From Deltaproteobacteria bacterium (GTDB taxonomy: Bacteria; Desulfobacterota; GWC2-55-46): DNA of 64,000 nucleotides. Position 1 is the first letter of the stretch. Every line of letters starts with the position of its first letter. The stretch covers positions 1 to 64,000 of the forward strand of contig JABTVA010000004.1 in NCBI GenBank assembly GCA_015075075.1, given 5' to 3'. Made by a program: the position numbers and the translations under genes. The notes under the pieces are model-generated. The model saw only the letters and a program-made list of their open reading frames with translations, was not told the origin of the DNA and did no database searches. Of the stretch, positions 1-64,000 are shown one piece after another.

Positions 1-57
1 TGGAAAATCTCTAATTTTTAGAGGTTGCCTATTGTCTTTAAACCAAAAGGAGGCCTT

Positions 58-390
58 ATGAAGAGGATAATTTCCTGTGCGGTTTTAACCCTGGCGCTGG
101 CCGTTCCGGGAGCGGCCCTGGCGGCTGACGCGGGTTCGCTTTTCAAGTCCAGGTGCCAGCCGTGCCACGGCCCCGAGGCAAAAGGCACGGCGATAGCGCC
201 GGGCCTGGCGAATAGCCAGTTCGTGCGGGACGCCTCCAGGGAGGAAATCGCCCAGACCATAACCAAGGGCCGCCAGGGTGCGGACAGGAAATACCCGCAG
301 CAGTTCCCGGCGGGGATGCCCCCGCAGAAGCTTTCAGATGAAGAGGTGAGCCAGCTGATAGACTATCTGAAGGGGCTCCAGGGCAAATAG
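58..390 (+). CDS. Small periplasmic c-type cytochrome (class I, monoheme)
   Basis: 110 residues. A signal peptide (about residues 1-22, ending in an Ala-rich stretch) leads to a short mature domain with one heme-attachment motif CQPCH (C33, C36, H37). A likely distal Met ligand lies in PAGMPP (M87). The length and the C-terminal helix (LIDYLKG) fit the mono-heme cytochrome c class I family, which shuttles electrons in the periplasm. The ATG at 58 is chosen over an in-frame ATG at 25 because an AGGAGG box ends 4 nt upstream and the signal peptide starts cleanly there. It is monocistronic: a strong terminator follows at about 413. The partner oxidoreductase cannot be named from this context. 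Confidence 0.9.
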   Translation: MKRIISCAVLTLALAVPGAALAADAGSLFKSRCQPCHGPEAKGTAIAPGLANSQFVRDASREEIAQTITKGRQGADRKYPQQFPAGMPPQKLSDEEVSQLIDYLKGLQGK

Positions 391-412
391 AACCAATACC
401 GGTTTTGAATTG

Positions 413-446
413 AAAAAGCCCGGCGGCAAACCGCCGGGCTTTTTTT
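413..446 (+). terminator. Rho-independent terminator after the cytochrome gene
   Basis: A perfect GC-rich hairpin (AGCCCGGCGG / CCGCCGGGCT, loop about 4 nt) is followed by seven T residues. It lies 23 nt after the cytochrome stop codon. Confidence 0.9.
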
Positions 447-548
447 ATTGGCCTGCCAGGTCGGGGTTCCATGACAGCAAAGATTTCAGAAGCATTACCT
501 CCCGCCTCCCCCGCAACGAATCCTTACTTTTCTTCCTGACCGCAAAAC

Positions 549-592
549 CTTAACGCGCCCGTAACCCTGCCTTTACCCGACTCCCCCATAAT
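549..592 (+). promoter_or_regulatory. Pho-box-like promoter (three 11-bp repeats plus -10)
   Basis: Three pentamers TTAAC, GTAAC and TTTAC start at 550, 561 and 572, exactly 11 bp apart. A CATAAT hexamer at 587-592 follows after a 10-bp gap. This is the architecture of PhoB-type activated promoters (direct repeats on one helix face replacing the -35). It lies 27 nt upstream of the receiver gene. The same arrangement recurs at 998-1040 and 3867-3898. Binding by a PhoB-like protein is inferred. Confidence 0.7.
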
Positions 593-619
593 AAAAGAAA
601 AAAGTAAAAAGGAGAAAGG

Positions 620-1048
620 ATGGGAAAGGAAAGGATTCTGATAATCGAGGACGAGCTGGACCTTCTGGACCTCGTGGATTTCAACCTCACTCGAAAGGGC
701 TATACGACTCGCGGGGCGCTCGACGGAATGGAAGGTTTAAGCCTCGCAAGGTCGTTCGCGCCGGAGCTTGTGATACTCGATCTGATGCTCCCCGGCATCG
801 ACGGATGGGAGCTTTGCAGGCTCATAAAAAAGGAATTGGCCGGGGTCCGAGTGCTAATGCTCACGGCCAAGGGCCTGCCCGGCGACATGGAAAAGGGATT
901 GGAGACAGGCGCCGACGACTACATGACCAAGCCCTTCGGCCTGGATGAGCTTTTTTCCAGGGTGGAGCGCCTGCTTAAGGGGACAGGAAGCGGAACTTTA
1001 ACATCCCCGTCACAATCCCTTGACAATGGCCGTCCATACTCTTTTTAA
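620..1048 (+). CDS. Receiver-only (CheY-like) response regulator
   Basis: 142 residues, almost entirely a receiver domain. The acidic pair is E10/D11, the phospho-acceptor D54 (VILDLMLPG), then T82 and K104 (YMTKPF). The sequence resembles OmpR/PhoB receivers, but no winged-helix domain follows: after about residue 120 there are only some 20 low-complexity residues. It is either a single-domain relay protein or a truncated PhoB paralogue. The start has a GGAGAAAGG box just upstream. A Pho-box-like promoter precedes it and another lies inside its 3' end. No histidine kinase is adjacent. The full-length PhoB-like protein at 3906 is its likely functional neighbour. Confidence 0.85.
   Translation: MGKERILIIEDELDLLDLVDFNLTRKGYTTRGALDGMEGLSLARSFAPELVILDLMLPGIDGWELCRLIKKELAGVRVLMLTAKGLPGDMEKGLETGADDYMTKPFGLDELFSRVERLLKGTGSGTLTSPSQSLDNGRPYSF
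998..1040 (+). promoter_or_regulatory. Pho-box-like promoter inside the receiver gene 3' end
   Basis: TTAAC (998), GTCAC (1009) and TTGAC (1020) repeat every 11 bp. After exactly 10 bp comes CATACT (1035-1040), a plausible -10. It would start transcription just before the Cys-rich gene at 1067 and could also serve the porin at 1296. The middle GTCAC is close to the classical TGTCA half of the enterobacterial Pho box. Confidence 0.65.
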
Positions 1049-1066
1049 AAACAAGGAGAAAAAGAG

Positions 1067-1251
1067 ATGGAATGTCCGTATCTGGAAAAGGGGAGGGTGG
1101 CCTTGTGCGGCGCATCTATTACCATGATGGCCCCTCGATCGGAAGGCGAGGAAAGGCCTGCAGCACCGAAGACCACTACCGCTGCCCGATGCTCGTAAGC
1201 CATGTGCTGAGGTCAGGAATAAGGAAAGAGCGCGTAAATAGGACCGCTTAA
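1067..1251 (+). pseudogene. Small Cys-rich protein gene with an internal frameshift
   Basis: An AAGGAG box precedes an ATG at 1067. Frame 1 reads MECPYLEKGRVALCGAS and stops at 1196-1198 after 43 codons. From about 1150 a second frame reads KACSTEDHYRCPMLVSHVL and stops at 1249-1251. The two halves look like one protein with spaced Cys residues (CPY..., ...C..AS, ...CSTEDHYRCPML). Small soluble proteins of this pattern occur widely in environmental proteobacteria without known function; this is recalled, not searched. One indel around the GAGGAAAGG run (1148-1156) would restore a protein of roughly 60 residues. It may be a true pseudogene, a programmed shift or a sequence error. Confidence 0.55.
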
Positions 1252-1295
1252 CAAATCCCCGCAGGGGCATATCAATAAGGAGGACGTACAAACAG

Positions 1296-2483
1296 ATGAA
1301 GAGAAAACTTATCTGGACTCTCGCTTTCGCAACTCTCGGTGCCTGTCTGATATCAGGTGCCGCGGCCCCGGCACACGCGGAGTTCATGTTCGGCGAAGAG
1401 ACAAAGGGCGTGAAGGTATCACAAAACGAGTCCGACATGACCATAAGGCTCAGGCTCCAGCCCAGGTTCGACTTCGGCGACACAATCAAGTCAAAGGACG
1501 GCAGCTCCTACGCGAGCGAGAGCGACCTGTATCTGAGGAGGGTGCGCCTTGAGCTCGGCGGAAGCCTCCTCACGAAGACCCTGACCTATAATGTGACCCT
1601 CACAGCAGACAAGTGGGACAAAGCCGGAAACACGAACGAGATCGGCGTACAGTACGCGTACCTCAAGTGGAAAGCCGATGATGCCTTTACTCTTACAGCC
1701 GGAAAAGAGAAGCTCCCCTATTCGAGGGTCTCTCTTGCCTCCTCATCCAAGCAGCTCGTCATAGAAAGGCCGGTCTCTACCGAGGCCGCGAAAAAGGTAT
1801 TCGGCAAGACCGACGCCTATTACCAGCCGAAGCTCGCGGCCTCAGGGAAGGCAGCCGAGGGCGTTTTCGCCTACGAGGTGGCCGTGGCCGACGGCTGGCA
1901 GAACGGGGAGGCGATACAGACCAACAGGACCGTCTTCAAGGCGGCCCCGCTCTACGCGGCAAGGGTAGAGCTATCGCCGCCGGGATGGGTCGAGAAGTCC
2001 AAGAGCGATGCCCACCTCGGCAAGGGGCAGCACCTTACCTTCGGCGCGAACGTCGTCAACCAGGGCAGCATAGAATACAAGGAAAACGGGTTTGAGGAGG
2101 ACAGGACTCTCCTCGGCCTCGACATATCGGGCCACTTGAACGGGCTTACCGCCCAGTTCGAGTATAACGCTTGGGAGGTCGACTCGACCGATCCTGCGGT
2201 CGGCGCCTCCAAGCCCAGGGGCTGGTACGCGCAGGCGGGTTATTTCATAGACGGCCCGAATATCGAGCCCGTGGCCAGGTACGAGGTCTATGACCAGGAC
2301 TCGAACGCCGCGGACAAGGAGGAGAAGGTAACGACCCTCGGTGTCAACTGGTACGGCAAGGGGCACAGTCTCAAGGTAGGGGCGAACTGGGTGCGCCACG
2401 AGTTCGACAATAACGCGAGCGGCAGGCTTGCAAACGCCGACTCAAAGGACCTTTTCCAGGTGCAGGCCCAGATGTACTTCTAA
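1296..2483 (+). CDS. Phosphate-selective porin, OprO/OprP family (copy 1)
   Basis: 395 residues with a signal peptide (cleavage near AHA-EF, residue about 28) and a C-terminal Phe (QAQMYF), as expected for a BAM-inserted outer-membrane barrel. The start of the mature region (LRLQPRFDFGDT) and the alternating beta-strand pattern are typical of the Porin_O_P family, whose members form anion channels induced by phosphate starvation. AAGGAGG lies upstream of the ATG. Its neighbours are a Pho-box-like promoter, pstS and a PhoB-like regulator, which supports phosphate or phosphonate entry as the role. A close paralogue (same mature start, same EVDST motif and C terminus) lies at 44558-45727. Confidence 0.88.
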   Translation: MKRKLIWTLAFATLGACLISGAAAPAHAEFMFGEETKGVKVSQNESDMTIRLRLQPRFDFGDTIKSKDGSSYASESDLYLRRVRLELGGSLLTKTLTYNVTLTADKWDKAGNTNEIGVQYAYLKWKADDAFTLTAGKEKLPYSRVSLASSSKQLVIERPVSTEAAKKVFGKTDAYYQPKLAASGKAAEGVFAYEVAVADGWQNGEAIQTNRTVFKAAPLYAARVELSPPGWVEKSKSDAHLGKGQHLTFGANVVNQGSIEYKENGFEEDRTLLGLDISGHLNGLTAQFEYNAWEVDSTDPAVGASKPRGWYAQAGYFIDGPNIEPVARYEVYDQDSNAADKEEKVTTLGVNWYGKGHSLKVGANWVRHEFDNNASGRLANADSKDLFQVQAQMYF

Positions 2484-2612
2484 GGGAAGCTCTGATTGAT
2501 TCAATGTGTTCGTCATTGCGAGCGAAGCGAAGCAATCTTATCTTAATCAGCAGGGGATTGCTTGAGCAAAGCCCTCGCAATGACAACAGAAAACAGAATT
2601 AATCAGACCTTC
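2484..2612. repeat. Palindromic intergenic repeat, family B, copy 1
   Basis: It opens with GAAGCTCTGATTGATTC and closes with GAATTAATCAGACCTTC, which are inverted copies of each other. The inner part GTCATTGCGAGCGAAG... is also self-complementary with ...CTCGCAATGAC. Related copies are at 28432, 34289 and 45851. The 264-bp gap between the porin and pstS is otherwise occupied only by the pstS promoter. Confidence 0.8.
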
Positions 2613-2628
2613 TAAGGAGATTCAGCGT

Positions 2629-2657
2629 TTGACAGGGCCGCAGACACCCTGTAAATA
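2629..2657 (+). promoter_or_regulatory. Probable pstS promoter
   Basis: TTGACA (2629-2634), a 17-bp spacer and TAAATA (2652-2657) fit a sigma70 promoter about 90 nt upstream of the pstS ATG. TTGAC and GTAAA (2651) are also 22 bp apart, two turns of the 11-bp Pho-box period, but the middle repeat is poor. PhoB control is therefore only possible. Confidence 0.45.
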
Positions 2658-2747
2658 CCCGCGAAAAAGTTGCGGGGCTCTTCATCCAGCCAGGGCGGGA
2701 GCGGCCACCCTCCCGCCCTGTAAAAAAAATCGAACCAAGGAGAAGAT

Positions 2748-3791
2748 ATGAGAAAGGAAATGCTTCTTGTAATCATGTGCGCGGCGATGGCTCTCGTGTC
2801 CGGGAAGGCCTGGGCCGAGGCGCTCATAAACGGCGCGGGCGCGACCTTCCCCTACCCGCTCTATTCGAAGTGGGTCTACGAGTACGGGAAGATAACCGGC
2901 GCGAAGATAAACTACCAGTCAATAGGGAGCGGCGGCGGCATAAGGCAGATAAAGGCCAAGACCGTGGATTTCGGCGCATCCGACGCGCCGCTTGAGTTTA
3001 ATGACCTGGAGGAGTCCGGCCTCATGCAGTTCCCGGCGGCGGTGGGCGGGGTGGTGCCGGTAGTGAACATCAAGGGCATCGGGCCCGGCGAGCTCAAGCT
3101 CACCCCTGGCGTGCTGGCCGATATCTATCTCGGGAAGATAGAGAAGTGGGACGACAAGGCCATACAGGCCCTTAATCCGGGGCTTAAGCTGCCGTCGGAT
3201 TCCATAACCGTCGTCCGCCGCTCTGACGGGAGCGGCACTACCTGGATTTTCACCAACTACCTCAGCAAGGTGAGCGCCGAATGGAAGGATAAGGTCGGCT
3301 TCGGCACTGCGGTCAACTGGCCGGCGGGGGTCGGCGGCAAGGGCAACGAGGGTGTCGCGAATTACGTGAAGAGGATAAAGAACACCATCGGCTACGTGGA
3401 GCTTGTGTACGCGCTCCAAAATAAGCTCACCTACACGAGCCTCCAGAACAAGGAAAAGAATTTTGTGCAGCCGTCAAAGGAGAGCTTCATTGCCGCGGCA
3501 TCCGGCGCGGACTGGAAAGGCACGCCCGGCTTTTCAGTGGTACTCACCGACCAGCCCGGAAAGGACTCCTGGCCAATGGCCGGCGCGACCTTCATACTGG
3601 TCCATAAGAACCCCCAGAACTGCGGCAATGCCAGGGCGGTCCTCGAGTTTTTCGACTGGGCCTACCAGAACGGCGCGGAGATGGCCACGGCGCTCGATTA
3701 CGTGCCCATCCCCAAAAACGTTTACTCGATAGTGGAGGATACCTGGGCGAGCCAGATAGCCTGCGGAGGCGAGCAGGTCTGGAAAAAGTAG
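2748..3791 (+). CDS. pstS: Phosphate ABC transporter substrate-binding protein PstS
   Basis: 347 residues with a signal peptide (about 1-23, ...KAWA-EA). The mature start INGAGATFPYPLYSKW, then YQSIGSGGGIRQI, DFGASDAPL and later RSDGSGTTWIFTNYL are the phosphate-binding loops of periplasmic PstS proteins. The protein captures Pi and hands it to the PstCA membrane channel. AAGGAGAAG precedes the ATG. Unusually, no pstC, pstA, pstB or phoU follows. The gene ends at a terminator, and the next gene is a PhoB-like regulator. It stands between the phosphate porin and phoB, so it fits a phosphate-starvation cluster. Confidence 0.95.
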   Translation: MRKEMLLVIMCAAMALVSGKAWAEALINGAGATFPYPLYSKWVYEYGKITGAKINYQSIGSGGGIRQIKAKTVDFGASDAPLEFNDLEESGLMQFPAAVGGVVPVVNIKGIGPGELKLTPGVLADIYLGKIEKWDDKAIQALNPGLKLPSDSITVVRRSDGSGTTWIFTNYLSKVSAEWKDKVGFGTAVNWPAGVGGKGNEGVANYVKRIKNTIGYVELVYALQNKLTYTSLQNKEKNFVQPSKESFIAAASGADWKGTPGFSVVLTDQPGKDSWPMAGATFILVHKNPQNCGNARAVLEFFDWAYQNGAEMATALDYVPIPKNVYSIVEDTWASQIACGGEQVWKK

Positions 3792-3813
3792 GTCCTCCTG
3801 AGAAAAAAACAGG

Positions 3814-3847
3814 AAAAAAAGCCGCCCCTTGCAGGGCGGCTTTTTTT
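3814..3847 (+). terminator. Rho-independent terminator after pstS
   Basis: GCCGCCC and GGGCGGC form a 7-bp stem (3821-3840) followed by seven T residues and preceded by a run of A. It separates pstS from the phoB promoter. Confidence 0.9.
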
Positions 3848-3866
3848 ATGAGATCTCAATCGACCC

Positions 3867-3898
3867 GTAACATTGCCTTAACAATGGCGGAATAGAAT
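3867..3898 (+). promoter_or_regulatory. Pho-box-like promoter of the PhoB-like gene
   Basis: GTAAC (3867) and TTAAC (3878) are 11 bp apart, with a weaker TCAAT in register at 3856. A 10-bp gap leads to TAGAAT (3893-3898). The ATG at 3906 is only 7 nt after this -10, so transcription would start at or next to the start codon. This suggests positive autoregulation, as is usual for phoB. Confidence 0.65.
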
Positions 3899-3905
3899 CG
3901 AGCAT

Positions 3906-4586
3906 ATGAGACAGACCATACTCGCGGTAGACGATGAAACCGATATCCTGAGGCTCCTGAGGTATAACCTCGTCAACGCGGGATACGTCCTGCTGGAAGC
4001 GGAGGACGGGCCAGAAGCCCTGGAGCTTGCCAGGAAGTCCTCTCCTGACCTGATACTACTTGACGTGATGCTCCCGAACATGGACGGGAACGAGGTCCTT
4101 AAGCGGCTGAAGGCGGCCCCGGACACAAAGGGGATACCGGTTATCATGCTCACGGCAAAGGGAGAGGAGATAGACAGGGTGCTGGGGCTTGAGCTGGGCG
4201 CGGACGACTACATCGTGAAGCCCTTCAGCCCCAGGGAACTCCTTCTTAGGATAAAGGCGGTGATCAGGAAGGGGCAGGAAGCCGCGCCGAAGGTGGTGGC
4301 CGCCGGGCCGCTTTCCATAGATACCGAAAGGTTCGCCGCTTTCGCGGACGGAAAAAGGCTCGACCTGACCGCTGCCGAGTTCAGGCTCCTCCTCTCACTT
4401 GTTGAGGCGAGGGGCAGGGTCGTCGGCAGGGAGACGCTCCTCAGGCGCATGGGGGGAGACGAAATGCCCGCAGGCTCGCGGACCATAGACACGCACATAA
4501 GGAACATCAGGATGAAGCTCGGGGCGCACGGCGGGCTTATCGAAACCGTAAGGGGATTGGGCTACAGGTTCATCGGAGGCGGGTAG
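3906..4586 (+). CDS. phoB: PhoB-like winged-helix response regulator
   Basis: 226 residues in two domains. The receiver (1-120) has D9/D10, phospho-acceptor D53 (LLDVMLPNMDG), T83 and K105 (IVKPFSP). The C-terminal OmpR/PhoB winged helix starts near LDLTAAEFRLL, with the recognition helix SRTIDTHIRNIRMKL and ends in the wing ETVRGLGYRF. Such proteins bind direct 11-bp repeats, which is what lies upstream of this gene and of two others in the cluster. No PhoR-type kinase follows; a dispersed repeat and then a minus-strand arsenic operon do. The phoB name rests on domain type and on the pstS/porin neighbourhood. Confidence 0.82.
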   Translation: MRQTILAVDDETDILRLLRYNLVNAGYVLLEAEDGPEALELARKSSPDLILLDVMLPNMDGNEVLKRLKAAPDTKGIPVIMLTAKGEEIDRVLGLELGADDYIVKPFSPRELLLRIKAVIRKGQEAAPKVVAAGPLSIDTERFAAFADGKRLDLTAAEFRLLLSLVEARGRVVGRETLLRRMGGDEMPAGSRTIDTHIRNIRMKLGAHGGLIETVRGLGYRFIGGG

Positions 4587-4705
4587 GCTGCTGAAAAAGC
4601 CCAATCTGCGGCGTCGTCTTCAAAATTCGTCACTGAGGCGTACTAAGGAGAGTACGCCTCATTCCTCATTTTTCGACTCCTTGCATCTTGAGCTTTTTGA
4701 GCAGC
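4587..4705. repeat. Palindromic dispersed repeat, family A, copy 1
   Basis: A 119-bp element starts directly after the regulator stop codon. Its ends GCTGCTGAAAAAGC and GCTTTTTGAGCAGC are inverted repeats (13 of 14 match), and its centre GAGGCGTACT...AGTACGCCTC forms a second hairpin. A near-identical copy lies at 11871-11987 inside the nuo operon. There is no coding capacity. The form is MITE- or REP-like. Confidence 0.85.
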
Positions 4706-4768
4706 CTGAATGAGATTTTGAGTTTTTAGCAAAATATTAGCAACGTCGCGGAAGGAATGTCCGCCGCC

Positions 4769-5839
4769 TCAGGAATAGGGAGCCCTTAGCCTCAAGTCCG
4801 AAGCCTCGGTCCCGAAGACCCGCTTTCTGAAATACACTGACACATTCACAAGGGCCATCATTACCGGCACCTCGACCAGCGGGCCGATGATTGCGGCGAA
4901 TGCCGCCTCGGAGTGGATTCCGAAGGTGGCGATCGCCACGGCTATGGCCAGCTCGAAGTTGTTCGAGGCCGCGGTAAAGGCTATTGTAGCGGTCCTGGGA
5001 TAATCCGCTCGCGCCTTCTTCCCCATCCAGAAGCTTATTAAAAACATTACCACGAAATAGACGAGGAGCGGCAGGGCTATGATCGCCGCATCGAGGGGTA
5101 TCCTCATAACCTCACCGCCCTTCAGGCTGAACATGACGATTATGGTAAAGAGGAGCGCCGCAAGGGTAATGGGGCTTATCTTCGGAATGAACGAGCCCTC
5201 GTACCAGCCGCGCCCTTTAAGCCTTACGAGAATGAGCCTGGTAAACATGCCCGAAAAGAAAGGTATGCCGAGGTATATGAGGACGCTCTTAGCTATGTCC
5301 GGCATGCCAATATTGACGACCGCGCCTTCCGCGCCCAGAAGCGGAGGGAGTAGCGTTATGAAGAACCAGGCGTAGAGGCTGTAAAAGACTATCTGGAAGA
5401 GGCTATTCACGGCCACTATGCCCGCCGCGTACTCCGAATCACCTCCGGCGAGGTTGTTCCAGACTATGACCATGGCGATGCAGCGCGCAAGCCCCACGAG
5501 TATGAGGCCGGCCATGTACCCGGGGTGGTTCCCGAGAAAGAGGACGGCCAGGCCGAACATGAGCGCCGGGCCGATAAGCCAGTTCTGGACGAGGGAAATG
5601 GAAAGTATCTTCTTGTCCCTGAAGACCTTGCCGAGCTCCTCGTAACGGACCTTCGCAAGAGGCGGGTACATCATGAGTATGAGGCCTGCGGCTATGGGTA
5701 TGTTGGTCGTGCCGCTCCCGAGCGAATCTATAAAGACCGAAAGCGCGGGAAACGCCCAGCCAGCGAAGACGCCAGCGGCCATGGCCAGTAGCACCCAGAC
5801 GGTCAGGAACCTGTCAATGAAAGAAAGCCCTGCCGCCAT
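4769..5839 (-). CDS. arsB: Arsenite efflux permease, ACR3 family
   Basis: 356 residues with about ten hydrophobic helices. The ACR3 signature region [18 protein letters not shown] carries the membrane Cys (C120) that members of this family need for As(III) transport. ACR3 pumps arsenite out using the membrane potential. It is the last gene of an arsR-arsC-ACR3 operon on the minus strand. Its ATG lies at the end of the (damaged) arsC coding region. The sequence clearly belongs to the ACR3/BASS-like fold and not to the 12-helix ArsB fold; arsB is used here only as the functional symbol (acr3 is equally valid). Confidence 0.93.
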
Positions 5840-5901
5840 CTACGAACCTTTTTCCATTTCTGGCAGTCTTTTAATGAAGTCCGTATATCGTCCCTGACCC
5901 T
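5840..5901 (-). pseudogene. Detached 3' remnant of arsC
   Basis: This stretch lies between the premature arsC TGA and the ACR3 start codon. It encodes the missing C-terminal helix in two frames: RVRDDIR directly after the TGA, then DFIKRLPEMEKGS ending at TAG 5840-5842. The stop would have touched the ACR3 ATG, a normal operon junction. This supports the view that the original arsC ended here. Confidence 0.6.
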
Positions 5902-6264
5902 TCAGCAATGCGCCATAGCCTCTTCACCGCTCATTAAGCCTTTGGCGAGCCTTGGCGGGTCGTCAAAGCCCGCGTGCACTATTTTCGGCGCGCCGGGGAA
6001 AAGAGGGCAGTTCTCGTCCGCGACCGAGCAGACAGTTATCACGAGGTCGAAATGCCTTCCATTCACGGCATCCATGCCCTTCGATGCCTGGCCGCTTATG
6101 TCCACACCTGCCTCCTGCATGGCCTCTACCGCGAGAGGGTCGAGCCCCTTGGGTTTTGTGCCCGCGGATTCGGCCTCTATGCTGCCGGCCCAGAAGTGGC
6201 GCGTCCATGCCTCGGCCATCTGGCTCCTGCACGAGTTCCCGGTGCAGAGGAACAGCACCCTCAT
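5902..6264 (-). CDS. arsC: Arsenate reductase (LMW-phosphatase type), C-terminally truncated
   Basis: 120 residues as read. The P-loop CTGNSCRS holds the nucleophile C7, and C79 and C86 (VCSVADENC) keep the 7-residue spacing of the redox relay in thioredoxin-coupled ArsC, which reduces arsenate to arsenite. The ATG at 6264 overlaps the arsR stop (ATGA); upstream in-frame codons belong to arsR. The family normally continues 20-25 residues after GEEAMAH with an RVRDEI helix. Here a TGA stops translation, yet the codons right after it read RVRDDIR in the same frame. A further shift gives DFIKRLPEMEKGS and a TAG at 5840-5842. The 3' end therefore carries a nonsense change and a 1-nt indel; the protein may be unstable or inactive. 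Confidence 0.85.
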   Translation of the reverse strand: MRVLFLCTGNSCRSQMAEAWTRHFWAGSIEAESAGTKPKGLDPLAVEAMQEAGVDISGQASKGMDAVNGRHFDLVITVCSVADENCPLFPGAPKIVHAGFDDPPRLAKGLMSGEEAMAHC

Positions 6265-6629
6265 TTTTTTGCCTGTGTCCTGCAAAGCTCCTCCTTTGAG
6301 ACCCCGGTGATCCTTTTGAGGCTCAGCAGATCCTTTGTCACGGAACTGTCGCCTGCGAGCGCCTCCCTGACCCACCTCAGGGCCTTCCGTGCCGGGGGAG
6401 AGGCGTCCGGGCCCGCGAGCCTGAAGTACACCCACCTGCCGTCCTTCCGGGAGCTTATGAGGCCGGCCTGATGGAGCACGCCGAGATGCCTGGAAACCGT
6501 GGAGGGCGCAAGCCCGAGGAGGCCGACTATCTGGCATACGCAGAGCTCGCCGCCTGAAAGGGCCATTATGGCCCGGAGCCTTGCCTTATCGGAAAGCGCC
6601 TTTGCTATGGAAACCGTCTCGTTCATCAT
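6261..6629 (-). CDS. arsR: ArsR-type arsenic-responsive repressor
   Basis: 122 residues from the ATG at 6629. A winged helix-turn-helix of the ArsR/SmtB family has the metalloid-binding motif ELCVC (C30, C32) next to the recognition helix APSTVSRHLGVLHQAGL. As(III) binding to these thiols releases the repressor from DNA. An in-frame ATG at 6662 is rejected because the promoter -35 (6657-6662) would lie at and just inside that start. No Shine-Dalgarno is seen at 6629 and the -10 is only 3-8 nt away, so the transcript is probably leaderless or nearly so. The ATGA overlap with arsC couples the two genes. Confidence 0.88.
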   Translation of the reverse strand: MMNETVSIAKALSDKARLRAIMALSGGELCVCQIVGLLGLAPSTVSRHLGVLHQAGLISSRKDGRWVYFRLAGPDASPPARKALRWVREALAGDSSVTKDLLSLKRITGVSKEELCRTQAKK

Positions 6630-6632
6630 AAT

Positions 6633-6662
6633 ACTATAATTCGCCAAATAACGAATTGTCAA
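6633..6662 (-). promoter_or_regulatory. arsR promoter with embedded inverted-repeat operator
   Basis: On the minus strand, TTGACA (6657-6662), an 18-bp spacer and TATAGT (6633-6638) form a sigma70 promoter. The spacer and part of both boxes are occupied by a perfect inverted repeat AATTCG-N8-CGAATT (6638-6657). A dimeric ArsR on this site would block RNA polymerase, giving autorepression lifted by arsenite. Confidence 0.75.
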
Positions 6663-6831
6663 GTGCTGTTACGCAGGTATGCCTGGGGTATGCCGGACAG
6701 GGGGGCATTTCAGGAAAAGGGATTCCCGGCCCGCGAAGGAGAAGGCGCTGATCTGGCCTCTTCAAAAAATGAATGATTGTTTGAACTGCTCGGGATATGG
6801 AGGCGGGCTGGAGCCTTTGGGGGGGTGGCGG

Positions 6832-7230
6832 TTATTTGCCCGGGCCGGAGACGGTCTCGCCCCCGGCTTTTATCCAGGCGTTTATGCCGCCATCGAGGTC
6901 GCGGATCCCCTTGTAGCCTTTCCAGCCCAGGATGCCGCGGGCCGTCTGGCTCCTCTTGCCGGAGCGGCAGTAGAGGATCATCTGGCCGTCCTCCGGAAGG
7001 CTTTCTGCTTTTTCGAGTGTATCCAGCGGCATGAGGACGCTTCCCGGGATGTGGGATTCCGCGTGCTCCTGGGGGGTGCGGACGTCTATGAGGACCACGC
7101 GCTCCCCTCTCTCCATCATGGCCTTCAATTCCTCGGCAGTCACCCTGGCCGGGTCAGCCGCGATTGATACGGAGGCGAAGCAGGCGATAAGGAACGCGAG
7201 GGGTATAGCCGTAAAAAGCAGGGTACGCAT
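6832..7230 (-). CDS. Exported single-domain rhodanese
   Basis: 132 residues with a signal peptide (residues 1-24) and one rhodanese domain. The active-site loop is CRSGKRS with Cys88; LIDVRTPQEHAESHIPGS and the closing GGINAWI motif are standard. Periplasmic proteins of this type transfer sulfane sulfur or handle persulfides, but the acceptor is unknown here. It lies downstream of the znuB-like gene on the same strand but has its own promoter-like sequence. A link with metal or thiol chemistry is possible but unproven. Confidence 0.9.
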   Translation of the reverse strand: MRTLLFTAIPLAFLIACFASVSIAADPARVTAEELKAMMERGERVVLIDVRTPQEHAESHIPGSVLMPLDTLEKAESLPEDGQMILYCRSGKRSQTARGILGWKGYKGIRDLDGGINAWIKAGGETVSGPGK

Positions 7231-7236
7231 GAACGC

Positions 7237-7264
7237 ATTATACCAGTTCAGGGCCTGCGGGCAA
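7237..7264 (-). promoter_or_regulatory. Promoter of the rhodanese gene
   Basis: On the minus strand TTGCCC (7259-7264), 16 bp and TATAAT (7237-7242), with an upstream TGG. The -10 ends 6 nt before the start codon, so the mRNA would be leaderless or nearly so, like arsR. Confidence 0.5.
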
Positions 7265-7272
7265 AGTGTTTT

Positions 7273-8085
7273 TTATGGGGAAAAGGCCTTGTCGCCGCCT
7301 GCGCCTGTAAAGAGCCTCAGGGCGAGGAGCGCGAAGAATAAAATGCCAAGGGAGGCCACGATGAGCGGGGCCGCCGGCAGGTCGAAATGATAGGAGAGGA
7401 GGAGCCCCGAAAGGCTCGCCCCCACGCCAAGGGCCCAGCCCAGGACCAGCTGCCATCTGAGCCTGTCTGTTAGAAGCTTTCCTATGAGGACCGGTATCAC
7501 CAGGAATGCGAAGACCTGAAGGACGCCGGCCATCTGCACTGATTTGACGAGGACGAGCGCGAAGCTCAGAAAAAAAAGGAACTCCCAGGCGCCGCCGCCC
7601 CGTCCCTCGAAGGAGAGCGAAAGGAATTTCCTCCTGAACGCGAACTGGAAGAGCCCTATCCCGGAATATAGCGCGAAGGTCGCGAAAAGCTCCCCGGGCG
7701 CGACCCACAGTATGCTGCCGTTCAGTATGGCCTTGAACTCCTCCATGCCGTGAGGCGTCCCGTCGAGGACGAGCATGCTCGCAGAGAGTGAAAAGATGTA
7801 GAGGACGCCTATGAAGGCCTCGATATCGGCTAGCCTCGATATCGTCCTTGAGAAAGAGAGTATGAAGGCCCCCAGCACCGCGAAACCCAGTGAAAAGGCC
7901 GCGCCGCTCCATTCGCCCCATCCCAGAAAGAACGAGAGCGCGATCCCGAGCCCGATGAACTGGGCGAGCGAGAGGTCCACGAATATTATCCCCCTCCGGA
8001 GGACATGCACCCCGAAGTAGGCGTGCGCGATGACGAGGAGCACGCACGCAAGGAAAGGGAAAAGGAGTATGCTGAGGGCCTCCAT
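7273..8085 (-). CDS. Metal ABC transporter permease, ZnuB/ABC-3 family
   Basis: 270 residues, about eight hydrophobic helices, beginning MEALSILLFPFLACVLL. The ABC-3 permease hallmark VDLSLAQFIGLG and SRLADIEAFIGVLY identify the family that imports Zn2+, Mn2+ or Fe2+. It starts 5 nt after the end of the ZnuA-like gene, so they are co-transcribed. No ATPase gene (znuC type) is present in this cluster; either it lies elsewhere or the permease borrows one. Substrate is inferred from the neighbouring binding protein. Confidence 0.85.
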   Translation of the reverse strand: MEALSILLFPFLACVLLVIAHAYFGVHVLRRGIIFVDLSLAQFIGLGIALSFFLGWGEWSGAAFSLGFAVLGAFILSFSRTISRLADIEAFIGVLYIFSLSASMLVLDGTPHGMEEFKAILNGSILWVAPGELFATFALYSGIGLFQFAFRRKFLSLSFEGRGGGAWEFLFFLSFALVLVKSVQMAGVLQVFAFLVIPVLIGKLLTDRLRWQLVLGWALGVGASLSGLLLSYHFDLPAAPLIVASLGILFFALLALRLFTGAGGDKAFSP

Positions 8086-8090
8086 GGTTT

Positions 8091-8978
8091 TTATGTCCCG
8101 CTTAAATCCTTAACGACCCTGTCCATGAGGCCGAACCAGTCGTCTATGCCCTCCCGGCTCCCGACCTCGTGGGGCAGGACTATAGCTTTCGCGCCGGTCC
8201 TCTTCGAGAGGAAGTCGACGGCCTTGCCGCCGTGATAGGAGGTGGTAATGAGGGCGTTCGGCTTCTCCCTGGATATCGAATCCGCCAGCTCCGCCATGTG
8301 TCCGGAGGAGGGCGGGATGCCTGGCCGCTGCTCGACGTAGCCGGTTATCCTGAAACCGAGGTCCGCGGCCAGGTACTCGAAGAACCTGTGGAAAGCCACA
8401 TAGCTCTTGCCCTTGAGCCTGCCATCCCATTCCTTCCTTTTCTCGGCGAGCTTCTTCTCGAAAGAGGCGAGGTTGGCCATGTAAAGGCCCCTGTTGCCGC
8501 TGTCGAGCGCCGAGAGGGCCTCTGCGATGCCCCTGGCGACCTTGCCCATTTGAGACACCGAGAGGTGGTAATGGGGGTTGCCGAACGGGTGCACGTCCCC
8601 CTGGCTCCTGTCGGCCCGCCCATGTATTTCTATCGGATCGATAAACCTGGAGCAGTCCAGAAAGCCCGCCTTGCCCGGCTGGATGCCGGGGTTCCTCGAC
8701 GACTCGATTATGACCGGGAGATACCCTATTTCGAGGTCCAGGCCGTTGAACATGACGATATCCGCTTTCCTCGCCGCGGCTATCATGCTCGGCCTGGCCT
8801 CGATGTAATGCGGGTCCTGGTAGGGCTTTAAGAGCTCCGTGACAGAGACCCTGTCCCCGCCGATATCCCTGGCGACGCTCCCTATCCAGGGGAGCGTCGC
8901 CACGACCTTAAGCTCCGCCGGCGCGGGGCTCGCAAGGAAGAGGACGGCGAGCAGGGCCAGAAACATCTTTTTAAGCAT
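8091..8978 (-). CDS. Periplasmic metal-binding protein, ZnuA-like (cluster A-I)
   Basis: 295 residues with a signal peptide (about 1-21, ...SPAPA-EL) and an AAGGAGG box 4 nt before the ATG. It belongs to the SBP_bac_9/ZnuA family: DPHYIEARPS, GNPHYHLS, AFHRFFEYLA and the late SYHGGKAV supply the expected metal-ligand His positions. The acidic/His-rich loop of many ZnuA proteins is absent; a short HGRADRSQGDVHPFG segment stands in its place. It would capture Zn2+ (or Mn2+) for the adjacent permease. Confidence 0.85.
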   Translation of the reverse strand: MLKKMFLALLAVLFLASPAPAELKVVATLPWIGSVARDIGGDRVSVTELLKPYQDPHYIEARPSMIAAARKADIVMFNGLDLEIGYLPVIIESSRNPGIQPGKAGFLDCSRFIDPIEIHGRADRSQGDVHPFGNPHYHLSVSQMGKVARGIAEALSALDSGNRGLYMANLASFEKKLAEKRKEWDGRLKGKSYVAFHRFFEYLAADLGFRITGYVEQRPGIPPSSGHMAELADSISREKPNALITTSYHGGKAVDFLSKRTGAKAIVLPHEVGSREGIDDWFGLMDRVVKDLSGT

Positions 8979-8987
8979 GGCGCCTCC

Positions 8988-10229
8988 TTAAAACTTGTGC
9001 GCGGCGTGAGCGCCTATGCCGAATATGGCCTGCAGGAAGACCTCGCGGTTCGTCTCTCCGCCGCTTAAGCTCCTGTCGTGGTTATACTGAAGGCGGAGCC
9101 TCGTGAACTCGGAGGGATTGTATTCGACTGCGGCAGTCGCCCTCCAGGGGTCGTTTCCGAAGTCCGTTGAACCGCCGTCAAGGATGTATTTGTCCTTAAA
9201 GAGCCCGAGGCCATCGTATCTCGCGCCCAGCCTCCACCTGTCGAGCCGGTACACGGCTTGGACATAGTAGCCGTCCTGTTCCCTCTGAAGAGTATCGATG
9301 CTCAAAAGATTCCCGTCGGCGTCGAATTCCGATAGGCCGCCGTCCTGGTCCCTGTAGAGGTATTCGGCCTGGAGCTTGAAGCCCCGTTTGTCCGAAGGAG
9401 TCCACTTATAGGTGAGCTCAAGGCCCCAGAGCGTGGAGTCGCCCTCAAACCCGGTGTTTTCCCCTATCGAGCCGGTGTTGGTCTTGCCAAAGGCCACGGA
9501 AGGACCGAAAAGGAGCGTGGATTTCTCGTCCAGGTCAAGCGAGGCCCTGGCAAAGGCCGCATAGGCGTGCGGGCCGGTCGCCGCGTCCTCACGGAAAAGC
9601 ACCTCGTTATCTCCCTGAAGCGCCTCAAACCCCAGCTCCGCATAGAACGGCAGGGTCGGGAGATATGTGACCTGGACGCCCTTTTCTATGAGGCCCTCGT
9701 CGCCCAAAAAGGCCCTGTAGGGGAGCGGGGAGTCGGCAAAGTCCCACTGATGGCGGTGCTGCCCGTTGAGCCTCCCGAAACCGCTTTTGAACTTGCCGCC
9801 CTTTACCTGCAGTCCAGCAGGAAGCGCCGTGGTCACGAAAAAGGCCTCCTCGAGCTCCACCTCCTCTTCCGATACGGGGATCGTTGCGTAGAGGTTGAAA
9901 TACGGGTCGACCGGGGCGAAGAAGAAGAGCTCCGCGCTCTCCAGGTTGAAGCCTTTCTTATGCTCGAACTCCTCGCGGATATAGCCTGAGATCTCCCGCT
10001 CCCCTATCTCCGAAGGGGAGAGGCTGGAGCCGTAGAAGAATGTGTCGAGGACGAGCGAAATATTCGGGTTCATGAGCGCGGAGCCGCCGAAGAGGCCGCT
10101 TGACGCGCGCGCAGAATTCTCCTTTGCCTTGAGCGCGTCCTCAAGGTTCTTTACCCGGGTCTCAAGGTCCTCGGCGTGCGCCGGAAATGCGAAAACAGCT
10201 ATCAACAGCAAAGAGAGCAGGTATTTCAA
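8988..10229 (-). CDS. Outer-membrane beta-barrel protein of the metal-uptake cluster
   Basis: 413 residues from a TTG at 10229, chosen because AAGGAGG lies 5 nt upstream and the signal peptide (LKYLLSLLLIAVFAFPAHA) starts there; the longer in-frame ATG at 10271 lacks both. A short coiled-coil-like segment (LETRVKNLEDALKAKENSA) precedes a long run of alternating beta strands, and the last residue is Phe (GAHAAHKF). I do not recognise a named family. It sits 9 nt upstream of the ZnuA-like gene. A role as the outer-membrane port for the metal is a reasonable inference; TonB-box or plug features are not seen. Confidence 0.7.
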   Translation of the reverse strand: MKYLLSLLLIAVFAFPAHAEDLETRVKNLEDALKAKENSARASSGLFGGSALMNPNISLVLDTFFYGSSLSPSEIGEREISGYIREEFEHKKGFNLESAELFFFAPVDPYFNLYATIPVSEEEVELEEAFFVTTALPAGLQVKGGKFKSGFGRLNGQHRHQWDFADSPLPYRAFLGDEGLIEKGVQVTYLPTLPFYAELGFEALQGDNEVLFREDAATGPHAYAAFARASLDLDEKSTLLFGPSVAFGKTNTGSIGENTGFEGDSTLWGLELTYKWTPSDKRGFKLQAEYLYRDQDGGLSEFDADGNLLSIDTLQREQDGYYVQAVYRLDRWRLGARYDGLGLFKDKYILDGGSTDFGNDPWRATAAVEYNPSEFTRLRLQYNHDRSLSGGETNREVFLQAIFGIGAHAAHKF

Positions 10230-10353
10230 CGTATCCTCCTTAAGATGGCATAGATGTACGCAGCACGGCATGGAGCGGGCGCAGGCCCGCGCTGTTTCGC
10301 GGACGAATCCCTCGCCGCTGCCGGCTTCGGTGTTTATTCGGCTGTGATGGATC

Positions 10354-10617
10354 TCAGAAAAGAGGCGGGGCCCTGGTCTTTTTGCGGCTCTGAATCTGAA
10401 AGGGCCTGCATATGAAAAAGGCCGTGGATAGTACGAAGAGTACGGATAATTCCGGCGTCCACGATACCGATGAAGGCGTTACCGACTTTTGATGCGACGC
10501 TACGGCGCAGACCTGGCAGTCCTCATGCAGGTGGCCGTCCTCGTGGTGATGAAAGCTCAGCCCGACCCCGGTAAAAAGGAAGACGGCGGCCAGGATTATG
10601 ATGAGCTGCCTTCTCAT
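10354..10617 (-). CDS. Small His/Cys-rich membrane protein, possible metal-binding
   Basis: 87 residues: an N-terminal hydrophobic helix, a metal-ligand-dense segment (HHHEDGHLHEDCQVC then SH), and a second hydrophobic helix before a basic tail. The pattern recalls DUF2946-like small proteins found next to metal transporters, but the family is not certain. It is the first gene upstream of the barrel/ZnuA/ZnuB cluster on the same strand, with a 124-bp gap containing a GC-rich hairpin (GCGGGC-GCA-GCCCGC). No good Shine-Dalgarno is visible; an upstream ATG at 10627 is out of frame. Confidence 0.55.
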   Translation of the reverse strand: MRRQLIIILAAVFLFTGVGLSFHHHEDGHLHEDCQVCAVASHQKSVTPSSVSWTPELSVLFVLSTAFFICRPFQIQSRKKTRAPPLF

Positions 10618-10711
10618 GACCGCGCCATTTTAGTTTACGCTGCCACGGCTGTCAACCAGAACCGGAATCTTTCGTTTCAGAAGCGCAGTTTTTCTGCCCT
10701 GCCCCGCTTCC

Positions 10712-10739
10712 TTGACAATCCACCCTTGTGTGTTAGGGT
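10712..10739 (+). promoter_or_regulatory. Candidate nuo operon promoter
   Basis: TTGACA (10712-10717), 16 bp, TAGGGT (10734-10739). The -35 is perfect and the -10 is weak. It is the only good -35 in the 200-bp divergent gap before nuoA and would give a leader of about 75 nt. Confidence 0.4.
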
Positions 10740-10818
10740 TTTAAGTGAGAGCCGCATGCCGGGCGTTTCCGCGCCCAGCCAGTCAATTTCAATCTTTGAA
10801 AAAGACAGGGGGTATGGC

Positions 10819-11226
10819 TTGAGCGCTGCTGCCCAATACGCTCCGCTTTGGCCGCTTGCCGTCTATTTCATCGCGGTAGTCCTCCTCGTCGGGGCCATGC
10901 TCGTCCTCTCCCATGTGCTGGGCGAGCGGAGGAGGGAAAGGCTCACCTCCGTCCCCTATGAGTCCGGCGTCGTAGCCACCGGCTCAGCCCGCCTCCATTT
11001 CGACGTAAAATTCTACATGGTAGCCATGTTCTTCGTCATCTTCGACATGGAGGCCGTCTTCGTATTCGCCTGGGCCGTTTCCGCACGGGAAGCAGGCTGG
11101 GCCGGATATATCGAGATGATAATCTTCATAGGGATACTGCTTGCCGCGCTCTTTTATCTATGGAAGCTCGGGGCCCTCGAATGGGGCACATCCATGAAGA
11201 TACGGAGGAAGACAGAGCCTCTCTGA
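10819..11226 (+). CDS. nuoA: NADH-quinone oxidoreductase subunit A
   Basis: 135 residues from a TTG at 10819 with AGGGGG 6 nt upstream; longer in-frame codons to 10489 overlap the divergent promoter region and look non-coding. Three transmembrane helices are seen. The conserved YESGV (here PYESGVVATGSARLHFDVKFY) and FDMEAVFVFAWAV motifs are the quinone-site loop and TM2 of complex I subunit A. It is the first gene of a 13-gene complex I operon, which couples NADH oxidation to proton or ion pumping in the inner membrane. Confidence 0.93.
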   Translation: MSAAAQYAPLWPLAVYFIAVVLLVGAMLVLSHVLGERRRERLTSVPYESGVVATGSARLHFDVKFYMVAMFFVIFDMEAVFVFAWAVSAREAGWAGYIEMIIFIGILLAALFYLWKLGALEWGTSMKIRRKTEPL

Positions 11227-11247
11227 AATATCAAACGGGGGCGGATT

Positions 11248-11859
11248 ATGCGGCTTAATACCAATGAGACGGACAGGCCGGCGGGCGGGGAAGCGCCGCC
11301 GCGGAACTTTTTGATTACGAAGCTCGAGGACATGGTGGCATGGGGCAGAAAGAACTCCCTATGGCCGCTTAACTTCGGGCTTTCGTGCTGCTATATCGAG
11401 ATGGCCGCGAGCATAACGAGCAGGCACGATATCGCGCGCTTCGGCTCCGAGGTCCTCCGGTCGAGCCCCAGAGAGGCGGACCTCATGATAGTGGCCGGCA
11501 CCGTGTTTGTGAAGGTCGCGCCCATGGTTAAAAGGGTCTACGAGCAGATGATGGCCCCCAAATGGGTGATCTCAATGGGCTCGTGCGCGAACTCCGGCGG
11601 CATGTACGACATATATAGCGTTGTCCAGGGCGTTGACTCGATACTCCCTGTCGACGTCTATGTGCCGGGATGCCCGCCGAGGCCCGAGGCTCTCACGGAG
11701 GGGCTCATCCTCCTTCAGAAGAGGATAGCCGCGGAGAGAAAGCCCCTTACCTGGATAACGGGTGAAGCAGAAGCGAGGGGAAAAGAGCTCCCGGTCATGC
11801 GGGAGCAAAAGGGCTGGAGGAAAGAGGCGACCACGCTAAGGGAGCCTGACGAGGCCTGA
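11248..11859 (+). CDS. nuoB: NADH-quinone oxidoreductase subunit B
   Basis: 203 residues. The four Cys ligands of cluster N2 are present: the tandem Cys in [13 protein letters not shown], one in [10 protein letters not shown], and one in [12 protein letters not shown]2 is the last iron-sulfur centre and delivers electrons to quinone. The ATG follows a GGGGCGGATT segment. The C-terminal 40 residues are charged and longer than in many NuoB. A 117-bp dispersed repeat lies between this gene and nuoCD. Confidence 0.95.
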
Positions 11860-11870
11860 AGCCTGTAAAG

Positions 11871-11987
11871 GCTGCTGAAAAAGCCCAATCTGCTGCGTCG
11901 TCTTCAAAATTCGTCACTGCGGCGTACAAAAAAGTACGCCTCATTCCTCATTTTTCGACTCCTTGCATCTTGAGCTTTTTGAGCAGC
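11871..11987. repeat. Palindromic dispersed repeat, family A, copy 2, inside the nuo operon
   Basis: 117 bp, nearly identical to 4587-4705 apart from the central loop (GTAC-A6-GTAC here). The terminal inverted repeats GCTGCTGAAAAAGC / GCTTTTTGAGCAGC are kept. Read as RNA the element folds into one long hairpin. It splits nuoB from nuoCD by 168 bp in an otherwise tightly packed operon. Confidence 0.85.
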
Positions 11988-12027
11988 CTGAATATGATTT
12001 TAAAGAAGCTTCCTCCAGCGGAGCGCT

Positions 12028-13779
12028 ATGTCCATTGCGGCAGCATCGAACATATTGGAGGACCTCGCATCCAGGTTCGGCGAAGGCGCGGTTACGCCAG
12101 AGCCCACTCTCGACAGCGTGCCGACCTTCTGGACGCCGAAGGAGAATGTGCTGGAGGTGCTGGAATTCCTTAAAACCGGCGTCGAGGGGCCGTACAGGAT
12201 GCTCTACGACCTCACGGCCATCGATGAGCGCACCCGCCGGAAGCGCCAGGACCAGCCCGGGAGCGATTTTACGGTCGTCTACCACCTCCTCTCCTTCGAC
12301 CGGAACGAGGACCTGAGGATAAAGGTGGCGCTAAAGGGGGAAAGCCCCTCCATACCGTCGGCGACCGGCGTGTGGAGCTCGGCCAACTGGTACGAACGGG
12401 AGCTGTGGGACATGTTCGGCGTCCGGGCAGACGGGCACCCGAACCTCCGGCGCATACTCATGCCGCAGTCCTGGGAAGGGCACCCGCTCAGGAAGGACCA
12501 CCCGGCGCGGAGGACGGAGATGGAAAGGTACACCCTCCCGCTCGAGAAGGAGGTCAGGGAGGAGACGGCGCTCAGGTTCGTCCCCAGGGAATGGGGGATA
12601 TACAGGACCGAGGGGAACGGGACCGAGTTCATGTTCCTCAACATGGGCCCGCACCACCCGGGCACCCACGGGATATTCCGCATCATACTCGAGCTCGACG
12701 GCGAGGAGATAGTGAACGCCTTCCCGGACATCGGCTACCACCACCGCGGGGCCGAGAAGATGGGGGAGAGGCAGACCTGGCACACCTACATACCGTATAC
12801 CGACAGGATTGACTACCTGGCAGGGCCGCTCAACAACTTCCCGTACGTGCTCGCCGTCGAGAGGCTCGCGGGCATAGAGGTGCCCGAAAGGGCCAGGGTC
12901 GCCCGCGTGATGTTCGCGGAGCTATTCCGCATCGCGAGCCATCTCGTCTGGTACGGCACGTTCGCGCAGGACCTGGGGCAGCTCACCCCCGTGTTCCTCA
13001 CCTTTAACGACAGGGAGCGCGCCTACTCCATAATAGAGGCGGTCTCCGGCTTCCGCATGCACCCGGCCTGGTTCAGGATAGGCGGCGTTCAATCCGACCT
13101 GCCCAAAGGATGGGAAAAGCTCGTAAAGGATTTCATCGAGTACCTGCCGCCGAGGCTCATGGAATACGAGAAGCTCGTGATGGATAACGCCATAGTGAAG
13201 GCGCGCACAAGGGGCATAGGCACGCTCACCCTCGACCAGGCCATTGACTGGGGAGTGACGGGCCCGAACCTCCGCGCGTGCGGTATCGAGTGGGACTTCC
13301 GGAAGAAACGCCCCTATTCGGGCTATGACCGGTTCGAGTTCGACATACCTACCGCCGGGGAAGGCGACAGCTACGCGAGGGCTCTGGTAAGGGTAGAGGA
13401 GATGCGCCAGAGCCTGAGGATAATCGAGCAGTGCCTCGATAACATGCCCTCCGGGCCGTATAAGAGCGACCACCCGCTCGCCACCCCGCCGAGAAAGGAG
13501 AGGACCATGCGGGACATGGAGACCCTCATAGCCATTCTTTCGGTGCTGGGGCCTGTCGTCCCGGCAGGGGAGGCCGCCGTAGGCACCGAGGCCGCGAAGG
13601 GGAACAACACCTATTACCTCGTAAGCGACGGGGACGCCTCCTCCTACAGGACCCGCATACGAACCCCTTCGTTCCCGCACCTCCAGGCGCTCCCCCTCAT
13701 GTGCAAGGGCTTCGAGATAGCCGACCACATCGCCATAATGGGGAGCATCGATTTCGTGATGGGCGACGTGGACCGCTAA
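12028..13779 (+). CDS. nuoCD: Fused NADH-quinone oxidoreductase subunits C and D
   Basis: 583 residues. Residues 1-190 are the 30-kDa subunit C ([35 protein letters not shown]). From about residue 200 the 49-kDa subunit D follows: [11 protein letters not shown], then [20 protein letters not shown] and the C-terminal [12 protein letters not shown]. Subunit D forms the quinone cavity with NuoB. Fusion of C and D is known in enterobacteria and several other groups. Start: ATG at 12028 with a weak CGGAG upstream. GTG of nuoE follows after 10 nt. Confidence 0.95.
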
Positions 13780-13789
13780 GGAGGCGCGA

Positions 13790-14263
13790 GTGCTTTCCGA
13801 CGAGGAGAGGAGCGAGATAGAGGAGGAGATAAGGCATTACGCGCGGAAACGGGGAGCCTCCGTCGAGGCGCTCATGTGCGTGCAGCGCCGGAGGGGCTGG
13901 GTGGACGACGAGACGCTCAAGGAGGTCGCGGATATGCTCGGCATGAGCGTTGGCGAGCTCGACGGGGTCGCGACCTTCTATAACCTGATATTCAGGAGGC
14001 CCGTGGGAAAGAACGTCATACTCATATGCAACACCATAAGCTGCATGGTCATGGGATACGAGAATATACTCGCCCATCTGGAAGAAAGGCTCGGCATAAG
14101 GCTCGGCCAGACGACGGCCGACGGGCTTTTCACGCTCCTGCCTGTCCCGTGCCTCGGCGCGTGCGACCGCTCGCCAGTCATGATGGTAGGGGAGAAGCTC
14201 TATCCGGGTCTTACCCCGGAGATCGCCGACGAGATACTGAGAGAGCACGGATGGAGGGGCTAA
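13790..14263 (+). CDS. nuoE: NADH-quinone oxidoreductase subunit E
   Basis: 157 residues from a GTG at 13790 with AAGGAGGCG just upstream. It is a thioredoxin-like [2Fe-2S] protein: the Cys pair of the CNTISC stretch and the later PCLGACD motif hold cluster N1a. The N terminus is a helical bundle (IEEEIRHYARKRG). It partners NuoF in the NADH-oxidising module. The last 13 bases overlap the nuoF start, indicating translational coupling. Confidence 0.93.
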   Translation: MLSDEERSEIEEEIRHYARKRGASVEALMCVQRRRGWVDDETLKEVADMLGMSVGELDGVATFYNLIFRRPVGKNVILICNTISCMVMGYENILAHLEERLGIRLGQTTADGLFTLLPVPCLGACDRSPVMMVGEKLYPGLTPEIADEILREHGWRG

Positions 14264-15546
14264 CTGAAAAGCCGCTTACGGGGCACCTCAAGCCCGATGG
14301 CGAGGCCCTGGATATAAGCGAGTACGAGGGGTATGGCGGCTATGAAGGGCTCCGTAAGGCCCTCAGGATGGGCCACTCCGAAATACAGAAGGAGGTCAAG
14401 GAGGCGAACCTCCGGGGCAGGGGCGGCGCTGGCTTCAATACGGGCCTCAAGTGGAGCTTCGTGCCAATGGGGAAGGACGCACCGCGCCCCAAATACCTTG
14501 TCGCCAACGCGGACGAGATGGAGCCAGGCACGTTCAAGGACAGGTTCCTCCTTGAGCGGAACCCGCACCTTATAATAGAGGGCATGATAATAGCCTCTTT
14601 TGCCATCGAGGCGGAAACTGCATTCGTATTTCTTCGCTGGGAATACACCCTTGCCGCGAAACGGATGAGGAGGGCCATAGCCGAGGCTTACGAAAGGGGT
14701 TATCTGGGACGCAACATGCTCGGCTCGGGCTTCAACCTCGATCTGCGCGTGCATGTGAGCGCCGGCCGCTACATCTGCGGCGAGGAAACGGCCCTTTTGA
14801 ACGCGCTCGAAGGGAGGCGCGCCGTCCCCCGCTCAAAGCCTCCCTTCCCGCAGACGAGCGGCCTCTGGGGCAGGCCCACGGTCGTCAATAACGTCGAGAC
14901 GCTCTCGAACGTGCCGCACATAATAACCGGGGGCGCCGAGTGGTACAGGAAGCTGAGCCGCTCCGGTGACGGCGGCACCAAGCTCTTCGGCGTGAGCGGA
15001 AGGGTAAAGAGGCCGGGGCTCTGGGAGCTACCGATGGGCACGACCGCGCGCGAGATACTGGAAGAGCACGCGGGCGGCATGGCGGACGGGTTCAGCTTCC
15101 GCTGCCTCATACCCGGAGGGGCCTCGACGGAATTTATTTGCGAGGAGGGCCTGGACGTAAAGATGGACTTCGATTCGGTCCAAAAGGCCGGGAGCAGGCT
15201 CGGCACGGGGACCATGATAGTCCTCGACCATACGGTCTGCCCGATAGCCGCGCTCCATAACCTTGAAAGGTTTTTCGCGGAGGAGTCCTGCGGGTGGTGC
15301 ACGCCCTGCCGGGAGGGGCTCCCGTGGGTTGCGAGGCTCCTCGGCGCGATAGAGGACGGAGAGGGCGAGCCCGGCGATATCGAGACGCTCCGAGAGCATA
15401 CGCGCTCGCTCTGGGTCGGCAAGACCTACTGCGCGCTGGCCCCGGGCGCGATGGAGCCCCTGAAGAGCGGGCTTGCCATATTCCGGGAGGACTTCGAACG
15501 GCACATCAGGGAAAAAGGCTGCCCGTCAAAAAGGGAGCGGGGATGA
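14251..15546 (+). CDS. nuoF: NADH-quinone oxidoreductase subunit F
   Basis: 431 residues from ATG 14251, which overlaps nuoE; in-frame upstream codons lie within nuoE. FMN and NADH binding: LRGRGGAGFNTGLKW and ADEMEPGTFKDR; the N3 [4Fe-4S] cluster uses ESCGWCTPCREG and a later Cys in KTYCALAPGA. This subunit receives hydride from NADH. It ends with TGA overlapping an ATGAAATG string just before nuoG. Confidence 0.95.
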   Translation: MEGLTEKPLTGHLKPDGEALDISEYEGYGGYEGLRKALRMGHSEIQKEVKEANLRGRGGAGFNTGLKWSFVPMGKDAPRPKYLVANADEMEPGTFKDRFLLERNPHLIIEGMIIASFAIEAETAFVFLRWEYTLAAKRMRRAIAEAYERGYLGRNMLGSGFNLDLRVHVSAGRYICGEETALLNALEGRRAVPRSKPPFPQTSGLWGRPTVVNNVETLSNVPHIITGGAEWYRKLSRSGDGGTKLFGVSGRVKRPGLWELPMGTTAREILEEHAGGMADGFSFRCLIPGGASTEFICEEGLDVKMDFDSVQKAGSRLGTGTMIVLDHTVCPIAALHNLERFFAEESCGWCTPCREGLPWVARLLGAIEDGEGEPGDIETLREHTRSLWVGKTYCALAPGAMEPLKSGLAIFREDFERHIREKGCPSKRERG

Positions 15547-15547
15547 A

Positions 15548-18271
15548 ATGCCAAAGATATACGTAGACGGGAAAGAGTGCGAGGCGGCAGAGGGGCAGAA
15601 CCTCCTCGAGGCCTGCCTCGGCCTCGGCTTCGACCTTCCCTATTTCTGCTGGCACCCGGCAATGCGCTCCGTGGGCGCGTGCAGGCAGTGCGCTGTAAAG
15701 GAGTTCAAGGACGAGAACGATGCCAGGGGCAGGATAGTCATGGCCTGCATGACGCCCGTAACCGAAGGCGCGCGCATATCCATAGACGACCCCGAGGCCC
15801 GGGCCTTCAGGGCAGGCGTCATAGAGTGGCTCATGGCCAGCCACCCGCACGACTGCCCGGTCTGCGACGAGGGGGGCGAGTGCCACCTGCAGGACATGAC
15901 CGTCATGGCAGGGCACGTATACAGGAGGCACAGGTTCGGCAAACGGACCTACAGGAACCAGGACCTCGGCCCGTTCGTGAACCATGAGATGAACCGCTGC
16001 ATACAGTGCTACAGGTGCGTGCGCTTCTATTGCGATTACGCGGGCGGGCGCGACCTCTCCGTATTCGCCTCGCGAGACAGCGTCTACTTTGGCCGGAGCG
16101 AGGACGGGACCCTCGAAAGCGAGTTCAGCGGCAACCTCGTCGAGGTCTGCCCCACGGGCGTCTTTACTGACAAGACCTTAAAGAAGCACTATACGCGGAA
16201 ATGGGACCTTCAGGCCGCGCCCTCGATATGCGTCCACTGCGGCCTGGGCTGCAATACGACCCCGGGCGAGAGATACGGGAGGCTGCGCCGCATAAGGAAC
16301 AGGTACAACGGCTCGGTGAACGGGTACTTCCTCTGCGACCGCGGGCGCTTCGGCTACGAATTCGTAAACGGCGATAAAAGAATACGGCGGCCTGTGCTAA
16401 GGGAAAGGCCCGGAGAAGAGGAGCAGATCGATGCCGGCGAGGCCATCCGGCGCGCTTCCCTCATGCTCGGGGACGGCAAACGGGTCATGGCCATAGGCTC
16501 CCCCAGGGCCTCGCTCGAATCGAACTTTGCCCTGAGGGAGCTCGCAGGTCCGGAAAACTTCTTTTCAGGGCTGCCGGATAATGAGCATAAACTTTTGAGG
16601 CTCGTACTGGACATACTGAAAGGCGGGCCTGCCAGGTCTCCGTCTCTCTCGGAGGTCGGAAGGGCGGACGCGGTGCTTATCCTGGGCGAGGACGTCACGA
16701 ATACCGCGCCTGTCGAGGCGCTCATGCTCAGGCAGGCAGCCAGGAAAAGGCCGGTCGAGAAAGCGGTCAGCCGGAAGATCCCGGAGTGGGACGCCTCTGC
16801 CATAAAAACGGCGATACAGAACGAAAAGGAGCCGTTCCATGTGGCGGCCCCTTTTGCCACAAAGCTTGACGAGGCCGCTAAAGCTGTCTATCACGCGCCG
16901 CCCGAAGATATCGCCCGGCTCGGGAACGCCATAGCGCATGAGCTCGACAGGGACGCCCCGTCGCCGGAGGGGCTCGAAGGGAGAATCGCTCAACTCGCAA
17001 AGGACATAGCCGAAGACCTCAAGGATGCGAAAAGCCCCATTATCGTTTCCGGCGTAAGCCTTTCGGAAGCGGTCGTAAAGGCCGCCGCAAACGTCGCCTG
17101 GGCGCTTGAGGCGATAGGAAAGAAGGCCGCGCTTTCGTACATCGTCCCAGAGTGCAACAGCACGGGCCTGGCCCTCATGGGCGGCAAAAGCCTTGACGAC
17201 GCCCTTAAGGCCGCAGCCCACGGGGGCTTCGACACCCTCGTGATACTCGAAAACGACCTTTTCACGCGCGCCGGCAAAGAAGAAGTGGAGGTCTTTTTCG
17301 AGTGCTTTGAGAACATTATCGCTATCGACCATACCGCGACCCGTACCACATCGGCTGCCGGGCTCGTCTTCCCTGCGGCGGCCTTTGCCGAAGGCACGGG
17401 GACGCTCGTGAATTCAGAGGGGAGGGCGCAGAGGTTTTTCAAGGTCTTCGACCCTGAGGGCGATATCGCCGAGGGCTGGCGCTGGCTCGGGAGGATTATG
17501 GAGGAATCAGGCGCTGGCACTGCATGGAGCAATATAGACGAGGTCCTCGAATCGATGGCGTCCGAGGTGCCGGAGCTGCAGGAGGCGATCGATGCCGCGC
17601 CTTCAGCAGGGCTCCGCATGGCGGGGCAGAAGGTCGCGAGAGCGCCGCAGCGGTTTAGCGGCCGTACGGCCATCCACGCAGGGAGGAGCGTCATAGAGCC
17701 GAGGCCTCCCGAAGACCCGGACTCGCCGCTCTCTTTCTCGATGGAGGGCTTTCAGCCCAAGGGGCTCGGCAAGGAGCCGCCTCCGGAGCTTATACCGCAG
17801 TTCTGGTCGCCGGGGTGGAACTCCCCGCAGGCGGTCATAAGATTTCAGGATGGGACTAACGGGGGGCTCCGTGGCAACGACCCGGGCGTAAGGCTCATAA
17901 ACCCGGCAGAAGCAATGCCCGGGTATTTTCGGGAAGTACCCGGGCCGTTCAGGCCCCGTAAAGGCGAATGGCTCGTCATACCCGTGTATCACATATTCGG
18001 GTCCGAGGAGCTGAACGCGCTTTCGCCGCCCGTTGCCGGGCTCATCCCGCGCCCATATATCGGCCTTAATCCAGAGGATGCGGTGAAACTCGAGGCCCCG
18101 CCCGGCGAGGAGGTCGCGCTTAAGGCAGGGGGGCTCCATTTGAAACTCCCGGCAAGGCATATGCCCGGACTTCCGGAGGGCGTTGCAGCGCTTCCGGTAT
18201 TGCCGGGCGTCGAAAGACTAAGGCTGCCGCAATGGGGCGTTGTCGCGAGGCCGAAAGAGAGCGCAGCCTGA
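15548..18271 (+). CDS. nuoG: NADH-quinone oxidoreductase subunit G
   Basis: 907 residues from ATG 15548 (MPKIYVDGKECE); upstream in-frame codons lie within nuoF. Domains in order: N-terminal [2Fe-2S] ferredoxin (YFCWHPAMRSVGACRQC ... ACMTP), the His-Cys [4Fe-4S] segment (HPHDCPVCDEGGECHLQD), a second [4Fe-4S] site (RCIQCYRCVRFYC ... VCPTG), then a molybdopterin-oxidoreductase-like domain with its own Cys motif CVHCGLGCNTTP. The last motif would hold the extra cluster (N7) found in some bacteria. The C-terminal half is degenerate in cofactor ligands, as usual for NuoG. Confidence 0.93.
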   Translation: MPKIYVDGKECEAAEGQNLLEACLGLGFDLPYFCWHPAMRSVGACRQCAVKEFKDENDARGRIVMACMTPVTEGARISIDDPEARAFRAGVIEWLMASHPHDCPVCDEGGECHLQDMTVMAGHVYRRHRFGKRTYRNQDLGPFVNHEMNRCIQCYRCVRFYCDYAGGRDLSVFASRDSVYFGRSEDGTLESEFSGNLVEVCPTGVFTDKTLKKHYTRKWDLQAAPSICVHCGLGCNTTPGERYGRLRRIRNRYNGSVNGYFLCDRGRFGYEFVNGDKRIRRPVLRERPGEEEQIDAGEAIRRASLMLGDGKRVMAIGSPRASLESNFALRELAGPENFFSGLPDNEHKLLRLVLDILKGGPARSPSLSEVGRADAVLILGEDVTNTAPVEALMLRQAARKRPVEKAVSRKIPEWDASAIKTAIQNEKEPFHVAAPFATKLDEAAKAVYHAPPEDIARLGNAIAHELDRDAPSPEGLEGRIAQLAKDIAEDLKDAKSPIIVSGVSLSEAVVKAAANVAWALEAIGKKAALSYIVPECNSTGLALMGGKSLDDALKAAAHGGFDTLVILENDLFTRAGKEEVEVFFECFENIIAIDHTATRTTSAAGLVFPAAAFAEGTGTLVNSEGRAQRFFKVFDPEGDIAEGWRWLGRIMEESGAGTAWSNIDEVLESMASEVPELQEAIDAAPSAGLRMAGQKVARAPQRFSGRTAIHAGRSVIEPRPPEDPDSPLSFSMEGFQPKGLGKEPPPELIPQFWSPGWNSPQAVIRFQDGTNGGLRGNDPGVRLINPAEAMPGYFREVPGPFRPRKGEWLVIPVYHIFGSEELNALSPPVAGLIPRPYIGLNPEDAVKLEAPPGEEVALKAGGLHLKLPARHMPGLPEGVAALPVLPGVERLRLPQWGVVARPKESAA

Positions 18272-18281
18272 GAGGGCCCGT

Positions 18282-19274
18282 ATGCAGGGGATCATAGCGT
18301 CGGTCTTGACGATAGCTTTCGTCCTTATCGCGCTCCTTACGTCGAGCGCGGCGCTCATCTGGGCGGAGCGGAGTCTCCTTGCGCTCTGGCAGGACAGGTA
18401 CGGGCCGAACCGGGTCGGCCCGCTGGGGCTATTCCAGCCGGTTGCCGACATGATAAAGATATTCACGAAGGACGACTGGGTCCCGCCGTTCGCGGACAGG
18501 CCGGTATTCGTGCTGGCCCCGGCCATAATCGTCATAACGGTCCTGACCGCCTTTGCCGTCATGCCCTTTGCGCCGGGAGTTTTGGTCGCGGACATGGACA
18601 TCGGGGTCCTCTTTTTCCTGGCCATGTCGTCCCTCAGCATCTACAGCGTCGTCCTTGCGGGCTGGTCCTCGAACAGCAAGTACGCGCTGCTGGGGGGCCT
18701 CAGGGGCGCGGCCCAGATGCTGAGCTACGAGATATTCATGGGGCTCTCGATAATGGGGGTGGTCCTCCTTGCCGGGTCCTTTAACCTTAATGACATAGTC
18801 GAGGCGCAGAGGAATATGTGGTTCTTCATCCCCAGCTCGGGCCTTTTCATTTTTTTTCCGGCCGGGCTCGCCGAGACGCACAGGCTGCCGTTCGACCTGC
18901 CCGAGGCTGAAAACGAGCTTGTGGCAGGCTATCACACCGAGTATTCGGGCCTTAAGTTCGGGATGTTCTACATCGGCGAATACCTGGGCGTTACGCTCAT
19001 CGCCTCGATGATAACGACCCTTTTCCTCGGGGGCTGGCTCGGCCCGGTGCTCCCGCCCGCCGTATGGTTCATCCTGAAGACCGGGGCCGTTATCGTTGTC
19101 TTCATACTCCTCAGGGCCTCGCTCCCCAGGCCCAGGTTCGACCAGCTCATGGGCTTCGGCTGGAAGGCGATGCTACCGCTCGCGCTCATAAACCTTCTCG
19201 TAACCGGCGGCATCATCCTCGCCCTGACGGACGCGCCGGTATTCCCCGGGGGCGGTAATGCTGAGCCTCTTTAA
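18282..19274 (+). CDS. nuoH: NADH-quinone oxidoreductase subunit H
   Basis: 330 residues from ATG 18282 ([13 protein letters not shown]) with GAGAGGG upstream. Eight or nine transmembrane helices. [29 protein letters not shown] and [27 protein letters not shown] are the hallmark loops that line the quinone channel. The 3' end overlaps nuoI by 17 bp. Confidence 0.95.
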
Positions 19275-19773
19275 GACCGCGTGGGGGGTATTCCTCCGCG
19301 CCTTTGAAAAAAGGGTGACGGTCAGCTACCCCGAGGAGAGGCCGTATCTCGCGCCCAGGTTCAGGGGGCGGATCATACTCTCGCGCGACCCCGATGGCGG
19401 GGAGAGGTGCGTTGCCTGCTACCTCTGCGCCGCTGCCTGCCCGGTAGACTGCATAGCGCTCGACGCGGCGGAGACGGAGGACGGCAGGCGCTACCCCTCA
19501 TTTTTCAGGATAAACTTCTCGCGCTGCATCTTCTGCGGCTACTGCGAGGAGGCGTGCCCCACGTACGCGATACAGCTTACGCCTGACTTCGAGATGAGCG
19601 AATACGCGAGGCAGTCGCTCGTGTACGAAAAGGAGGACCTCCTCATAAGCGGGACAGGCAAATACCCGGATTATAATTTCTACAGGGTCGCGGGGCTCGC
19701 GATAAAGGGGAAGGACAAGGGGGAGGCGGAGAATGAAACGCCTCCCGTGGACATAAGGGGCCTTATGCCCTGA
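19258..19773 (+). CDS. nuoI: NADH-quinone oxidoreductase subunit I
   Basis: 171 residues. Two ferredoxin-type [4Fe-4S] motifs: [15 protein letters not shown] and [15 protein letters not shown], for clusters N6a and N6b in the peripheral arm. The N-terminal amphipathic segment docks on NuoH. The start overlaps the nuoH 3' end. Confidence 0.95.
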
Positions 19774-19794
19774 CCCGCCCGGCCCGGAGGTACG

Positions 19795-20280
19795 GTGAAC
19801 GGACTCTTCTATATAGCCTCAATGATAGCCGTAATCGCCACCTTCAGGGCCGTAACCGGCGCGAACGCGGTGCATTCGCTCCTCTATCTCACGGTATCGC
19901 TCCTTGCGAGCGCCGCTATTTTCTATTCTCTCGGGGCGCATTACATCGCGGCCCTAGAGGCCATCATATACGCAGGCGCTGTAATGGTCCTATTCCTTTT
20001 CGTGGTCATGATGCTGAGCTACGGGCCGGGCCAGGAGGCCGAGGAAAAGAGGATAACCAGGCCCGGGACATGGGCCGGGCCTGCCGTGCTGGCGGGTATA
20101 CTCCTCTTTGAACTCGTCTATGTCCTTATCGACAGGGAACTTGTCCCCGAGAACGCGGCGGCCCACGGGCCCAAGGCCGTGGGCATAGCCCTCTTCGGCC
20201 CGTACCTCATAGGAGTCGAGCTTGCCTCGGTGCTCCTCCTTGTGGGGCTTCTGGGCGCATACCACATCGGGCGCAAATAA
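19795..20280 (+). CDS. nuoJ: NADH-quinone oxidoreductase subunit J
   Basis: 161 residues from a GTG at 19795 preceded by CCCGGAGGTAC. Five hydrophobic helices; NAVHSLLYLTVSLLASAAIFYSLGAHYIAALEAIIYAGAVMVLFLFVVMML contains the TM3 pi-bulge region that couples redox to pumping. Eleven nt separate it from nuoK. Confidence 0.93.
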   Translation: MNGLFYIASMIAVIATFRAVTGANAVHSLLYLTVSLLASAAIFYSLGAHYIAALEAIIYAGAVMVLFLFVVMMLSYGPGQEAEEKRITRPGTWAGPAVLAGILLFELVYVLIDRELVPENAAAHGPKAVGIALFGPYLIGVELASVLLLVGLLGAYHIGRK

Positions 20281-20291
20281 AAGGAGAAGGC

Positions 20292-20600
20292 ATGGCGACT
20301 GTCCCGGCTGAATACGCATTGGCGCTTGCGGCGGTCCTGTTTGCGCTGGGCCTTACGGGGGTGCTCGTAAGGCGGAACATGATATACGTCCTCATGTCCA
20401 TCGAGGTCATGCTGAACGCGGCTGGCCTCGCCTTCATAGCCGCCGGGTACAGGTGGGCGGAGCCCGACGGCCAGGTGATGTTCGTCTTCATACTCACGCT
20501 CGCGGCTGCGGAGGTCTCGGTTGCCCTGGCAGTAATCTTCAGGTTTTTTCACAGGACAGGCACCCTTGATTTGGACAAGGTCGGCAGCCTGAAAGGATAG
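20292..20600 (+). CDS. nuoK: NADH-quinone oxidoreductase subunit K
   Basis: 102 residues, three helices. The membrane Glu pair of the family is present (SIEVMLNA and AAAEVSVALAV). AAGGAGAAGGC precedes the ATG. The gene ends in TAG, which shows that amber is a normal stop in this genome. Confidence 0.95.
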   Translation: MATVPAEYALALAAVLFALGLTGVLVRRNMIYVLMSIEVMLNAAGLAFIAAGYRWAEPDGQVMFVFILTLAAAEVSVALAVIFRFFHRTGTLDLDKVGSLKG

Positions 20601-20608
20601 AGGTTGCC

Positions 20609-22645
20609 ATGAAAGAATTCCTATGGCTCATACCCGCCCTGCCATTTGCGGGGTTCCTGGCGCTCCTGCTCGCCGGCAGGTCGATGCCGGAGAGGCTTTC
20701 CGCCCTCGTCGGGACAGGCGCGGTCGGCCTCTCCGCCATTGCCGTTCTCTTAATCGGAATCGATTTCATCGGCTCTCCTCCGCCGGGAGGCTTCCATGCC
20801 CAAGGCCTCTGGAGCTGGGTGGAGCTCGGCTGGTTCAGGGCAGACGCCGCGCTCAGGCTCGACGCTCTCTCCCTTACGATGGCCGCGGTAGTTACCTTTA
20901 CGGCCTTCCTGATCCTCGTCTATTCCGCCGAGTTTATGGCAGGAGACGAGGGCTACTCGCGGTTTTTCGCGTACATGGACCTCTTTGTCGCGTTCATGCT
21001 CGTGCTCGTCCTTGCCGACAACTTCCTTTTCCTCTACCTGGGCTGGGAGGGCGTGGGACTCTGCAGCTTCCTCCTCATCGGCTTCCGGTATAAGGAGAGC
21101 CATACCGGGTACGCGGCGCGGAAGGCCTTCATCATGACCAGGGCCGGAGATACGGCCTTCCTGATCGGCATCATACTCCTTGCGGCAAGTTTCGGGACGC
21201 TCGATATCCAGACAGTCATGGAAGTGGGGGAGGGTGCCGCCTCCGGGCAACAGGGCGCCATTGCCGCGCTCGCGGCGCTTTCGATACTCGCAGGAGCGCT
21301 CGGGAAATCAGCGCAGGCGCCGCTTCAGACATGGCTTCCCGACGCGATGGCAGGCCCGACCCCGGTAAGCGCCCTCATCCACGCGGCCACGATGGTCGCA
21401 GCCGGGGTGTACCTCATAGCCCGTACCCATGCCCTCTTCGAGCTTGCGCCTGCGGTCATGGCCTTGATTGCCGCCCTGGGCGCGGCAACGCTCCTCATCT
21501 CAGGCTTAAGCGCGCTCGTCCAGTCGGACATAAAAAGGGCCCTCGCCTACTCGACCATGGGGCAGGTGGGCTTCATGTTCCTCGCGCTCGGGGCAGGCTA
21601 CTGGCAAGCCGCAATATTCCATTTCATGACCCACGCCTTCTTCAAGGCCCTCCTCTTCCTCTCCGCGGGCGCGGTCATAACCGCGCTCGGAGGCGAGCAC
21701 GACATGAAAAGGATGGGCGGCTTGAGGAAAAGGCTCCCGCTCGCCTTCTGGAGCTTTCTAATCGGGGCGGCGTCGCTTTCGGCCCTGCCCCTCGTTACCG
21801 CCGGATATTACAGCAAGGACCTCATATTGAAAGGGGCGCTGGCCGGAAGCGGGGCCTTCCTCTGGGGCGCAGGCATAACCGGGGCCTTCGTTACCGCGCT
21901 CTACGCGTTCCGCATGGTATTCCTCGTCTTTTTCGGGAAGGCCGGGGCAGACGCGGCAAGGCGGACGGGCATGGGCATTGCAGCCCCGCTCGTCCTTCTT
22001 TCGGCCCTCGCGCTTTTTTCCGGTTTCATCGGCGTGCCCTCCTTTTTAGGGGCGGTAGCGCCCCCTCCCGATACTGCCGCGCAGGTCGATACGACTCTGG
22101 CCGGGGTGCTTTCGGCCCTCGTCCCGGTGCTGGGGGCAGCCGCGGCGTATGTCGTCTTTTTTAAGCGGCGCGCCTGGGTTGAAGGGCTCCCGGAAAAAGG
22201 CTTTGTAGCCGGCCTCCATGCCTTCCTCCGTTCTGGCTGGGGCTTTGACCGGCTCTATGAGAGGCTCTTTGTGCGTCCCTACCTACTGGCAGCGCGGGCG
22301 GGAAGAGAGGATTTTATGGACGCGCCGTATGCCGGCGCTGCAAAGGCGGCTGAGCTACTGAGCAGGCTCCTTGCGAAGACCCAGTCAGGGCAGGTGAGGC
22401 GTATGCGGTGGATGACTATCGGTGCCCTTCTGGCGCTCAGGGCGCGTTCATATGATGCTCATGGGCGGTCTCCCTCTTCAGGCGTAGCGGCATGGGCCTC
22501 GGCCCGGCTGGGAGGGCCTTCCCGCGTTGTATTGCCCTTTTGGCGCTCGCGCTCGATTTTGCGCTCCTCCTTTCCGTTCTGGACGGAGGAGATAGCGGCG
22601 GCCGATGGCTCGCTGAAGCCCATCTTGAATGGATGCCCGGCATAG
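20609..22645 (+). CDS. nuoL: NADH-quinone oxidoreductase subunit L, with an out-of-frame-looking tail
   Basis: 678 residues as read. The antiporter-like core is complete: LYLGWEGVGLCSFLLIGF, KAFIMTRAGD, then LPDAMAGPTPVSALIHAATMV and the GYYSKD segment. The family normally ends soon after the lateral-helix anchor near residue 615 (MRWMTIGALLAL). The last 65-70 residues are polar, Arg/Ser-rich and lie on top of the nuoM coding frame. A 1-nt shift near 22440 would instead give a stop TGA at 22453-22455, next to ATG codons. The real C terminus is therefore likely shorter. It pumps at the distal end of the membrane arm. Confidence 0.88.
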   Translation: MKEFLWLIPALPFAGFLALLLAGRSMPERLSALVGTGAVGLSAIAVLLIGIDFIGSPPPGGFHAQGLWSWVELGWFRADAALRLDALSLTMAAVVTFTAFLILVYSAEFMAGDEGYSRFFAYMDLFVAFMLVLVLADNFLFLYLGWEGVGLCSFLLIGFRYKESHTGYAARKAFIMTRAGDTAFLIGIILLAASFGTLDIQTVMEVGEGAASGQQGAIAALAALSILAGALGKSAQAPLQTWLPDAMAGPTPVSALIHAATMVAAGVYLIARTHALFELAPAVMALIAALGAATLLISGLSALVQSDIKRALAYSTMGQVGFMFLALGAGYWQAAIFHFMTHAFFKALLFLSAGAVITALGGEHDMKRMGGLRKRLPLAFWSFLIGAASLSALPLVTAGYYSKDLILKGALAGSGAFLWGAGITGAFVTALYAFRMVFLVFFGKAGADAARRTGMGIAAPLVLLSALALFSGFIGVPSFLGAVAPPPDTAAQVDTTLAGVLSALVPVLGAAAAYVVFFKRRAWVEGLPEKGFVAGLHAFLRSGWGFDRLYERLFVRPYLLAARAGREDFMDAPYAGAAKAAELLSRLLAKTQSGQVRRMRWMTIGALLALRARSYDAHGRSPSSGVAAWASARLGGPSRVVLPFWRSRSILRSSFPFWTEEIAAADGSLKPILNGCPA

Positions 22646-24018
22646 GCGTCGGCATCCATCTCGCCGTTGACGGCCTGGGCCTCGCCCTGGCACTTCTTAC
22701 GGCCTTCCTGGGCATGGCCGCGATCGCGGCCTCATGGACAGGCATAAGTGAAAGGACGGGCTTTTTCCACCTCTGCCTCATGTCCGTCATAGCCGGGGTC
22801 ATGGGCGCCTTTCTTGCCCTCGACCTGCTCCTCTTCTACGTCTTCTGGGAGCTCATGCTCGTACCCATGTTCCTGATGATAGCCGTATGGGGGCACGGCG
22901 GACGGTACAGGGCGGCGCTCAAGTTCTTCATATTCACGCAGGCCGGAAGCCTCCTGATGCTCGTATCCATACTGGGGCTTTATTTCGTCCACGGGACGGA
23001 GACCGGCATATACACATTCGACTACATGGAGCTGCTCGATACTCCTATGGGCCGCGCTACCGAGTTCTGGCTCATGCTCGGCTTTCTGGCCGCGTTCGCG
23101 GTAAAGCTCCCGGCAGTGCCCTTCCACACGTGGCTCCCCGAGGCCCATGCCGAGGCGCCTACGGGCGGAAGCGTAATACTTGCGGGGCTACTTCTTAAGA
23201 CCGGCGCGTACGGAATGATACGCTTCCTTTTTCCGCTCTTCCCGAACGCCGCGGAGGCGATTGCGCCGGCCGTATACGCCCTTGCGGTCATTGGTATAGT
23301 CTACGGCGCGGTCCTTGCGCTTGGGCAGACGGACCTTAAAAGGCTCATCGCGTACACGAGCGTAAGCCACATGGGTTTCGTGCTTCTCGGCATTTTCGCG
23401 TGGGAGGGGCTTGCCCTTAACGGCGCGCTCGTCCTCATGGTCTGCCACGGCGCGTCCACGGGCGCGCTATTCATCATAGCCGGGGCAATAGAGGAAAGGG
23501 CGCATACGCGCGAGATGGCGAGGATGGGCGGCTTCTGGTCGTCCGCCCCGAAGATGGGCGGAGCGGCCCTCTTCTTCGCCCTCGCGTCCCTGGGCCTTCC
23601 CGGCCTGGGGAACTTCCTGGGCGAGTTCCTCGTGCTCCTTGGGGTTTTCGGCGTAAACCCGCTCCTTGCCGCATCTGCGGCGCTCGGGCTCGTGGCCTCG
23701 GTCATTTATTCGCTCTGGATGGTGCAGAAGGTCTTTCACGGACCTGCCTTGCCCGGGGCGGCCATGCCCGACATAGGAGGGAGGGAGGCGGCAACGCTCG
23801 CCTCAATGGCGGCACTCGTCCTCTGGCTCGGCCTTTATCCAGCCCCTTTTCTCGACAGGATGGGGATAAAGGGCCACATCGGAAAAACGGCGAGCGGGAT
23901 AGAGACCGGGAGTGCGAAAGGGACCGGCGCAAACGGCCTTGAAGCCGGGCGCCTTGCGGAGCATCGCCCGGATATGGGGGACGCTCCGGAAAGGCAGGGA
24001 GGGCGCAAGGAAAAATGA
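22492..24018 (+). CDS. nuoM: NADH-quinone oxidoreductase subunit M, N terminus uncertain
   Basis: 508 residues from ATG 22492. Antiporter core: YVFWELMLVPMFLMIAVWGH with the key Glu, KLPAVPFHTWLPEAHAEAPTGGSVILAG, and LIAYTSVSHMGFV. The N terminus (MGLGPAGRAF...) lacks the first transmembrane helix expected in NuoM, and an ATGATG at 22452-22457 in another frame hits TAG at 22485. Together with the odd nuoL tail this points to a small deletion or indel at the junction. The 50-residue C-terminal tail (after GIKGHIGKT) is polar and unusual. The stop overlaps the nuoN ATG (ATGA). Confidence 0.88.
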   Translation: MGLGPAGRAFPRCIALLALALDFALLLSVLDGGDSGGRWLAEAHLEWMPGIGVGIHLAVDGLGLALALLTAFLGMAAIAASWTGISERTGFFHLCLMSVIAGVMGAFLALDLLLFYVFWELMLVPMFLMIAVWGHGGRYRAALKFFIFTQAGSLLMLVSILGLYFVHGTETGIYTFDYMELLDTPMGRATEFWLMLGFLAAFAVKLPAVPFHTWLPEAHAEAPTGGSVILAGLLLKTGAYGMIRFLFPLFPNAAEAIAPAVYALAVIGIVYGAVLALGQTDLKRLIAYTSVSHMGFVLLGIFAWEGLALNGALVLMVCHGASTGALFIIAGAIEERAHTREMARMGGFWSSAPKMGGAALFFALASLGLPGLGNFLGEFLVLLGVFGVNPLLAASAALGLVASVIYSLWMVQKVFHGPALPGAAMPDIGGREAATLASMAALVLWLGLYPAPFLDRMGIKGHIGKTASGIETGSAKGTGANGLEAGRLAEHRPDMGDAPERQGGRKEK

Positions 24019-25445
24019 GCGCAACGGATCTGGTCGCGATACTCCCGATGCTCGTATTGACCATGGCCGCGGTCGCGGCAACGGTGCTCGCGGCCTTTCG
24101 CACGAGCCATGCCTTCAACGCGGCCCTGGCGGTCTCGGCCTTCGCGCTTGCGCTATTCTCCCTCGTGCCCGCCTCAAATGCCGCGCCGAGGGCCGTTACA
24201 GCGCTGATTTCAGTCGACGCCTATTCGCTCCTTTTTACTGGCCTGTTGCTCGGCGCGGCGATCGCCGTAACCCTCTTCTCGTACGGATACAACGAGGGGC
24301 GCGAGGGCGGGCTCGCGGAGTTCTATATCGTACTCCTTATCGCGACCCTCGGCGCAATCGTGCTCGCCGTCTCGGCCCACGTCGCGACCTTTTTTCTCGG
24401 CCTCGAAATACTCGGGGTCTCCCTTTACGTGCTCATCGCCTCGGACCTCGGCGAGCGCGCTAACGAGGCGAGCATCAAATACCTGATACTGGCGGGCATC
24501 GCGTCCTCTTTCCTGGTCTTCGGCATGGCGCTCGTCTATACGGAGCTCGGCACCATGGAATTTTCGGAGATGGCAAGGCGCACCGGCGAATCCGGCGCGG
24601 GCCCGCTCCTCTTAGCCGGGCTCGCCATGATAACCGTTGCCGCCGGGTTCAAGCTGGCGGCAGCGCCCTTCCACATGTGGGCCCCGGACGTATACGAGGG
24701 CGCGCCCGCGCCCGTGGGCGCGTTCCTGGCGGCGGTCTCGAAGGGCGCGGTGGCGGCGCTCCTTCTCCGTTTCTTTCTCCAGACCGGCTCGCTGGCCCTT
24801 CATCCGCTCTTCATCGTATTTGGCGCGGTCGCCGTGGCATCCATGTTCACCGGGAACATCCTCGCCCTATTTCAGACGAGCATAAAGCGGACGCTCGCCT
24901 ATTCGTCCATAGCGCACGTCGGCTATCTCCTGATAGCGTTCCTTGCCGGGGGGCGCGCGGGCATGGTCGCGGCAGGCTACTACCTCGCCGCTTATTTCGT
25001 ATCCATAATAGGGGCGTTCGGGGCCGTAACCCTTCTTTCGGGAAAGGATAGGGAGCTTGATCTATTGGACGACTACAGGGGCCTTGCGTGGCAACGCCCC
25101 TGGCTTGCCGGGGCCTTTGCCGCCATGCTCCTGTCGCTTGCCGGGATGCCGCTTACGGCGGGTTTTCTGGGGAAGTTTTTTGTCGCTGCCGCCGGGGTGA
25201 GAGAGGCCCTGTGGTTTTTCGTAATCGCGTTCGCAATCAACAGCGCCATCGCGGTCTATTACTACCTGAGGATTATAACAGTGCTCTTCTCGCCCTCTTA
25301 CGGGGAAGCACCGGGACCTCTTCCGCGCCTGCCGCTTGCGGGGACTGTCGCGCTCGGGGCGCTTACGCTACTTCTGGTCTTTCTCGGGGTCTACCCGGGT
25401 CCTTTACTGGCGCTCCTTGAGGAGGCGGCTTCGGCGTTCTTATGA
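24015..25445 (+). CDS. nuoN: NADH-quinone oxidoreductase subunit N
   Basis: 476 residues, about 14 helices; LGLEILGVSLYVLIA with the conserved Glu, KLAAAPFHMWAPDVYEGAPAPV, and LAYSSIAHVGYLLIA are subunit N motifs. It is the last gene of the operon (ATGA overlap with nuoM). No terminator is seen in the 8-bp gap to the convergent antiporter gene. Confidence 0.95.
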   Translation: MSATDLVAILPMLVLTMAAVAATVLAAFRTSHAFNAALAVSAFALALFSLVPASNAAPRAVTALISVDAYSLLFTGLLLGAAIAVTLFSYGYNEGREGGLAEFYIVLLIATLGAIVLAVSAHVATFFLGLEILGVSLYVLIASDLGERANEASIKYLILAGIASSFLVFGMALVYTELGTMEFSEMARRTGESGAGPLLLAGLAMITVAAGFKLAAAPFHMWAPDVYEGAPAPVGAFLAAVSKGAVAALLLRFFLQTGSLALHPLFIVFGAVAVASMFTGNILALFQTSIKRTLAYSSIAHVGYLLIAFLAGGRAGMVAAGYYLAAYFVSIIGAFGAVTLLSGKDRELDLLDDYRGLAWQRPWLAGAFAAMLLSLAGMPLTAGFLGKFFVAAAGVREALWFFVIAFAINSAIAVYYYLRIITVLFSPSYGEAPGPLPRLPLAGTVALGALTLLLVFLGVYPGPLLALLEEAASAFL

Positions 25446-25453
25446 GGATGCCT

Positions 25454-26557
25454 TCATTTCTCCTGTCGGGCCGTTTTGCTCCGAATAATCAATGCCCTTG
25501 CCGCGAGGACCGCGAGCGTTACGACCGTAAGCGGTATGACGAACGCGCCCATCGCGAACTTGAAGGCGGAAAGGGAGGCGTGCCCCGTGGAGTTGAGGAA
25601 GATGAAGGCGGTGTAGAGGACGTAGTAAGCCAGAAAGAGGGCGCCCTCCCATCGCGCTATCGTATAGCCGGTAAATAGTATGGGCAGGCAGGCGGCAGAG
25701 ACCGCGAGCACCACGGGGATGTCGAAGGAAAGGGCGCTCCCGGGCACCCCGACCCCGTCTGCGGATACGAGGCTCGTTATGCCCATGACGGAGAGTATGT
25801 TGAAGATGTTGCTCCCGACGATGTTGCCGACAGCTATGTCCCGTTCGCCTTTTATGCTCGCCATCACGGACGTCGCGACCTCGGGAAGCGAGGTCCCTGC
25901 CGCTATGATGGTGAGCCCTATTATGAGCTCGCTTATGCCCAGCCCCCTCGCCATCTGGACCGCGCCGTCCACCAGCCACCTCGACCCCAGCACCAGGAGC
26001 GCGAGCCCGGCGATTGAAATAAGGATGTTAACGGCCCAGTCCCTTGCCGCCGACCGCCCCCTTTTATAAGAGAACTCCTCCTTGAACTCGTCCGTCGTCC
26101 CGTTTTCCTTCCGGCCAAGATAGACGAGAAACCCCGTATAAATAAAAAACCCGGCTGTGAGTACAGCCCCTTCGAGCCTGCTCACGACCCCGTTCAAACC
26201 GAAGATGAAAAAAAGTACCGAGACCCCTATCATGACGGGCACGTCGAGCCTTATGAGCTGGCGCGACGCGGCAAGGGGAGTTATGGCGGCCGAGAGGCCG
26301 AGTATGAAGAGGAGGTTGAAGATGTTGCTCCCGACCACGTTCCCGACGGCTATATCGGCCTGCCCCGCAAGGGAGGATTTGACGCTCACCGCGAGCTCGG
26401 GCGAGCTTGTGCCGAAGGCGACTACAGTAAGGCCGATTATGAGCGGGGATATGCCGAGAAAGGACGCGATCCTCGATGAGCCCCTGACGAGCATCTCGGC
26501 CCCGATTATGAGAAGAAGGAGCCCTGCAACGAAAAAGAACAATACCGAAAAACCCAT
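25454..26557 (-). CDS. Inner-membrane Ca2+/cation:H+ or Na+ antiporter (CaCA, YrbG type)
   Basis: 367 residues, about ten helices in two inverted halves. Each half has an alpha-repeat with an acidic residue: VAFGTSSPELAVS and IAAGTSLPEVATS, each followed by a GNIVGSNIFN-type motif. These are the ion-binding repeats of the Ca2+/cation antiporter superfamily. Ion specificity cannot be told from the sequence. The gene converges on nuoN with 8 bp between stops. Confidence 0.9.
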   Translation of the reverse strand: MGFSVLFFFVAGLLLLIIGAEMLVRGSSRIASFLGISPLIIGLTVVAFGTSSPELAVSVKSSLAGQADIAVGNVVGSNIFNLLFILGLSAAITPLAASRQLIRLDVPVMIGVSVLFFIFGLNGVVSRLEGAVLTAGFFIYTGFLVYLGRKENGTTDEFKEEFSYKRGRSAARDWAVNILISIAGLALLVLGSRWLVDGAVQMARGLGISELIIGLTIIAAGTSLPEVATSVMASIKGERDIAVGNIVGSNIFNILSVMGITSLVSADGVGVPGSALSFDIPVVLAVSAACLPILFTGYTIARWEGALFLAYYVLYTAFIFLNSTGHASLSAFKFAMGAFVIPLTVVTLAVLAARALIIRSKTARQEK

Positions 26558-26672
26558 TCAAACCCCTGAAGTCATTATATTTAAAATACTATAATCCATA
26601 TGCCTTATCCAAAGGCAAAAAGACGGCCGTTGCAGAGGCGAAACTCAGCTCTTCGGGGCCGTCCTCGTCATG

Positions 26673-27677
26673 CTAAAAAGTGTACTGGAGGCTCAGTATC
26701 CAGTATATATCCGTCTTTTTTATGTTAACCGGGGGCTTGCTGTCGTATTCGATTATGTTCGTGAGCTTCAAGCTCCAGTAGCTGTTCAGCCTTGAGTTCA
26801 GAGAGGCCTCGTTCCTTACCTGGAAGTTCTCAGGCTCGTCCACCCGGCTGTAGGCCTTGAGGCCGTCGTTGAAGGACGTGTCTTTCGTAAGCCCGAGCCT
26901 TAAATTGCTTCCCACCCGGGCCGTTACCCAGGACTCGTCCCTGCCCGACCGGAGCTCCTCCCTTACGAGCGAAAGGCCGAGCTCGATGAGGAGCGACTTC
27001 GAGGCGCCGTCCCAGACCTGGTAGCCCGCGCCCGGGCCCGCCACGGCCCGGAGGTCGATGTCCCTGAACCTGTCGTTAAGCAGCTCGGCGCTCAGGTACC
27101 CGTAATAGGGGCTCGTAAGGAAGTAGTCGTATTTAAGGGCGGCATAGGAGTTCCTGGCGGTCGTCCTCCCGTTCTCCTCGGCGTAATTGAAGCGGATGCT
27201 TGCGCTCGAGCGGTCCTGCAAGGTCCTCTTCTCCGCATCAAAGCCTATATTTACGCTTGCCCTCCTCGTATTCCCGGAGCGCATGCTCGCTCCTGCGCTT
27301 ATCTTTCCGCCGAGCCTGGGTGTAGCGGGGTCTATCGCGTCGATATCGGCCCACGCCAGTTCATCCCAGGGCCTTTCCGCGGGTTTAAAGACGGTCTGCC
27401 CTGCTTCGTTTATGAGAAAGCTTCCGTTCCATATCTCCCCCGAAGCCGTCCGCACCGTAACCGGCCCGTCGGTCCTCAAGGCGGCAACAGACGATTTCCG
27501 TATCCTGACCGGCTCCGAATACGGGGTGCCCACGGTCAGAACACCCTTTTCCATGCCCTGCACCTTGCCGGTAATGGTGTCCCCGTTCGAAAGGACCAGC
27601 TCGTCCGCTGAGGAGACGGTTGCTACGCCGGCAACGAGGGTTGACGCCATCAGGATAATTTTTTTTATACAAGGCAC
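26673..27677 (-). CDS. Outer-membrane DUF481 (YdiY-like) barrel with N-terminal LSm-like segment
   Basis: 334 residues with a signal peptide (about 1-24). Residues 25-100 contain two repeats of a short beta module (VLSNGDTITGKVQGMEKG; VRTASGEIWNGSF), as in salt-induced outer-membrane proteins. From about residue 125 a DUF481-type barrel follows (SAGASMRSGNTRRASVNIGFDAE) and ends in Phe (LSLQYTF). Function is unknown in general. Monocistronic. Confidence 0.8.
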   Translation of the reverse strand: MPCIKKIILMASTLVAGVATVSSADELVLSNGDTITGKVQGMEKGVLTVGTPYSEPVRIRKSSVAALRTDGPVTVRTASGEIWNGSFLINEAGQTVFKPAERPWDELAWADIDAIDPATPRLGGKISAGASMRSGNTRRASVNIGFDAEKRTLQDRSSASIRFNYAEENGRTTARNSYAALKYDYFLTSPYYGYLSAELLNDRFRDIDLRAVAGPGAGYQVWDGASKSLLIELGLSLVREELRSGRDESWVTARVGSNLRLGLTKDTSFNDGLKAYSRVDEPENFQVRNEASLNSRLNSYWSLKLTNIIEYDSKPPVNIKKTDIYWILSLQYTF

Positions 27678-28015
27678 GTTCTATTCTTCCTCGGTCTGAG
27701 GGGAACAAATTACACGAAGCGGCGGGCACTGTCAAAGGGAATGGAAGAGCGAGACCGGGACGGCAAGGCCCTTTGCAAGCGCAGTAAAAGAGGGCTGTAA
27801 AAAAGGCTTCCCGGGTGTAAACCGGTTTTACGCCAGCCGGAAATCCGCGGCTCTTTCGTAAATTGTTGATAAATTCTCCTTCTGGTTTTTTTTCTATGCA
27901 GGACGCCCCGTAAAATCCCTTTACACCCGCCCCTCGGCCCTTAAAGAAATGCATGGAAAGGCCTTGGCCCGCCGCTTGCAATCCCGTCCAGACATTCCAC
28001 AAAAAGGAGAAGCGC
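27678..28015. other. Intergenic region, 338 bp
   Basis: Lies between the divergent DUF481 and 28016 genes. It holds an imperfect palindrome around GTAAACCGGTTTTAC (about 27818) and AT-rich tracts that may carry promoters. No convincing -35/-10 pair or RNA gene was found. Confidence 0.4.
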
Positions 28016-28411
28016 ATGGAAAGGGCCCTTTCCGGAATACCCGGGCGTATGCTCACCTTGTCAGGCAGGCTCATCGCCGGAAAAGTTGTCATGTTTTGCC
28101 TTGGGTTTTTTGCCCTGCTGCTTTTTGCCGTTCCCGCTGAGGCCATCAGTACCGCCCCGAAGCAGTTCTGGTTCGGAGAGGAGCACGGCTCATGGACCTT
28201 TGCCGACGTTTTTCACGACAAGGCCCGGGACCGGGCCAATGCGCCGGCGAATTCACGGCTTGGCGGGCAGGACCCGTCCGGTTTTGTGATAGACATCGAG
28301 ACGCCTGGCGCGAGGGAAGGCGCGCTTTTGAGGGGCACCGGGACGCGGGCCGATTGCCCCTGGTCGCCTATGAAGAGGAAGTCCATCGCCTCGGCATGCG
28401 AAGGGATATAG
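28016..28411 (+). CDS. Unknown exported protein
   Basis: 131 residues from ATG 28016, with AAAAGGAGAAG upstream; the in-frame ATG at 27953 lacks a ribosome site. A long N-region (27 residues) precedes a hydrophobic signal-like helix (VVMFCLGFFALLLFAVPAEA), then a mature part with FWFGEEHGSWTFADVFHDKARDRANAP. No family is recognised. The last 25 residues (RADCPWSPMKRKSIASACEGI) are Arg/Ser-rich and may reflect a frameshift. Confidence 0.5.
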   Translation: MERALSGIPGRMLTLSGRLIAGKVVMFCLGFFALLLFAVPAEAISTAPKQFWFGEEHGSWTFADVFHDKARDRANAPANSRLGGQDPSGFVIDIETPGAREGALLRGTGTRADCPWSPMKRKSIASACEGI

Positions 28412-28431
28412 CCCTGCGGTTACACCGGCGG

Positions 28432-28537
28432 TTTCTGATTAATTGGTGTATTCGTCATTGCGAGCGGAGCGCGGCAATCTCATCTTTTGGAATATCGAGC
28501 ATTGAGATTGCTTCGTCGCTTCACTCCTCGTAATGGC
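28432..28537. repeat. Palindromic intergenic repeat, family B, copy 2 (one end lost)
   Basis: Begins TTTCTGATTAATT and carries the GTCATTGCGAGCGGAG core with the inverted arm GAGATTGCTTCGTCGC. The right-hand TCAGACC end found in copies 1 and 4 is missing. Confidence 0.7.
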
Positions 28538-28673
28538 GCACGGATGGGATCAATCGGGCCTTAAAGCGCCACAGCAAAGCGGAAGAGGTAGCTTCCAGTA
28601 CCCGACCCGGCTGCCAGGTATCGCCATTGCCGCGGCCCTCCAGTTGACGCAAAGGAAGAGGATAGCCGCGCCT

Positions 28674-28702
28674 CGGCGGATGCCCGGCAAGGGCATCCGC
28701 CG
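28674..28702 (+). terminator. Strong hairpin, possible terminator
   Basis: CGGCGGATGCCC and GGGCATCCGCCG form a perfect 12-bp stem with a GGCAA loop. The following GCCTCTTTCTCC is T/C-rich but not a clean T tract. Confidence 0.45.
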
Positions 28703-28976
28703 GCCTCTTTCTCCCCGGAAACCGCAGTTTTTCCCCGTCCTGATTGACAAACCGCTCTTTTGGGACAGAATCTGAAGAGAGCGTTAAAAGCCTAATCCAG
28801 CATGCGCATGTGCCGCCCCAAACTCGTCTCCGGCGCGCGCGGAAGCCGTGCGCGCCTCGTTGCCCGACCCCCGGCCCATTCCCCCCGGCTGCTCCAAAAC
28901 GCTCTCGCCGGAACCATTTCAGCGCCGCATTCTCAAGATAATCCCTTTGGAATGGAAGAGAGGAGAATTTTCATTT

Positions 28977-30035
28977 ATGAGAATAGCGCAGATTTCGCCG
29001 CTTTTCGAGAGCGTCCCGCCCGCCATGTACGGCGGGACTGAAAGGGTGGTCTCGTACCTTACCGAGGAGCTCGTAGGCCTCGGGCACGAGGTCACGCTCT
29101 TCGCGTCCGCCGATTCGAAGACCCGGGCTGAGCTCGTGCCCTGCTCCGAGCGCGCCCTGAGGCTGGACGAGAACACCCTGGACCCGGTATCCCTGCACCT
29201 CATCATGATGGAGGAGGCGCTCCGGAGGGCCGACTAGTTCGATATCATCCACTCGCACGTGGACTGCATAGGGTTCATCCTGGGGAGGAGGACCGACGTG
29301 CCTGTCATCAACACCCTCCACGGGAGGCTCGACAACCCCGAGCACGAGTTCATATTCAGGGAGTACGGCGGAAGCCCACTCGTGTCCATATCGGACGCGC
29401 AGAGGGCCGCGAAGCCCTTCGCGAACTGGGTCGCGACCGTCCATCACGGCATCCCGGCGGGCCTGTATGATTTCAGCCCCAGGGCGGGCGACTACCTCCT
29501 CTACATAGGCAGGGTATCGCCGGAGAAGAAGGTCGAGTCTTCGATAGATATCGCCATGAAGGCCGGCATACGCCTGAAGATCGCGGCCAAGGTCGACAGG
29601 GTGGACAGGGGTTATTTCGAGGCATGCCTCAGGCCGCACCTTAAAAGCCGGTACGTGGAATTCCTCGGCGAGGTGAACGACAGGGAGAAAAACGAGCTCC
29701 TGGGCGGGGCGCTCGCCTTCCTGCACCCGGTGGACTGGCCCGAGCCTTTCGGCCTTTCCATGCTCGAGGCAATGGCCTGCGGCACCCCGGTCGTCGCCCG
29801 GAGAAGGGGCTCCATACCCGAAGTGGTGGACCACGGCGTTACGGGGTTCGTCTTCGAGCGGGACGAGGAGGCCGTGAGGATAGTAGACGGCATAAGGGGC
29901 GGCTTTTCAAGGGAGGGCTGCAGGAGGAGGTTCGAGGAAAGGTTCCTCCAGGGCCGGATGGCCGCGGATTACCTCATGGCCTACGAGCTCGTGACGGGGA
30001 GGTGCGGGAGCGGATGGCTCAAGTCAGCAGAATAA
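28977..30035 (+). pseudogene. GT4-family glycosyltransferase interrupted by an in-frame TAG
   Basis: 352 codons, counting the internal TAG at codon 87 (29235-29237). The first part (MRIAQISPLFESVPPAMYGGTERVV...) and the second (FDIIHSHVDCIGF... to EPFGLSMLEAMACGTPVVARRRGSIPEVV) stay in one frame and together give a normal GT4 enzyme: Rossmann N domain with the GGTE loop, then the nucleotide-sugar ExFG...E motif. A GAGAGGAGAA box precedes the ATG. Most likely one base change (GAG to TAG gives ADEFDIIHSH). It overlaps the debranching-type enzyme gene by 22 bp, so a role in glycogen or storage-glucan metabolism is inferred. Confidence 0.8.
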
Positions 30036-32179
30036 AGGACTCGTTCTTCATAGTCGCCACCTCGACCATAATAGACCCCTTCCGGCTCATCCAGAAGGAC
30101 GGGGAGATATTCGGCATCTATGACAGGTTCGGGGACATACTGCCCCTCGGGAAGGGGGAGCAGGGCGTGTACTACAAGGGGACGAGGTACCTTTCCCATT
30201 ACGAGCTCAGGATAAACGGCATGAGGCCGCTTTTCCTGAGCTCCAACATGGACGAGGACAACTTCCTCATGACGGTCGACCTCACTAACCCGGACATATA
30301 TTCCGGCGGTGAGCTCCTCTTGAGAAGGGACTCGGTCCACCTGCTGCGCGCGCGGGTCCTCTCCGGGACCAGGGTGCTCGAGCACATAAGGGTCAGGAAC
30401 TTCGGCGAGGAGGACGCCGCCTTTGTCCTTGAGCTCGGGGCCGATTCCGATTTCGAGGACATCTTCGAGGTGAGGGGGATCAAAAGGGCAGGGAGAGGCG
30501 CCCTCCACGAGCCCGAGTACGGGAAAAAGGAGTTCAGCCTCTCCTATGACGGCCTCGACAGCGTAAGGAGGACCACGGCCTTTACCTTCAGCAGGGGCCC
30601 TGACAGGATGAGCGGGAATACCTTCATGTTCTCGCTCAGGCTCAAGCCCAACCAGACCGAGGAAGTTTACGTCACCGCCGAGTGCGTGGAGGGGCGCTCC
30701 AGAAAGGACGGCAGGGGCTATGTCGAGGTATTGAGGGACGCCCGGAAGCGCCTCGGGTCCCGGCGGAAGTCGGGTGTAGAGATATTCACCTCGAACGAGC
30801 ACTTCAATATCTCCATAAGGCGCTCGCTCGCGGACATAGAGATGATGCTTACGGAGACGCCGAAGGGGCTTTTCCCTTACGGAGGCATACCCTGGTACTG
30901 CACCCCGTTCGGGAGGGACGGCATCATAACGGCCCTGGAGTGCGCGTGGATAAAGCCGGACATAGCGGCGGGCGCATTGAAGTACCTCTCCCACATGCAG
31001 GCTACAGGGCGCGACGAGAGGAAGGCAGCGGAGCCCGGGAAGATAATGCACGAGACGAGGCACGGCGAGATGGCGGCGCTCGGCGAGATACCGTTCGGCC
31101 TCTACTACGGGAGCGTTGACGCGACCCCGCTCTACATCATACTCGCCGGGGTGTACTGGAGGAGGACCGGCGACACCGCCCTCATAAGGAAGCTCTGGAA
31201 GAGCATAAGCGCGGCCCTTTCCTGGCTTGACGAGTACGGGGACGCGGACGGGGACGGCTTCCTCGAATACTCGCCCCACGCGGGCGGCCTCAGGAACCAG
31301 GGCTGGAAAGACTCGCAGGACTCGGTCTTCCACAGGGACGGAAGGCTCGCCGAGGGGCCCATCGCGCTCTGCGAGGTGCAGGCCTATCTCTACGCGGCAA
31401 AAAAGGAGGCGGCGGCGCTTTCAAGGCTCATGGGCGACGACGCCCAGGCCGACAGGCTCCGCCTGGAGGCCGAGGAGCTTAAAAAGAGGTTCAACGAGGC
31501 GTTCTGGGACGAGGAGATGGGCACCTACGTTCTTGCCCTCGACGGAAGGAAAAAGCCCTGCAGGGTGGTCTCGTCCAATGCGGGGCACGCGCTCTTCGCG
31601 GGCATTGCAGACCCTCAGAAGGCGCGGAGCGTCGCCGACATGCTCCTTTCGGAGAGCGTCTTTTCCGGCTGGGGCATAAGGACCATAGGCGACGGGGAGA
31701 AGCGATATAACCCCATGTCCTACCATAACGGCTCGGTCTGGCCGCACGATAACGCGCTCACGGCCTTCGGCCTTGCGGCCTACGGCTTTACCGAGCACTT
31801 CAACAAGGTCTTCATGGGCATATTCGACGCGGCGCTCATGTCCGACCTCCAGAGGCTCCCGGAGCTCTTCTGCGGGTTCCCGCGCCGTAACGGCATGGCC
31901 CCCACGCAGTACCCCGTGGCCTGCGCGCCCCAGACATGGGCATCTGGCGCGCTCCTCCTCATGCTCCACGCCTCGCTCGGCGTCTACTTCGAGGCCGACA
32001 AGAGCATGATAATATTCAAGGAGCCGGAGCTTCCGAGCTTCCTCACCTCAGTGTATCTCAAGAACCTGCCCGTAGCGCCCAGGAAGACGCTCGACATACT
32101 GATATCGAGGTACGGCGAGGACGTTACCATAGAGGCCCTGAAAAAACCGGATGACGTCCATATATTGATTATTAAATAA
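30014..32179 (+). CDS. Amylo-alpha-1,6-glucosidase / glycogen-debranching-type GH
   Basis: 721 residues from ATG 30014 (a GTG at 30002 is an alternative). The N-terminal beta domain (GIYDRFGDILPLG, YYKGTRYLSHYEL) is the bacterial GDE_N type. The C-terminal (alpha/alpha)6 domain shows PYGGIPWYCTPFGRDGIITA, GWKDSQDSVFHRDG and YHNGSVWPHDNAL, the conserved acid/base and base regions of the GH133-like debranching family. It removes alpha-1,6 branch residues from glycogen-like glucans in the cytoplasm. Coupled to the upstream glycosyltransferase by overlap. Confidence 0.88.
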   Translation: MAQVSRIKDSFFIVATSTIIDPFRLIQKDGEIFGIYDRFGDILPLGKGEQGVYYKGTRYLSHYELRINGMRPLFLSSNMDEDNFLMTVDLTNPDIYSGGELLLRRDSVHLLRARVLSGTRVLEHIRVRNFGEEDAAFVLELGADSDFEDIFEVRGIKRAGRGALHEPEYGKKEFSLSYDGLDSVRRTTAFTFSRGPDRMSGNTFMFSLRLKPNQTEEVYVTAECVEGRSRKDGRGYVEVLRDARKRLGSRRKSGVEIFTSNEHFNISIRRSLADIEMMLTETPKGLFPYGGIPWYCTPFGRDGIITALECAWIKPDIAAGALKYLSHMQATGRDERKAAEPGKIMHETRHGEMAALGEIPFGLYYGSVDATPLYIILAGVYWRRTGDTALIRKLWKSISAALSWLDEYGDADGDGFLEYSPHAGGLRNQGWKDSQDSVFHRDGRLAEGPIALCEVQAYLYAAKKEAAALSRLMGDDAQADRLRLEAEELKKRFNEAFWDEEMGTYVLALDGRKKPCRVVSSNAGHALFAGIADPQKARSVADMLLSESVFSGWGIRTIGDGEKRYNPMSYHNGSVWPHDNALTAFGLAAYGFTEHFNKVFMGIFDAALMSDLQRLPELFCGFPRRNGMAPTQYPVACAPQTWASGALLLMLHASLGVYFEADKSMIIFKEPELPSFLTSVYLKNLPVAPRKTLDILISRYGEDVTIEALKKPDDVHILIIK

Positions 32180-32225
32180 GGCAGCCAGGGAGTTTTGTTC
32201 TAAAGAGCAACTGTGTTCGGTGTCA

Positions 32226-32393
32226 AGCAGGGTGCGCTATGCGCACCATTACAGATCCCCCTTTGTCCCCCTTTAGAAAAGGGGGAATCTATTGGACCGC
32301 ATCTGTATGTCATTCCAAGCGAAAGTTCAGTAGGGTGCGCTATGCGCACCATTACAAATCCCTCTTTGTCCCCCTTTAAAAAGGGGGAATTTA
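32226..32393. repeat. Two direct copies of a ~65-bp palindromic unit
   Basis: Copies at 32226-32291 and 32328-32393 (103-bp period). Each has a perfect palindrome GGTGCGC-TAT-GCGCACC, ATTACA and a CCCCCTTT...AAAGGGGG hairpin. The second hairpin resembles another at about 34619-34643. It occupies the gap between two convergent genes and may act as a bidirectional barrier. Confidence 0.75.
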
Positions 32394-32454
32394 ACTTTAT
32401 GCCGACCCGGAATCCTTACGGGACCTCTGCCGGATGGAATGACTTCGGGGATTG

Positions 32455-34257
32455 TCATTCCAGGTAGACGACCCTGTTCCGGCCCGATGATTTTGCCTGG
32501 AAAAGCGCCCTGTCCGCCCTGCCCAGGAATTCGGCAACCGGTTCTTTTTGCATCCGGATCGCCACCCCTGCGCTCGCCGTGACCTTCAGGCCTTCCAGCT
32601 GCCCCTCAAAGGCGAGCCCCGCGAGCTTCCTCCGTATCTTCTCGGCCACGATGACGCACTCTGCAGGCGTGTTGCCCATGAGGAACACGGCAAACTCTTC
32701 GCCGCCGTAGCGGACGGCTATGTCGCTCGCCCTTATGGAGCCGAGCATGGCCGAGGCCGCCTGCCTTATGGCCTCGTCCCCGGCCGCATGGCCGTGCCCT
32801 TCGTTAATGTCCTTGAAATGGTCGAGGTCGAAGAGGACGACCGATATGGCGTATTGACCGTTCCGGTCGTGGGCGTGCGCGAGCCTCTTGAGGGTCTCGT
32901 CCATATAGAAACGGGTGTAGAGCCCGGTAAGGGGGTCTTTTATCGACTGCTCGTAGAACTTGCACCTCTCGGCTTCGAGCATGCGGTAGAAGGCCTCGCG
33001 CTCGACCGCTATGGCGAAGGAGCCGCTCATCTCGCCTAACATGCGGTCAAGGTCCCTGTCCTCCCTCACGTCGTGGGCAAGGCGTATGACTGCCATTGCC
33101 CCGGCCCTGCCGCCCTCGCGCGGGAAAAGAGGTATGACGAGGGCCCATTCCCTGACCCCTGCCTTGAGCTCCGGGAGCGCCGCAGGGATGAGCATCTTCC
33201 TGTAACTGCCGCCGTTTTCTACGGCCCACGCGCCCCTTTCAACGCCCAGAACGCCTTTGAGCGCAGCCGGGGGCTCCTCAATGGCCCCCCTGTAGCGCGT
33301 CCCGGGCGAGAGGCAAAGGGGCTCGCCGTTGCCTGTCTTCGCATAGAACTCTATCGAGACCGCCGGGAGCGTCCTCTTTAATATGTCAAGGAGGGCGTTT
33401 GCGATGTCGCGGAAGTCGCGGTAGACGATGACGGTATTGGTGATGTCCTTCAGGGTCTTATTGAGGAACGATAGGCGGCGTATGTCGGTTGAGTCGCCCG
33501 CAAGGGCGAATATGCCGCATTCGAGCTGCTTGAGCCTCCCTATGACGAAGCTTATGAGCCCGCCGTATAAAATGGAGCCGTGCTGCGGCGCTATCATCCT
33601 GACCGGGAGTTCTTCGAGCTTCAAGAGGCCGTGAAGCAGTATCTCCCGGCTCGGCATGTAGTGCTCGTGGAAGGGGCGTATGTCCTCGAAGTACGACTCG
33701 TCCCTGGCGACGAGGCTCCACTCCCGCGTCATGCCGCCGAAGATGTCGCTTGAGAAGAGTATGCCGCTCTCGACGTCGTAGGTGCAGAAGGCCCCCGGGA
33801 AATGGAGGTAGGGCGTAAAGACGAATAGGAGGAGCCTGCCGTCAAGGTCGAGCTGCCAGCCGCTCTCCTCGATGTCGATAATGGGTAGCCTTAGCGCGTA
33901 GTGCTTAATCAGGGCCCGCGCCCGCCAGTGCGTGACGATAGCCGCCTCCGGGTGCAGGCCCGGGATTTCCTCGATTAGCTTGAGGGATGCCGTTATGTCA
34001 GGGTCCTGGTGGTGGCAGATGAAATAACGGATGCTGGAGAAGGGGACTACCTCCTCGACCTTTTTCCTCACGCTTTCGAAGGTAAGGTGGCCGCCGGGGT
34101 CTATGAGGACGGAGTTATTCCCGCGCTCTATGAGGTAGGCGTTGCACTGGAAGATGTCGTCAGGCAAATATTGCCCGACCCACCATACGCGCTCGCCTAT
34201 TTCCACGGCGCGGCTTGTGTCAGCGGAGATTATCTTCCGTATGTCGATGTCGGCCAT
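32455..34257 (-). CDS. Flavodiiron-like (ODP) sensor fused to a diguanylate cyclase
   Basis: 600 residues. Residues 1-255: metallo-beta-lactamase-fold diiron domain of flavodiiron proteins without the flavodoxin part. Ligand motifs: HHQDPDI (family HxExDH, with the last His replaced by Ile and Glu by Asp), PYLHFPGAFCTYD, FSSDIFGG and APQHGSI. Residues about 265-425: GAF-like region ending in a helix. Residues 435-600: GGDEF domain with GGEEF active site and an RxxD inhibitory site five residues before it. Family knowledge: such diiron domains bind O2 or NO. Inference: O2/NO or iron state tunes c-di-GMP synthesis. No signal peptide, so cytoplasmic. Monocistronic. Confidence 0.88.
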   Translation of the reverse strand: MADIDIRKIISADTSRAVEIGERVWWVGQYLPDDIFQCNAYLIERGNNSVLIDPGGHLTFESVRKKVEEVVPFSSIRYFICHHQDPDITASLKLIEEIPGLHPEAAIVTHWRARALIKHYALRLPIIDIEESGWQLDLDGRLLLFVFTPYLHFPGAFCTYDVESGILFSSDIFGGMTREWSLVARDESYFEDIRPFHEHYMPSREILLHGLLKLEELPVRMIAPQHGSILYGGLISFVIGRLKQLECGIFALAGDSTDIRRLSFLNKTLKDITNTVIVYRDFRDIANALLDILKRTLPAVSIEFYAKTGNGEPLCLSPGTRYRGAIEEPPAALKGVLGVERGAWAVENGGSYRKMLIPAALPELKAGVREWALVIPLFPREGGRAGAMAVIRLAHDVREDRDLDRMLGEMSGSFAIAVEREAFYRMLEAERCKFYEQSIKDPLTGLYTRFYMDETLKRLAHAHDRNGQYAISVVLFDLDHFKDINEGHGHAAGDEAIRQAASAMLGSIRASDIAVRYGGEEFAVFLMGNTPAECVIVAEKIRRKLAGLAFEGQLEGLKVTASAGVAIRMQKEPVAEFLGRADRALFQAKSSGRNRVVYLE

Positions 34258-34792
34258 AAGGGGCTGTAAGAGAATCGAAAAAGAGTAAAGGAACCTCTGG
34301 TTAATTCATGTGTTCGTCATTGCGAGCGGAGTGAAGCAATCTCATCTTCCGGAAAATGAAGCGCCTTGAGATTGCTTCGGAGCCAAAAGCTCCTAAGCAA
34401 TGACAACGGAAAAGATAATGAATCAGGCATTCCTAAGGTGTCTCGGGATGAGTCTCGAAGATGGGGGTGCCGGAGGATGCGTTTCGAAGCTGTGTCATGT
34501 AGAACGAGGCCCCTCGCTCCGCTCAGGGTAAACTCCGGAAGGATCCCGGCGCGGACTACAGCCGCGCCCTCGGAATGACAGGCGCATGGAACCGCGGCTA
34601 CAGGCCGGGCCGTCCAAAAGACTCCCCCTTTTCCAAAGGGGGCAGGGGGGATTATCAGGATGCGATGACTTTCTCCCTTTCATAAGGGAGACGGCCGGAG
34701 GCGATTGCCGGAATTGCCTGGATTAGTCGCGCCGGTTTCAGGTAGATTCTTGCACAAGAGGGGAAATCTGTCAAACGGGGGAAAGGCAAGGT
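34258..34792. other. Intergenic region, 535 bp, repeat-rich
   Basis: Contains family-B repeat copy 3 (34289-34434), a CTCGCTCCGCTCAGGG fragment near 34509 that looks like part of another dispersed repeat, and a CCCCCTTTTCC-AAAGGGGG hairpin (about 34619). The two flanking genes both read minus, so promoter activity for 34257 must lie in the left part. No gene seen. Confidence 0.5.
34289..34434. repeat. Palindromic intergenic repeat, family B, copy 3
   Basis: Starts GGAACCTCTGGTTAATTC and ends AATGAATCAGGCATTCC; inner GTCATTGCGAGCGGAG and its mirror. A third nested arm (GGAGCCAAAAGCTCC) is unique to this copy. Confidence 0.75.
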
Positions 34793-37789
34793 TCAGGCGC
34801 CCTGCTCCACGACCGCGATCTCCTCTGGTGTCAAGCCGTAGAGCCCGTAGACGAGGGAGTCTATCTGCCTGTCCGCCGCGCCTATCTGGCGCTCGATAAG
34901 CTCCCTGTCGTGCGGGGTCTTTGCCTTCTTAAGCTTCTCATTCAGGTCGAGCAGGCGCTTGGCAAGGGAGATGATTTCGGAATGGACGGACTTCTCCTTA
35001 GGTTCCTTTTGGTCGATGGCGCGGATGGGAATTTTTTCAACATCCTGCCGTATCCAGCGGAGCCGCCCGCCCTTATCGGCGTCGCCAAGGACAGAGGAGT
35101 TCCTTTTAAAATACGCGAATATCAGCTTCGAGTTAAGGAGCCCCAACAGATACAAATCATTCAGAGGAATGATATATCCGGTATTGGCCACATAGAGCGA
35201 ATTTGCATCAAAAGAAAACCGGCTTGATTTTGCAATGTCCGGAAAGACTATCTTCGGCTTTTCGAATTCCGGATAGTAGTCGCACGCGCGAAGCTCCCAC
35301 CAGAACTCACCCTTGTCATGGCGCTTGGATGCGGCTGCATTAAATGGCTTCAAATGCTCTGCTATGGCCGGGTAACGCTTGCAGAGCCATTGCCATGCAT
35401 CACCTTCCCTTGCATGGCCGGAGCGTGCCCGCGTCCATCCCCTCGGCATCAGTATAAGGCTCTTCTCCTTCGAATTAACGCAATACTTCCTTATGTCGTC
35501 TCCCACGACAAAGGGCTTAATAAGCTCCGCGCTCTTCCTGTCTTCCTTTACGAGCCTGTCCCTTATATCCCGGTCTATGACAAAGGCCTCGTTAAGCCCG
35601 GTCAGGACTCCCCTATATATCTCGCCGCCGATATACCGGCCCAAAGGCACGCCGAGCTTTTTCATCTTCTCGAAGACCGCTATCTCATCCTTCCCGGCAA
35701 GGGTCCAGTTCTCACCCGAGAGAGACCTGTTGTCAAGCCCTTCCCCGATGTCCCTCACCTCCTCTTCGAGGGACTTGAAGTCGAGCCGCTTCACGGGCGC
35801 ATAGATGAAGCGCTGCTTTTTGGAGGGTGAGTTTTCAGTGAGGATTATCGCGGGGAATGTGGCCGCGTCCTGGAAGACGGGCAGCTCCCCGAAGTCCACA
35901 ATCTTCCGTATTCTCGATTTTCCGGCCAGAAAGCCGCGGATCGGTTTCCCGTAGTTTGAGCGCATGAACTTGTTTGAGCAGATGAAGCCGAAAAGCCCGT
36001 CGTTTCTTAAAAGCCTGTGCGACTGCTCGATGAAATAGACATAGAGGTCTGCGACCCCGTGGTATGCGGAGTACTGCCGCTCGAAATAGGGCTTGAACTC
36101 CCCGAGCATCTCCTGGCGCACATACGGCGGGTTCCCAATGACGACATCGAAGCCGCCATCTTTCATAATCCTGCCGAAGCCCCGCTTGTCGTCGTTCCAG
36201 TCGAAGACGTTTATCCTCCGGGCGTCCCCGCCGTCGAGGAGGTCCATCTGGCTGTAGAAGTCCGGGCCGATGAGGGAGTTGCCGCACTTTATGTTCTCGT
36301 CGATATTTGGGAGCGCCCGTTCATTAAAGAGCGAGAGGTTCTTTTTGACGGTCTCCTGGTTTTCGCCTTCGAGCACCTTTAATAGCAGGCTCAGTTTCGT
36401 AACCTCCACGGCCTGCCTGTCTATGTCCACGCCGAAAATGTTGTTGAGAAGGATGCGTTTCCTCTCGCCGGTCGAGAGCCGCCAGCCGCCCCTGCCCTGA
36501 AAGACGGCGGGCGTCTTGCCCCTTGCGTATTTCTCCGGGTCGTTCTTCGCGTACCATTCCGTGTGCCAGTCGAGGAGATACTGGTACGCGCCTATGAGGA
36601 ACGAGCCCGAGCCGCACGCCGGGTCGAGCACCTTTAGCTTCGAGGCCTGGGCCGGGGTCTTGCCTTCGAGCGCCCTGCCGAGCGTCTCTTTCACGATGTA
36701 ATCCACTATGTATCCGGGGGTATAGAAGACGCCCCCGGCCTTCTTGACCTCGGGCTTCTCCTCTACCTTTGCCTGGTGCCCGGCCGTTAAGCGGATTACC
36801 TTGCCCAGGAACTGCTCGTAGACGTTCCCGAGAATGTCCGCCCCTATGACCGAGAATTCATAGGGCGATTTCGGCGGGTATAGGTCGTCTATTATGTTCT
36901 TTAATACCCTGTCGTCTATCTGGAGGGTCTCGCTCAAGCTGTCGGCCTTGAAATCGAAGAGGCCGGAGTTGTACTTGTCGGCGGCCGCGTAAAAATGCCC
37001 GAGGAGGCGCGAGTATATGTTCGCGCCGTTCAGCATGGCCTGGAGCCTGCCGTAGTCCTCTATGCCCCTGTCCTCGCAGATGCGGAGGAATATGACGCGG
37101 TCTATGGTGTGCTGGACAGCGAAGTTGAGCTCGTCCGTGTCCAGGCCCATGTTCCTTATTGCCATGTACCGGGCAAGCTCGTCCCGCCACGCGTCTATGA
37201 GGCCCAGGAAGGCGCTGTCAACCTCGGCGGTGCCCTTCTTGAGCTTCGCGGATTCGACGTACCTGTCGAAGCTCCCCTTGAGGACCGCCTCCCTGGAGAA
37301 CCTGTCGTATATCTCGTCGAACTTCTCAAGGTATTCCGTATAAGAATAGAGGGCGACCCGCCCCGCCGAGGCCTTGTCCTTCTCGTTGGGCCGGATCCTG
37401 CAGTCATAGACGGCGAGCTCCTCGAAGTCGGTTAAAATCGAGAGCGGGAGCTTGGCGCTCCAGGCGTATCTACGGAGCTGGTAGGCGGGGTTTATGTCGC
37501 TCTTTATGTTCACGGCGGGCTTCTTGGCCTCGAGGAAGAACTTCCTCTGCCCGCCTATCCTGAAGGAGTAGTCCGGGGCCCTAAGGAAGCCGCCCACCTT
37601 GACCGTGTCCTCGTGGACGACGTCTTTATATTGCTCCGCATAGTCCTTTTCGTTACGGATGTCCCAGCCGAGCGCGTGGAAAAAGGGGTCTATGAACTCC
37701 ACCCGCACGCGTGTTTCGAGGTAGGACTCGCTCTTGTAGACGTCCTCGTTCTGCCTGAACCGCTCGAGCTGACTGTCTCTTTCCGGCAC
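34793..37789 (-). CDS. Type IIG restriction-modification protein (nuclease plus N6-adenine methyltransferase)
   Basis: 998 residues in one chain. N-terminal nuclease of PD-(D/E)xK type: PD at 72-73, E87-A-K89 (FFLEAKKP). Helical linker to about 340. N6-methyltransferase: motif I DPACGSGSFL near residue 385 and motif IV NPPY near 551. The last 300 residues form the target-recognition region and end in a coiled-coil-like stretch (LAKRLLDLNEKLKKA). Such proteins cut and modify the same asymmetric site and need no partner subunit. All motifs are intact. There are no defence genes beside it, so it is a solitary system. The target site cannot be predicted. Confidence 0.9.
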   Translation of the reverse strand: MPERDSQLERFRQNEDVYKSESYLETRVRVEFIDPFFHALGWDIRNEKDYAEQYKDVVHEDTVKVGGFLRAPDYSFRIGGQRKFFLEAKKPAVNIKSDINPAYQLRRYAWSAKLPLSILTDFEELAVYDCRIRPNEKDKASAGRVALYSYTEYLEKFDEIYDRFSREAVLKGSFDRYVESAKLKKGTAEVDSAFLGLIDAWRDELARYMAIRNMGLDTDELNFAVQHTIDRVIFLRICEDRGIEDYGRLQAMLNGANIYSRLLGHFYAAADKYNSGLFDFKADSLSETLQIDDRVLKNIIDDLYPPKSPYEFSVIGADILGNVYEQFLGKVIRLTAGHQAKVEEKPEVKKAGGVFYTPGYIVDYIVKETLGRALEGKTPAQASKLKVLDPACGSGSFLIGAYQYLLDWHTEWYAKNDPEKYARGKTPAVFQGRGGWRLSTGERKRILLNNIFGVDIDRQAVEVTKLSLLLKVLEGENQETVKKNLSLFNERALPNIDENIKCGNSLIGPDFYSQMDLLDGGDARRINVFDWNDDKRGFGRIMKDGGFDVVIGNPPYVRQEMLGEFKPYFERQYSAYHGVADLYVYFIEQSHRLLRNDGLFGFICSNKFMRSNYGKPIRGFLAGKSRIRKIVDFGELPVFQDAATFPAIILTENSPSKKQRFIYAPVKRLDFKSLEEEVRDIGEGLDNRSLSGENWTLAGKDEIAVFEKMKKLGVPLGRYIGGEIYRGVLTGLNEAFVIDRDIRDRLVKEDRKSAELIKPFVVGDDIRKYCVNSKEKSLILMPRGWTRARSGHAREGDAWQWLCKRYPAIAEHLKPFNAAASKRHDKGEFWWELRACDYYPEFEKPKIVFPDIAKSSRFSFDANSLYVANTGYIIPLNDLYLLGLLNSKLIFAYFKRNSSVLGDADKGGRLRWIRQDVEKIPIRAIDQKEPKEKSVHSEIISLAKRLLDLNEKLKKAKTPHDRELIERQIGAADRQIDSLVYGLYGLTPEEIAVVEQGA

Positions 37790-37894
37790 TCCTTGTCATG
37801 GTACAATATACAATTTTCATTGCCACAATATTTTGTAGGCAATGCAATGCATTCGCCGCCATGACACCCAGCCCCAAAGGAAAAGAATAGTAGC

Positions 37895-38290
37895 ATGGAG
37901 AAGATAAAGAAGAGCGACGAGGAATGGAAAGAGGAGCTTACGCCCGAGGAGTACAGGATAACCCGCAAAAAGGGCACTGAAAAGCCCTTTACGGGGGAAT
38001 ACCTGAATAAGAAGGACAAGGGGACCTACACCTGCGTCTGCTGCGGGCTTGAGCTCTTCAGCTCGGATACCAAGTACGATTCCGGCTCGGGGTGGCCGAG
38101 CTTCACAAAGCCGGTTGCGCCGGACGCGGTCGAAACTCAAGAGGACAGGAGCTTTTTCATGGAGAGGACCGAGGCGGTCTGCCCGAGGTGCGGCGCGCAC
38201 CTCGGGCATGTATTCGACGACGGCCCGCAGCCGACCGGGAAGAGGTACTGCGTAAACTCCGCGTCCCTCAAGTTCGTCCCGGAGAAGTGA
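37895..38290 (+). CDS. msrB: Peptide-methionine (R)-S-oxide reductase MsrB
   Basis: 131 residues. Two Zn-binding CxxC pairs (CVCC; CPRC), [11 protein letters not shown], and the catalytic Cys in [11 protein letters not shown] near the C terminus. There is no signal peptide, so it repairs Met-R-oxide in cytoplasmic proteins. It is divergent from the Type IIG gene with a 105-bp gap and converges on the TMTC-like gene with a 1-bp gap. Confidence 0.95.
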
Positions 38291-38291
38291 A

Positions 38292-39872
38292 TCAGCGGCC
38301 CTGTTGCCTTCCCCAGCCGAGCTCGCCGGCCTTTTTCGAGGCCGCGAATGCGAGCTCCATCTCGCCTATTTCCGAATATGCCGCCGAGAGGTTTACATAG
38401 GGCTCAGGCAATCCTGGGGCCAGGCGCGCGGCGGTCTTGAAGTCTTCTATGGCAGGGCCGAACTCCCCGAGCGACTTGTAGGCGTTCCCCCTGTTATTGA
38501 AGGCAAAGGCATAGGAAGGTTTAAGGGAAATCGCATAGTCGAAGTCCGAAATCGCCTCCCTGAACATCCTTTTCTCGTCATAGGCAAGCCCCCTCAGATT
38601 GTAGACATGCGGAAGCTTCCCCGGGTATAGCTCAAGCTGCCTGTTCCATAGGGCAAGCGAGTCGCGCCAGAAGCCCGCCTGCCTGACGGTAAGGGAGGCG
38701 AGCGCAACCGTAACGCAGACGCAAGCCGCCAGCACCGCGACGTATGCGGCCCGCCTCGCCTTTAAAGTCCCGAGGAGAAAGGAGAGCCCGGCCCCGGCCA
38801 GGATAAACGGGCCGAGAAGCGGGAGATAGGCGTACCTGTCGGCGGCAGCCTGGCTCCCGACCTGCACGAGGCCTATCACAGGGATAAGCGTTATAAGGAA
38901 GTAGAGCCATGCCGCGGAAAAGCCCCTGGACCTCCTGAGGGTTAAAATGGATATCAGGAGCATCGCCGCGACGAGCGCAGCCGCGCCGTAGAAGTATAAG
39001 TCAAAGAACTCGCCCCTTCCGGGCATGGGGTAGAAGGGCGCAAGCCCTGAGGGGAATACGGACTTGAATACATAGAAGCCGAGGGCGCGTATCGCGCCGG
39101 CTATCCTCAACCAAAGCGGGTAGAGCTCGACCGGCACGATGGCCCCGCCCGAGCGCTGCGCAAGGAGGGTCAGGACCGAAGACACGGCGCTCAGCGCGAA
39201 GAAAGGGGCCTTTTCCAATAAAGCCATGCCGGGCCTGCGCTTGAGCCTGCCGAGGGGAAAGAAGTCGAGTATCAGGAGCGCCACAGGGAAGGTAACGGCC
39301 ATTGGCTTGCTTGCCAGCGAAAGCGTAAAAAGAGCGAGGGAGGCCAGATACCAGCCCCGGCTTGAGGCAAGCGCGTAGCGCATATACGAGAGCGCCGCAA
39401 GGAGGAAGAACAAGGCGCAAAGGAGGTCTTTCCTTTCGGATACCCACGCGACCGATTCCACGTGAATCGGGTGCAGGCCGAAGAGGGCCGCCGTAACGGC
39501 CGACGCGATAAGCGGCGCTCTTACGCCGGCCAGGGTGGCGACCCGGAAGGCCAGGAGCGCGGAAAGAGCGGTATTGAGCGCGTGGAGGACGTTGTTCGTA
39601 AGGTGGTATCCGAAGGGGTCCTTTCCCCATAGGGAGTAGTCGAGCGCGTATGAGACGAGCGTGAGGGGATGCCAGTTCGCCGAATAGAACGAGGTGAGCA
39701 TGAACCGGACGGAGGGGCCGTCTATCGAGCGTATGTAAGGGTTTTCAAGGACGTATACCGGGTCGTCCCAGTTTACGAACCCGTTCCAGAGCGAGGGGGC
39801 ATAGACGAGGAATGCCGTCAGGGCAGAAACCGCGGCGACGGCCAGGGCCCGGGTGTTCCGGATATTATTCAT
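38292..39872 (-). CDS. TMTC-like polytopic membrane protein with C-terminal TPR (copy 1)
   Basis: 526 residues from ATG 39872 (AAGGAGAG upstream); the longer in-frame start at 39959 lacks this. About 11 hydrophobic helices, GT-C fold: the first periplasmic loop has LWNGFVNWDDPVYV with a catalytic-type Asp pair; NWHPLTLVSYALDY and GLHPIHVESVAWVSERKDLL are typical of the TMTC/O-mannosyltransferase-like family. The last 110 residues form about three TPR repeats. Probably transfers a lipid-linked sugar to a protein or glycan at the outer face. Tandem paralogue upstream. Confidence 0.8.
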   Translation of the reverse strand: MNNIRNTRALAVAAVSALTAFLVYAPSLWNGFVNWDDPVYVLENPYIRSIDGPSVRFMLTSFYSANWHPLTLVSYALDYSLWGKDPFGYHLTNNVLHALNTALSALLAFRVATLAGVRAPLIASAVTAALFGLHPIHVESVAWVSERKDLLCALFFLLAALSYMRYALASSRGWYLASLALFTLSLASKPMAVTFPVALLILDFFPLGRLKRRPGMALLEKAPFFALSAVSSVLTLLAQRSGGAIVPVELYPLWLRIAGAIRALGFYVFKSVFPSGLAPFYPMPGRGEFFDLYFYGAAALVAAMLLISILTLRRSRGFSAAWLYFLITLIPVIGLVQVGSQAAADRYAYLPLLGPFILAGAGLSFLLGTLKARRAAYVAVLAACVCVTVALASLTVRQAGFWRDSLALWNRQLELYPGKLPHVYNLRGLAYDEKRMFREAISDFDYAISLKPSYAFAFNNRGNAYKSLGEFGPAIEDFKTAARLAPGLPEPYVNLSAAYSEIGEMELAFAASKKAGELGWGRQQGR

Positions 39873-39906
39873 CTCTCCTTCGATTGCGGAAAAAGATTCA
39901 ACGCGC

Positions 39907-41988
39907 CTATTCCCTGATATGGGTGAGCGCCTCTGAAAGGCCGAGCCCCGCGGCGGCATTTAAGTGTACGGAGGCTTCGGCCAGGTCGCCCGTTTTCCCG
40001 TACGCGAGCCCGAGGTTCATGTGCGCGCGCGCGTCATCCGGCTTTAGCAGTAGCGCCTTCTTGAAGTCAGCTATGGCATGGACGTATTCGCCGGCTGCCG
40101 CGTAGGCCTCACCCCTCCTTGAGTACGCGGCATCGTTATCGGGGCTGAGCTCTATCAAGGCGGTAAGGGCAACTGCGGCCTCCCGGTGCCTGCCCATGAG
40201 GGCCAGGGCGCGCGCCTTGTTTGAATGTCCCTTGGGCTCCTTCGGGTTGGTCGTTATCGCCGCATTGAAATCGGCGACCGCGGCGTCCATGAGGCCGAGC
40301 TCGGCCTGCGCTACCCCCCGCATGATATAGGCGTCCGTATAGCCCCTGTCCAGGCGTATCGCCGCCGAGAAGTCCTCAAGGGCCCCGGGCTTGTCCCTCA
40401 AAAGAGACTTTGCGCGCGCCCTGCCGTAATAGGCGGGCGCGGCCTTCGGGTCGAGCCGCACCGCCTCGTCGAAGTCGGCAAGCGACTGCTCGGTCATGCC
40501 GAGGTCCGCATGGGCGGTGCCCCTGCCGATATAAGCCTCAGCGTAGGAGGGGTCCATTTTCAGGGCGACCGAGAAATTATCCATCGCCCCCCGGTAGTCC
40601 TTCATCAGGGCCAGCGTGTGCGCCCGCTGGTAGTAGATGAAGGGGACGCCGGGGGCGAGCCTTAATGCCTCGTCCAGGTCGGCAAGCGACTCATCGGCCA
40701 TGTCGAGCTCCCTGTATGCCGTGCCTCTTTTATTGTATCCGAAGAAATGCGAAGGATAGAGCTCGACCTGGCGCGACCATAGCGCGAGCGAGTCCTTCCA
40801 TATGGCCGTCTGGCCGATGGTCCCGTAGCCGAGGAGAGCCAGCAGGGCCAATGCGCCGGCCATGAAAGGAGCCTCAAGCCTTTTCCCTCCCCTCCCTGCC
40901 AAAAAGGACAAGACCCCCCCGAGGAGGAAGAAGAGCCCAAGCGTCGGCAGATACGTGTACCTGTCTGCCGCGGCCTGCTCGCCTGCCTTTATGATCCCCG
41001 AGACAGGGGCCAGCGTTACGAGATAGAAGAGCCAGGCCGCGAGCGGGGCCCTGCTGAACCTGAGGAGCCAGAAGCAGGCAACGGTAATAAGGGCCGCTAT
41101 CGCGCCGTATACGACTATGGTAAGGGGCCCGGTGCTGAAGTCCACCGGATATACCGGGGCGAGCCCGGCGGGGAGGACGAGCTTGTAGAGGTAGAAGACG
41201 ATTGCCCTTGAGGCTATGGCGAGCTTGGATACCATGCTCATCGATATGACGGCCCCTACGGTCTTCTGGGCCAGCATTGTCACGACCCCGAGCAATATGC
41301 TGAGGGCAAGGAATGGTATTTTCTCGACCAGGGCCCGCCTGAGCCCGGGGCCGGCAAGGCGCTTCAGGGGATAATAGTCGATTATGAGGAGGACTACAGG
41401 CACTGTAACGGCCATGGGCTTACTCAAGAGCGCGAGGACGAAGAAGATAAGGCTCAGCAGATAATGGCGCTTGAGGAGCGTCTCCGAATATCTGAGATAC
41501 ATGAGGAATGTGAGGAGGATGAAAAAGACCGAGAGCACGTCCTTTCTCTCCGAGACCCATGCGACCGACTCGACGTGCATGGGATGCAGCCCGAAGAGGA
41601 GGGCCGGGATGCCTACAAGAAGGAAAAGGGGTTTTTGGCCGTATTCCCTGTTAACGGCTACGGCCGCCTTGAACGAGAGCACCCCGGCAAGGAACGTGTT
41701 CAGGGCATGAAGCACTGAATTGGTGAGATGGTATCCGAAGGGGGCGAACCCCCATATGAGGTAATCGACTGCGAGGGAAAGCATGGTCAGGGGGTGCCAA
41801 TTCCCCCCGGTCGTGGACCACAGGGCCTCCAATGCGGACCCGGCCCCGGTCCCGATAAAAAGAAAGGGGTTCTTTTGCACATAGACAGGGTCGTCCCAGT
41901 TTACGAACCCGTTCCAGAGAGAAGGGATATAGGCGGCGAAGGCCAATGCCGCGACGACCGCGGCTGTGAGGAAAGGGCTTTTTTTCAT
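39907..41988 (-). CDS. TMTC-like polytopic membrane protein with long TPR tail (copy 2)
   Basis: 693 residues from ATG 41988 (MKKSPFL...); no clear Shine-Dalgarno, so the start is uncertain (an in-frame ATG exists at 42084). Same architecture as its neighbour: LWNGFVNWDDPVYV, NWHPLTMLSLAVDYLIWG, LHPMHVESVAWVSERKDVL, then a C-terminal solenoid of about eight TPR units. The membrane halves align well by eye, the TPR lengths differ. The two genes are 34 bp apart, so an operon produced by tandem duplication is likely. Confidence 0.8.
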   Translation of the reverse strand: MKKSPFLTAAVVAALAFAAYIPSLWNGFVNWDDPVYVQKNPFLFIGTGAGSALEALWSTTGGNWHPLTMLSLAVDYLIWGFAPFGYHLTNSVLHALNTFLAGVLSFKAAVAVNREYGQKPLFLLVGIPALLFGLHPMHVESVAWVSERKDVLSVFFILLTFLMYLRYSETLLKRHYLLSLIFFVLALLSKPMAVTVPVVLLIIDYYPLKRLAGPGLRRALVEKIPFLALSILLGVVTMLAQKTVGAVISMSMVSKLAIASRAIVFYLYKLVLPAGLAPVYPVDFSTGPLTIVVYGAIAALITVACFWLLRFSRAPLAAWLFYLVTLAPVSGIIKAGEQAAADRYTYLPTLGLFFLLGGVLSFLAGRGGKRLEAPFMAGALALLALLGYGTIGQTAIWKDSLALWSRQVELYPSHFFGYNKRGTAYRELDMADESLADLDEALRLAPGVPFIYYQRAHTLALMKDYRGAMDNFSVALKMDPSYAEAYIGRGTAHADLGMTEQSLADFDEAVRLDPKAAPAYYGRARAKSLLRDKPGALEDFSAAIRLDRGYTDAYIMRGVAQAELGLMDAAVADFNAAITTNPKEPKGHSNKARALALMGRHREAAVALTALIELSPDNDAAYSRRGEAYAAAGEYVHAIADFKKALLLKPDDARAHMNLGLAYGKTGDLAEASVHLNAAAGLGLSEALTHIRE

Positions 41989-42115
41989 GAGGGTCAGAAC
42001 CGGGTCATAAATTAAAGAACGAAGACAAGCGGTTTTCAAACTGGAACGCCGGGATATTATCCCTGAAAAGACAAGCAAAGTCAAAATGTTTGAGGGTCGC
42101 GCGCCTCCTTTTCGA

Positions 42116-42145
42116 TTGACACCCCGCGCTCCTTTTTGAGATAAT
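42116..42145 (+). promoter_or_regulatory. Promoter of the GT2 gene
   Basis: TTGACA (42116-42121), 18-bp spacer, GATAAT (42140-42145), 38 nt before the ATG at 42184. Confidence 0.6.
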
Positions 42146-42183
42146 CACCGTGCATCTATCCCGTTAAACGGACCCTTTTCGCT

Positions 42184-42972
42184 ATGCTGCATGGAAAAAA
42201 AATCGCCGTAGTCCTTCCGGCCTATCACGCGGGAAAGACCCTCGAAAAGACCTACAGAGACATCCCGCTGGACATCGTGGACGAGGTCGTGCTCGTGGAC
42301 GACTGCTCGGGCGACAATACGGTCGAGGTGGCGAGGAAGCTCGGCATAAGGAACATTTTCGTCCACGACAAGAACAAGGGCTACGGCGGAAACCAGAAGA
42401 CCTGCTATTCGCAGGCGCTGGCGCTCAGGGCCGACATAGTCGTAATGGTGCACCCGGACTACCAGTACACCCCGAAGCTCATAACGGCAATGGCCTCGAT
42501 GATAGCCTCGGGCGAGTACGACCTTGTGCTCGCTTCCCGCATCCTCGGAACCGGGGCCTTGAAGGGCGGGATGCCCGTCTACAAATACATCGCGAACAGG
42601 TTCCTTACACTCGTCGAGAACCTGCTCCTCGGCGAAAAGCTCTCCGAGTACCATACGGGCTACAGGGCGTTCTCAAGGAAGGTGCTGGAGACGCTCCCCC
42701 TTGAGGAGAACTCCGACGATTTCGTCTTCGACAACCAGATGCTCGCGCAGTCGGTCTGGTTCGGCTTCCGCATAGGCGAGATAAGCTGCCCTACCAAGTA
42801 TTTCAAGGAGGCCTCCTCCATTAATTTCAGGAGGAGCGTTATTTACGGCTTCGGCGTCCTCGGCACTGCATTGAAGTTCAAGCTCCAGAAGCTCGGGCTT
42901 AAGAGCTATGGGATCTTCGACGACAAGGGCAAGAAGCTCGCCTCGCAAAAGGTACAGCCCCAGTACCGGTAA
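42184..42972 (+). CDS. GT2-family glycosyltransferase (DPM1/polyprenyl-phosphate type)
   Basis: 262 residues. GT-A fold: [41 protein letters not shown], then the acidic motif in [10 protein letters not shown] (HPD in place of a simple DxD). It lacks C-terminal transmembrane helices, like soluble DPM1 synthases. Likely makes a polyprenyl-phosphate sugar; the divergent TMTC-like genes, which need such donors, stand next to it. That pairing is an inference. A bidirectional terminator follows. Confidence 0.85.
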
Positions 42973-43004
42973 CATTTCTGCGAGACAAATTTCATGCTTA
43001 AAAT

Positions 43005-43038
43005 AAAAGGGCCCCGCCGTTTCCGGCGGGGCCCTTTT
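43005..43038. terminator. Bidirectional terminator between GT2 and hemL
   Basis: Perfect 15-bp stem AAAAGGGCCCCGCCG / CGGCGGGGCCCTTTT with a TTTC loop; T tracts in both directions serve the converging GT2 (+) and hemL (-) genes. Confidence 0.92.
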
Positions 43039-43061
43039 ATTTGCCTTTTGATTACAGTGGA

Positions 43062-44345
43062 TTACAGTCCCTTGAAGGCCCTTTCAGCGGCTTCAAGGGT
43101 CTTGTCAAGGTCTGCCCTGGTATGGGAGAGGCCGACGAAGACGGCCTCGAACTGCGAGGGCGGAAGGTATATCCCGCTTTTGAGCATACGCGTGAAATAC
43201 TTCCCGAACCTTGCGGTATCCGAGCCTTTGGCGTCCGGCCAGTTCGTGACGGGCTTTTCCGAGAAAAAGAGCGTGAACATCGACCCTGCGACCGCCGTAT
43301 GCACCGGCACCCCGCGTCTCTTCGCTATCTCACCGAGCCCATCGGCGAGATAGTTTGTGGATTTGTAGAGTTTATCGTATACGCCCCTGCCCTGGAGGAG
43401 CTTAAGGGTCTCTATCCCGGCGGTCATGGCCAGCGGGTTGCCCGAGAGGGTCCCCGCCTGGTAGACCGGGCCTGAAGGCGAAAGCTTCTCCATTATGGCC
43501 CTCTTGCCTCCGAAAGCGCCGACAGGGAGGCCGCCGCCTATGACCTTGCCCAGGCAGGTAAGGTCAGGGTCGATTGAGTATATTTTCTGCGCCCCGCCGT
43601 AGCAGAGCCTGAAGCCGCTCATGACCTCGTCCATTATAAGAAGGGCTCCGTATTTTTTGCAGAGCGCCTTAAGGCCCGATAGAAAGCCTTCCTTTGGCAG
43701 CACCACCCCCATGTTGCCGGGAACGCCCTCGACTATGACGCAGGCTATGCCCTTGGAAGCCTTCTCGAAGACCGCCCTTACGGAGCCGAGGTCGTTATAG
43801 GTGGCGTTATAGGTGTGCCTGGCGAGGTCGGCTACGACCCCGGGGCTGTCCGGCACGCCCAGGGTGGCGGCGCCCGAGCCCGCCTTTACTAGGAGGCTGT
43901 CGGCGTGGCCGTGATAGCAGCCCTCGAACTTTATAATCCCGTCCCTGCCTGTGTGGGCCCTGGCCAGGCGGATGGCGCTCATGGTGGCCTCTGTGCCGGA
44001 GCTTACGAACCTTACCATCTCCATTGAGGGGAAGGCCTTCCGGGTCATCTCCGCGAGGGTTACCTCAAGCGGGGTCGGCGCGCCGTAGCTCGTGCCCCTG
44101 TCCACCGCCTTCTTTATGGCCTTCGATACCTTGGGGTGGGCGTGCCCGAGTATCATGGGCCCCCACGAGCCTATGTAGTCGATGTACGCGTTCCCGTCTA
44201 TGTCATATATCTTCGAGCCGCTGGCCCTGGAGATGAAGACGGGCCCCCCGCCCACGGCCTTGAACGCCCTTACGGGGCTGTTCACCCCGCCGGGGATGAG
44301 CTTCACTGCTTTTCTTAAGACCTGAGCGGACTTTTTCGTGCCCAT
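43062..44345 (-). CDS. hemL: Glutamate-1-semialdehyde 2,1-aminomutase
   Basis: 427 residues. PLP-dependent class-III aminotransferase fold; the Schiff-base Lys is in [17 protein letters not shown] (about residue 266), and [21 protein letters not shown] is the phosphate-binding region. It converts glutamate-1-semialdehyde to 5-aminolevulinate in the C5 route to heme. AAGGAGAGAG precedes the ATG. Full length. Monocistronic, with its own promoter. Confidence 0.96.
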
Positions 44346-44390
44346 CGCTCTCTCCTTTTATCCTGATTTTTCCAGGTTCTTCGGCCCTAT

Positions 44391-44420
44391 ATCCTACCCG
44401 AAGGTTTGAACGCGTGTCAA
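44391..44420 (-). promoter_or_regulatory. Probable hemL promoter
   Basis: On the minus strand TTGACA (44415-44420), 18 bp, TAGGAT (44391-44396). Confidence 0.5.
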
Positions 44421-44457
44421 CGCCAATTTAGTCCTTTTCCGGGGGACAAGGGCGTAA

Positions 44458-44502
44458 TATAATGCGTTCTCAATCGTAACCTGATATCGGGTTGCTTTTA
44501 AC
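44458..44502 (+). promoter_or_regulatory. Upstream region of the second porin: -10 box and partial Pho-box register
   Basis: TATAAT at 44458-44463 has no good -35. GTAAC (44476) and TTAAC (44498) are 22 bp apart, twice the 11-bp period, but the middle pentamer (TCGGG, 44487) does not match and no -10 follows at 10 bp. PhoB control of this porin is thus only suggested. Confidence 0.3.
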
Positions 44503-44557
44503 ACCGATGTAGCGCCGACGGTAAAGAAGGGCATCCAGAGATGAAGGAGGTTCGTGA

Positions 44558-45727
44558 ATGAAGAGAAGGGCTCTGATGATTGTTGTTACGGCAATGGCCG
44601 GGCTGTTTGGGACCGCGGCCCCATCTGCCGCCGGGTTCGCCTTCGGCGAGGAGACGAAAGGGGTCACATTGACCCAGGGCGAGAGCGACCTCACGATACG
44701 GGTGAGGCTCCAGCCGAGGTTCGACTTCGGGGACGTAATACAAAAAACAAACGACTCATACGCGACGGAAAGCGATATGTACATGAGGAGGGTCCGTCTT
44801 GATTTGGGCGGCCATCTGGTCTCGAAGAAGATAAAGTATAACCTGACCCTGAGCGGCGATAAGTGGGACAAGGCCAATAACAGCAGCGGCAACAAGGTAT
44901 CTCTCAAGTACGCCTATGTCACATTGACCCCGGACGAGGCATACTCGTTCATGTTCGGAAAATACAAGCTCCCGTATTCGAGGGAAGAGCTTACGTCCGG
45001 CTCGACCCTTCTCTTCGTGGAGAGGCCTGCCTCGGTCGAGGCGTCGAAGAATGTCTTCGGCGCGAGCAACGCCTATTACCAGCCAAAGGCGGCTGTATTC
45101 GGGAGGCTCCTCGACGGTTCCATCGGCTACGAGGTGGCAGTAGCCGACGGGTGGCAGAATAATGAAGAAATTACAGGGGGAGAGAGGGTCTTCAAGGCCG
45201 CGCCCCTCCTGGCCACGAGGATAGAGCTATCGCCCACGGGCTGGGTGGAGGCCGGGAGGAAAGGCTCGCACCTTGGCAAGGGCCGGCACATCACGGCAGG
45301 CGTGAGCCTTGCCGCGCAGAACGATATAGATTATGTGAGCGGCGGCGGGGAGGACAGGACCCTCTGGGGCGTGGACATATCGACGCACCTCCAGGGTCTT
45401 ACCGTAAGCGCCGAGTATATCTCCTGGGAGGTGGACTCGACCCTCGGGAGGACCAGGCCCGAAGGCTGGTTCCTGCAGGGCGGGTACTTCATGGAGGGGC
45501 TCAATATCGAGCCTGCGGCCAGGTACGAGGTCTTTGACGAGAACGCCAAGGCCGCTGATAGAAAAGAGCGCACCATGACCCTCGGCGTCAACTGGTACGG
45601 CAAGGGGCACAGCCTGAAGGTGCAGGCCAACTGGGCTCATACCCGGTTCGAGTCCAATGCGAGCGGCGCGCTTCCGAACGACAAATCCAGGGACATACTG
45701 CAGATACAGGGACAGCTCTATTTTTAG
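44558..45727 (+). CDS. Phosphate-selective porin, OprO/OprP family (copy 2)
   Basis: 389 residues with a signal peptide (cleavage near SAA-GFAF) and terminal Phe (QGQLYF). It matches copy 1 (1296) along its length: GEETKGV, RLQPRFDFGD, YATESDMYMRRVRLDLGG, GKYKLPYSR, WYGKGHSLKV. GAAGGAGGTT precedes the ATG. Separated from copy 1 by 42 kb, so it is not a recent tandem duplicate. Anion uptake through the outer membrane is the expected role. Confidence 0.87.
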   Translation: MKRRALMIVVTAMAGLFGTAAPSAAGFAFGEETKGVTLTQGESDLTIRVRLQPRFDFGDVIQKTNDSYATESDMYMRRVRLDLGGHLVSKKIKYNLTLSGDKWDKANNSSGNKVSLKYAYVTLTPDEAYSFMFGKYKLPYSREELTSGSTLLFVERPASVEASKNVFGASNAYYQPKAAVFGRLLDGSIGYEVAVADGWQNNEEITGGERVFKAAPLLATRIELSPTGWVEAGRKGSHLGKGRHITAGVSLAAQNDIDYVSGGGEDRTLWGVDISTHLQGLTVSAEYISWEVDSTLGRTRPEGWFLQGGYFMEGLNIEPAARYEVFDENAKAADRKERTMTLGVNWYGKGHSLKVQANWAHTRFESNASGALPNDKSRDILQIQGQLYF

Positions 45728-45734
45728 CGGCATG

Positions 45735-45763
45735 GGCTGGGTGCGCGGAATGCGCACCCAGCC
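45735..45763 (+). terminator. Hairpin after the second porin, likely terminator
   Basis: GGCTGGGTGCGC / GCGCACCCAGCC, a perfect 12-bp stem with a 5-nt loop, followed by TTATTACCTTTTT. The tail is not a pure T run. Confidence 0.6.
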
Positions 45764-45850
45764 TTATTACCTTTTTGAATGGTATAGGCAGAAGGCCTTT
45801 TCGTGCTTCTGCTATGCCGCGATTTGTCAGGCGCCGCTCACCTCAAACAG

Positions 45851-45990
45851 GGAAGCTCTGATTAATTCTCGTGTTTTGTCATTCTGAGGGAGCGTAGCGA
45901 CCGAAGAATCTCGTAACTTGCTGATTTCTCAACTACGAGATTCTTCGCTACGCTCAGAATGACATACATTCGCGAATTAATCAGACCTTC
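45851..45990. repeat. Palindromic intergenic repeat, family B, copy 4 (different core)
   Basis: Ends GGAAGCTCTGATTAATTC and GAATTAATCAGACCTTCC match copy 1, but the inside is another common palindrome (GTCATTCTGAGGGAGC ... CGCTCAGAATGAC). So the same ends enclose two core types in this window. Confidence 0.8.
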
Positions 45991-46131
45991 CCTAATTTTT
46001 AGAGTTTGCCTTAATCTCCGAGAGAATGGACATTTCCCCTTGATTTGATTGCGCCGAAATCGGATTATAATTGTATTTGCCGCCCCGGAAGCTTCGGGGC
46101 TTAATGACTGGAACAGCCCGGAGGAAAAGGC

Positions 46132-46461
46132 ATGAAACCATACAGGCTCCACGCCTTCGTATGCCTTGGCAAGAGGTGCCTGAAAAAGGGCTCTGAAGAG
46201 ATATTGGAGGACATGAAGGGCAAGGTCAAGGCCGGGGGCTTGAAGGGCGAGGTGAAGGTATCGAGGTCCGGGTGCCTGAGCGTCTGCAAGGAAACCGATG
46301 AGGAAGGGGAGTACTCTCCGGCCATGGTCGTCTATCCCGAGGGGGTCTGGTACAGGAACATCACCCTGAATGACGTTGACGAGATAATAGAGAGGCATTT
46401 CAGGAAGGGCGAGATAATCGAGCGGCTACTCCATTACAGGCTCGGCGCAAAAACAGCTTGA
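46132..46461 (+). CDS. Thioredoxin-like [2Fe-2S] ferredoxin
   Basis: 109 residues. The four Cys ligands follow the Shethna/thioredoxin-like pattern: CLGKRC near the N terminus and SGCLSVC in the second half (VSRSGCLSVCKE). Related to NuoE-type domains and stand-alone (2Fe-2S) ferredoxins. The ATG at 46132 follows CGGAGGAAAAGGC. Cytoplasmic electron carrier; partner unknown. Alone in its transcript as far as seen. Confidence 0.88.
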   Translation: MKPYRLHAFVCLGKRCLKKGSEEILEDMKGKVKAGGLKGEVKVSRSGCLSVCKETDEEGEYSPAMVVYPEGVWYRNITLNDVDEIIERHFRKGEIIERLLHYRLGAKTA

Positions 46462-46554
46462 CTCCTATCGGCCCATGATTTTAAATCAAGCGCCGTATCC
46501 AACTCTAACGCAAATGACTGCTCCCGTGGCTAATAACGGTGAGCACTCTTTTTC

Positions 46555-46652
46555 TCCCCTCCCCATGATTTAATCAGGCGGGAGGGGATTAGGTGGAGGG
46601 TGGAGATCTTCACCCCCTCCCGGCCTCCCCCATCAAGGGGGAGGGGTCAATA
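46555..46652. repeat. CT/AG-rich palindromic repeat fragment
   Basis: CCCTCCCC...GGGAGGGG and CTCCCCC...GGGGGAGGGG arms between the ferredoxin and the FG-GAP gene. Similar CCCTCCCC...GGGGAGG arms are seen at about 52231-52261. No coding potential. Confidence 0.5.
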
Positions 46653-46724
46653 AGAAGCGCGGTAAGCCACGGGTATCAGACCCTAAAAGAGAATAAAACC
46701 TTTGAGCAAGGCAGGTCTTCTGGA

Positions 46725-48365
46725 ATGAAATCAGCGATAAAGCTAACGGCACTATTTCTATTCATTATTTTGACGCTAACGGCCCCCTTCCGGGCCGAAG
46801 CGGCCTCGGAAGAGAAGAAGATCGCGATACTCCCCTGGAACGTGAACTCGGCGGAGAAGATGGATTTCGTGAAGGGGGCGATGGCCGACATGCTCGCCTC
46901 AAGGCTCGGTGGCTCCCTCGTAATCGTGCGGCATGACCTGGTGAAGGCCGCCATCCCGGGGAATAAGGGCATCGAGGAGGGCGCGGCGCTTGAGGCCGGG
47001 AAAAAGCTCAACGCCGACCTCGTGCTTTTCGGCAGCGTCACCGTCTTCGGGAAGTCCGTGAGCATGGACGCGAAGCTACTTGATGTGGCAACGGGCAGGA
47101 CAACGCCTTTCGCCTCCCAGGGCACCGGGGTGGAATCCATAATAGGCCTTACGGATAAGCTCTCAACCGATGTGCTGGCTTCATTGAAGCCCAGGGCAGC
47201 GGCCCCGGCAATCGAGGAAAAGCCAGCATCGACTGCTGAAATAACGGCACCGGCAATCCCGGCGGCAATACCCGCCCCGACAGCCGAAGCCCTGCCGGAC
47301 GACGGCTTCATCGTGAAGCCCAGGGCCGGGCAGGATAGGCCCGTTTCCTGGAGGAGCGAGGCCATGGACGGCATGTACGTGGCAATGGACGCCGCAGACC
47401 TTGACCGCGACGGCAAAAAAGAGATAGTCATCGTATCAGGGACGAAAGTAGTGATAGGCGCTTACGCCGAGAACGGCTTCCGCGTGCTCCACGAGATGGA
47501 GGACAAGACCGGAACGAACATCTCGGTTTCCATAATCGACATGGACAGGGACGGCGCGCCCGAGGTCTATATATCTCGGATATCCGAGAACGAGGCCGCA
47601 AGCCTGGTAATCGAGCACAGGAACGGGAAGTATGAGGTAACGGCAGGCAACCTCGGCTGGCTCGTGCGGACGGTGCGGGCCGGCGACGCTGCCCCGGCGC
47701 TAATAGGGCAGAGGTTCAGGAAGCTCGACGGCTTTTACGGCGGCGTCAGGGTGCTTGCCAGGGAAGGCGGCAAGCTCGTGGACAAGGGAGAGTTCGGGGT
47801 GGCGCTTCCGAGGGGAGCGGACCTTTACAGGTTTGAGGCGCTTGACTTCAGGGGCAAGGGCGGGCTCGACGTCATAGCCCTGGACGGGCGCGGGTATCTT
47901 AAGGTTTACGCCGCGGAGAAAGAGGGGGAATGGGCCGAGGAATACAGGAGCGCGGACTTCTTCGGCGGCACGCTCAATTATATTGTGCGGAAGGCCGACC
48001 GCCCCGGCGCAACTGAATCCGAGCCGTTCCCTGTAGAGGGCAGGTTTTTTCATCTCGACATGGACAAGGACGGAAAGGCCGAGCTGATAGTAAAGAAGAA
48101 CACGCCCGGCGGCCTGGGGCGTAGCGCCGCGCGGCCTGCCTCATTCAAGACCGGAGAGCTTGTAAGCCTCTCGTGGGACGCGACGGGCGGGACAGTTGCC
48201 GAGAACTGGCGGACGAGGCCCGTGGAGGGCTATATATCGGATTTCCTCATCGAGGACTTTGACGGCGACGGCGCGCCCGAGGCGGTGATGCTGGTCGTCA
48301 CCGGCACGGGAAAGCTCTTCGGCACCACAAAAAGTTATATACTTTCCCACCGGATTTCATTATAA
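46725..48365 (+). CDS. Exported FG-GAP/VCBS-repeat protein with TolB/FlgO-like N domain
   Basis: 546 residues from ATG 46725; upstream in-frame codons to 46593 run through a non-coding repeat. Signal peptide (about 1-27). Residues 30-170 form an alpha/beta domain (KIAILPWNVNSAEKMDFVKGAMADML...) like those of FlgO/TolB N-terminal or CsgG-like proteins. The rest holds FG-GAP-type repeats with Asp-rich, calcium-binding-like loops: DLDRDGKKEIVI, DMDRDGAPEVYI, DMDKDGKAELIV, DFDGDGAPEAVM. A Pro/Ala linker (about 155-200) joins them. Periplasmic or surface protein; function unknown. Confidence 0.78.
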   Translation: MKSAIKLTALFLFIILTLTAPFRAEAASEEKKIAILPWNVNSAEKMDFVKGAMADMLASRLGGSLVIVRHDLVKAAIPGNKGIEEGAALEAGKKLNADLVLFGSVTVFGKSVSMDAKLLDVATGRTTPFASQGTGVESIIGLTDKLSTDVLASLKPRAAAPAIEEKPASTAEITAPAIPAAIPAPTAEALPDDGFIVKPRAGQDRPVSWRSEAMDGMYVAMDAADLDRDGKKEIVIVSGTKVVIGAYAENGFRVLHEMEDKTGTNISVSIIDMDRDGAPEVYISRISENEAASLVIEHRNGKYEVTAGNLGWLVRTVRAGDAAPALIGQRFRKLDGFYGGVRVLAREGGKLVDKGEFGVALPRGADLYRFEALDFRGKGGLDVIALDGRGYLKVYAAEKEGEWAEEYRSADFFGGTLNYIVRKADRPGATESEPFPVEGRFFHLDMDKDGKAELIVKKNTPGGLGRSAARPASFKTGELVSLSWDATGGTVAENWRTRPVEGYISDFLIEDFDGDGAPEAVMLVVTGTGKLFGTTKSYILSHRISL

Positions 48366-48410
48366 TCTTCAGCCTGCGTCACCTGCATCTTTCCACAAGC
48401 CAGCAAACCC

Positions 48411-48486
48411 GGCGGTGTAGCTCAGTCGGCAGAGCAGGGGTCTCATAAGCCCCGCGTCGGTGGTTCGATTCCACCCACCGCCACCA
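48411..48486 (+). tRNA. tRNA with CAU anticodon (elongator Met; Ile2 not excluded)
   Basis: Complete cloverleaf: acceptor GGCGGTG/CACCGCC, D arm GCTC...GAGC, anticodon stem GGGGT-CTCATAA-GCCCC with CAT, T arm GGTGG-TTCGATT-CCACC, A discriminator and an encoded CCA. The anticodon stem lacks the three G:C pairs of initiator tRNA. The 3' half is duplicated 2.9 kb downstream. Confidence 0.95.
48453..48484 (+). repeat. attL-like site: 3' end of tRNA-Met
   Basis: 32 nt covering the variable region, T arm and acceptor 3' strand. It matches 51336-51367 at 30 of 32 positions, in direct orientation. tRNA 3' ends are the usual targets of tyrosine integrases. Confidence 0.7.
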
Positions 48487-48699
48487 GTTTGATTCTCAGA
48501 TCGAATCAAAACCTTCAGCTGATCACTTCTAAATAAAACCAGATTTTTAAATCCCCTTTTATCCAGATGTAATAAGCCGGGCGGTATTGGAAGAAATAGT
48601 TGACAAATTATGAAAATATTATTAATGTGTATGAAAATTTTTAAATTAGAGAAACTTTTTCAAAACTAATTTAAACCAAATAAGTTTATTTGGAGAGCG

Positions 48700-51150
48700 A
48701 TGCCGATGAGAAAAGCTATGTTATTTATTGCTCTTGCCATGCTATGGATGGTCAATCCGGATATTTCGTATTCAGATACAGTTCATGATTCGAAAACTTC
48801 AAATATCGAAACGGGTCAGGATGCCTATGCCTCACAGCAAGTTGAGATAGAAAGACTGAGACTAAATTCAAAAGCTCCGATCGATATAATACTAACGGGG
48901 ACCGGGGCGGTAAGGTATGCTGATTTTCGGGTACAAAGTCCTGCCGAAATAGGCGATGATAACCTGGCGCGTGCCCGATGGTTCTTGAATGAATATCGTA
49001 AGCTCCTCCGCATTGAAAATCCTAAGGACGAATTACGTTTTTTCCGCCGATCACCCGATGGGTTCAACTCCTTTTTCCTGCAATTCCATGATGATATTCC
49101 AGTTTTCCCATCAGAGCTCGGGGTGCATACGGATTCTAAATACATTACAGGGCTCGGCGGCAACTATGTCCCTCAGATAAAAACCAGCTCCAAACCCGCA
49201 ATTACACCGCAACAGGCCGCAGAGAAAGCTCTAATCGCGGGTGGGAAGGGGGCCGTACAGAAAGGAGAGCCTGAGCTCTGGTACATTAACCGTGGTATTC
49301 TGGGGCTTGAGGATGACGCGACATATCTTGCATGGAGAATTGAGATATCCGCACCAAAAGGGAGCAAGGCGCTCTATATCGATGCGCATAATGGCACTAC
49401 AGTCTATACGGAGAATCTTTCACCTAAAGCTTTTGATTTAATGCTCAGCAACGCAAATACAACCGGACCATGTGATGCCGATAGTTCTTATTGGCTTAAT
49501 GAAAACAGGGATATTCTTGTAGCTGACGAGAATGGCCCCAATGGCAGCAGTAATGACGAGGGAAGACGCGCTTTTCATAATATTCAAAGGGTCTATAATT
49601 ATTGGAATCAAGAGCTCGGACGTGATTCATTTGATGCCTGCGGTCGTAACATCGAAATGTACATCAATGCCGGGAATTCATCTCTGCCCTGGTTCGATAT
49701 ACCCTGGTTAAATTTCCCCTGGTTCAATGCGCAGTTCAATCCAGGCTGCGGCGAGATATTCGAGTTCGGAAGCGGGATGGCCTTGCTTGATATCATTGGG
49801 CATGAGTTTACCCATGGCGTCATAAATAATGCAAGGGAAAATGACAGAGGACAATATAAAAGGGTACTGCACTATGAGCTCGAGAGTGGTGCCCTTAATG
49901 AAAGTTATGCGGATATTTTCGCTTATTTCGTCGATAATGATGATTGGTGGATAGGTGATGAGTACACCTTTACGGGGATTGGAAGAAGGTCATTAAGCGA
50001 TCCTCGTTTAGGCATGCAGCCAGACCACATGGGCAATTTTTGGCGCCTGCCAGTCGGAGAGCTCCCCGGCGATGACAACGACCATGGATATGTTCACATA
50101 AACAGCGGTATCCATAATAAAGCCGCTTACCTTATAATAAACGGAGGCACTCATAACGGTTTAAATATCATTGGTATCGGCCAGAGCAAAGCACAGCGCC
50201 TATTCTATCAAGTGCTGGTCAGGGGGTTGACATTAAACTCGCAATTCTTGGATGCAAAACTTGAGACCATACGGCAGGCCAGCATTCTTATATCCTCGCC
50301 TGAGCCGATGCCTCTTAGTTATAAGTGCGGCGATACCGTTAGAACAAGTACCATCCCCGCAACAGACCGGTTTACATTGTCGGATGTCTGTAACATCCAT
50401 AAAGCCTTTGCTTCTGTCGGGATTGGAAGCGAAGTTGCTTGCGTGGACAACGACAAGGATGGCCATTTGGACGATTTTGACAACTGCCCCGAAATACCGA
50501 ATAGCGACCAGACCGATTCTGATAATGACGGGTTCGGAAACGCTTGCGACAGGTGCCCGTACATCCCCGGAAACCCGCCTGAGGATACTGACAAGGACGG
50601 CCGGGCTGATTCGTGTGATAATTGTGTTGATAAAGCGAATCCTTCTCAAGAAGATACGGACGGAGATCGTCGTGGGAACGCATGTGACAATTGTCCTACT
50701 GTATATAACTGGTATAACGGCAAAGGTCAAGACGACGCAGATGGAGACGGTATTGGAGATTACTGCGACAACTGTAAATCTGTCGCGAACCCCGATCAAA
50801 TGGATATGCCCGACCGTGACGGACTTGGCAACGCCTGCGACACGGATTGGGATAATGACGGCAAAAAGAATGACGAAGATAACTGCCCGTTGGTGGCAAA
50901 TCCTGCGCAGGAAGATACAGATGGCGACGAGATAGGAAACGCTTGCGATAATTGCCCATTGGTACCGAATAACGATCAGAAAGATCTTGACTGCAATGGG
51001 ATCGGGGATGCCTGTGACAGCTTTCCAAATCCGTTCGCTTCCTGTACCGGGAGAGAGCTGCCTGCCGCGATTGATAAAAGGCCAGAGTTCCTTCAAAAAA
51101 TAGAGTGGCCAAAATGGATAATTAGACTCTGGGAGAAGGTTTGGAGGTAA
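48700..51150 (+). CDS. Secreted M4-family metallopeptidase (thermolysin type) with thrombospondin type 3 repeats
   Basis: 816 residues. Signal peptide (about 1-25), FTP-type propeptide (to about 220), then the M4 catalytic domain: HEFTH at 368-372, the third zinc ligand E401 in NESYADIF, and the transition-state His in YVHINSGIHNKA. From about residue 575 to 780 come Asp/Asn/Cys-rich calcium-binding TSP3 repeats (DNDKDGHLDDFDNCPE, DTDKDGRADSCDNC and so on), then a Trp-rich tail. GGAGAGCG precedes the ATG; TTGACA lies at 48600. Its codon use and leader are far more AT-rich than all neighbours, and tRNA-like repeats flank it, which indicates horizontal acquisition. No immunity or export gene is attached. 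Confidence 0.93.
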   Translation: MPMRKAMLFIALAMLWMVNPDISYSDTVHDSKTSNIETGQDAYASQQVEIERLRLNSKAPIDIILTGTGAVRYADFRVQSPAEIGDDNLARARWFLNEYRKLLRIENPKDELRFFRRSPDGFNSFFLQFHDDIPVFPSELGVHTDSKYITGLGGNYVPQIKTSSKPAITPQQAAEKALIAGGKGAVQKGEPELWYINRGILGLEDDATYLAWRIEISAPKGSKALYIDAHNGTTVYTENLSPKAFDLMLSNANTTGPCDADSSYWLNENRDILVADENGPNGSSNDEGRRAFHNIQRVYNYWNQELGRDSFDACGRNIEMYINAGNSSLPWFDIPWLNFPWFNAQFNPGCGEIFEFGSGMALLDIIGHEFTHGVINNARENDRGQYKRVLHYELESGALNESYADIFAYFVDNDDWWIGDEYTFTGIGRRSLSDPRLGMQPDHMGNFWRLPVGELPGDDNDHGYVHINSGIHNKAAYLIINGGTHNGLNIIGIGQSKAQRLFYQVLVRGLTLNSQFLDAKLETIRQASILISSPEPMPLSYKCGDTVRTSTIPATDRFTLSDVCNIHKAFASVGIGSEVACVDNDKDGHLDDFDNCPEIPNSDQTDSDNDGFGNACDRCPYIPGNPPEDTDKDGRADSCDNCVDKANPSQEDTDGDRRGNACDNCPTVYNWYNGKGQDDADGDGIGDYCDNCKSVANPDQMDMPDRDGLGNACDTDWDNDGKKNDEDNCPLVANPAQEDTDGDEIGNACDNCPLVPNNDQKDLDCNGIGDACDSFPNPFASCTGRELPAAIDKRPEFLQKIEWPKWIIRLWEKVWR

Positions 51151-51566
51151 ATGATTCTTATAGAATGAGCTCTTACGGCCACTTTCTAAAAAACAGCGGC
51201 CCGACAGGCCTGCCTTTGTTAATGACCCATTTAGATTTCCCCATCTCACCCCAAGTGCCTTATCCTTGGATAAAAGCATGGCAACTTTCATCTATTTTTG
51301 AGATAAACTGGAAAAAATATTATGTTAAAAGGGCTCGCGTCGGTGGTTCTATTTCACCCACCGCCACGAAGTTTTCCCCTTAGAAACGTTCCTTATCCTA
51401 AGAGATCCCTTTTTGCCTGCACAAAGACCAACTCTATAATACCCTCGATAAAAATCAAAACATGACAAAAGGCATGTTTCAGGCCCTTGTTGGGGCGTAT
51501 ATTTCCAGAATAGCCTGATAAGGCCGCATACTACTATTTTAATTTTTTACCCTACCGGAGGAGGGC
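51151..51566. other. Right flank of the tRNA-adjacent island, 416 bp
   Basis: AT-rich up to about 51335, then the tRNA-derived repeat, then about 200 bp up to the cyclophilin gene. An 80-codon open frame (51141-51383) runs through the tRNA fragment and overlaps the peptidase end; it is not credible as a gene. No integrase remnant seen. Confidence 0.5.
51336..51367 (+). repeat. attR-like site: displaced copy of the tRNA-Met 3' end
   Basis: Differs from 48453-48484 at two positions (G to T in the T loop; C to T in the T stem, which still allows a G:U pair). Immediately preceded by GGGCT, also close to the tRNA's AGCCC. No 5' half of a tRNA is present, so it cannot be an active gene. Confidence 0.75.
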
Positions 51567-52175
51567 ATGAAAGGACGCATCGCATTATTTTTTCTACTGT
51601 TTTTTACGCTGGCTGTGCCGTTCCTGGCAATCGCGGAAGAAGGGGCGGGGGATTCAAAAAGGGAAAAAAGGGCTATAATCGAGACGGCTTACGGCAATCT
51701 CGAGATACGGCTATTCCCCGATATAGCGCCGAAGCACGTCGAAAACTTCGTAAGGCTCGCGAAAGAGGGCTTCTATGACGGCACGATCTTCCACGAGGCC
51801 GTGCCGGGATTCAAGATCCAGGGTGGTGACCCTTACACCAAGGCCAACTCCGGGAAATATACCGGTTGCTGCCCGAGAAAGAGCAGGTACGGCCTGACCA
51901 TCCTGCCCTGGACAGTGCCCGCAGAGTTCAGCAGGATCCCCCACAAGCGGGGCATCGTCTCAATGGCGAGGTTCGAGGATGACCCGGACAGCGCAAGCTC
52001 CCAGTTTTTCATAGTGCTAAAGGACTCCGGTTCGCTTGACGGCAAATACACCGTATTCGGCGAGGTCGCAAGCGGCATGGAAGTGGCCGACAGGATTGCA
52101 GCTCTTCCTAAAGACGAAGACTATCCGAACCTTCCTGAAGAGCGGGTCGAAATGAAGGTGCGAATATTGGAGTGA
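51567..52175 (+). CDS. Exported cyclophilin-type PPIase with altered catalytic residues
   Basis: 202 residues with a signal peptide (about 1-23). The cyclophilin fold is clear: IETAYGNLEIRLFPDIAPKHVENFVRLAKEGFYDGTIFH, QGGDP, SSQFFIVL, LDGKYTVFGEV. The catalytic Arg of FHR is Glu here (FHEAVPGF), and the His of LDGKH is Tyr. A Cys pair (GCCPRKSR) lies in an insertion before the conserved MA motif. Probably a periplasmic chaperone or a weak isomerase. ACCGGAGGAGG precedes the ATG. Confidence 0.88.
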   Translation: MKGRIALFFLLFFTLAVPFLAIAEEGAGDSKREKRAIIETAYGNLEIRLFPDIAPKHVENFVRLAKEGFYDGTIFHEAVPGFKIQGGDPYTKANSGKYTGCCPRKSRYGLTILPWTVPAEFSRIPHKRGIVSMARFEDDPDSASSQFFIVLKDSGSLDGKYTVFGEVASGMEVADRIAALPKDEDYPNLPEERVEMKVRILE

Positions 52176-52492
52176 GCGCGTATCCTTTCTCTCTTTGCGC
52201 CTGAGACGGCAGCTTGCCGTGAACCGTATTTGTCCCTCCCCATTGAGGGGAGGCAGGGAGGGGGTGAAAAGAAACTAAACCTCTTTAATTCCACTCCCGT
52301 CAAGTGGGGGTGGAAATATGCCGGAGCTTTATGCGGGAAGGTCATTTTTCCCTCTCTCCTGTAAAAGCCGCGCGGCCCATTTGCAACGGACGCGCAGCCG
52401 GGAATGAAGGCACAATGCCCGGCTGCCGCCACCCTCTTTTAAGGAACTCGGTTTTATCTTATAATAGCAATTAACCATTATCGGAGGGACAT
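52176..52492. other. Intergenic region, 317 bp
   Basis: Contains a CCCTCCCC-ATTGA-GGGGAGG palindrome (about 52231) and CCACTCCCGTCAAGTGGGGGTGG (about 52291), similar to the arms at 46555, plus a CGCGCAGCCGGG...CCCGGCTGC hairpin (52391-52425). TATAAT at 52460-52465 is the best -10 for the USP gene. Confidence 0.45.
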
Positions 52493-52903
52493 ATGAAGAT
52501 ACTCTTCTGCCATGACGGCTCTGAAAACGCCCGGAAGGCGCTGGATAAGACCCTGGAGCTTTTCAAGCTGGCCAAGCCGGAGATAATCCTCCTTACGGTA
52601 GTCGAGGGGGCAGCCGACGCCAGCATGGAAAACGAGGCGATATTCGAGAAGCAGCGCTCGGAGGGGCAGGATTTCCTGATGCGGACGGCCAAGCACATCA
52701 TCGGCAAGGGGTTCGACGTGGACGCGATCCTCGCGACCGGCGACCCGAGGAAGATGATACTCGAGGCCGAAACCAACAAGAAGCCCGACATACTGGTGGT
52801 CTCGAAGCGGGGCGGAGGCATACTTGAGGACATGGTGCTCGGGAGCGTCAGCGCCTATGTCGTGCGCCACGCGAAATGCGCGGTGCTGGTATTCCATGCG
52901 TAA
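52493..52903 (+). CDS. Universal stress protein (UspA family)
   Basis: 136 residues, single Usp domain: MKILFCHDGSENARKAL, LATGDPRKMIL, and the nucleotide-loop region SKRGGGILEDMVLGSVSAYVVRHAKCAVLV (G-x2-G-x9-GS spacing nearly kept). Likely an ATP-binding dimer with a stress-related role. CGGAGGGAC precedes the ATG. A weak hairpin with a T7 tract (52949-52985) follows the gene. Confidence 0.88.
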   Translation: MKILFCHDGSENARKALDKTLELFKLAKPEIILLTVVEGAADASMENEAIFEKQRSEGQDFLMRTAKHIIGKGFDVDAILATGDPRKMILEAETNKKPDILVVSKRGGGILEDMVLGSVSAYVVRHAKCAVLVFHA

Positions 52904-53130
52904 AGGTTTTCTGCCTTCTTGCTGAAATAAATACAGTGAAATTTGACGAGCCTACTCCGGGAGTATTTCAGCAGGGCTTTTTTTGTTTCGCGCCGAACAG
53001 CCATGTCTCCATTAAGAGGAAGAGACCGGAACGCATTCCGGAAGGCCTGCGAGCGGCTGTCATGCCACGGGACTTTCTTCAAGCCTGAACATTCCACCCG
53101 CCGTTCCACCCGAAATGCGTTCCGATGAAT

Positions 53131-54087
53131 TCAATCCCCGCCCGGAAGAAGTCCAATCAAGTCCGCTCCCATGCCCTGCCGAACAAGAAATCCATATGAG
53201 CACACGGCGGCCATCGCAAGCCCTAAAAGGACAAAGGGCGAAGGCTCGGGCACGGCTGTCTTTTTGATAGGGATTGCGAGGAAACCGTATCCCCTCTCAT
53301 TGAATGTATAGCTCCCGACCAGGTATCCGAGGTCGTTAATGCCCGAAAGGCCTGAATAGGCCGCCCCCGGATAATTAATCGTGCTTACGCGGCCATTGGC
53401 GCTGTCGAAGAGGAAGCCGCCTTCCATATAGCTTCCGACGACATACCCGGAGTCGTTTATGCTCCTTGCCCATATGTCCACGCCGTAAGGCGAATCTCCG
53501 AAGATTATCTGGCTCAGGTCCTTGCCGTCATATAGATAAGAGATCCAGAAATCCGGGTCGTAGCCCACCATCTGCCCGGAATCGTTTACATCCATAAATA
53601 TCGTGGTGTTCGGAAATACCACCTTGGCGCTTTTTTCGTACAGGACCCCGTTCGAGCTGTTCGTCGGCCAGTCGTAATAGCCTCCGGCGGCAACCCCCGC
53701 GTCGTTAAGCCCGTTTATCGAGGTCTCGGTATTGCCCGGGAACGAATAGGTCGAAAAATCCCTGCCGTCAAGGATGAAATTCTGATATTTATGGCCGTTA
53801 TTGTACTCGCCTACCATCTTGCCGGAATCGTTTATGTCCTTTATGCCCGTATTGCCGCCGCTGCCCGGATAATCTATGGTGAGGTATCCGGTGCCGTCGT
53901 ACAGGAAGCCATGCGAGCCGGTCCCGTCCGAGTATGTTCCGACTATGTGCCCGAGGTTATTTATCCCGTTCGCGCTCGTCCATAATGCGCCCGGCACCTC
54001 TATGGTGGTGAACTCATACTGGGTCGCGTACGCGCTGGAGGAAAGACCTGCAATGAAAAATACGGCTGCAAGCCACGTTTTTTTCAT
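53131..54087 (-). CDS. PEP-CTERM sorted extracellular protein with HAF repeats
   Basis: 318 residues: signal peptide (1-21); about seven copies of a repeat of the type IN-x-x-G-x-x-VG-x-Y ... GFLYDG (NGINNLGHIVGTYSD, KDINDSGKMVGEYNN, NGLNDAGVAAGGYYD and so on), the HAF/extracellular repeat; then VPEPSPFVLLGL...FLVRQ, a PEP-CTERM motif with hydrophobic helix and basic stop. The 14 residues after the basic stop are unusual. Such proteins are processed by an exosortase and displayed with exopolysaccharide. No exosortase is in the window. Confidence 0.85.
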   Translation of the reverse strand: MKKTWLAAVFFIAGLSSSAYATQYEFTTIEVPGALWTSANGINNLGHIVGTYSDGTGSHGFLYDGTGYLTIDYPGSGGNTGIKDINDSGKMVGEYNNGHKYQNFILDGRDFSTYSFPGNTETSINGLNDAGVAAGGYYDWPTNSSNGVLYEKSAKVVFPNTTIFMDVNDSGQMVGYDPDFWISYLYDGKDLSQIIFGDSPYGVDIWARSINDSGYVVGSYMEGGFLFDSANGRVSTINYPGAAYSGLSGINDLGYLVGSYTFNERGYGFLAIPIKKTAVPEPSPFVLLGLAMAAVCSYGFLVRQGMGADLIGLLPGGD

Positions 54088-54196
54088 ATTGGCCCCCTTT
54101 TGAATGATATGTATCTGAGTATAGCAGAGAAGGACGGGGGTCGGTTTTTGGAGTGCTTAAGGTAAACCTGATGCCTGGAAGGAAAGGAAGCGGGTT

Positions 54197-55630
54197 TTAT
54201 TCCCCTCCTCCTGAATTTGCGAAGAAAAAGCCGCGCACATTTCTCACTCCCACGGATATCATCTCGGAGGGCTTCAGGTTCTCGCTCCGGAGATAGCACC
54301 AGCCGTAAGAGGCGAGGAAGGCCAGGTTGAAGAAGATGTTCGGCTTGAGCCGTATGAGCCGTTTTATGAGCGGAAGGAGGAAAGGGAACTTGACCCCGTA
54401 AAAGAAGAGCTTCTGCAGGTTTATGAGCTCGTTCTTATGGGGAGACTTGAGTACGCTTTCCTTGAAGAATGACGGGTTCGCGCAATCGACCGAGGAATCG
54501 AGAAGGCCCTTTTCGCGCGCGTATTCCGCAAGCTCGGTGCCGGGGAAAGGGTAGAAGAGGGCGCACCAGGGATAATCGGTCTCTATCTCGGCGTTTATGG
54601 AAACCGTCCTGAAGGCGTCCTCGAGCGTTTCTCCGGGGAGGCCCAGTATGTTGTAGGTCCTGAACCTTATGCCGTACTTCTTGAGGAGCCTCCCGGTATT
54701 TATTACCTCCTCGTCGGTCACCTTTTTTTTCAGGAGCGAGTTACGGAGGTCTTCGCTCCCGGTCTCCACCCCGAAGAAGACGTTCTTGCACCCGGCGCGC
54801 TTGAGCCCTTTGATGGTCTCCTCGTCCGCAAGATCAGCCCTGACCAGGCAGATGAACGGCAGGCCGACCTCTTTCGGGTATTTCGAGGCGAACTCCGCGA
54901 ACCATTTCTTGTTTAGGATGAAGGTGTCGTCCTGCATGTAGACGGTCCTGAGGCCGGTTGAGGAGCGCACCTCATTTATCTCGGCTATGAGGTTGTCTAC
55001 GCTCCTGTACCGGACGGCCTTGCCCTTCCCCTGGTAGAGCTTTATGAGCGCGTGGTTGAAGCAGAAGGTGCAGTCGAACGGGCAGCCGCGGCCGCCGATA
55101 AAGGCCCTCTGGGAACGGTTCAGGAAATGGTATTTGCCTGCGTAAAGGGTCCTGTCAGGAAATGGCAGCTCGTCAAGGTCCTCGATGAGGGGGCGCGGCT
55201 CGTTCCTGGTAATCCCGTCTTTGGTCTTGAACCAGAAGTTCCGGACGGAGAGGATGTCCTCGCCCCTGTCGAGCCTTTCGGCGAGCTCAAGGAGCGCGTA
55301 CTCTCCTTCGCCCCTGCAGACGGCGTCCACAGGCTCCTCCTCTACGACCTGGGGGAAGTATGTTGCGTGCGCGCCGCCGAAGACCGTCATCACAGGCGCG
55401 GCCTTCTTGAGCCTGGAGGCGAACTTCAATGCCCAGAGGTGAGCGCCCGTGGTGCAGGGAAACCCGGCTATATCGGGACGGAAGGCGGCGATCTCGGCGA
55501 GTGCCCTGTCCTCATCGCCGCTAACGATGAACATCTCGACAACGTGGCCGTGCCTCTTGAGGACGGCAGAGAGGTACATGACCCCGAGATATTCGAAAGC
55601 GATATTCTGGATGAAGGCTATTCGAGCCAT
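54197..55630 (-). CDS. B12-binding-domain radical SAM protein
   Basis: 477 residues. N-terminal cobalamin-binding-like domain (VFGGAHATYFPQVVEEEPVDAVCRGEGEYALLEL), then radical SAM core with CPFDCTFC (CxxxCxxC) and YNILGLPGETLEDAF. Family members perform methylations or rearrangements on lipids, cofactors or natural products; many of this type act on hopanoids or unknown substrates. The ATG at 55630 is the first Met. C-terminal 90 residues are helical and basic. Substrate unknown. Confidence 0.88.
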   Translation of the reverse strand: MARIAFIQNIAFEYLGVMYLSAVLKRHGHVVEMFIVSGDEDRALAEIAAFRPDIAGFPCTTGAHLWALKFASRLKKAAPVMTVFGGAHATYFPQVVEEEPVDAVCRGEGEYALLELAERLDRGEDILSVRNFWFKTKDGITRNEPRPLIEDLDELPFPDRTLYAGKYHFLNRSQRAFIGGRGCPFDCTFCFNHALIKLYQGKGKAVRYRSVDNLIAEINEVRSSTGLRTVYMQDDTFILNKKWFAEFASKYPKEVGLPFICLVRADLADEETIKGLKRAGCKNVFFGVETGSEDLRNSLLKKKVTDEEVINTGRLLKKYGIRFRTYNILGLPGETLEDAFRTVSINAEIETDYPWCALFYPFPGTELAEYAREKGLLDSSVDCANPSFFKESVLKSPHKNELINLQKLFFYGVKFPFLLPLIKRLIRLKPNIFFNLAFLASYGWCYLRSENLKPSEMISVGVRNVRGFFFANSGGGE

Positions 55631-55753
55631 GCGGGAAAAGTCGGGTGAGTGAATCTAAAGACGCCCGAGAATACCCGAAGGATAACATTTCAGTAGCAGA
55701 AAATAAAGACAATAGGCCGAAGCCAGGCGGCCGTAAATGCGAATCCGGAAACG

Positions 55754-55783
55754 AAAAAGGCCGGGCGAAAATCGCCCGGCCTT
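55754..55783 (-). terminator. Terminator of tRNA-Phe
   Basis: AAGGCCGGGCGA / TCGCCCGGCCTT, 12-bp stem with a 3-nt loop; on the minus strand it runs into TTTTT. Placed 9 nt after the tRNA 3' end. Confidence 0.85.
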
Positions 55784-55791
55784 GATTTTAA

Positions 55792-55867
55792 TGGTGGCCA
55801 GGGAGGGAATTGAACCCCCGACACGGGGATTTTCAGTCCCCTGCTCTACCGACTGAGCTACCTGGCC
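55792..55867 (-). tRNA. tRNA-Phe (GAA)
   Basis: Minus-strand cloverleaf: acceptor GGCCAGG/CCTGGCC, D arm GCTC...GAGC, anticodon stem GGGGA-CTGAAAA-TCCCC with GAA, T arm GGGGG-TTCAATT-CCCTC, A discriminator and encoded CCA. Confidence 0.97.
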
Positions 55868-55968
55868 TTCTTCCGAAATCCTAAACCAACAAAATAATAT
55901 TAACAGGCCTGGTTGTCAAGGCCATTTTCCATTTGAACGGGCCGGAAAAGGACAGCCCGGGCCCTAAT

Positions 55969-57726
55969 TCAACGCCCCTCTTTGGGGCCGCGTCTCTTTG
56001 GCCCTGAACCGCCTCTTTTTCCGGCATATCCCTCAAAGCCCTGGCCGAAAAGGACGGCCTTCTGCTCCTCCCTGCCCTTGCCGGTTCTCTCGACGAAGCA
56101 GGGTTCTCCGGTAAACGGGTCGCGCCCTGTCCAGTACATGAGTGTGGAGTAGGTCGAAGGGGTGGGCGTAAAGACCTGTACCTGCTCAGGGACCCCTCCG
56201 AGCTCCTTTACCGCGAACGCGCGGAGCCTTTTCATGTCCTCGCGGGAGCAGCCGGGGTGGGCTGCCATCAGGTAATACGAAAGGAACTGCTTGAGTCCCG
56301 CCTCCCTTGTGAATCCATAAAAGAGCTCCTTGAATTTCACGAGCGCGTCCTTGTCGCAGCCGGGCTTTCCCATCAGGCGAAGCACGTTCTCCTCCGTATG
56401 CTCAGGCGCTATCTTCATCTGGCCCGAGACATGGTGCAGGACGAGCTCCTTGAGATATTTCTCCCCGTCCTTCCTGTCCGCGAGCACCATATCGTGCCGG
56501 ATGCCCGAGGCGACAACCACCTTCTTTACTCCCTTCACCGAACGGAGCGCCTTCAAAAGAGATATCTGCTCCCCGTGCCCCTGCTTAAGGAGCGGGCAGA
56601 CCTTTGGTGAGATGCAGCTCTTCTTCGGGCAGCAGCCCTCCTTTTCCATCCTCGAGCAGCCGCTTCCGTACATGTTGGCCGAGGGCCCGCCCACGTCGTG
56701 TATCCTTCCCTTGAAAAGCGGGTGCCTCGCCATCTCCTCCGCCTCCGCGATAATGGAAGCACGGCTCCTGCTCCTCACGCGCCTGCCCTCGTGGACGGCT
56801 ATGGCGCAAAAACCGCACTCGCCGTAGCAGCCCCTGTGAGTGGAGATGGAGAAGCGTATGGTCTCAAGGGCCTTTACCTCGCCGTCCTTCCGGTGAAATG
56901 GATGGAGGTCCCGCTCGTACCCGAGGGCGTATACGCGGTCAAGCTCCTCTCCGGTCAGGTATTCCGCCGGAGGGTTCTGGACGAGATAGCGGTCGCCGTG
57001 CCTCTGGACAAGCAGCATGGCGGTCGCCGGGTCGTTATTCGCGTAGAAGAGGCGGAAGGCACTGGCGAAGGCGTCCTTGTCTGCCGCGCATTCCTCGAAG
57101 GAAGGGAGCTCTATTGCGCCTTCGGGCAGGTCTTTCGAGATGCGGCAGAGCCCGCGTATGCCGGAGGGGTCTTCCCCTTCCCTGAGGCGGTTGGCAAGCT
57201 CTACAGCCGAACGCTCGGCCATGCCGTAAAGGATGTAGTCGGCCTTTGAATCGAATAGGACGGACCTCCTTATGGAATCCGTCCAGAAGTCGTAATGCGC
57301 GATGCGCCGGAGGCTCGCCTCTATGCCGCCGAGCACAATGGGGCGGGTGCCCTTGAAGTGTCTTCTTATGAGGTTGGAGTAGATGATCGCTGCCCGGTCC
57401 GGCCTCCTGTCATTAAGGCCGCCCGGGGTGTAGTCGTCGCTTCCGCGCCGGCGGCCTGAGGCAGTGCGGTTCGCCACCATGGAATCCATGCAGCCGCCGG
57501 TTACGCCCCAGAATAGGAGGGGCTCGCCGAGGCGCAGGATATCCGCGCCGGATACGTCGGGCTGGCCGATTACCCCTACCCTGTAGCCCGCGTCTACGAG
57601 CACCTTCCCTATTACCGCGACGCCTATGAAGGGCGAATCGATGTAGCTATCGCCGGTCACGAGTATCACGTCGAGGCGCTCCCAGCCGAGCGCCCTGGCC
57701 TCTTTTTCCGTAGTCGGGAGAAACAT
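55969..57726 (-). CDS. YgiQ-family radical SAM protein
   Basis: 585 residues. N-terminal region LGWERLDVILVTGDSYIDSPFIGVAVIGKVL and FWGVTGGCMDSMVANRTASGRRRGSDDYTPGG are YgiQ signatures; the radical SAM motif is RGCYGECGFCAIAVHEGR (CxxxCxxC), followed by PHSC-like CCPKKSC and CPLLKQGH. The C terminus is basic (GGSGPKRRGPKEGR). Family function is not established. The start codon follows a 37-bp palindromic repeat by some 10 bp. Confidence 0.92.
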   Translation of the reverse strand: MFLPTTEKEARALGWERLDVILVTGDSYIDSPFIGVAVIGKVLVDAGYRVGVIGQPDVSGADILRLGEPLLFWGVTGGCMDSMVANRTASGRRRGSDDYTPGGLNDRRPDRAAIIYSNLIRRHFKGTRPIVLGGIEASLRRIAHYDFWTDSIRRSVLFDSKADYILYGMAERSAVELANRLREGEDPSGIRGLCRISKDLPEGAIELPSFEECAADKDAFASAFRLFYANNDPATAMLLVQRHGDRYLVQNPPAEYLTGEELDRVYALGYERDLHPFHRKDGEVKALETIRFSISTHRGCYGECGFCAIAVHEGRRVRSRSRASIIAEAEEMARHPLFKGRIHDVGGPSANMYGSGCSRMEKEGCCPKKSCISPKVCPLLKQGHGEQISLLKALRSVKGVKKVVVASGIRHDMVLADRKDGEKYLKELVLHHVSGQMKIAPEHTEENVLRLMGKPGCDKDALVKFKELFYGFTREAGLKQFLSYYLMAAHPGCSREDMKRLRAFAVKELGGVPEQVQVFTPTPSTYSTLMYWTGRDPFTGEPCFVERTGKGREEQKAVLFGQGFEGYAGKRGGSGPKRRGPKEGR

Positions 57727-57733
57727 CTTGATT

Positions 57734-57771
57734 AAGGCAACCTCAAAAATCTCTGTTTTAGAGGTTGCCTT
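57734..57771. repeat. Short palindromic repeat (AAGGCAACCTC ... GAGGTTGCCTT)
   Basis: Perfect 11-bp inverted arms around a 16-nt loop. The right arm with its TTTTAGAGGTTGCC lead-in recurs at 15-29 at the window edge and, degenerate, at 45996-46009. Confidence 0.6.
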
Positions 57772-57822
57772 GACTATGATACAGGATAACCCGTGCGGCC
57801 GGAAGCGGATTATTCGAACTGT

Positions 57823-58209
57823 TCATTTCTTGTGCTTCTCCCTCTCATAGGCCTCTGCCTCTGCCTTGTTCTTGTGGATTGTGCCGTGCGGGTGCTCCGG
57901 GGGCGAGTAGACGGTATAGAGCTTCATGGGCTCGCTTGAGTCGTTTACTATGTTGTGCTCCGTTCCCGCTGGGATGACGACCGCGGAGCCGTCCTGTATC
58001 TTGTGCTTTTTTCCGTCAAGCACGGCGGTGCCGGTCCCGGCCTCGACCCTTATGAACTGGTCAACGTCGTCGTGCGTCTCCATCCCGATGTCCTCGCCCG
58101 GCGCGAGCGCCATTACTACAAGCTGGCTGTTCGGGCCCGTAAAAAGGACTTCGCGAAAATACCTGTTCTCAAGGGATTTCTTTTCGATATCGGTCAGATA
58201 CCCTGCCAT
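57823..58209 (-). CDS. Cupin-domain protein
   Basis: 128 residues, one double-stranded beta-helix: LAPGEDIGMETHDDVDQFIRVEAGTG (motif 1 with metal-type His and Glu-like positions) and VIPAGTEHNIVNDS (motif 2). The C terminus is Lys/Glu-rich (HKNKAEAEAYEREKHKK). Frequent in bacteria as a small metal-binding enzyme or sugar-binding protein; no substrate can be assigned. An AGGAGG-like box precedes the ATG. Confidence 0.88.
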   Translation of the reverse strand: MAGYLTDIEKKSLENRYFREVLFTGPNSQLVVMALAPGEDIGMETHDDVDQFIRVEAGTGTAVLDGKKHKIQDGSAVVIPAGTEHNIVNDSSEPMKLYTVYSPPEHPHGTIHKNKAEAEAYEREKHKK

Positions 58210-58864
58210 TTCAGCCTCCTTTTTTAGTCCTGCCCGGGTCTGGATTTATGAGAAATAGTCTAATTTACATTATATCAGGCAAGAGGCCCTGCTTTCAGGG
58301 GGGCTTGTTATTTCAAGGCGAGCCGACTACTCCCGTCCTTAAACAAAGGTTTCGGGATCGTTTAGTCCGTCAATGCAGGGTTTAATTTAGAAGGTAATCA
58401 CATGGGGTTTCCTCACGAGGTTGACAAATTTATGAAACCCGGATATATATAAGCCAGCATCCAAGGAACCGCTTCAAGACCCCGCACCTGCGAAGATTAC
58501 ATCCCGCTCTCATCAAGGCAATCTCATCCGGAACCAAGGCGATTCAACCCTCCTAGTGTCCGATATTCCTTCGGCTCAGGGTTGGTCCCGCTTCTGGCAG
58601 TTCCTTATCTGCCAGGAACTCCCTGAAACTCATCTCTGTAACAGCGGATAGCGCGGAGGTCAGGAGTAGAGGCTCTGTCCCCCAAATGCGCCCGGTCTTC
58701 TTAAGGACCTCCCGGAGGTTCGGGCGCCCCAGGGAACCAGACCTGTTCCCGAGCTTCTAAAAAAGAGGTCCTCTGGATGCGTCCCGTTTCTGGTACAGGC
58801 CGCGAGCGTGCAGCCTGCCATGCCTGAAGAGGGAAGACCTGCAATTTTTTCGGAAATAATCAAA
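58210..58864. other. Intergenic/leader region of the polysaccharide operon, 655 bp
   Basis: Contains the strong promoter at 58421-58449, giving a leader of about 400 nt. The leader has several small hairpins (CTGGCAG...CTGCCAG at 58596-58615; GACCTCCCGGAGGTTC near 58707) but no recognised riboswitch or small RNA. No gene seen. Confidence 0.5.
58421..58449 (+). promoter_or_regulatory. Strong sigma70-type promoter of the polysaccharide operon
   Basis: TTGACA (58421-58426), 17-bp spacer, TATATA (58444-58449): near-consensus. Start of transcription expected near 58456, more than 400 nt before the first gene, so leader-based control is possible. Confidence 0.7.
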
Positions 58865-61800
58865 ATGACAGGGGCCGGGGTCCCAGGGGGTTCGGGTTTG
58901 AGATTAGCCGTACTTTTTTTATCCATCCTGCTCCTTTTCAGCTCCGAAGCCTTTGCGGAAGAGATTTGTGTCGAGAGAGGAGAGGCCGGAGGCGCGCTTA
59001 CGGCTGAAGGGTTCGAGGCCTTCAAAACCAATCCCGAGTATATCGAATTAAGCCCCGAGGACGCTGCAAAGGGAAGGGACCTTCTTAAATCAAAGGGCAT
59101 CGGGAGCCAGCCGCTATTGCTGCCTTCTGGCGCGGGCAGTAGAGAGGCCGGTTCCATTGAATACAGGAGGAATGCGTGCTATGGCGCTCTCTGCCCCCTG
59201 ACGAGGCCGACAGGGTGCGCTTCCAGCAAAGTCGCCCCTGAAAGGTCTTTCAAACCCTGAGCCACTGACAAACTCAACCAGCCTCGCCCGTCTGGCTACG
59301 AGCCTTCATAAGTCGAAGCAGGCGTCCTTTGCAGGACGCTCCGGTCGCCCTCGATTACGTCATCGGGCCCGGCGACGAGATGAACGTCCCTTGTCTGGGG
59401 CAGGATGAACGGACAGCCGCTATCAGGAGCCGAAGGAACGGCACACCCGGATATAGGTTGGCCCAGGTCGGCGGCCTGACCTTCGCTGAGATGAAGAAGG
59501 CGCTTGCCGCATAGCAGCTGTAGGCACAGAGGCGAGCATCACAATGGGGAAGTTCAGGAGCATACAGGTCTTTGTCCTCGGCGAGGTGGAAAAGCCAACC
59601 GGCGTCGTGAGCGGAATGTCGACTCTTTACCGGCGCCGCTCATGCCGCGGGCGGGCCCTCTCGGCCATAGCCTTGAGAAATATCGAGCTAAAGCGCAGCG
59701 GGAAGGCGATAGCTCCATGACCTCTACGACCTCCCTAAAGGGCGATAACTCCATGGACAGGAGGCTCCAGAGCGGCGATGTCGTCTTCGTCCATCCCGTC
59801 GGGCCGCTCGTGGGGGTTGCCGGAAACGTAAAAAGGCCCGCTGTATACGAGCTCGCCAGCTCCCTTGACCTCGCGGGCGTAATCGAGCTCGCGGGCGGGG
59901 CCATGCCCACTGCGTTTACGCAGAGGGTGCAGGTCGAGAGGATCGAGGGCAATAAAAAAAGGACGGTCACGGACATAAACGCGGAAAACGGAAGCGCCGC
60001 AAGCGATTTCAGGCTCCAGGACGGAGACTTCGTAAAGGTCTTTGCCATAACCGAAAAGGACGCGAACGCGGTCTTCGTCCGCGGCAAGGTAAAGAGGCCG
60101 GGGAAATATGAGCTCAAGGACGGCATGAGGCTGAGCGACATCTTAAAGGGCGAGGGCGACGTAGACGATGAGGCCCATCTCGATTACGGGCTCATAAAAA
60201 GGCTAAGGCCGCCTGAGATGAAAGCCGAGCTCCTGCCGTTCAGCCTCGCGTCGGTCTTTTCCGGAAAAGACGACCCCATACTCGAGCCGCGGGACACGGT
60301 TTTCGTTTTCTCCAGGTGGTACTTCTCGGAAAGGCCCAGGGTAAGGCTGGAAGGCGAGGTCAGGTGCAGCTCGGATTTCGTCCTCAAATCCGGGGACCGT
60401 AGGGAAAAGAGGATGGAGCGGCGGGAAGCAGAGGAAAAGCCCGCGGCTTATGAACCGGGGAAGGATGAAAAATTCGGGCAGAAGCCGGATAAGCAGGAAG
60501 ATTTTAAAAAAGAGTTGAAGAAAGAGGGAACAGTCCGTAAGGACGAGCACAGGCCCGGCCTGAAAGAAGTCCTGCCCGACCGGGAAACCCCGGCGCGTGA
60601 TGCGAAAGAAAGTCGGCAAAATGGCCAGGCCCAATCGGAGGAGGCCGGATATGAGGACAAAGGGGATATCTCTTACAAGAGGTGCGAGCTCGAGTACAGG
60701 GACAATCTGACGGTCAGGGACCTGGTACTCCTTACGGGAGGCCTCGCGCCCGAGGCCTCTTCGGGCGGGTTCGAAGTGTACAGGACGGACCCTGGGACGC
60801 GGGCGATCGAATCAATGGAGCTCAACCTCTCAAAGGCGATGGCAACTGACCCTGAGCACAATCTGATGCTTCGCCCGGACGACCGTGTGGTAATACATTC
60901 AATCCGCGAATTATCACCCAGGCGCTTCGTCTCTATAAGAGGCGAGGTCGGGAAGCCCGGAGAATACGAGTACGCCTCGAACTGGACTGTGAGGGACCTG
61001 GTCTTTGCCGCAGGAGGCGTACTCGACTCGGATTACCTCAAAGAGGCGTAGTTCGCCTCCGGCGTCGTCGAGGAGGGTAGGTACGATATAAGGCACAGGA
61101 GGATAGATATTGCCAGGGCCCTGGCCGGCGACCCCGCGCACAACCTGCCCCTAAGCCCCAACGACAGCATACATGTGAAGAGGATCCCGGAGTGGAGGGG
61201 CGAGATGTACGTCTCGCTCAAGGGGGAGGTCGCCTTCCCTGGCCGGTATATCATAAGGAAGGGAGAGCCCCTGAGCTCGGCAATAAGGAGGGCGGGCGGC
61301 TTCTCGGAGAGCGCTTACCTTAAGGGCGCGGTCTTCACAAGGGAATCGGTCCGTAAGCTCCAGCAGAAGAACATAGACGACGCCATAGACAGGTTCGAGC
61401 GGAAGATACTGAGCCAGTCCGCCGATTCGGCGATGGGCGCGCTCGGCGCTGATGAGGCCCTGCAGATACAGAGCGCAAAGGAGCAGAAGATTGCGCTCGT
61501 CGAAAAGCTCAGGGCCGCAAAGGCGACCGGCAGGATAAGCATAAGGCTCGCAGACGTCGGCAGCTTCGAGGGCTCGGTCTACGACATCGCGCTGGAGGAC
61601 GGCGACGAGCTGCACGTGCCGTCCCGGTCCGACCAGGTCCAGGTCATGGGCGCGGTCTTCAACCAGACGGCATTCGTGCACGAGCCTGAAGCGACGGTAT
61701 CGTCCTATGTCAGAAGATCAGGGGGCATAACCGCCGACGCGGACAGGAAGGCCATATATATCCTCAAGGTGGACGGTACGGCCATGAGCGGAAGCGGCTG

Positions 61801-61993
61801 GGGCCTGAGGTGGGACAGCGCCAGAGGGAGCTGGCTCTCAGGCGGGCTCATGTCCGAGCGGCTCGACCCCGGTGACACGATAGTGGTCCCGGAGAAGGTC
61901 GACAAGATTGCGTGGCTCAAGGAGACGAAGGACCTCACCCAGATACTCTACCAGATAGCGGTCACCGCCGGGGTCCTCATGGTGATGTTCTGA
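58865..61993 (+). pseudogene. SLBB-domain polysaccharide export protein, multiply broken
   Basis: A Wza-like outer-membrane exporter of the long SLBB type (expected about 1,000 residues). Pieces: 58865-59260 holds the signal peptide (AVLFLSILLLFSSEAFA) and N-terminal helix (ELSPEDAAKGRDLLKSKG), then loses frame. 59335-59514 has DYVIGPGDEMNV and VGGLTFAEMKKALAA in one frame, but with a scrambled middle (VWGRMN in another frame). 59540-59750 shows SIQVFVLGEVEKP then LRNIELKRSGKAIA in other frames. From about 59755 to 61993 the reading frame is intact except for TAG at 61049-61051: GDVVFVHPVGPLVGVAGNVKRPAVYEL, further SLBB units, and a C-terminal helix (LYQIAVTAGVLMVMF). A Lys/Glu-rich insertion of about 90 residues lies at 60395-60665. 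Confidence 0.8.
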
Positions 61994-62006
61994 CAGGGAT
62001 ACGCGC

Positions 62007-63005
62007 ATGAAACTTTCAGGCAAGAGGGTCCTTGTGACCGGGGCGTGCGGCTTTATCGGCAGCCACCTGGTCGAGAGGCTCCTTGAAGAAGGCTCGGAGG
62101 TGAGGGCCTTCGTCTGCTACAACTCCTTCAATTCATGGGGCTGGCTCGACCGCATCCCGTCAGAGGCGCTCAAGTCCGTCGAGGTCGTTAACGGGGATAT
62201 AAGGGACCCGCATGGCGTGAGAAAGGCAATCGAGGGCTCGGAAACGGTCTTTCACCTTGCGGCTCTCATCGGCATACCCTATAGCTACCGCTCCACGGAG
62301 AGCTACCTGGATACTAATATAAAAGGGACCCTCAATGTGCTGCAGGCCGCGAGGGATCTGTCGATAGAGAGGGTCGTCGTTACCTCGACATCCGAGGTCT
62401 ACGGCACGGCCAGGTACGCTCCAATCGACGAGAATCACCCGAGGCAGGCGCAGTCTCCATACGCAGCGACAAAGATAGCCGCGGACTCCCTTGCCGAGTC
62501 GTTCGTAAGGAGCTTCGGTCAGGACGTCCTGATAGCGCGGCCCTTCAACACCTACGGGCCGAGGCAGTCCGCTCGCGCGATAATCCCGACCATAATCACA
62601 CAGCTCCTCTCTGGGAAGAGGGAGTTGAAGCTGGGCGCGCTCCACCCGACCAGGGATTTCGTTTACGTCAAGGACACGGTCGAGGGCTTCGTGAGGATAG
62701 CGAAATCAGGGGCCAAGCCGGGGACGGATATCAATATCGCGACAGGGCAGGAGATATCGGTCCGCGCGCTCGCGGAGACGATAGCCGGGATTACGGGCCG
62801 GGGCGCGGAAATAGTAAGGGACGACGACAGGGTGAGGGCCTCGGGGAGCGAGGTCGAAAGGCTCTGCGGGAGCGTCGAGCGGCTTAAAGGACTTACGGGA
62901 TGGGCGCCTGTGCGCTCCCTGAGCGAGGGGCTCAGGGAAACTGTCGAGTGGTTCAGCGTCAGGGAGAACCTGAATGGCTACAAGCACGGCATCTACAATA
63001 TCTGA
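62007..63005 (+). CDS. legB: LegB-type NAD-dependent nucleotide-sugar 4,6-dehydratase
   Basis: 332 residues, extended SDR. Gly motif VTGACGFIGSHLVE, then FVCYNSFNSWGWLD, a stretch characteristic of LegB-type enzymes (GDP- or UDP-GlcNAc 4,6-dehydratase of legionaminic/nonulosonic acid synthesis). Catalytic TSTSEVYGTA and YAATK (Tyr-x3-Lys), and RPFNTYGPRQSARAIIPTII. It makes the 4-keto-6-deoxy sugar that the next gene aminates. The 3' end overlaps legC by 32 bp. ATG at 62007, 11 nt after the SLBB gene stop. Confidence 0.88.
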   Translation: MKLSGKRVLVTGACGFIGSHLVERLLEEGSEVRAFVCYNSFNSWGWLDRIPSEALKSVEVVNGDIRDPHGVRKAIEGSETVFHLAALIGIPYSYRSTESYLDTNIKGTLNVLQAARDLSIERVVVTSTSEVYGTARYAPIDENHPRQAQSPYAATKIAADSLAESFVRSFGQDVLIARPFNTYGPRQSARAIIPTIITQLLSGKRELKLGALHPTRDFVYVKDTVEGFVRIAKSGAKPGTDINIATGQEISVRALAETIAGITGRGAEIVRDDDRVRASGSEVERLCGSVERLKGLTGWAPVRSLSEGLRETVEWFSVRENLNGYKHGIYNI

Positions 63006-64000
63006 GGCGCCGCCGGGGAGGATAGCCCTTTCAGAGCCGGAAATATCGGGCAATGAATGGAAGTACGTGAAGGAGTGCCTGGACACGGGCTGGGTCTCGT
63101 CGGCAGGCGCTTTCGTCGAGCGCTTTGAGAAGAGCGTTGCCGCGTATACGGGGGCCCGTGAGGCTGTCTCCACCGTAAACGGCACCTCGGCGCTCCATGT
63201 GAGCATGGTGGCGCTGGGGGTAGAGCCCGGGGACGAGGTCGTGGTCCCTGCCGTGACGTTCGTAGCGCCGGTGAACGCCGTCAAATACTGCGGCGGAGAG
63301 CCCGTATTCATGGACTGCGACCCGGACACGCTCTGCATGGACACGGCAAAGCTCGCGGCGTTCCTCAAGAATGAGTGTTCCAGGGGCAAGGACGGCTTCA
63401 CTTATAACAGGGCGACGAAACGGCGCGTGAAGGCGGTCGTGCCGGTGCATGTCTTCGGCCACCCGGCGAGGTTGGATGAGCTTTTGGATGCGTGCCAGGG
63501 GAAAAACATCGAAATCATAGAGGACGCAACCGAGAGCCTGGGTGCGGAGTTCATGGGAAAGAAGACGGGCACATTCGGCGCGGCAGGCTGCTTCTCATTC
63601 AACGGGAATAAGATAATTACGACAGGCGGCGGCGGGATGGTCGTAACTGACGACCGGGCGCTCGCCGCCAGGCTGAGGCACCTTACTACCCAGGCCAAGA
63701 CGGACGCCTTCGAGTACGAGCACGACGAGGTCGGCTACAACTACAGGCTTACCAACATACAGGCCGCGCTGGGGGTCGCGCAAATGGAGCGGCTTGAAGA
63801 GTTCGTCTCGGCCAAGAGGAGGAACGCCGAGTCCTACAGGCGGCTTCTCAAGGAAAGCGCCGGGCTCATGTGGGAGGAGCCCTGGGCCAGGAGTAATTTC
63901 TGGCATTGCACCATAAAGGCAGGGGAAGAGAGGCGGGGGCCGCTTATCAGGCATCTCACCGAAAGCGGCATACAGGTGAGGCCCCTATGGAAGCCGGTGC
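62974..64000 (+). CDS. legC: LegC-type PLP aminotransferase (partial, runs off the window)
   Basis: 342 codons to the edge, no stop. ATG at 62974 follows AGGGAG and lies in the legB 3' end. DegT/DnrJ/EryC1 family: GRIALSEPEISGNEWKYVKECLDTGWVSS, NGTSALHVSMVALGV, EDATESLGAEFMGKKTGTFG, and CFSFNGNKIITTGGGGMVV with the PLP Lys (GNK). LYNYRLTNIQAALG-like motif present. The N terminus with EISGNEW and the order legB-legC match legionaminic-acid-type loci. It transfers an amino group to the C4 keto sugar. Confidence 0.87.
   Translation, partial: MATSTASTISEAPPGRIALSEPEISGNEWKYVKECLDTGWVSSAGAFVERFEKSVAAYTGAREAVSTVNGTSALHVSMVALGVEPGDEVVVPAVTFVAPVNAVKYCGGEPVFMDCDPDTLCMDTAKLAAFLKNECSRGKDGFTYNRATKRRVKAVVPVHVFGHPARLDELLDACQGKNIEIIEDATESLGAEFMGKKTGTFGAAGCFSFNGNKIITTGGGGMVVTDDRALAARLRHLTTQAKTDAFEYEHDEVGYNYRLTNIQAALGVAQMERLEEFVSAKRRNAESYRRLLKESAGLMWEEPWARSNFWHCTIKAGEERRGPLIRHLTESGIQVRPLWKPV

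Follow-up and report, generated by a model that had tools for sequence, protein, structure and literature searches.

ODP domains of known structure (PF19583; 6qwo and 6qrq from T. maritima, 6r9n and 6qnm from T. denticola) have in common with the protein analysed here the domain itself, the ligand series HxDPD[VIL]...H...D...QH, and the absence of a flavodoxin domain. An earlier, sequence-only reading of this DNA had remarked that ODP-type sensors are known for chemotaxis. The characterised ODP works with a chemoreceptor (accessible portions of PMC7666581 and PMC7319448) and is a separate protein, whereas the ODP described here is joined through a GAF domain to a GGDEF domain. The available part of PMC7319448 credits Muok et al. 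2019 with reporting ODPs that share operons with signal transduction domains, as well as ODPs fused to such domains. Class A flavodiiron proteins share the metallo-β-lactamase core fold of our N-terminal domain but differ from the fusion in having the motif HxExDH, a Ser or Gly before the last His ligand, and a flavodoxin domain. Hemerythrin is a helical diiron fold unrelated to ODP. The hemerythrin-GGDEF protein Bhr-DGC of Vibrio cholerae resembles the fusion in placing a non-haem diiron domain N-terminal to GGDEF but has a two-domain layout with no ODP or GAF part; its cyclase is redox-dependent, with a rate of 0.77 per min in its more active form and of 0.073 per min when diferric (PMC9388753, in the sections accessible). 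The GAF-GGDEF cyclases DcsBis (4zmu) and the bacteriophytochrome cyclase (5llw) show the same sensor-helix-GGDEF arrangement as the fusion, with a Foldseek match that extends beyond GGDEF, but are without an ODP domain.

The gene lies in the window, the whole stretch of 64,000 nucleotides that was analysed. Its frame opens with an ATG at 34257 and ends at 32455 on the minus strand, encoding 600 residues with no internal stops, and these are exactly the coordinates given in the sequence-only reading. Orthologues from three congeners are likewise 600 residues long with an identical start (95, 94, and 85% identity), and comparison with four relatives gave a dN/dS of 0.08-0.17 for the fusion gene. 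We therefore regard 32455-34257 as a genuine gene and not a chance open frame; the ODP-GAF-GGDEF protein is real and well conserved. A full-length match was found in 7 of the 30 genomes of the family search, the window's own genome counted. The gene is not universal: in the congener G025, given as 100% complete, the N-terminal 290 residues found no match at an E-value of 1e-12. The full protein had no match among plasmid records at 1e-60. Our best reading, to which we assign a probability of roughly 0.6, is a diguanylate cyclase gated by a diiron ODP, in which O2 or oxidation would switch c-di-GMP synthesis. The features on which it draws are the following.

32455-34257, minus strand: ODP-GAF-GGDEF protein, 600 residues plus stop (open reading frame, Pfam, orthologues)
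33487-34221, minus strand: ODP domain of metallo-β-lactamase fold, residues 13-257, Pfam 36-227 (VIA-align to 6qwo_A, Pfam)
33994-34011, minus strand: ligand motif H83-Q-D85-P-D87-I88, of the ODP type HxDPD[VIL] (alignment)
33928-33930, minus strand: H110, a signature of cyclase-fused ODPs
33802-33804, minus strand: ligand H152 (alignment)
33745-33747, minus strand: ligand D171 (alignment)
33661-33663, minus strand: H199, a signature of cyclase-fused ODPs
33580-33585, minus strand: Q225-H226, the ODP-specific Gln (proposed replacement ligand) and the last His ligand (alignment, PMC7785958)
32974-33495, minus strand: GAF-fold middle domain with flanking helices, residues 255-428 (separate model, GAF structural matches)
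32941-33057, minus strand: signalling helix of fixed length into the cyclase, residues 401-439 (model helix)
32473-32940, minus strand: GGDEF diguanylate cyclase domain, residues 440-595 (Pfam, NCBIfam, structure)
32722-32733, minus strand: I-site RASD, residues 509-512 (alignment)
32692-32706, minus strand: active site GGEEF, residues 518-522 (alignment)

The ODP-GAF-GGDEF fusion is widespread in bacteria and not a one-off. Scanning a genome collection confirmed 351 related loci, and because only the closest 80 were retained we make no claim about frequency. Among these best 80, 77 encode ODP-GAF-GGDEF proteins of usable length, two run off contigs (L135 and L141), and one carries a class III cyclase (L133); the latter three were left out of alignment A4, which comprises the 77 loci and the window, and ODP and GGDEF matches are both present in all 78 of its proteins. 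The taxa represented in the best 80 of 351 include Chromatiaceae, Competibacteraceae, Magnetococcales, Rhodospirillales, Mariprofundus, Nitrospirota, and sulfate-reducer-type bacteria, with Thiocapsa marina, Marichromatium gracile, Allochromatium palmeri, and Roseospira navarrensis as cultured carriers. In L133 (5887-8346, Magnetococcales) a class III adenylate/guanylate cyclase domain takes the place of GGDEF after the ODP and middle region, and an ODP-GAF input coupled to this other output is as expected of a sensor module. A quick tree grouped the fused rows together, except for a very long flavodiiron branch that fell among them, which is taken as an artefact of long branches meeting. We considered the long N-terminal extensions of L107, L116, L121, and L148 as domains and rejected them; by eye they resemble the open frames that high-GC DNA tends to contain. 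The ODP-GGDEF proteins of L138 (titled Anaerolineae) and L147 (titled Alphaproteobacteria) are nearly identical, pointing to recent transfer or misbinning. ODPs of about 350-410 residues with a C-terminal extension were also seen (L045, L047, L071-L074, L078, and L088); no Pfam family covers the extension of L045, the one ODP of this kind that was scanned.

ODP is the top-scoring Pfam family for the protein, matching residues 36-227 at 5e-60 over the full profile (1-194) with 203.1 bits, far over the curated cut-off of 27.2. Pfam places GGDEF at residues 440-595 (E-value 2.5e-37); the GGDEF profiles PF00990 and TIGR00254 gave 128.5 and 143.2 bits, the generic diguanylate cyclase domain model of NCBIfam scored above its cut-off, and many cyclase structures match this part. 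The full-length AlphaFold model has a mean pLDDT of 85.7 and a pTM of 0.47. At such a pTM the positions of the domains relative to one another cannot be relied on, and we therefore used the single domains and ignored their arrangement. The top VIA-align match of the N-terminal domain model was the T. maritima Zn-ODP 6qwo_A (Z 30.0, 241 residues aligned, rmsd 2.6); the peroxy-diiron ODP 6r9n_A (Z 28.6, 227 aligned, rmsd 2.5) and the flavodiiron protein 1e5d_A (Z 28.5, 227 aligned, rmsd 2.0) matched as well. Comparison of this domain with flavodiiron structures, which the sequence-only reading had put forward as a check, returned the same fold with a higher score for an ODP, and the description "flavodiiron-like module without flavodoxin" holds, as Pfam detects the metallo-β-lactamase-fold ODP and no flavodoxin. 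Since the flavodiiron Z-score is nearly as high, the fold cannot separate the two families, and the choice between them rests on the ligand motif and the absent flavodoxin. The nearest solved sequence relatives of the domain are ODPs (6qrq/6qwo and 6qnm/6r9n).

Given the shared fold, the protein could be pictured as an oxidase of the flavodiiron kind that is regulated by its GGDEF part. A Pfam scan of the 600-residue protein, however, found neither a flavodoxin nor a rubredoxin domain, so that without flavodoxin a reductase would have no built-in electron donor, and the ligands are of ODP type; we consider such an oxidase extremely improbable. Nor is the fused ODP substituting for the flavodiiron enzyme, because the genome encodes a separate, true flavodiiron protein (L002).

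Modelled alone, the middle domain reached a pLDDT of 86.8 and a pTM of 0.84. Its best GAF match was 3cit_B (Z 13.1, rmsd 3.3, 138 aligned), and most of its structural matches, among those listed, are chains with GAF domains. The name "GAF-like" that it had been given from sequence is therefore borne out by fold, though Pfam finds no match in this protein; GAF_2 appears at E-values up to 0.01 in 2 of the 78 A4 proteins, and a profile of the domain found no relative among solved sequences at E-values up to 0.01.

The sequence-only reading held that all ligand motifs were kept except HxExDH, which read HxDxDI through the loss of one His. Residues 83-88 do read HQDPDI, but this is not a single change, as Glu to Asp at position 85 differs too. 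The remaining ligand positions H152, D171, and H226 are present as claimed; D171 corresponds to the bridging ligand of flavodiiron proteins. Our alignment comprised 137 ODP-domain rows, 119 of them ODPs and 18 flavodiiron proteins, drawn from the window, its own genome, relatives, and the genome scan. The rows are related and four proteins are present twice (L007/L093, L008/L091, L009/L090, and L010/L092), so the row counts are not independent events; the scan patterns did not include I88, D171, Q225, H226, H199, or the cyclase residues, but did include H83, D87, and H152, so that among the scan loci the conservation of these three is partly a product of the search. At positions 83, 85, 87, 88, 152, 171, 225, and 226, the 18 flavodiiron rows uniformly show H-E-D-H-H-D-(S or G)-H, and 118 of the 119 ODP rows show H-D-D-(I, V or L)-H-D-Q-H. 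Position 88 is Ile, Val, or Leu in every ODP row and His in none, and the Gln before the last His occurs in 118 of 119 ODP rows versus none of the 18 flavodiiron rows. His88 and Gln225 are found together in 0 of 137 rows, and a single row, L042, has neither. The ODPs of T. maritima and T. denticola (6qrq/6qwo, 6qnm/6r9n) read HQDPDV at the same place, with QH also present.

Judging from this alignment, the missing His is a family-wide ODP signature coupled to the Gln, and normal for an ODP. We accordingly rejected the idea that lacking this His sets the protein apart: all 119 ODP rows and the solved ODPs are without it. The proposal that the loss opens a coordination site and shifts the preference between O2 and NO is unsupported, the change being family-wide and Gln-coupled in 118 of 119 ODP rows. 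Since the motif-5 Gln is named in the available part of PMC7785958 as standing in for that His in T. maritima ODP, the diiron site is probably re-ligated by Gln rather than simply opened. The T. maritima flavodiiron variants H90A, H90N, and H90D (4dik, 4dil, 5v8s) are engineered removals of the His that ODPs naturally lack, but with no compensating Gln, the corresponding sequence there being LPGHG. The His90 variants (PDB 4dik, 4dil) are said to keep the diiron site, with O2 and NO reductase activities little changed.

The same residues bear on whether the protein senses NO, with NO at the diferrous site controlling the cyclase. The close fold match to flavodiiron proteins, and the reduction of NO by these relatives (PMC6033852, accessible portion), would favour this, but the ligand set is ODP-type and not flavodiiron-type in 118 of 119 rows, and characterised ODPs sense O2 according to the parts of PMC7666581 and PMC7319448 available; we find an NO sensor improbable. 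A second question is whether the metallo-β-lactamase fold is only structural or dimerising, in which case the GAF domain or some unknown partner would carry the signal. Small-molecule binding is common among GAF domains, and one ODP-GGDEF relative, L042 (G044), has lost D85, D171, and Q225 (HQGPDI, SSN, and APGHG; ligand row H-G-D-I-H-N-G-H) and retains GGEEF, so the metal site is not kept in every fused relative. On the other hand, the metal ligands are invariant in all 78 A4 proteins, the ODP part has the lowest dN/dS within the protein in 4 of 4 comparisons, and the GAF part is less conserved, with a mean column identity of 42% versus 55% for the whole protein. These data make a purely structural role very unlikely.

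On the output side, the GGEEF active site (518-522) and the RxxD feedback site (RASD, 509-512) are intact, as the sequence-only reading had stated, and R509, D512, G518, G519, and E521 are conserved in 78 of 78 proteins of A4. The GGDEF output is predicted to be active. The connector from H226 to R280 is 55 residues long in 75 of 78 proteins and that from E421 to D441 is 21 residues in all 78, while the middle domain between them (R280-E421) varies from 124 to 157 residues (n=78). The constancy of the connectors around a variable domain suggests a helix-based signal path.

For the diiron-gated cyclase that we favour, we envisage the following mechanism. By analogy with known families, the protein would be a soluble homodimeric diguanylate cyclase controlled by an ODP-type centre whose two irons would be held by H83, D85, D87, H152, D171, H226, and probably Q225. 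Binding of O2 to the diferrous site, again as in known families, or oxidation of the site, would alter the ODP fold, and this change would travel via the GAF domain and the fixed-length helix to the GGDEF pair, switching c-di-GMP synthesis. We infer that cyclase activity is O2-dependent; our guess, by analogy with Bhr-DGC, is that the enzyme would be more active when reduced. Alternatively, the ODP domain might report iron supply or cellular redox, through occupancy or the diferrous versus diferric state, and not O2 binding itself. The accessible part of PMC7319448 presents ODPs as sensors of both oxygen and iron, but the T. denticola ODP is called an oxygen sensor in that of PMC7666581, and sequence does not separate iron or redox sensing from O2 sensing; we regard this alternative as unlikely. 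From the original proposal of a diiron O2/NO sensor fused to a diguanylate cyclase with c-di-GMP output, the ODP-type diiron sensor, the GAF-like linker, the predicted-active GGDEF domain, and likely gas or redox control stand, and the lost-His hypothesis falls.

The fusion gene is adjoined at its 3' end by a glycogen-debranching-type gene and at its 5' end by an Eco57I-type restriction-modification gene. Both neighbours are retained nearby in UBA5799 (L093) but not in L090. As the flanks differ between genera they offer no operon clue, and a functional operon partner was rejected, the neighbours being unrelated in kind. The restriction-modification protein (34793-37789, minus strand) is a single chain that begins like HSDR_N and includes a TaqI_C specificity domain. 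Repeated-looking, palindrome-rich elements were seen by eye in the intergenic sequence on both sides of the gene (32205-32400 and 34310-34680). The c-di-GMP system of the same genome comprises 8 GGDEF, 3 EAL, and 14 PilZ matches, and there are 12 chemoreceptor-domain matches. At G000:C37:23377-24011 an EAL domain is split across two open frames beside a GGDEF, perhaps by a frameshift or sequencing error.

Cyclase-fused ODPs carry residues of their own. All 92 fused rows contain W134 and H199, both of which are missing from every one of the 27 unfused ODPs, and H110 occurs in 91 of the 92 fused and 1 of the 27 unfused rows; these tallies take L065, whose frame breaks at 339 residues, as fused by assumption and count L064 as GGDEF although its motif reads GGEEI. 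From their distribution, H110, W134, and H199 are candidate second-sphere or relay residues. We found no paper on an ODP or flavodiiron diguanylate cyclase in the accessible portions of the open-licence literature; PMC8846402, on sensory perception in c-di-GMP signalling, makes no mention of ODP or flavodiiron proteins, and the texts of PMC10653840 and PMC12889525 contain nothing on ODP.

Recognising the missing His as family-wide and Gln-coupled removes a false lead. The fusion points to a family, large, conserved, and apparently unstudied, in which a diiron O2 centre would be coupled directly to c-di-GMP within a single soluble polypeptide. Such a protein is simpler to assay than the chain of ODP, receptor, and CheA, and it is testable because cultured species carry it. 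More tentatively, it is possible that cyclase-fused ODPs form a class of their own, as yet undescribed, among non-haem gas sensors for c-di-GMP, in which H110, W134, and H199 may tune or relay the state of the diiron centre, and which microaerophilic, magnetotactic, and purple sulfur bacteria may use to match sessile or motile life to the oxic-anoxic boundary.

Follow-up and report, generated by a model that had tools for sequence, protein, structure and literature searches.

A single protease gene at tRNA-Met as the probable remnant of an integrative element at an integration hotspot of Deltaproteobacteria

How did a single secreted protease gene come to lie between an intact tRNA gene and a second copy of that gene's 3' end? 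The question is raised by a locus in a 64,000-nucleotide stretch of DNA (the window) from a Deltaproteobacteria genome, G000, a 2.6-Mb assembly of 39 contigs that is 93% complete. In another collection, the named records that belong to this family are MAGs of Deltaproteobacteria, many of which come from groundwater. The initial annotation proposed an island integrated at a tRNA attachment site and devoid of an integrase, being either a remnant or a minimal cargo moved in trans.

All features of the locus are on the forward strand. The tRNA-Met gene (CAT; 48411–48486) is intact according to ARAGORN, and the hotspot described below uses the 3' half of this gene, beginning at the anticodon loop, as its attachment site. 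The 3' end of the tRNA gene is directly repeated: the proximal copy, corresponding to tRNA positions 43–74, occupies 48453–48484, and the distal copy at 51336–51367 is identical to it in 30 of 32 nucleotides. The 2,849 bp between tRNA-Met and the distal repeat contain one credible gene, that of an M4 peptidase (48700–51150), preceded by an AT-rich leader (48487–48699) with neither an integrase remnant nor a known element arm. The first 10 bp of this leader (GTTTGATTCT, 48487–48496) are the same in the sister species G002, and the sequences diverge beyond them. Past the distal repeat lies the original chromosomal flank of the tRNA (51368–51566), conserved in three congeneric genomes (G002, G004, and G005) past their last 3'-end copy, and then the gene of a cyclophilin-type peptidyl-prolyl isomerase (51567–52175), the constant downstream neighbor in the four closest species. 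On the other side, the gene of an FG-GAP repeat protein (46593–48365) is the constant upstream neighbor of tRNA-Met across the order. Promoter-like sites in the region do not exceed the chance level.

The 32-nt repeat around a one-gene segment of 2.85 kb, as originally described, is confirmed by the coordinates, by ARAGORN, and by the alignment score of the distal repeat against tRNA-Met, which is 56 compared to at most 31 in 500 shuffles. One could assume that the repeat is due to chance, or is the decayed rest of a second tRNA gene that all relatives inherited, with no insertion involved, since the T-arms of tRNA genes are alike. However, the 30/32 identity is specific to tRNA-Met, the sequence upstream of the distal repeat bears no resemblance to the tRNA 5' half (score 8, p = 0.996), and no second tRNA is called there by ARAGORN. 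Given the repeat score above all shuffles and this lack of 5'-half similarity, the distal repeat is a displaced fragment of the 3' end rather than the decayed remains of a complete tRNA gene. Moreover, full copies in related genomes all start at one point (tRNA positions 30–32, in the anticodon loop), are separated from the tRNA by 0.6 to 47 kb, and enclose differing content. An origin without insertion is thus extremely improbable, and the locus has an intact tRNA at one end and a partial copy of its 3' end in the same orientation at the other, as is characteristic of tRNA islands.

M4 peptidases, which include thermolysin and bacillolysin, have an HExxH...E active site and two thermolysin domains. 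The 816-aa window protein likewise has both domains, Peptidase_M4 (5e-11) and Peptidase_M4_C (1.5e-29), above the Pfam cut-off, and the active-site motifs HEFTH at residue 368 and, downstream, ESYAD at residue 401; in addition, it contains a run of TSP3 (thrombospondin type 3) calcium-binding repeats (TSP_3, 6e-29). An N-terminal signal sequence, as read from the protein sequence, predicts secretion, and the gene is intact. This agrees with its first identification as a secreted thermolysin-type protease with TSP3 repeats. Nothing close to this protein was found: matches are weak in 59 related genomes, do not exceed 39% identity in 395 genomes of the phylum (the best one covering the catalytic part), and are all below 36% among the listed plasmids, and no relatives were found in viral contigs. 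The gene is absent from all five congeners, including G002, whose genome is a single contig, and no relative has it at this place.

The segment is also foreign in composition. Compared with a baseline of about 454 kb of genome contigs, its GC content is 45.5% versus a mean of 58.5% (sd 2.5%), which falls in the lowest 0.3% of 1,783 windows of equal size; the leader region (48500–48999) has 37% GC. By codon usage the M4 gene is the fifth most deviant among 287 ORFs, of which several other extreme ones resemble spurious frames, and its GC3 is 48% versus a mean of 76%. Thus, the comparison of GC content and codon usage proposed in the initial annotation bears out the AT-richness of both leader and coding sequence noted there. 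Foreign composition and the lack of the gene at this locus in close relatives together are what is expected of an island. A second AT-rich stretch of 44–46% GC, with a gene of 41% GC, is found on the same contig outside the window (G000:C34, about 119000–123000; L111).

The same tRNA site is variably filled in related genomes. In four congeneric species (G000, G002, G004, and G005) the cyclophilin flank is common and starts right after the last 3'-end copy, and between the same two flanks we observe four different contents: (i) the M4 protease gene in the window; (ii) in G002, which is about 94% identical at the nucleotide level upstream of tRNA-Met, an ORF of 111 aa followed by a degraded copy of the tRNA 3' end (positions 30–76) and, beyond it, by a candidate defence gene (PIN/GNAT) along with other ORFs; (iii) in G004, a toxin-antitoxin pair; and (iv) in G005, a 20.6-kb island with an integrase, a primase, a type I restriction-modification (R-M) system, and a Cas12b CRISPR system; the repeat at the two ends of this island covers tRNA positions 32–76 and is perfect over its 45 bp (45/45). 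More distant relatives have segments of 2.3, 12.7, and 47 kb at tRNA-Met. Overall, copies of the tRNA-Met 3' end on the same strand and contig occur in 7 of 30 family genomes. From these comparisons, tRNA-Met in the relatives is evidently an integration hotspot. The Gp49/HI1420-type toxin-antitoxin pair of G004 (L010:4825–5486) adjoins tRNA-Met in a second genus as well (G024, L046:15185–15846).

No empty site was observed in the four genomes with the same flanks or in any other genome examined. Flank divergence within the four-species clade is 6–20%, and over such divergence a functionless displaced copy of 45 bp should mutate; hence, the perfect copy in G005 points to a recent insertion, before which the site in this lineage would have been empty. 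The suggested comparison of the locus in relatives therefore yielded varying content between constant flanks and not the empty site with a single intact tRNA 3' end that would prove insertion. Neither of the two findings named in advance as contradicting insertion was made, as no relative has the M4 gene here and the distal repeat is not a decayed tRNA gene.

Elements at this site differ in their state of preservation. The stretch before the distal copy is conserved in G005, G032, and G036, recognizable in G007 and G018, and decayed in G002. In the last genome, the distal arm of the element persists in degraded form within a segment of 0.7 kb, so that decay at the tRNA-Met site is demonstrable. 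A second distal copy in G002 (L009, about 12122–12142) is in the expected place but scores only 28, while about 1,000 other windows reach scores of up to 26; it was not counted as proven.

An intact tyrosine integrase converges on tRNA-Met in G005 and G007. Integrases of the same clade, 67–86% identical, also lie beside tRNA-Met in G018 and, as fragments, in G020, G028, and G030, and in G008 the last 24 residues of such a protein survive. The wider integrase family (loci L067–L096), with 38–58% identity, mostly faces tRNA-Pro, Asn, Ala, Leu, and Glu/Lys at a stereotyped distance; because these relatives are mostly at other tRNAs, the clade at tRNA-Met is distinct. Past the distal repeat of the 47-kb island in G007, there is a fragment of a second integrase of this clade (L015:13844–14206), which points to an earlier insertion in tandem. 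The clade has no member in the window or in the rest of the 93%-complete G000 genome, which encodes only three PF00589 proteins, the one beside a tRNA being at tRNA-Glu/Lys. Thus, an integrase targeting this tRNA, which the initial annotation recommended seeking elsewhere, exists in relatives and was not found in the window's own genome. Its central proposal, an island at a tRNA attachment site without an integrase, is upheld: the same tRNA is variably filled in relatives, in some of them by integrase-bearing elements with a perfect repeat, and the M4 gene is missing in congeners.

What kind of island is it? The window segment contains neither an integrase nor an integrase fragment and so is not an autonomous element. 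Of the known element arms, the proximal one has no significant match in it, and the best match of the distal one, to one relative, has p = 0.05. The distal repeat covers tRNA positions 43–74 only and lacks the part in the anticodon loop where full copies begin. The likely reading is that the segment is a stripped, integrase-less remnant of an integrative element at tRNA-Met, which is probably immobile. Since it has no recognizable arms and no integrase remnant, it is tied to the tRNA-Met integrase clade by position only. We infer that an integrase of this clade placed it and that the M4 gene arrived with the element, not in a later event.

Of the two options left by the initial annotation, the remnant is the better supported one, because the distal repeat has no anticodon-loop part, the arms are not recognizable, and the genome has no integrase of the clade. 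By the same observations, it is very unlikely that the segment represents a minimal non-autonomous element whose movement in trans, ongoing or recent, is due to the integrase of another element at the same tRNA. Such movement would be consistent with the state of other segments: five of the seven bounded segments contained in one contig have no relative of the integrase, the same toxin-antitoxin pair adjoins tRNA-Met in two genera, and the 2.3-kb segment of G036 consists of both arms, a nearly complete repeat, and a Fic gene, with no integrase. For movement of a cassette in trans, this segment is the best candidate; however, internal deletion explains cases like G036 equally well. It also seems doubtful, to a similar degree, that the small integrase-less segments (with the M4 gene here, the toxin-antitoxin pair in G004, and the Fic gene in G036) constitute a class of minimal cassettes that a single clade of tRNA-Met integrases disperses in trans, and are not what is left of larger islands.

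Another scenario retains the insertion and separates it from the protease: the repeats would stem from an older insertion, and the M4 gene would have entered the decayed remnant by homologous or illegitimate recombination, independently of an integrase. The three integrase-less species share traces of the tRNA-proximal flank, about 60 bp right after the tRNA in G002 and G004 and 10 bp in G000 and G002, so the remnant may predate the species split; furthermore, the window segment contains no arm sequence although one is kept in G002. Nevertheless, neither a recombination boundary nor a transposase was found around the M4 gene, and the simplest history involves a single gain, at a site where repeated acquisition of DNA has been shown. 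We consider later entry of the gene unlikely.

For the remnant of an integrative element, the following history can be suggested. The element would have inserted into the 3' half of the tRNA-Met gene, supplying its own copy of the 3' end, so that the tRNA gene stayed whole. The original 3' end, along with the former downstream flank and the cyclophilin gene behind it, would have been displaced to the far side. Subsequent deletion may have eliminated the arms and the integrase, as well as that part of the displaced copy which corresponds to the anticodon loop, so that the foreign protease gene alone remained.

This kind of locus is already known, and the protease-bearing remnant is an additional case. 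In the literature on ICEs and IMEs, attachment-site copies without an integrase and tandem decay at one tRNA belong to the picture of accretion and cis-mobilizable elements, or CIMEs (PMC5704250, citing Pavlovic 2004 and Bellanger 2011). The window segment resembles a CIME in having foreign DNA between two attachment-site copies at a tRNA 3' end, with no integrase or transfer genes, and decayed tandem elements at one site are suggested in G002 and G007. However, a CIME keeps both attachment sites, attL and attR, including the crossover region, whereas the distal copy in the window lacks the part where full copies begin; the segment has probably passed the CIME stage. In Dehalococcoides, the 3' end of one RNA gene, ssrA, is likewise reused repeatedly, about half of the islands (15/31) lack the integration module, and the cargo varies by strain (PMC3146451); there the target is tmRNA and the enzyme a serine recombinase, in contrast to tRNA-Met and a tyrosine integrase here. 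At the tRNA hot spots of Sinorhizobium meliloti, the integrase clade matches the tRNA used and the repeats at the 3' end are about 46–49 bp (PMC11476347). Both features are similar to those observed here, although the organisms are different and the window segment has no integrase.

The data document a family-wide hotspot of integration at tRNA-Met in groundwater Deltaproteobacteria, a little-studied group. Its occupants form a series: at one end is an island that appears intact, with an integrase, Cas12b CRISPR, and type I restriction; stripped segments come next, and relics of a single gene are at the other end. Acquisition of one gene is thus traceable to a mobile-element site even once the element is gone.

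The G005 island, which spans L011:4790–20000 and L012:1–5390, encodes Cas12b (a 1489-aa ORF) and a Cas4-Cas1 fusion and has an array with about 15 copies of a 36-nt repeat. It also encodes the integrase, a D5-type primase, and the type I R-M system, which includes a YhcG-like protein. It is thus a tRNA island that bears both an integrase and a type V-B CRISPR system. One spacer of the array (L011:5644–5676) matches contig C1 of the window's own genome (L052:11661–11693) in 28 of 29 nt, the latter being the BLAST span, with no TTN PAM evident; the match adjoins an integrase-bearing phage-like region near tRNA-Glu/Lys.
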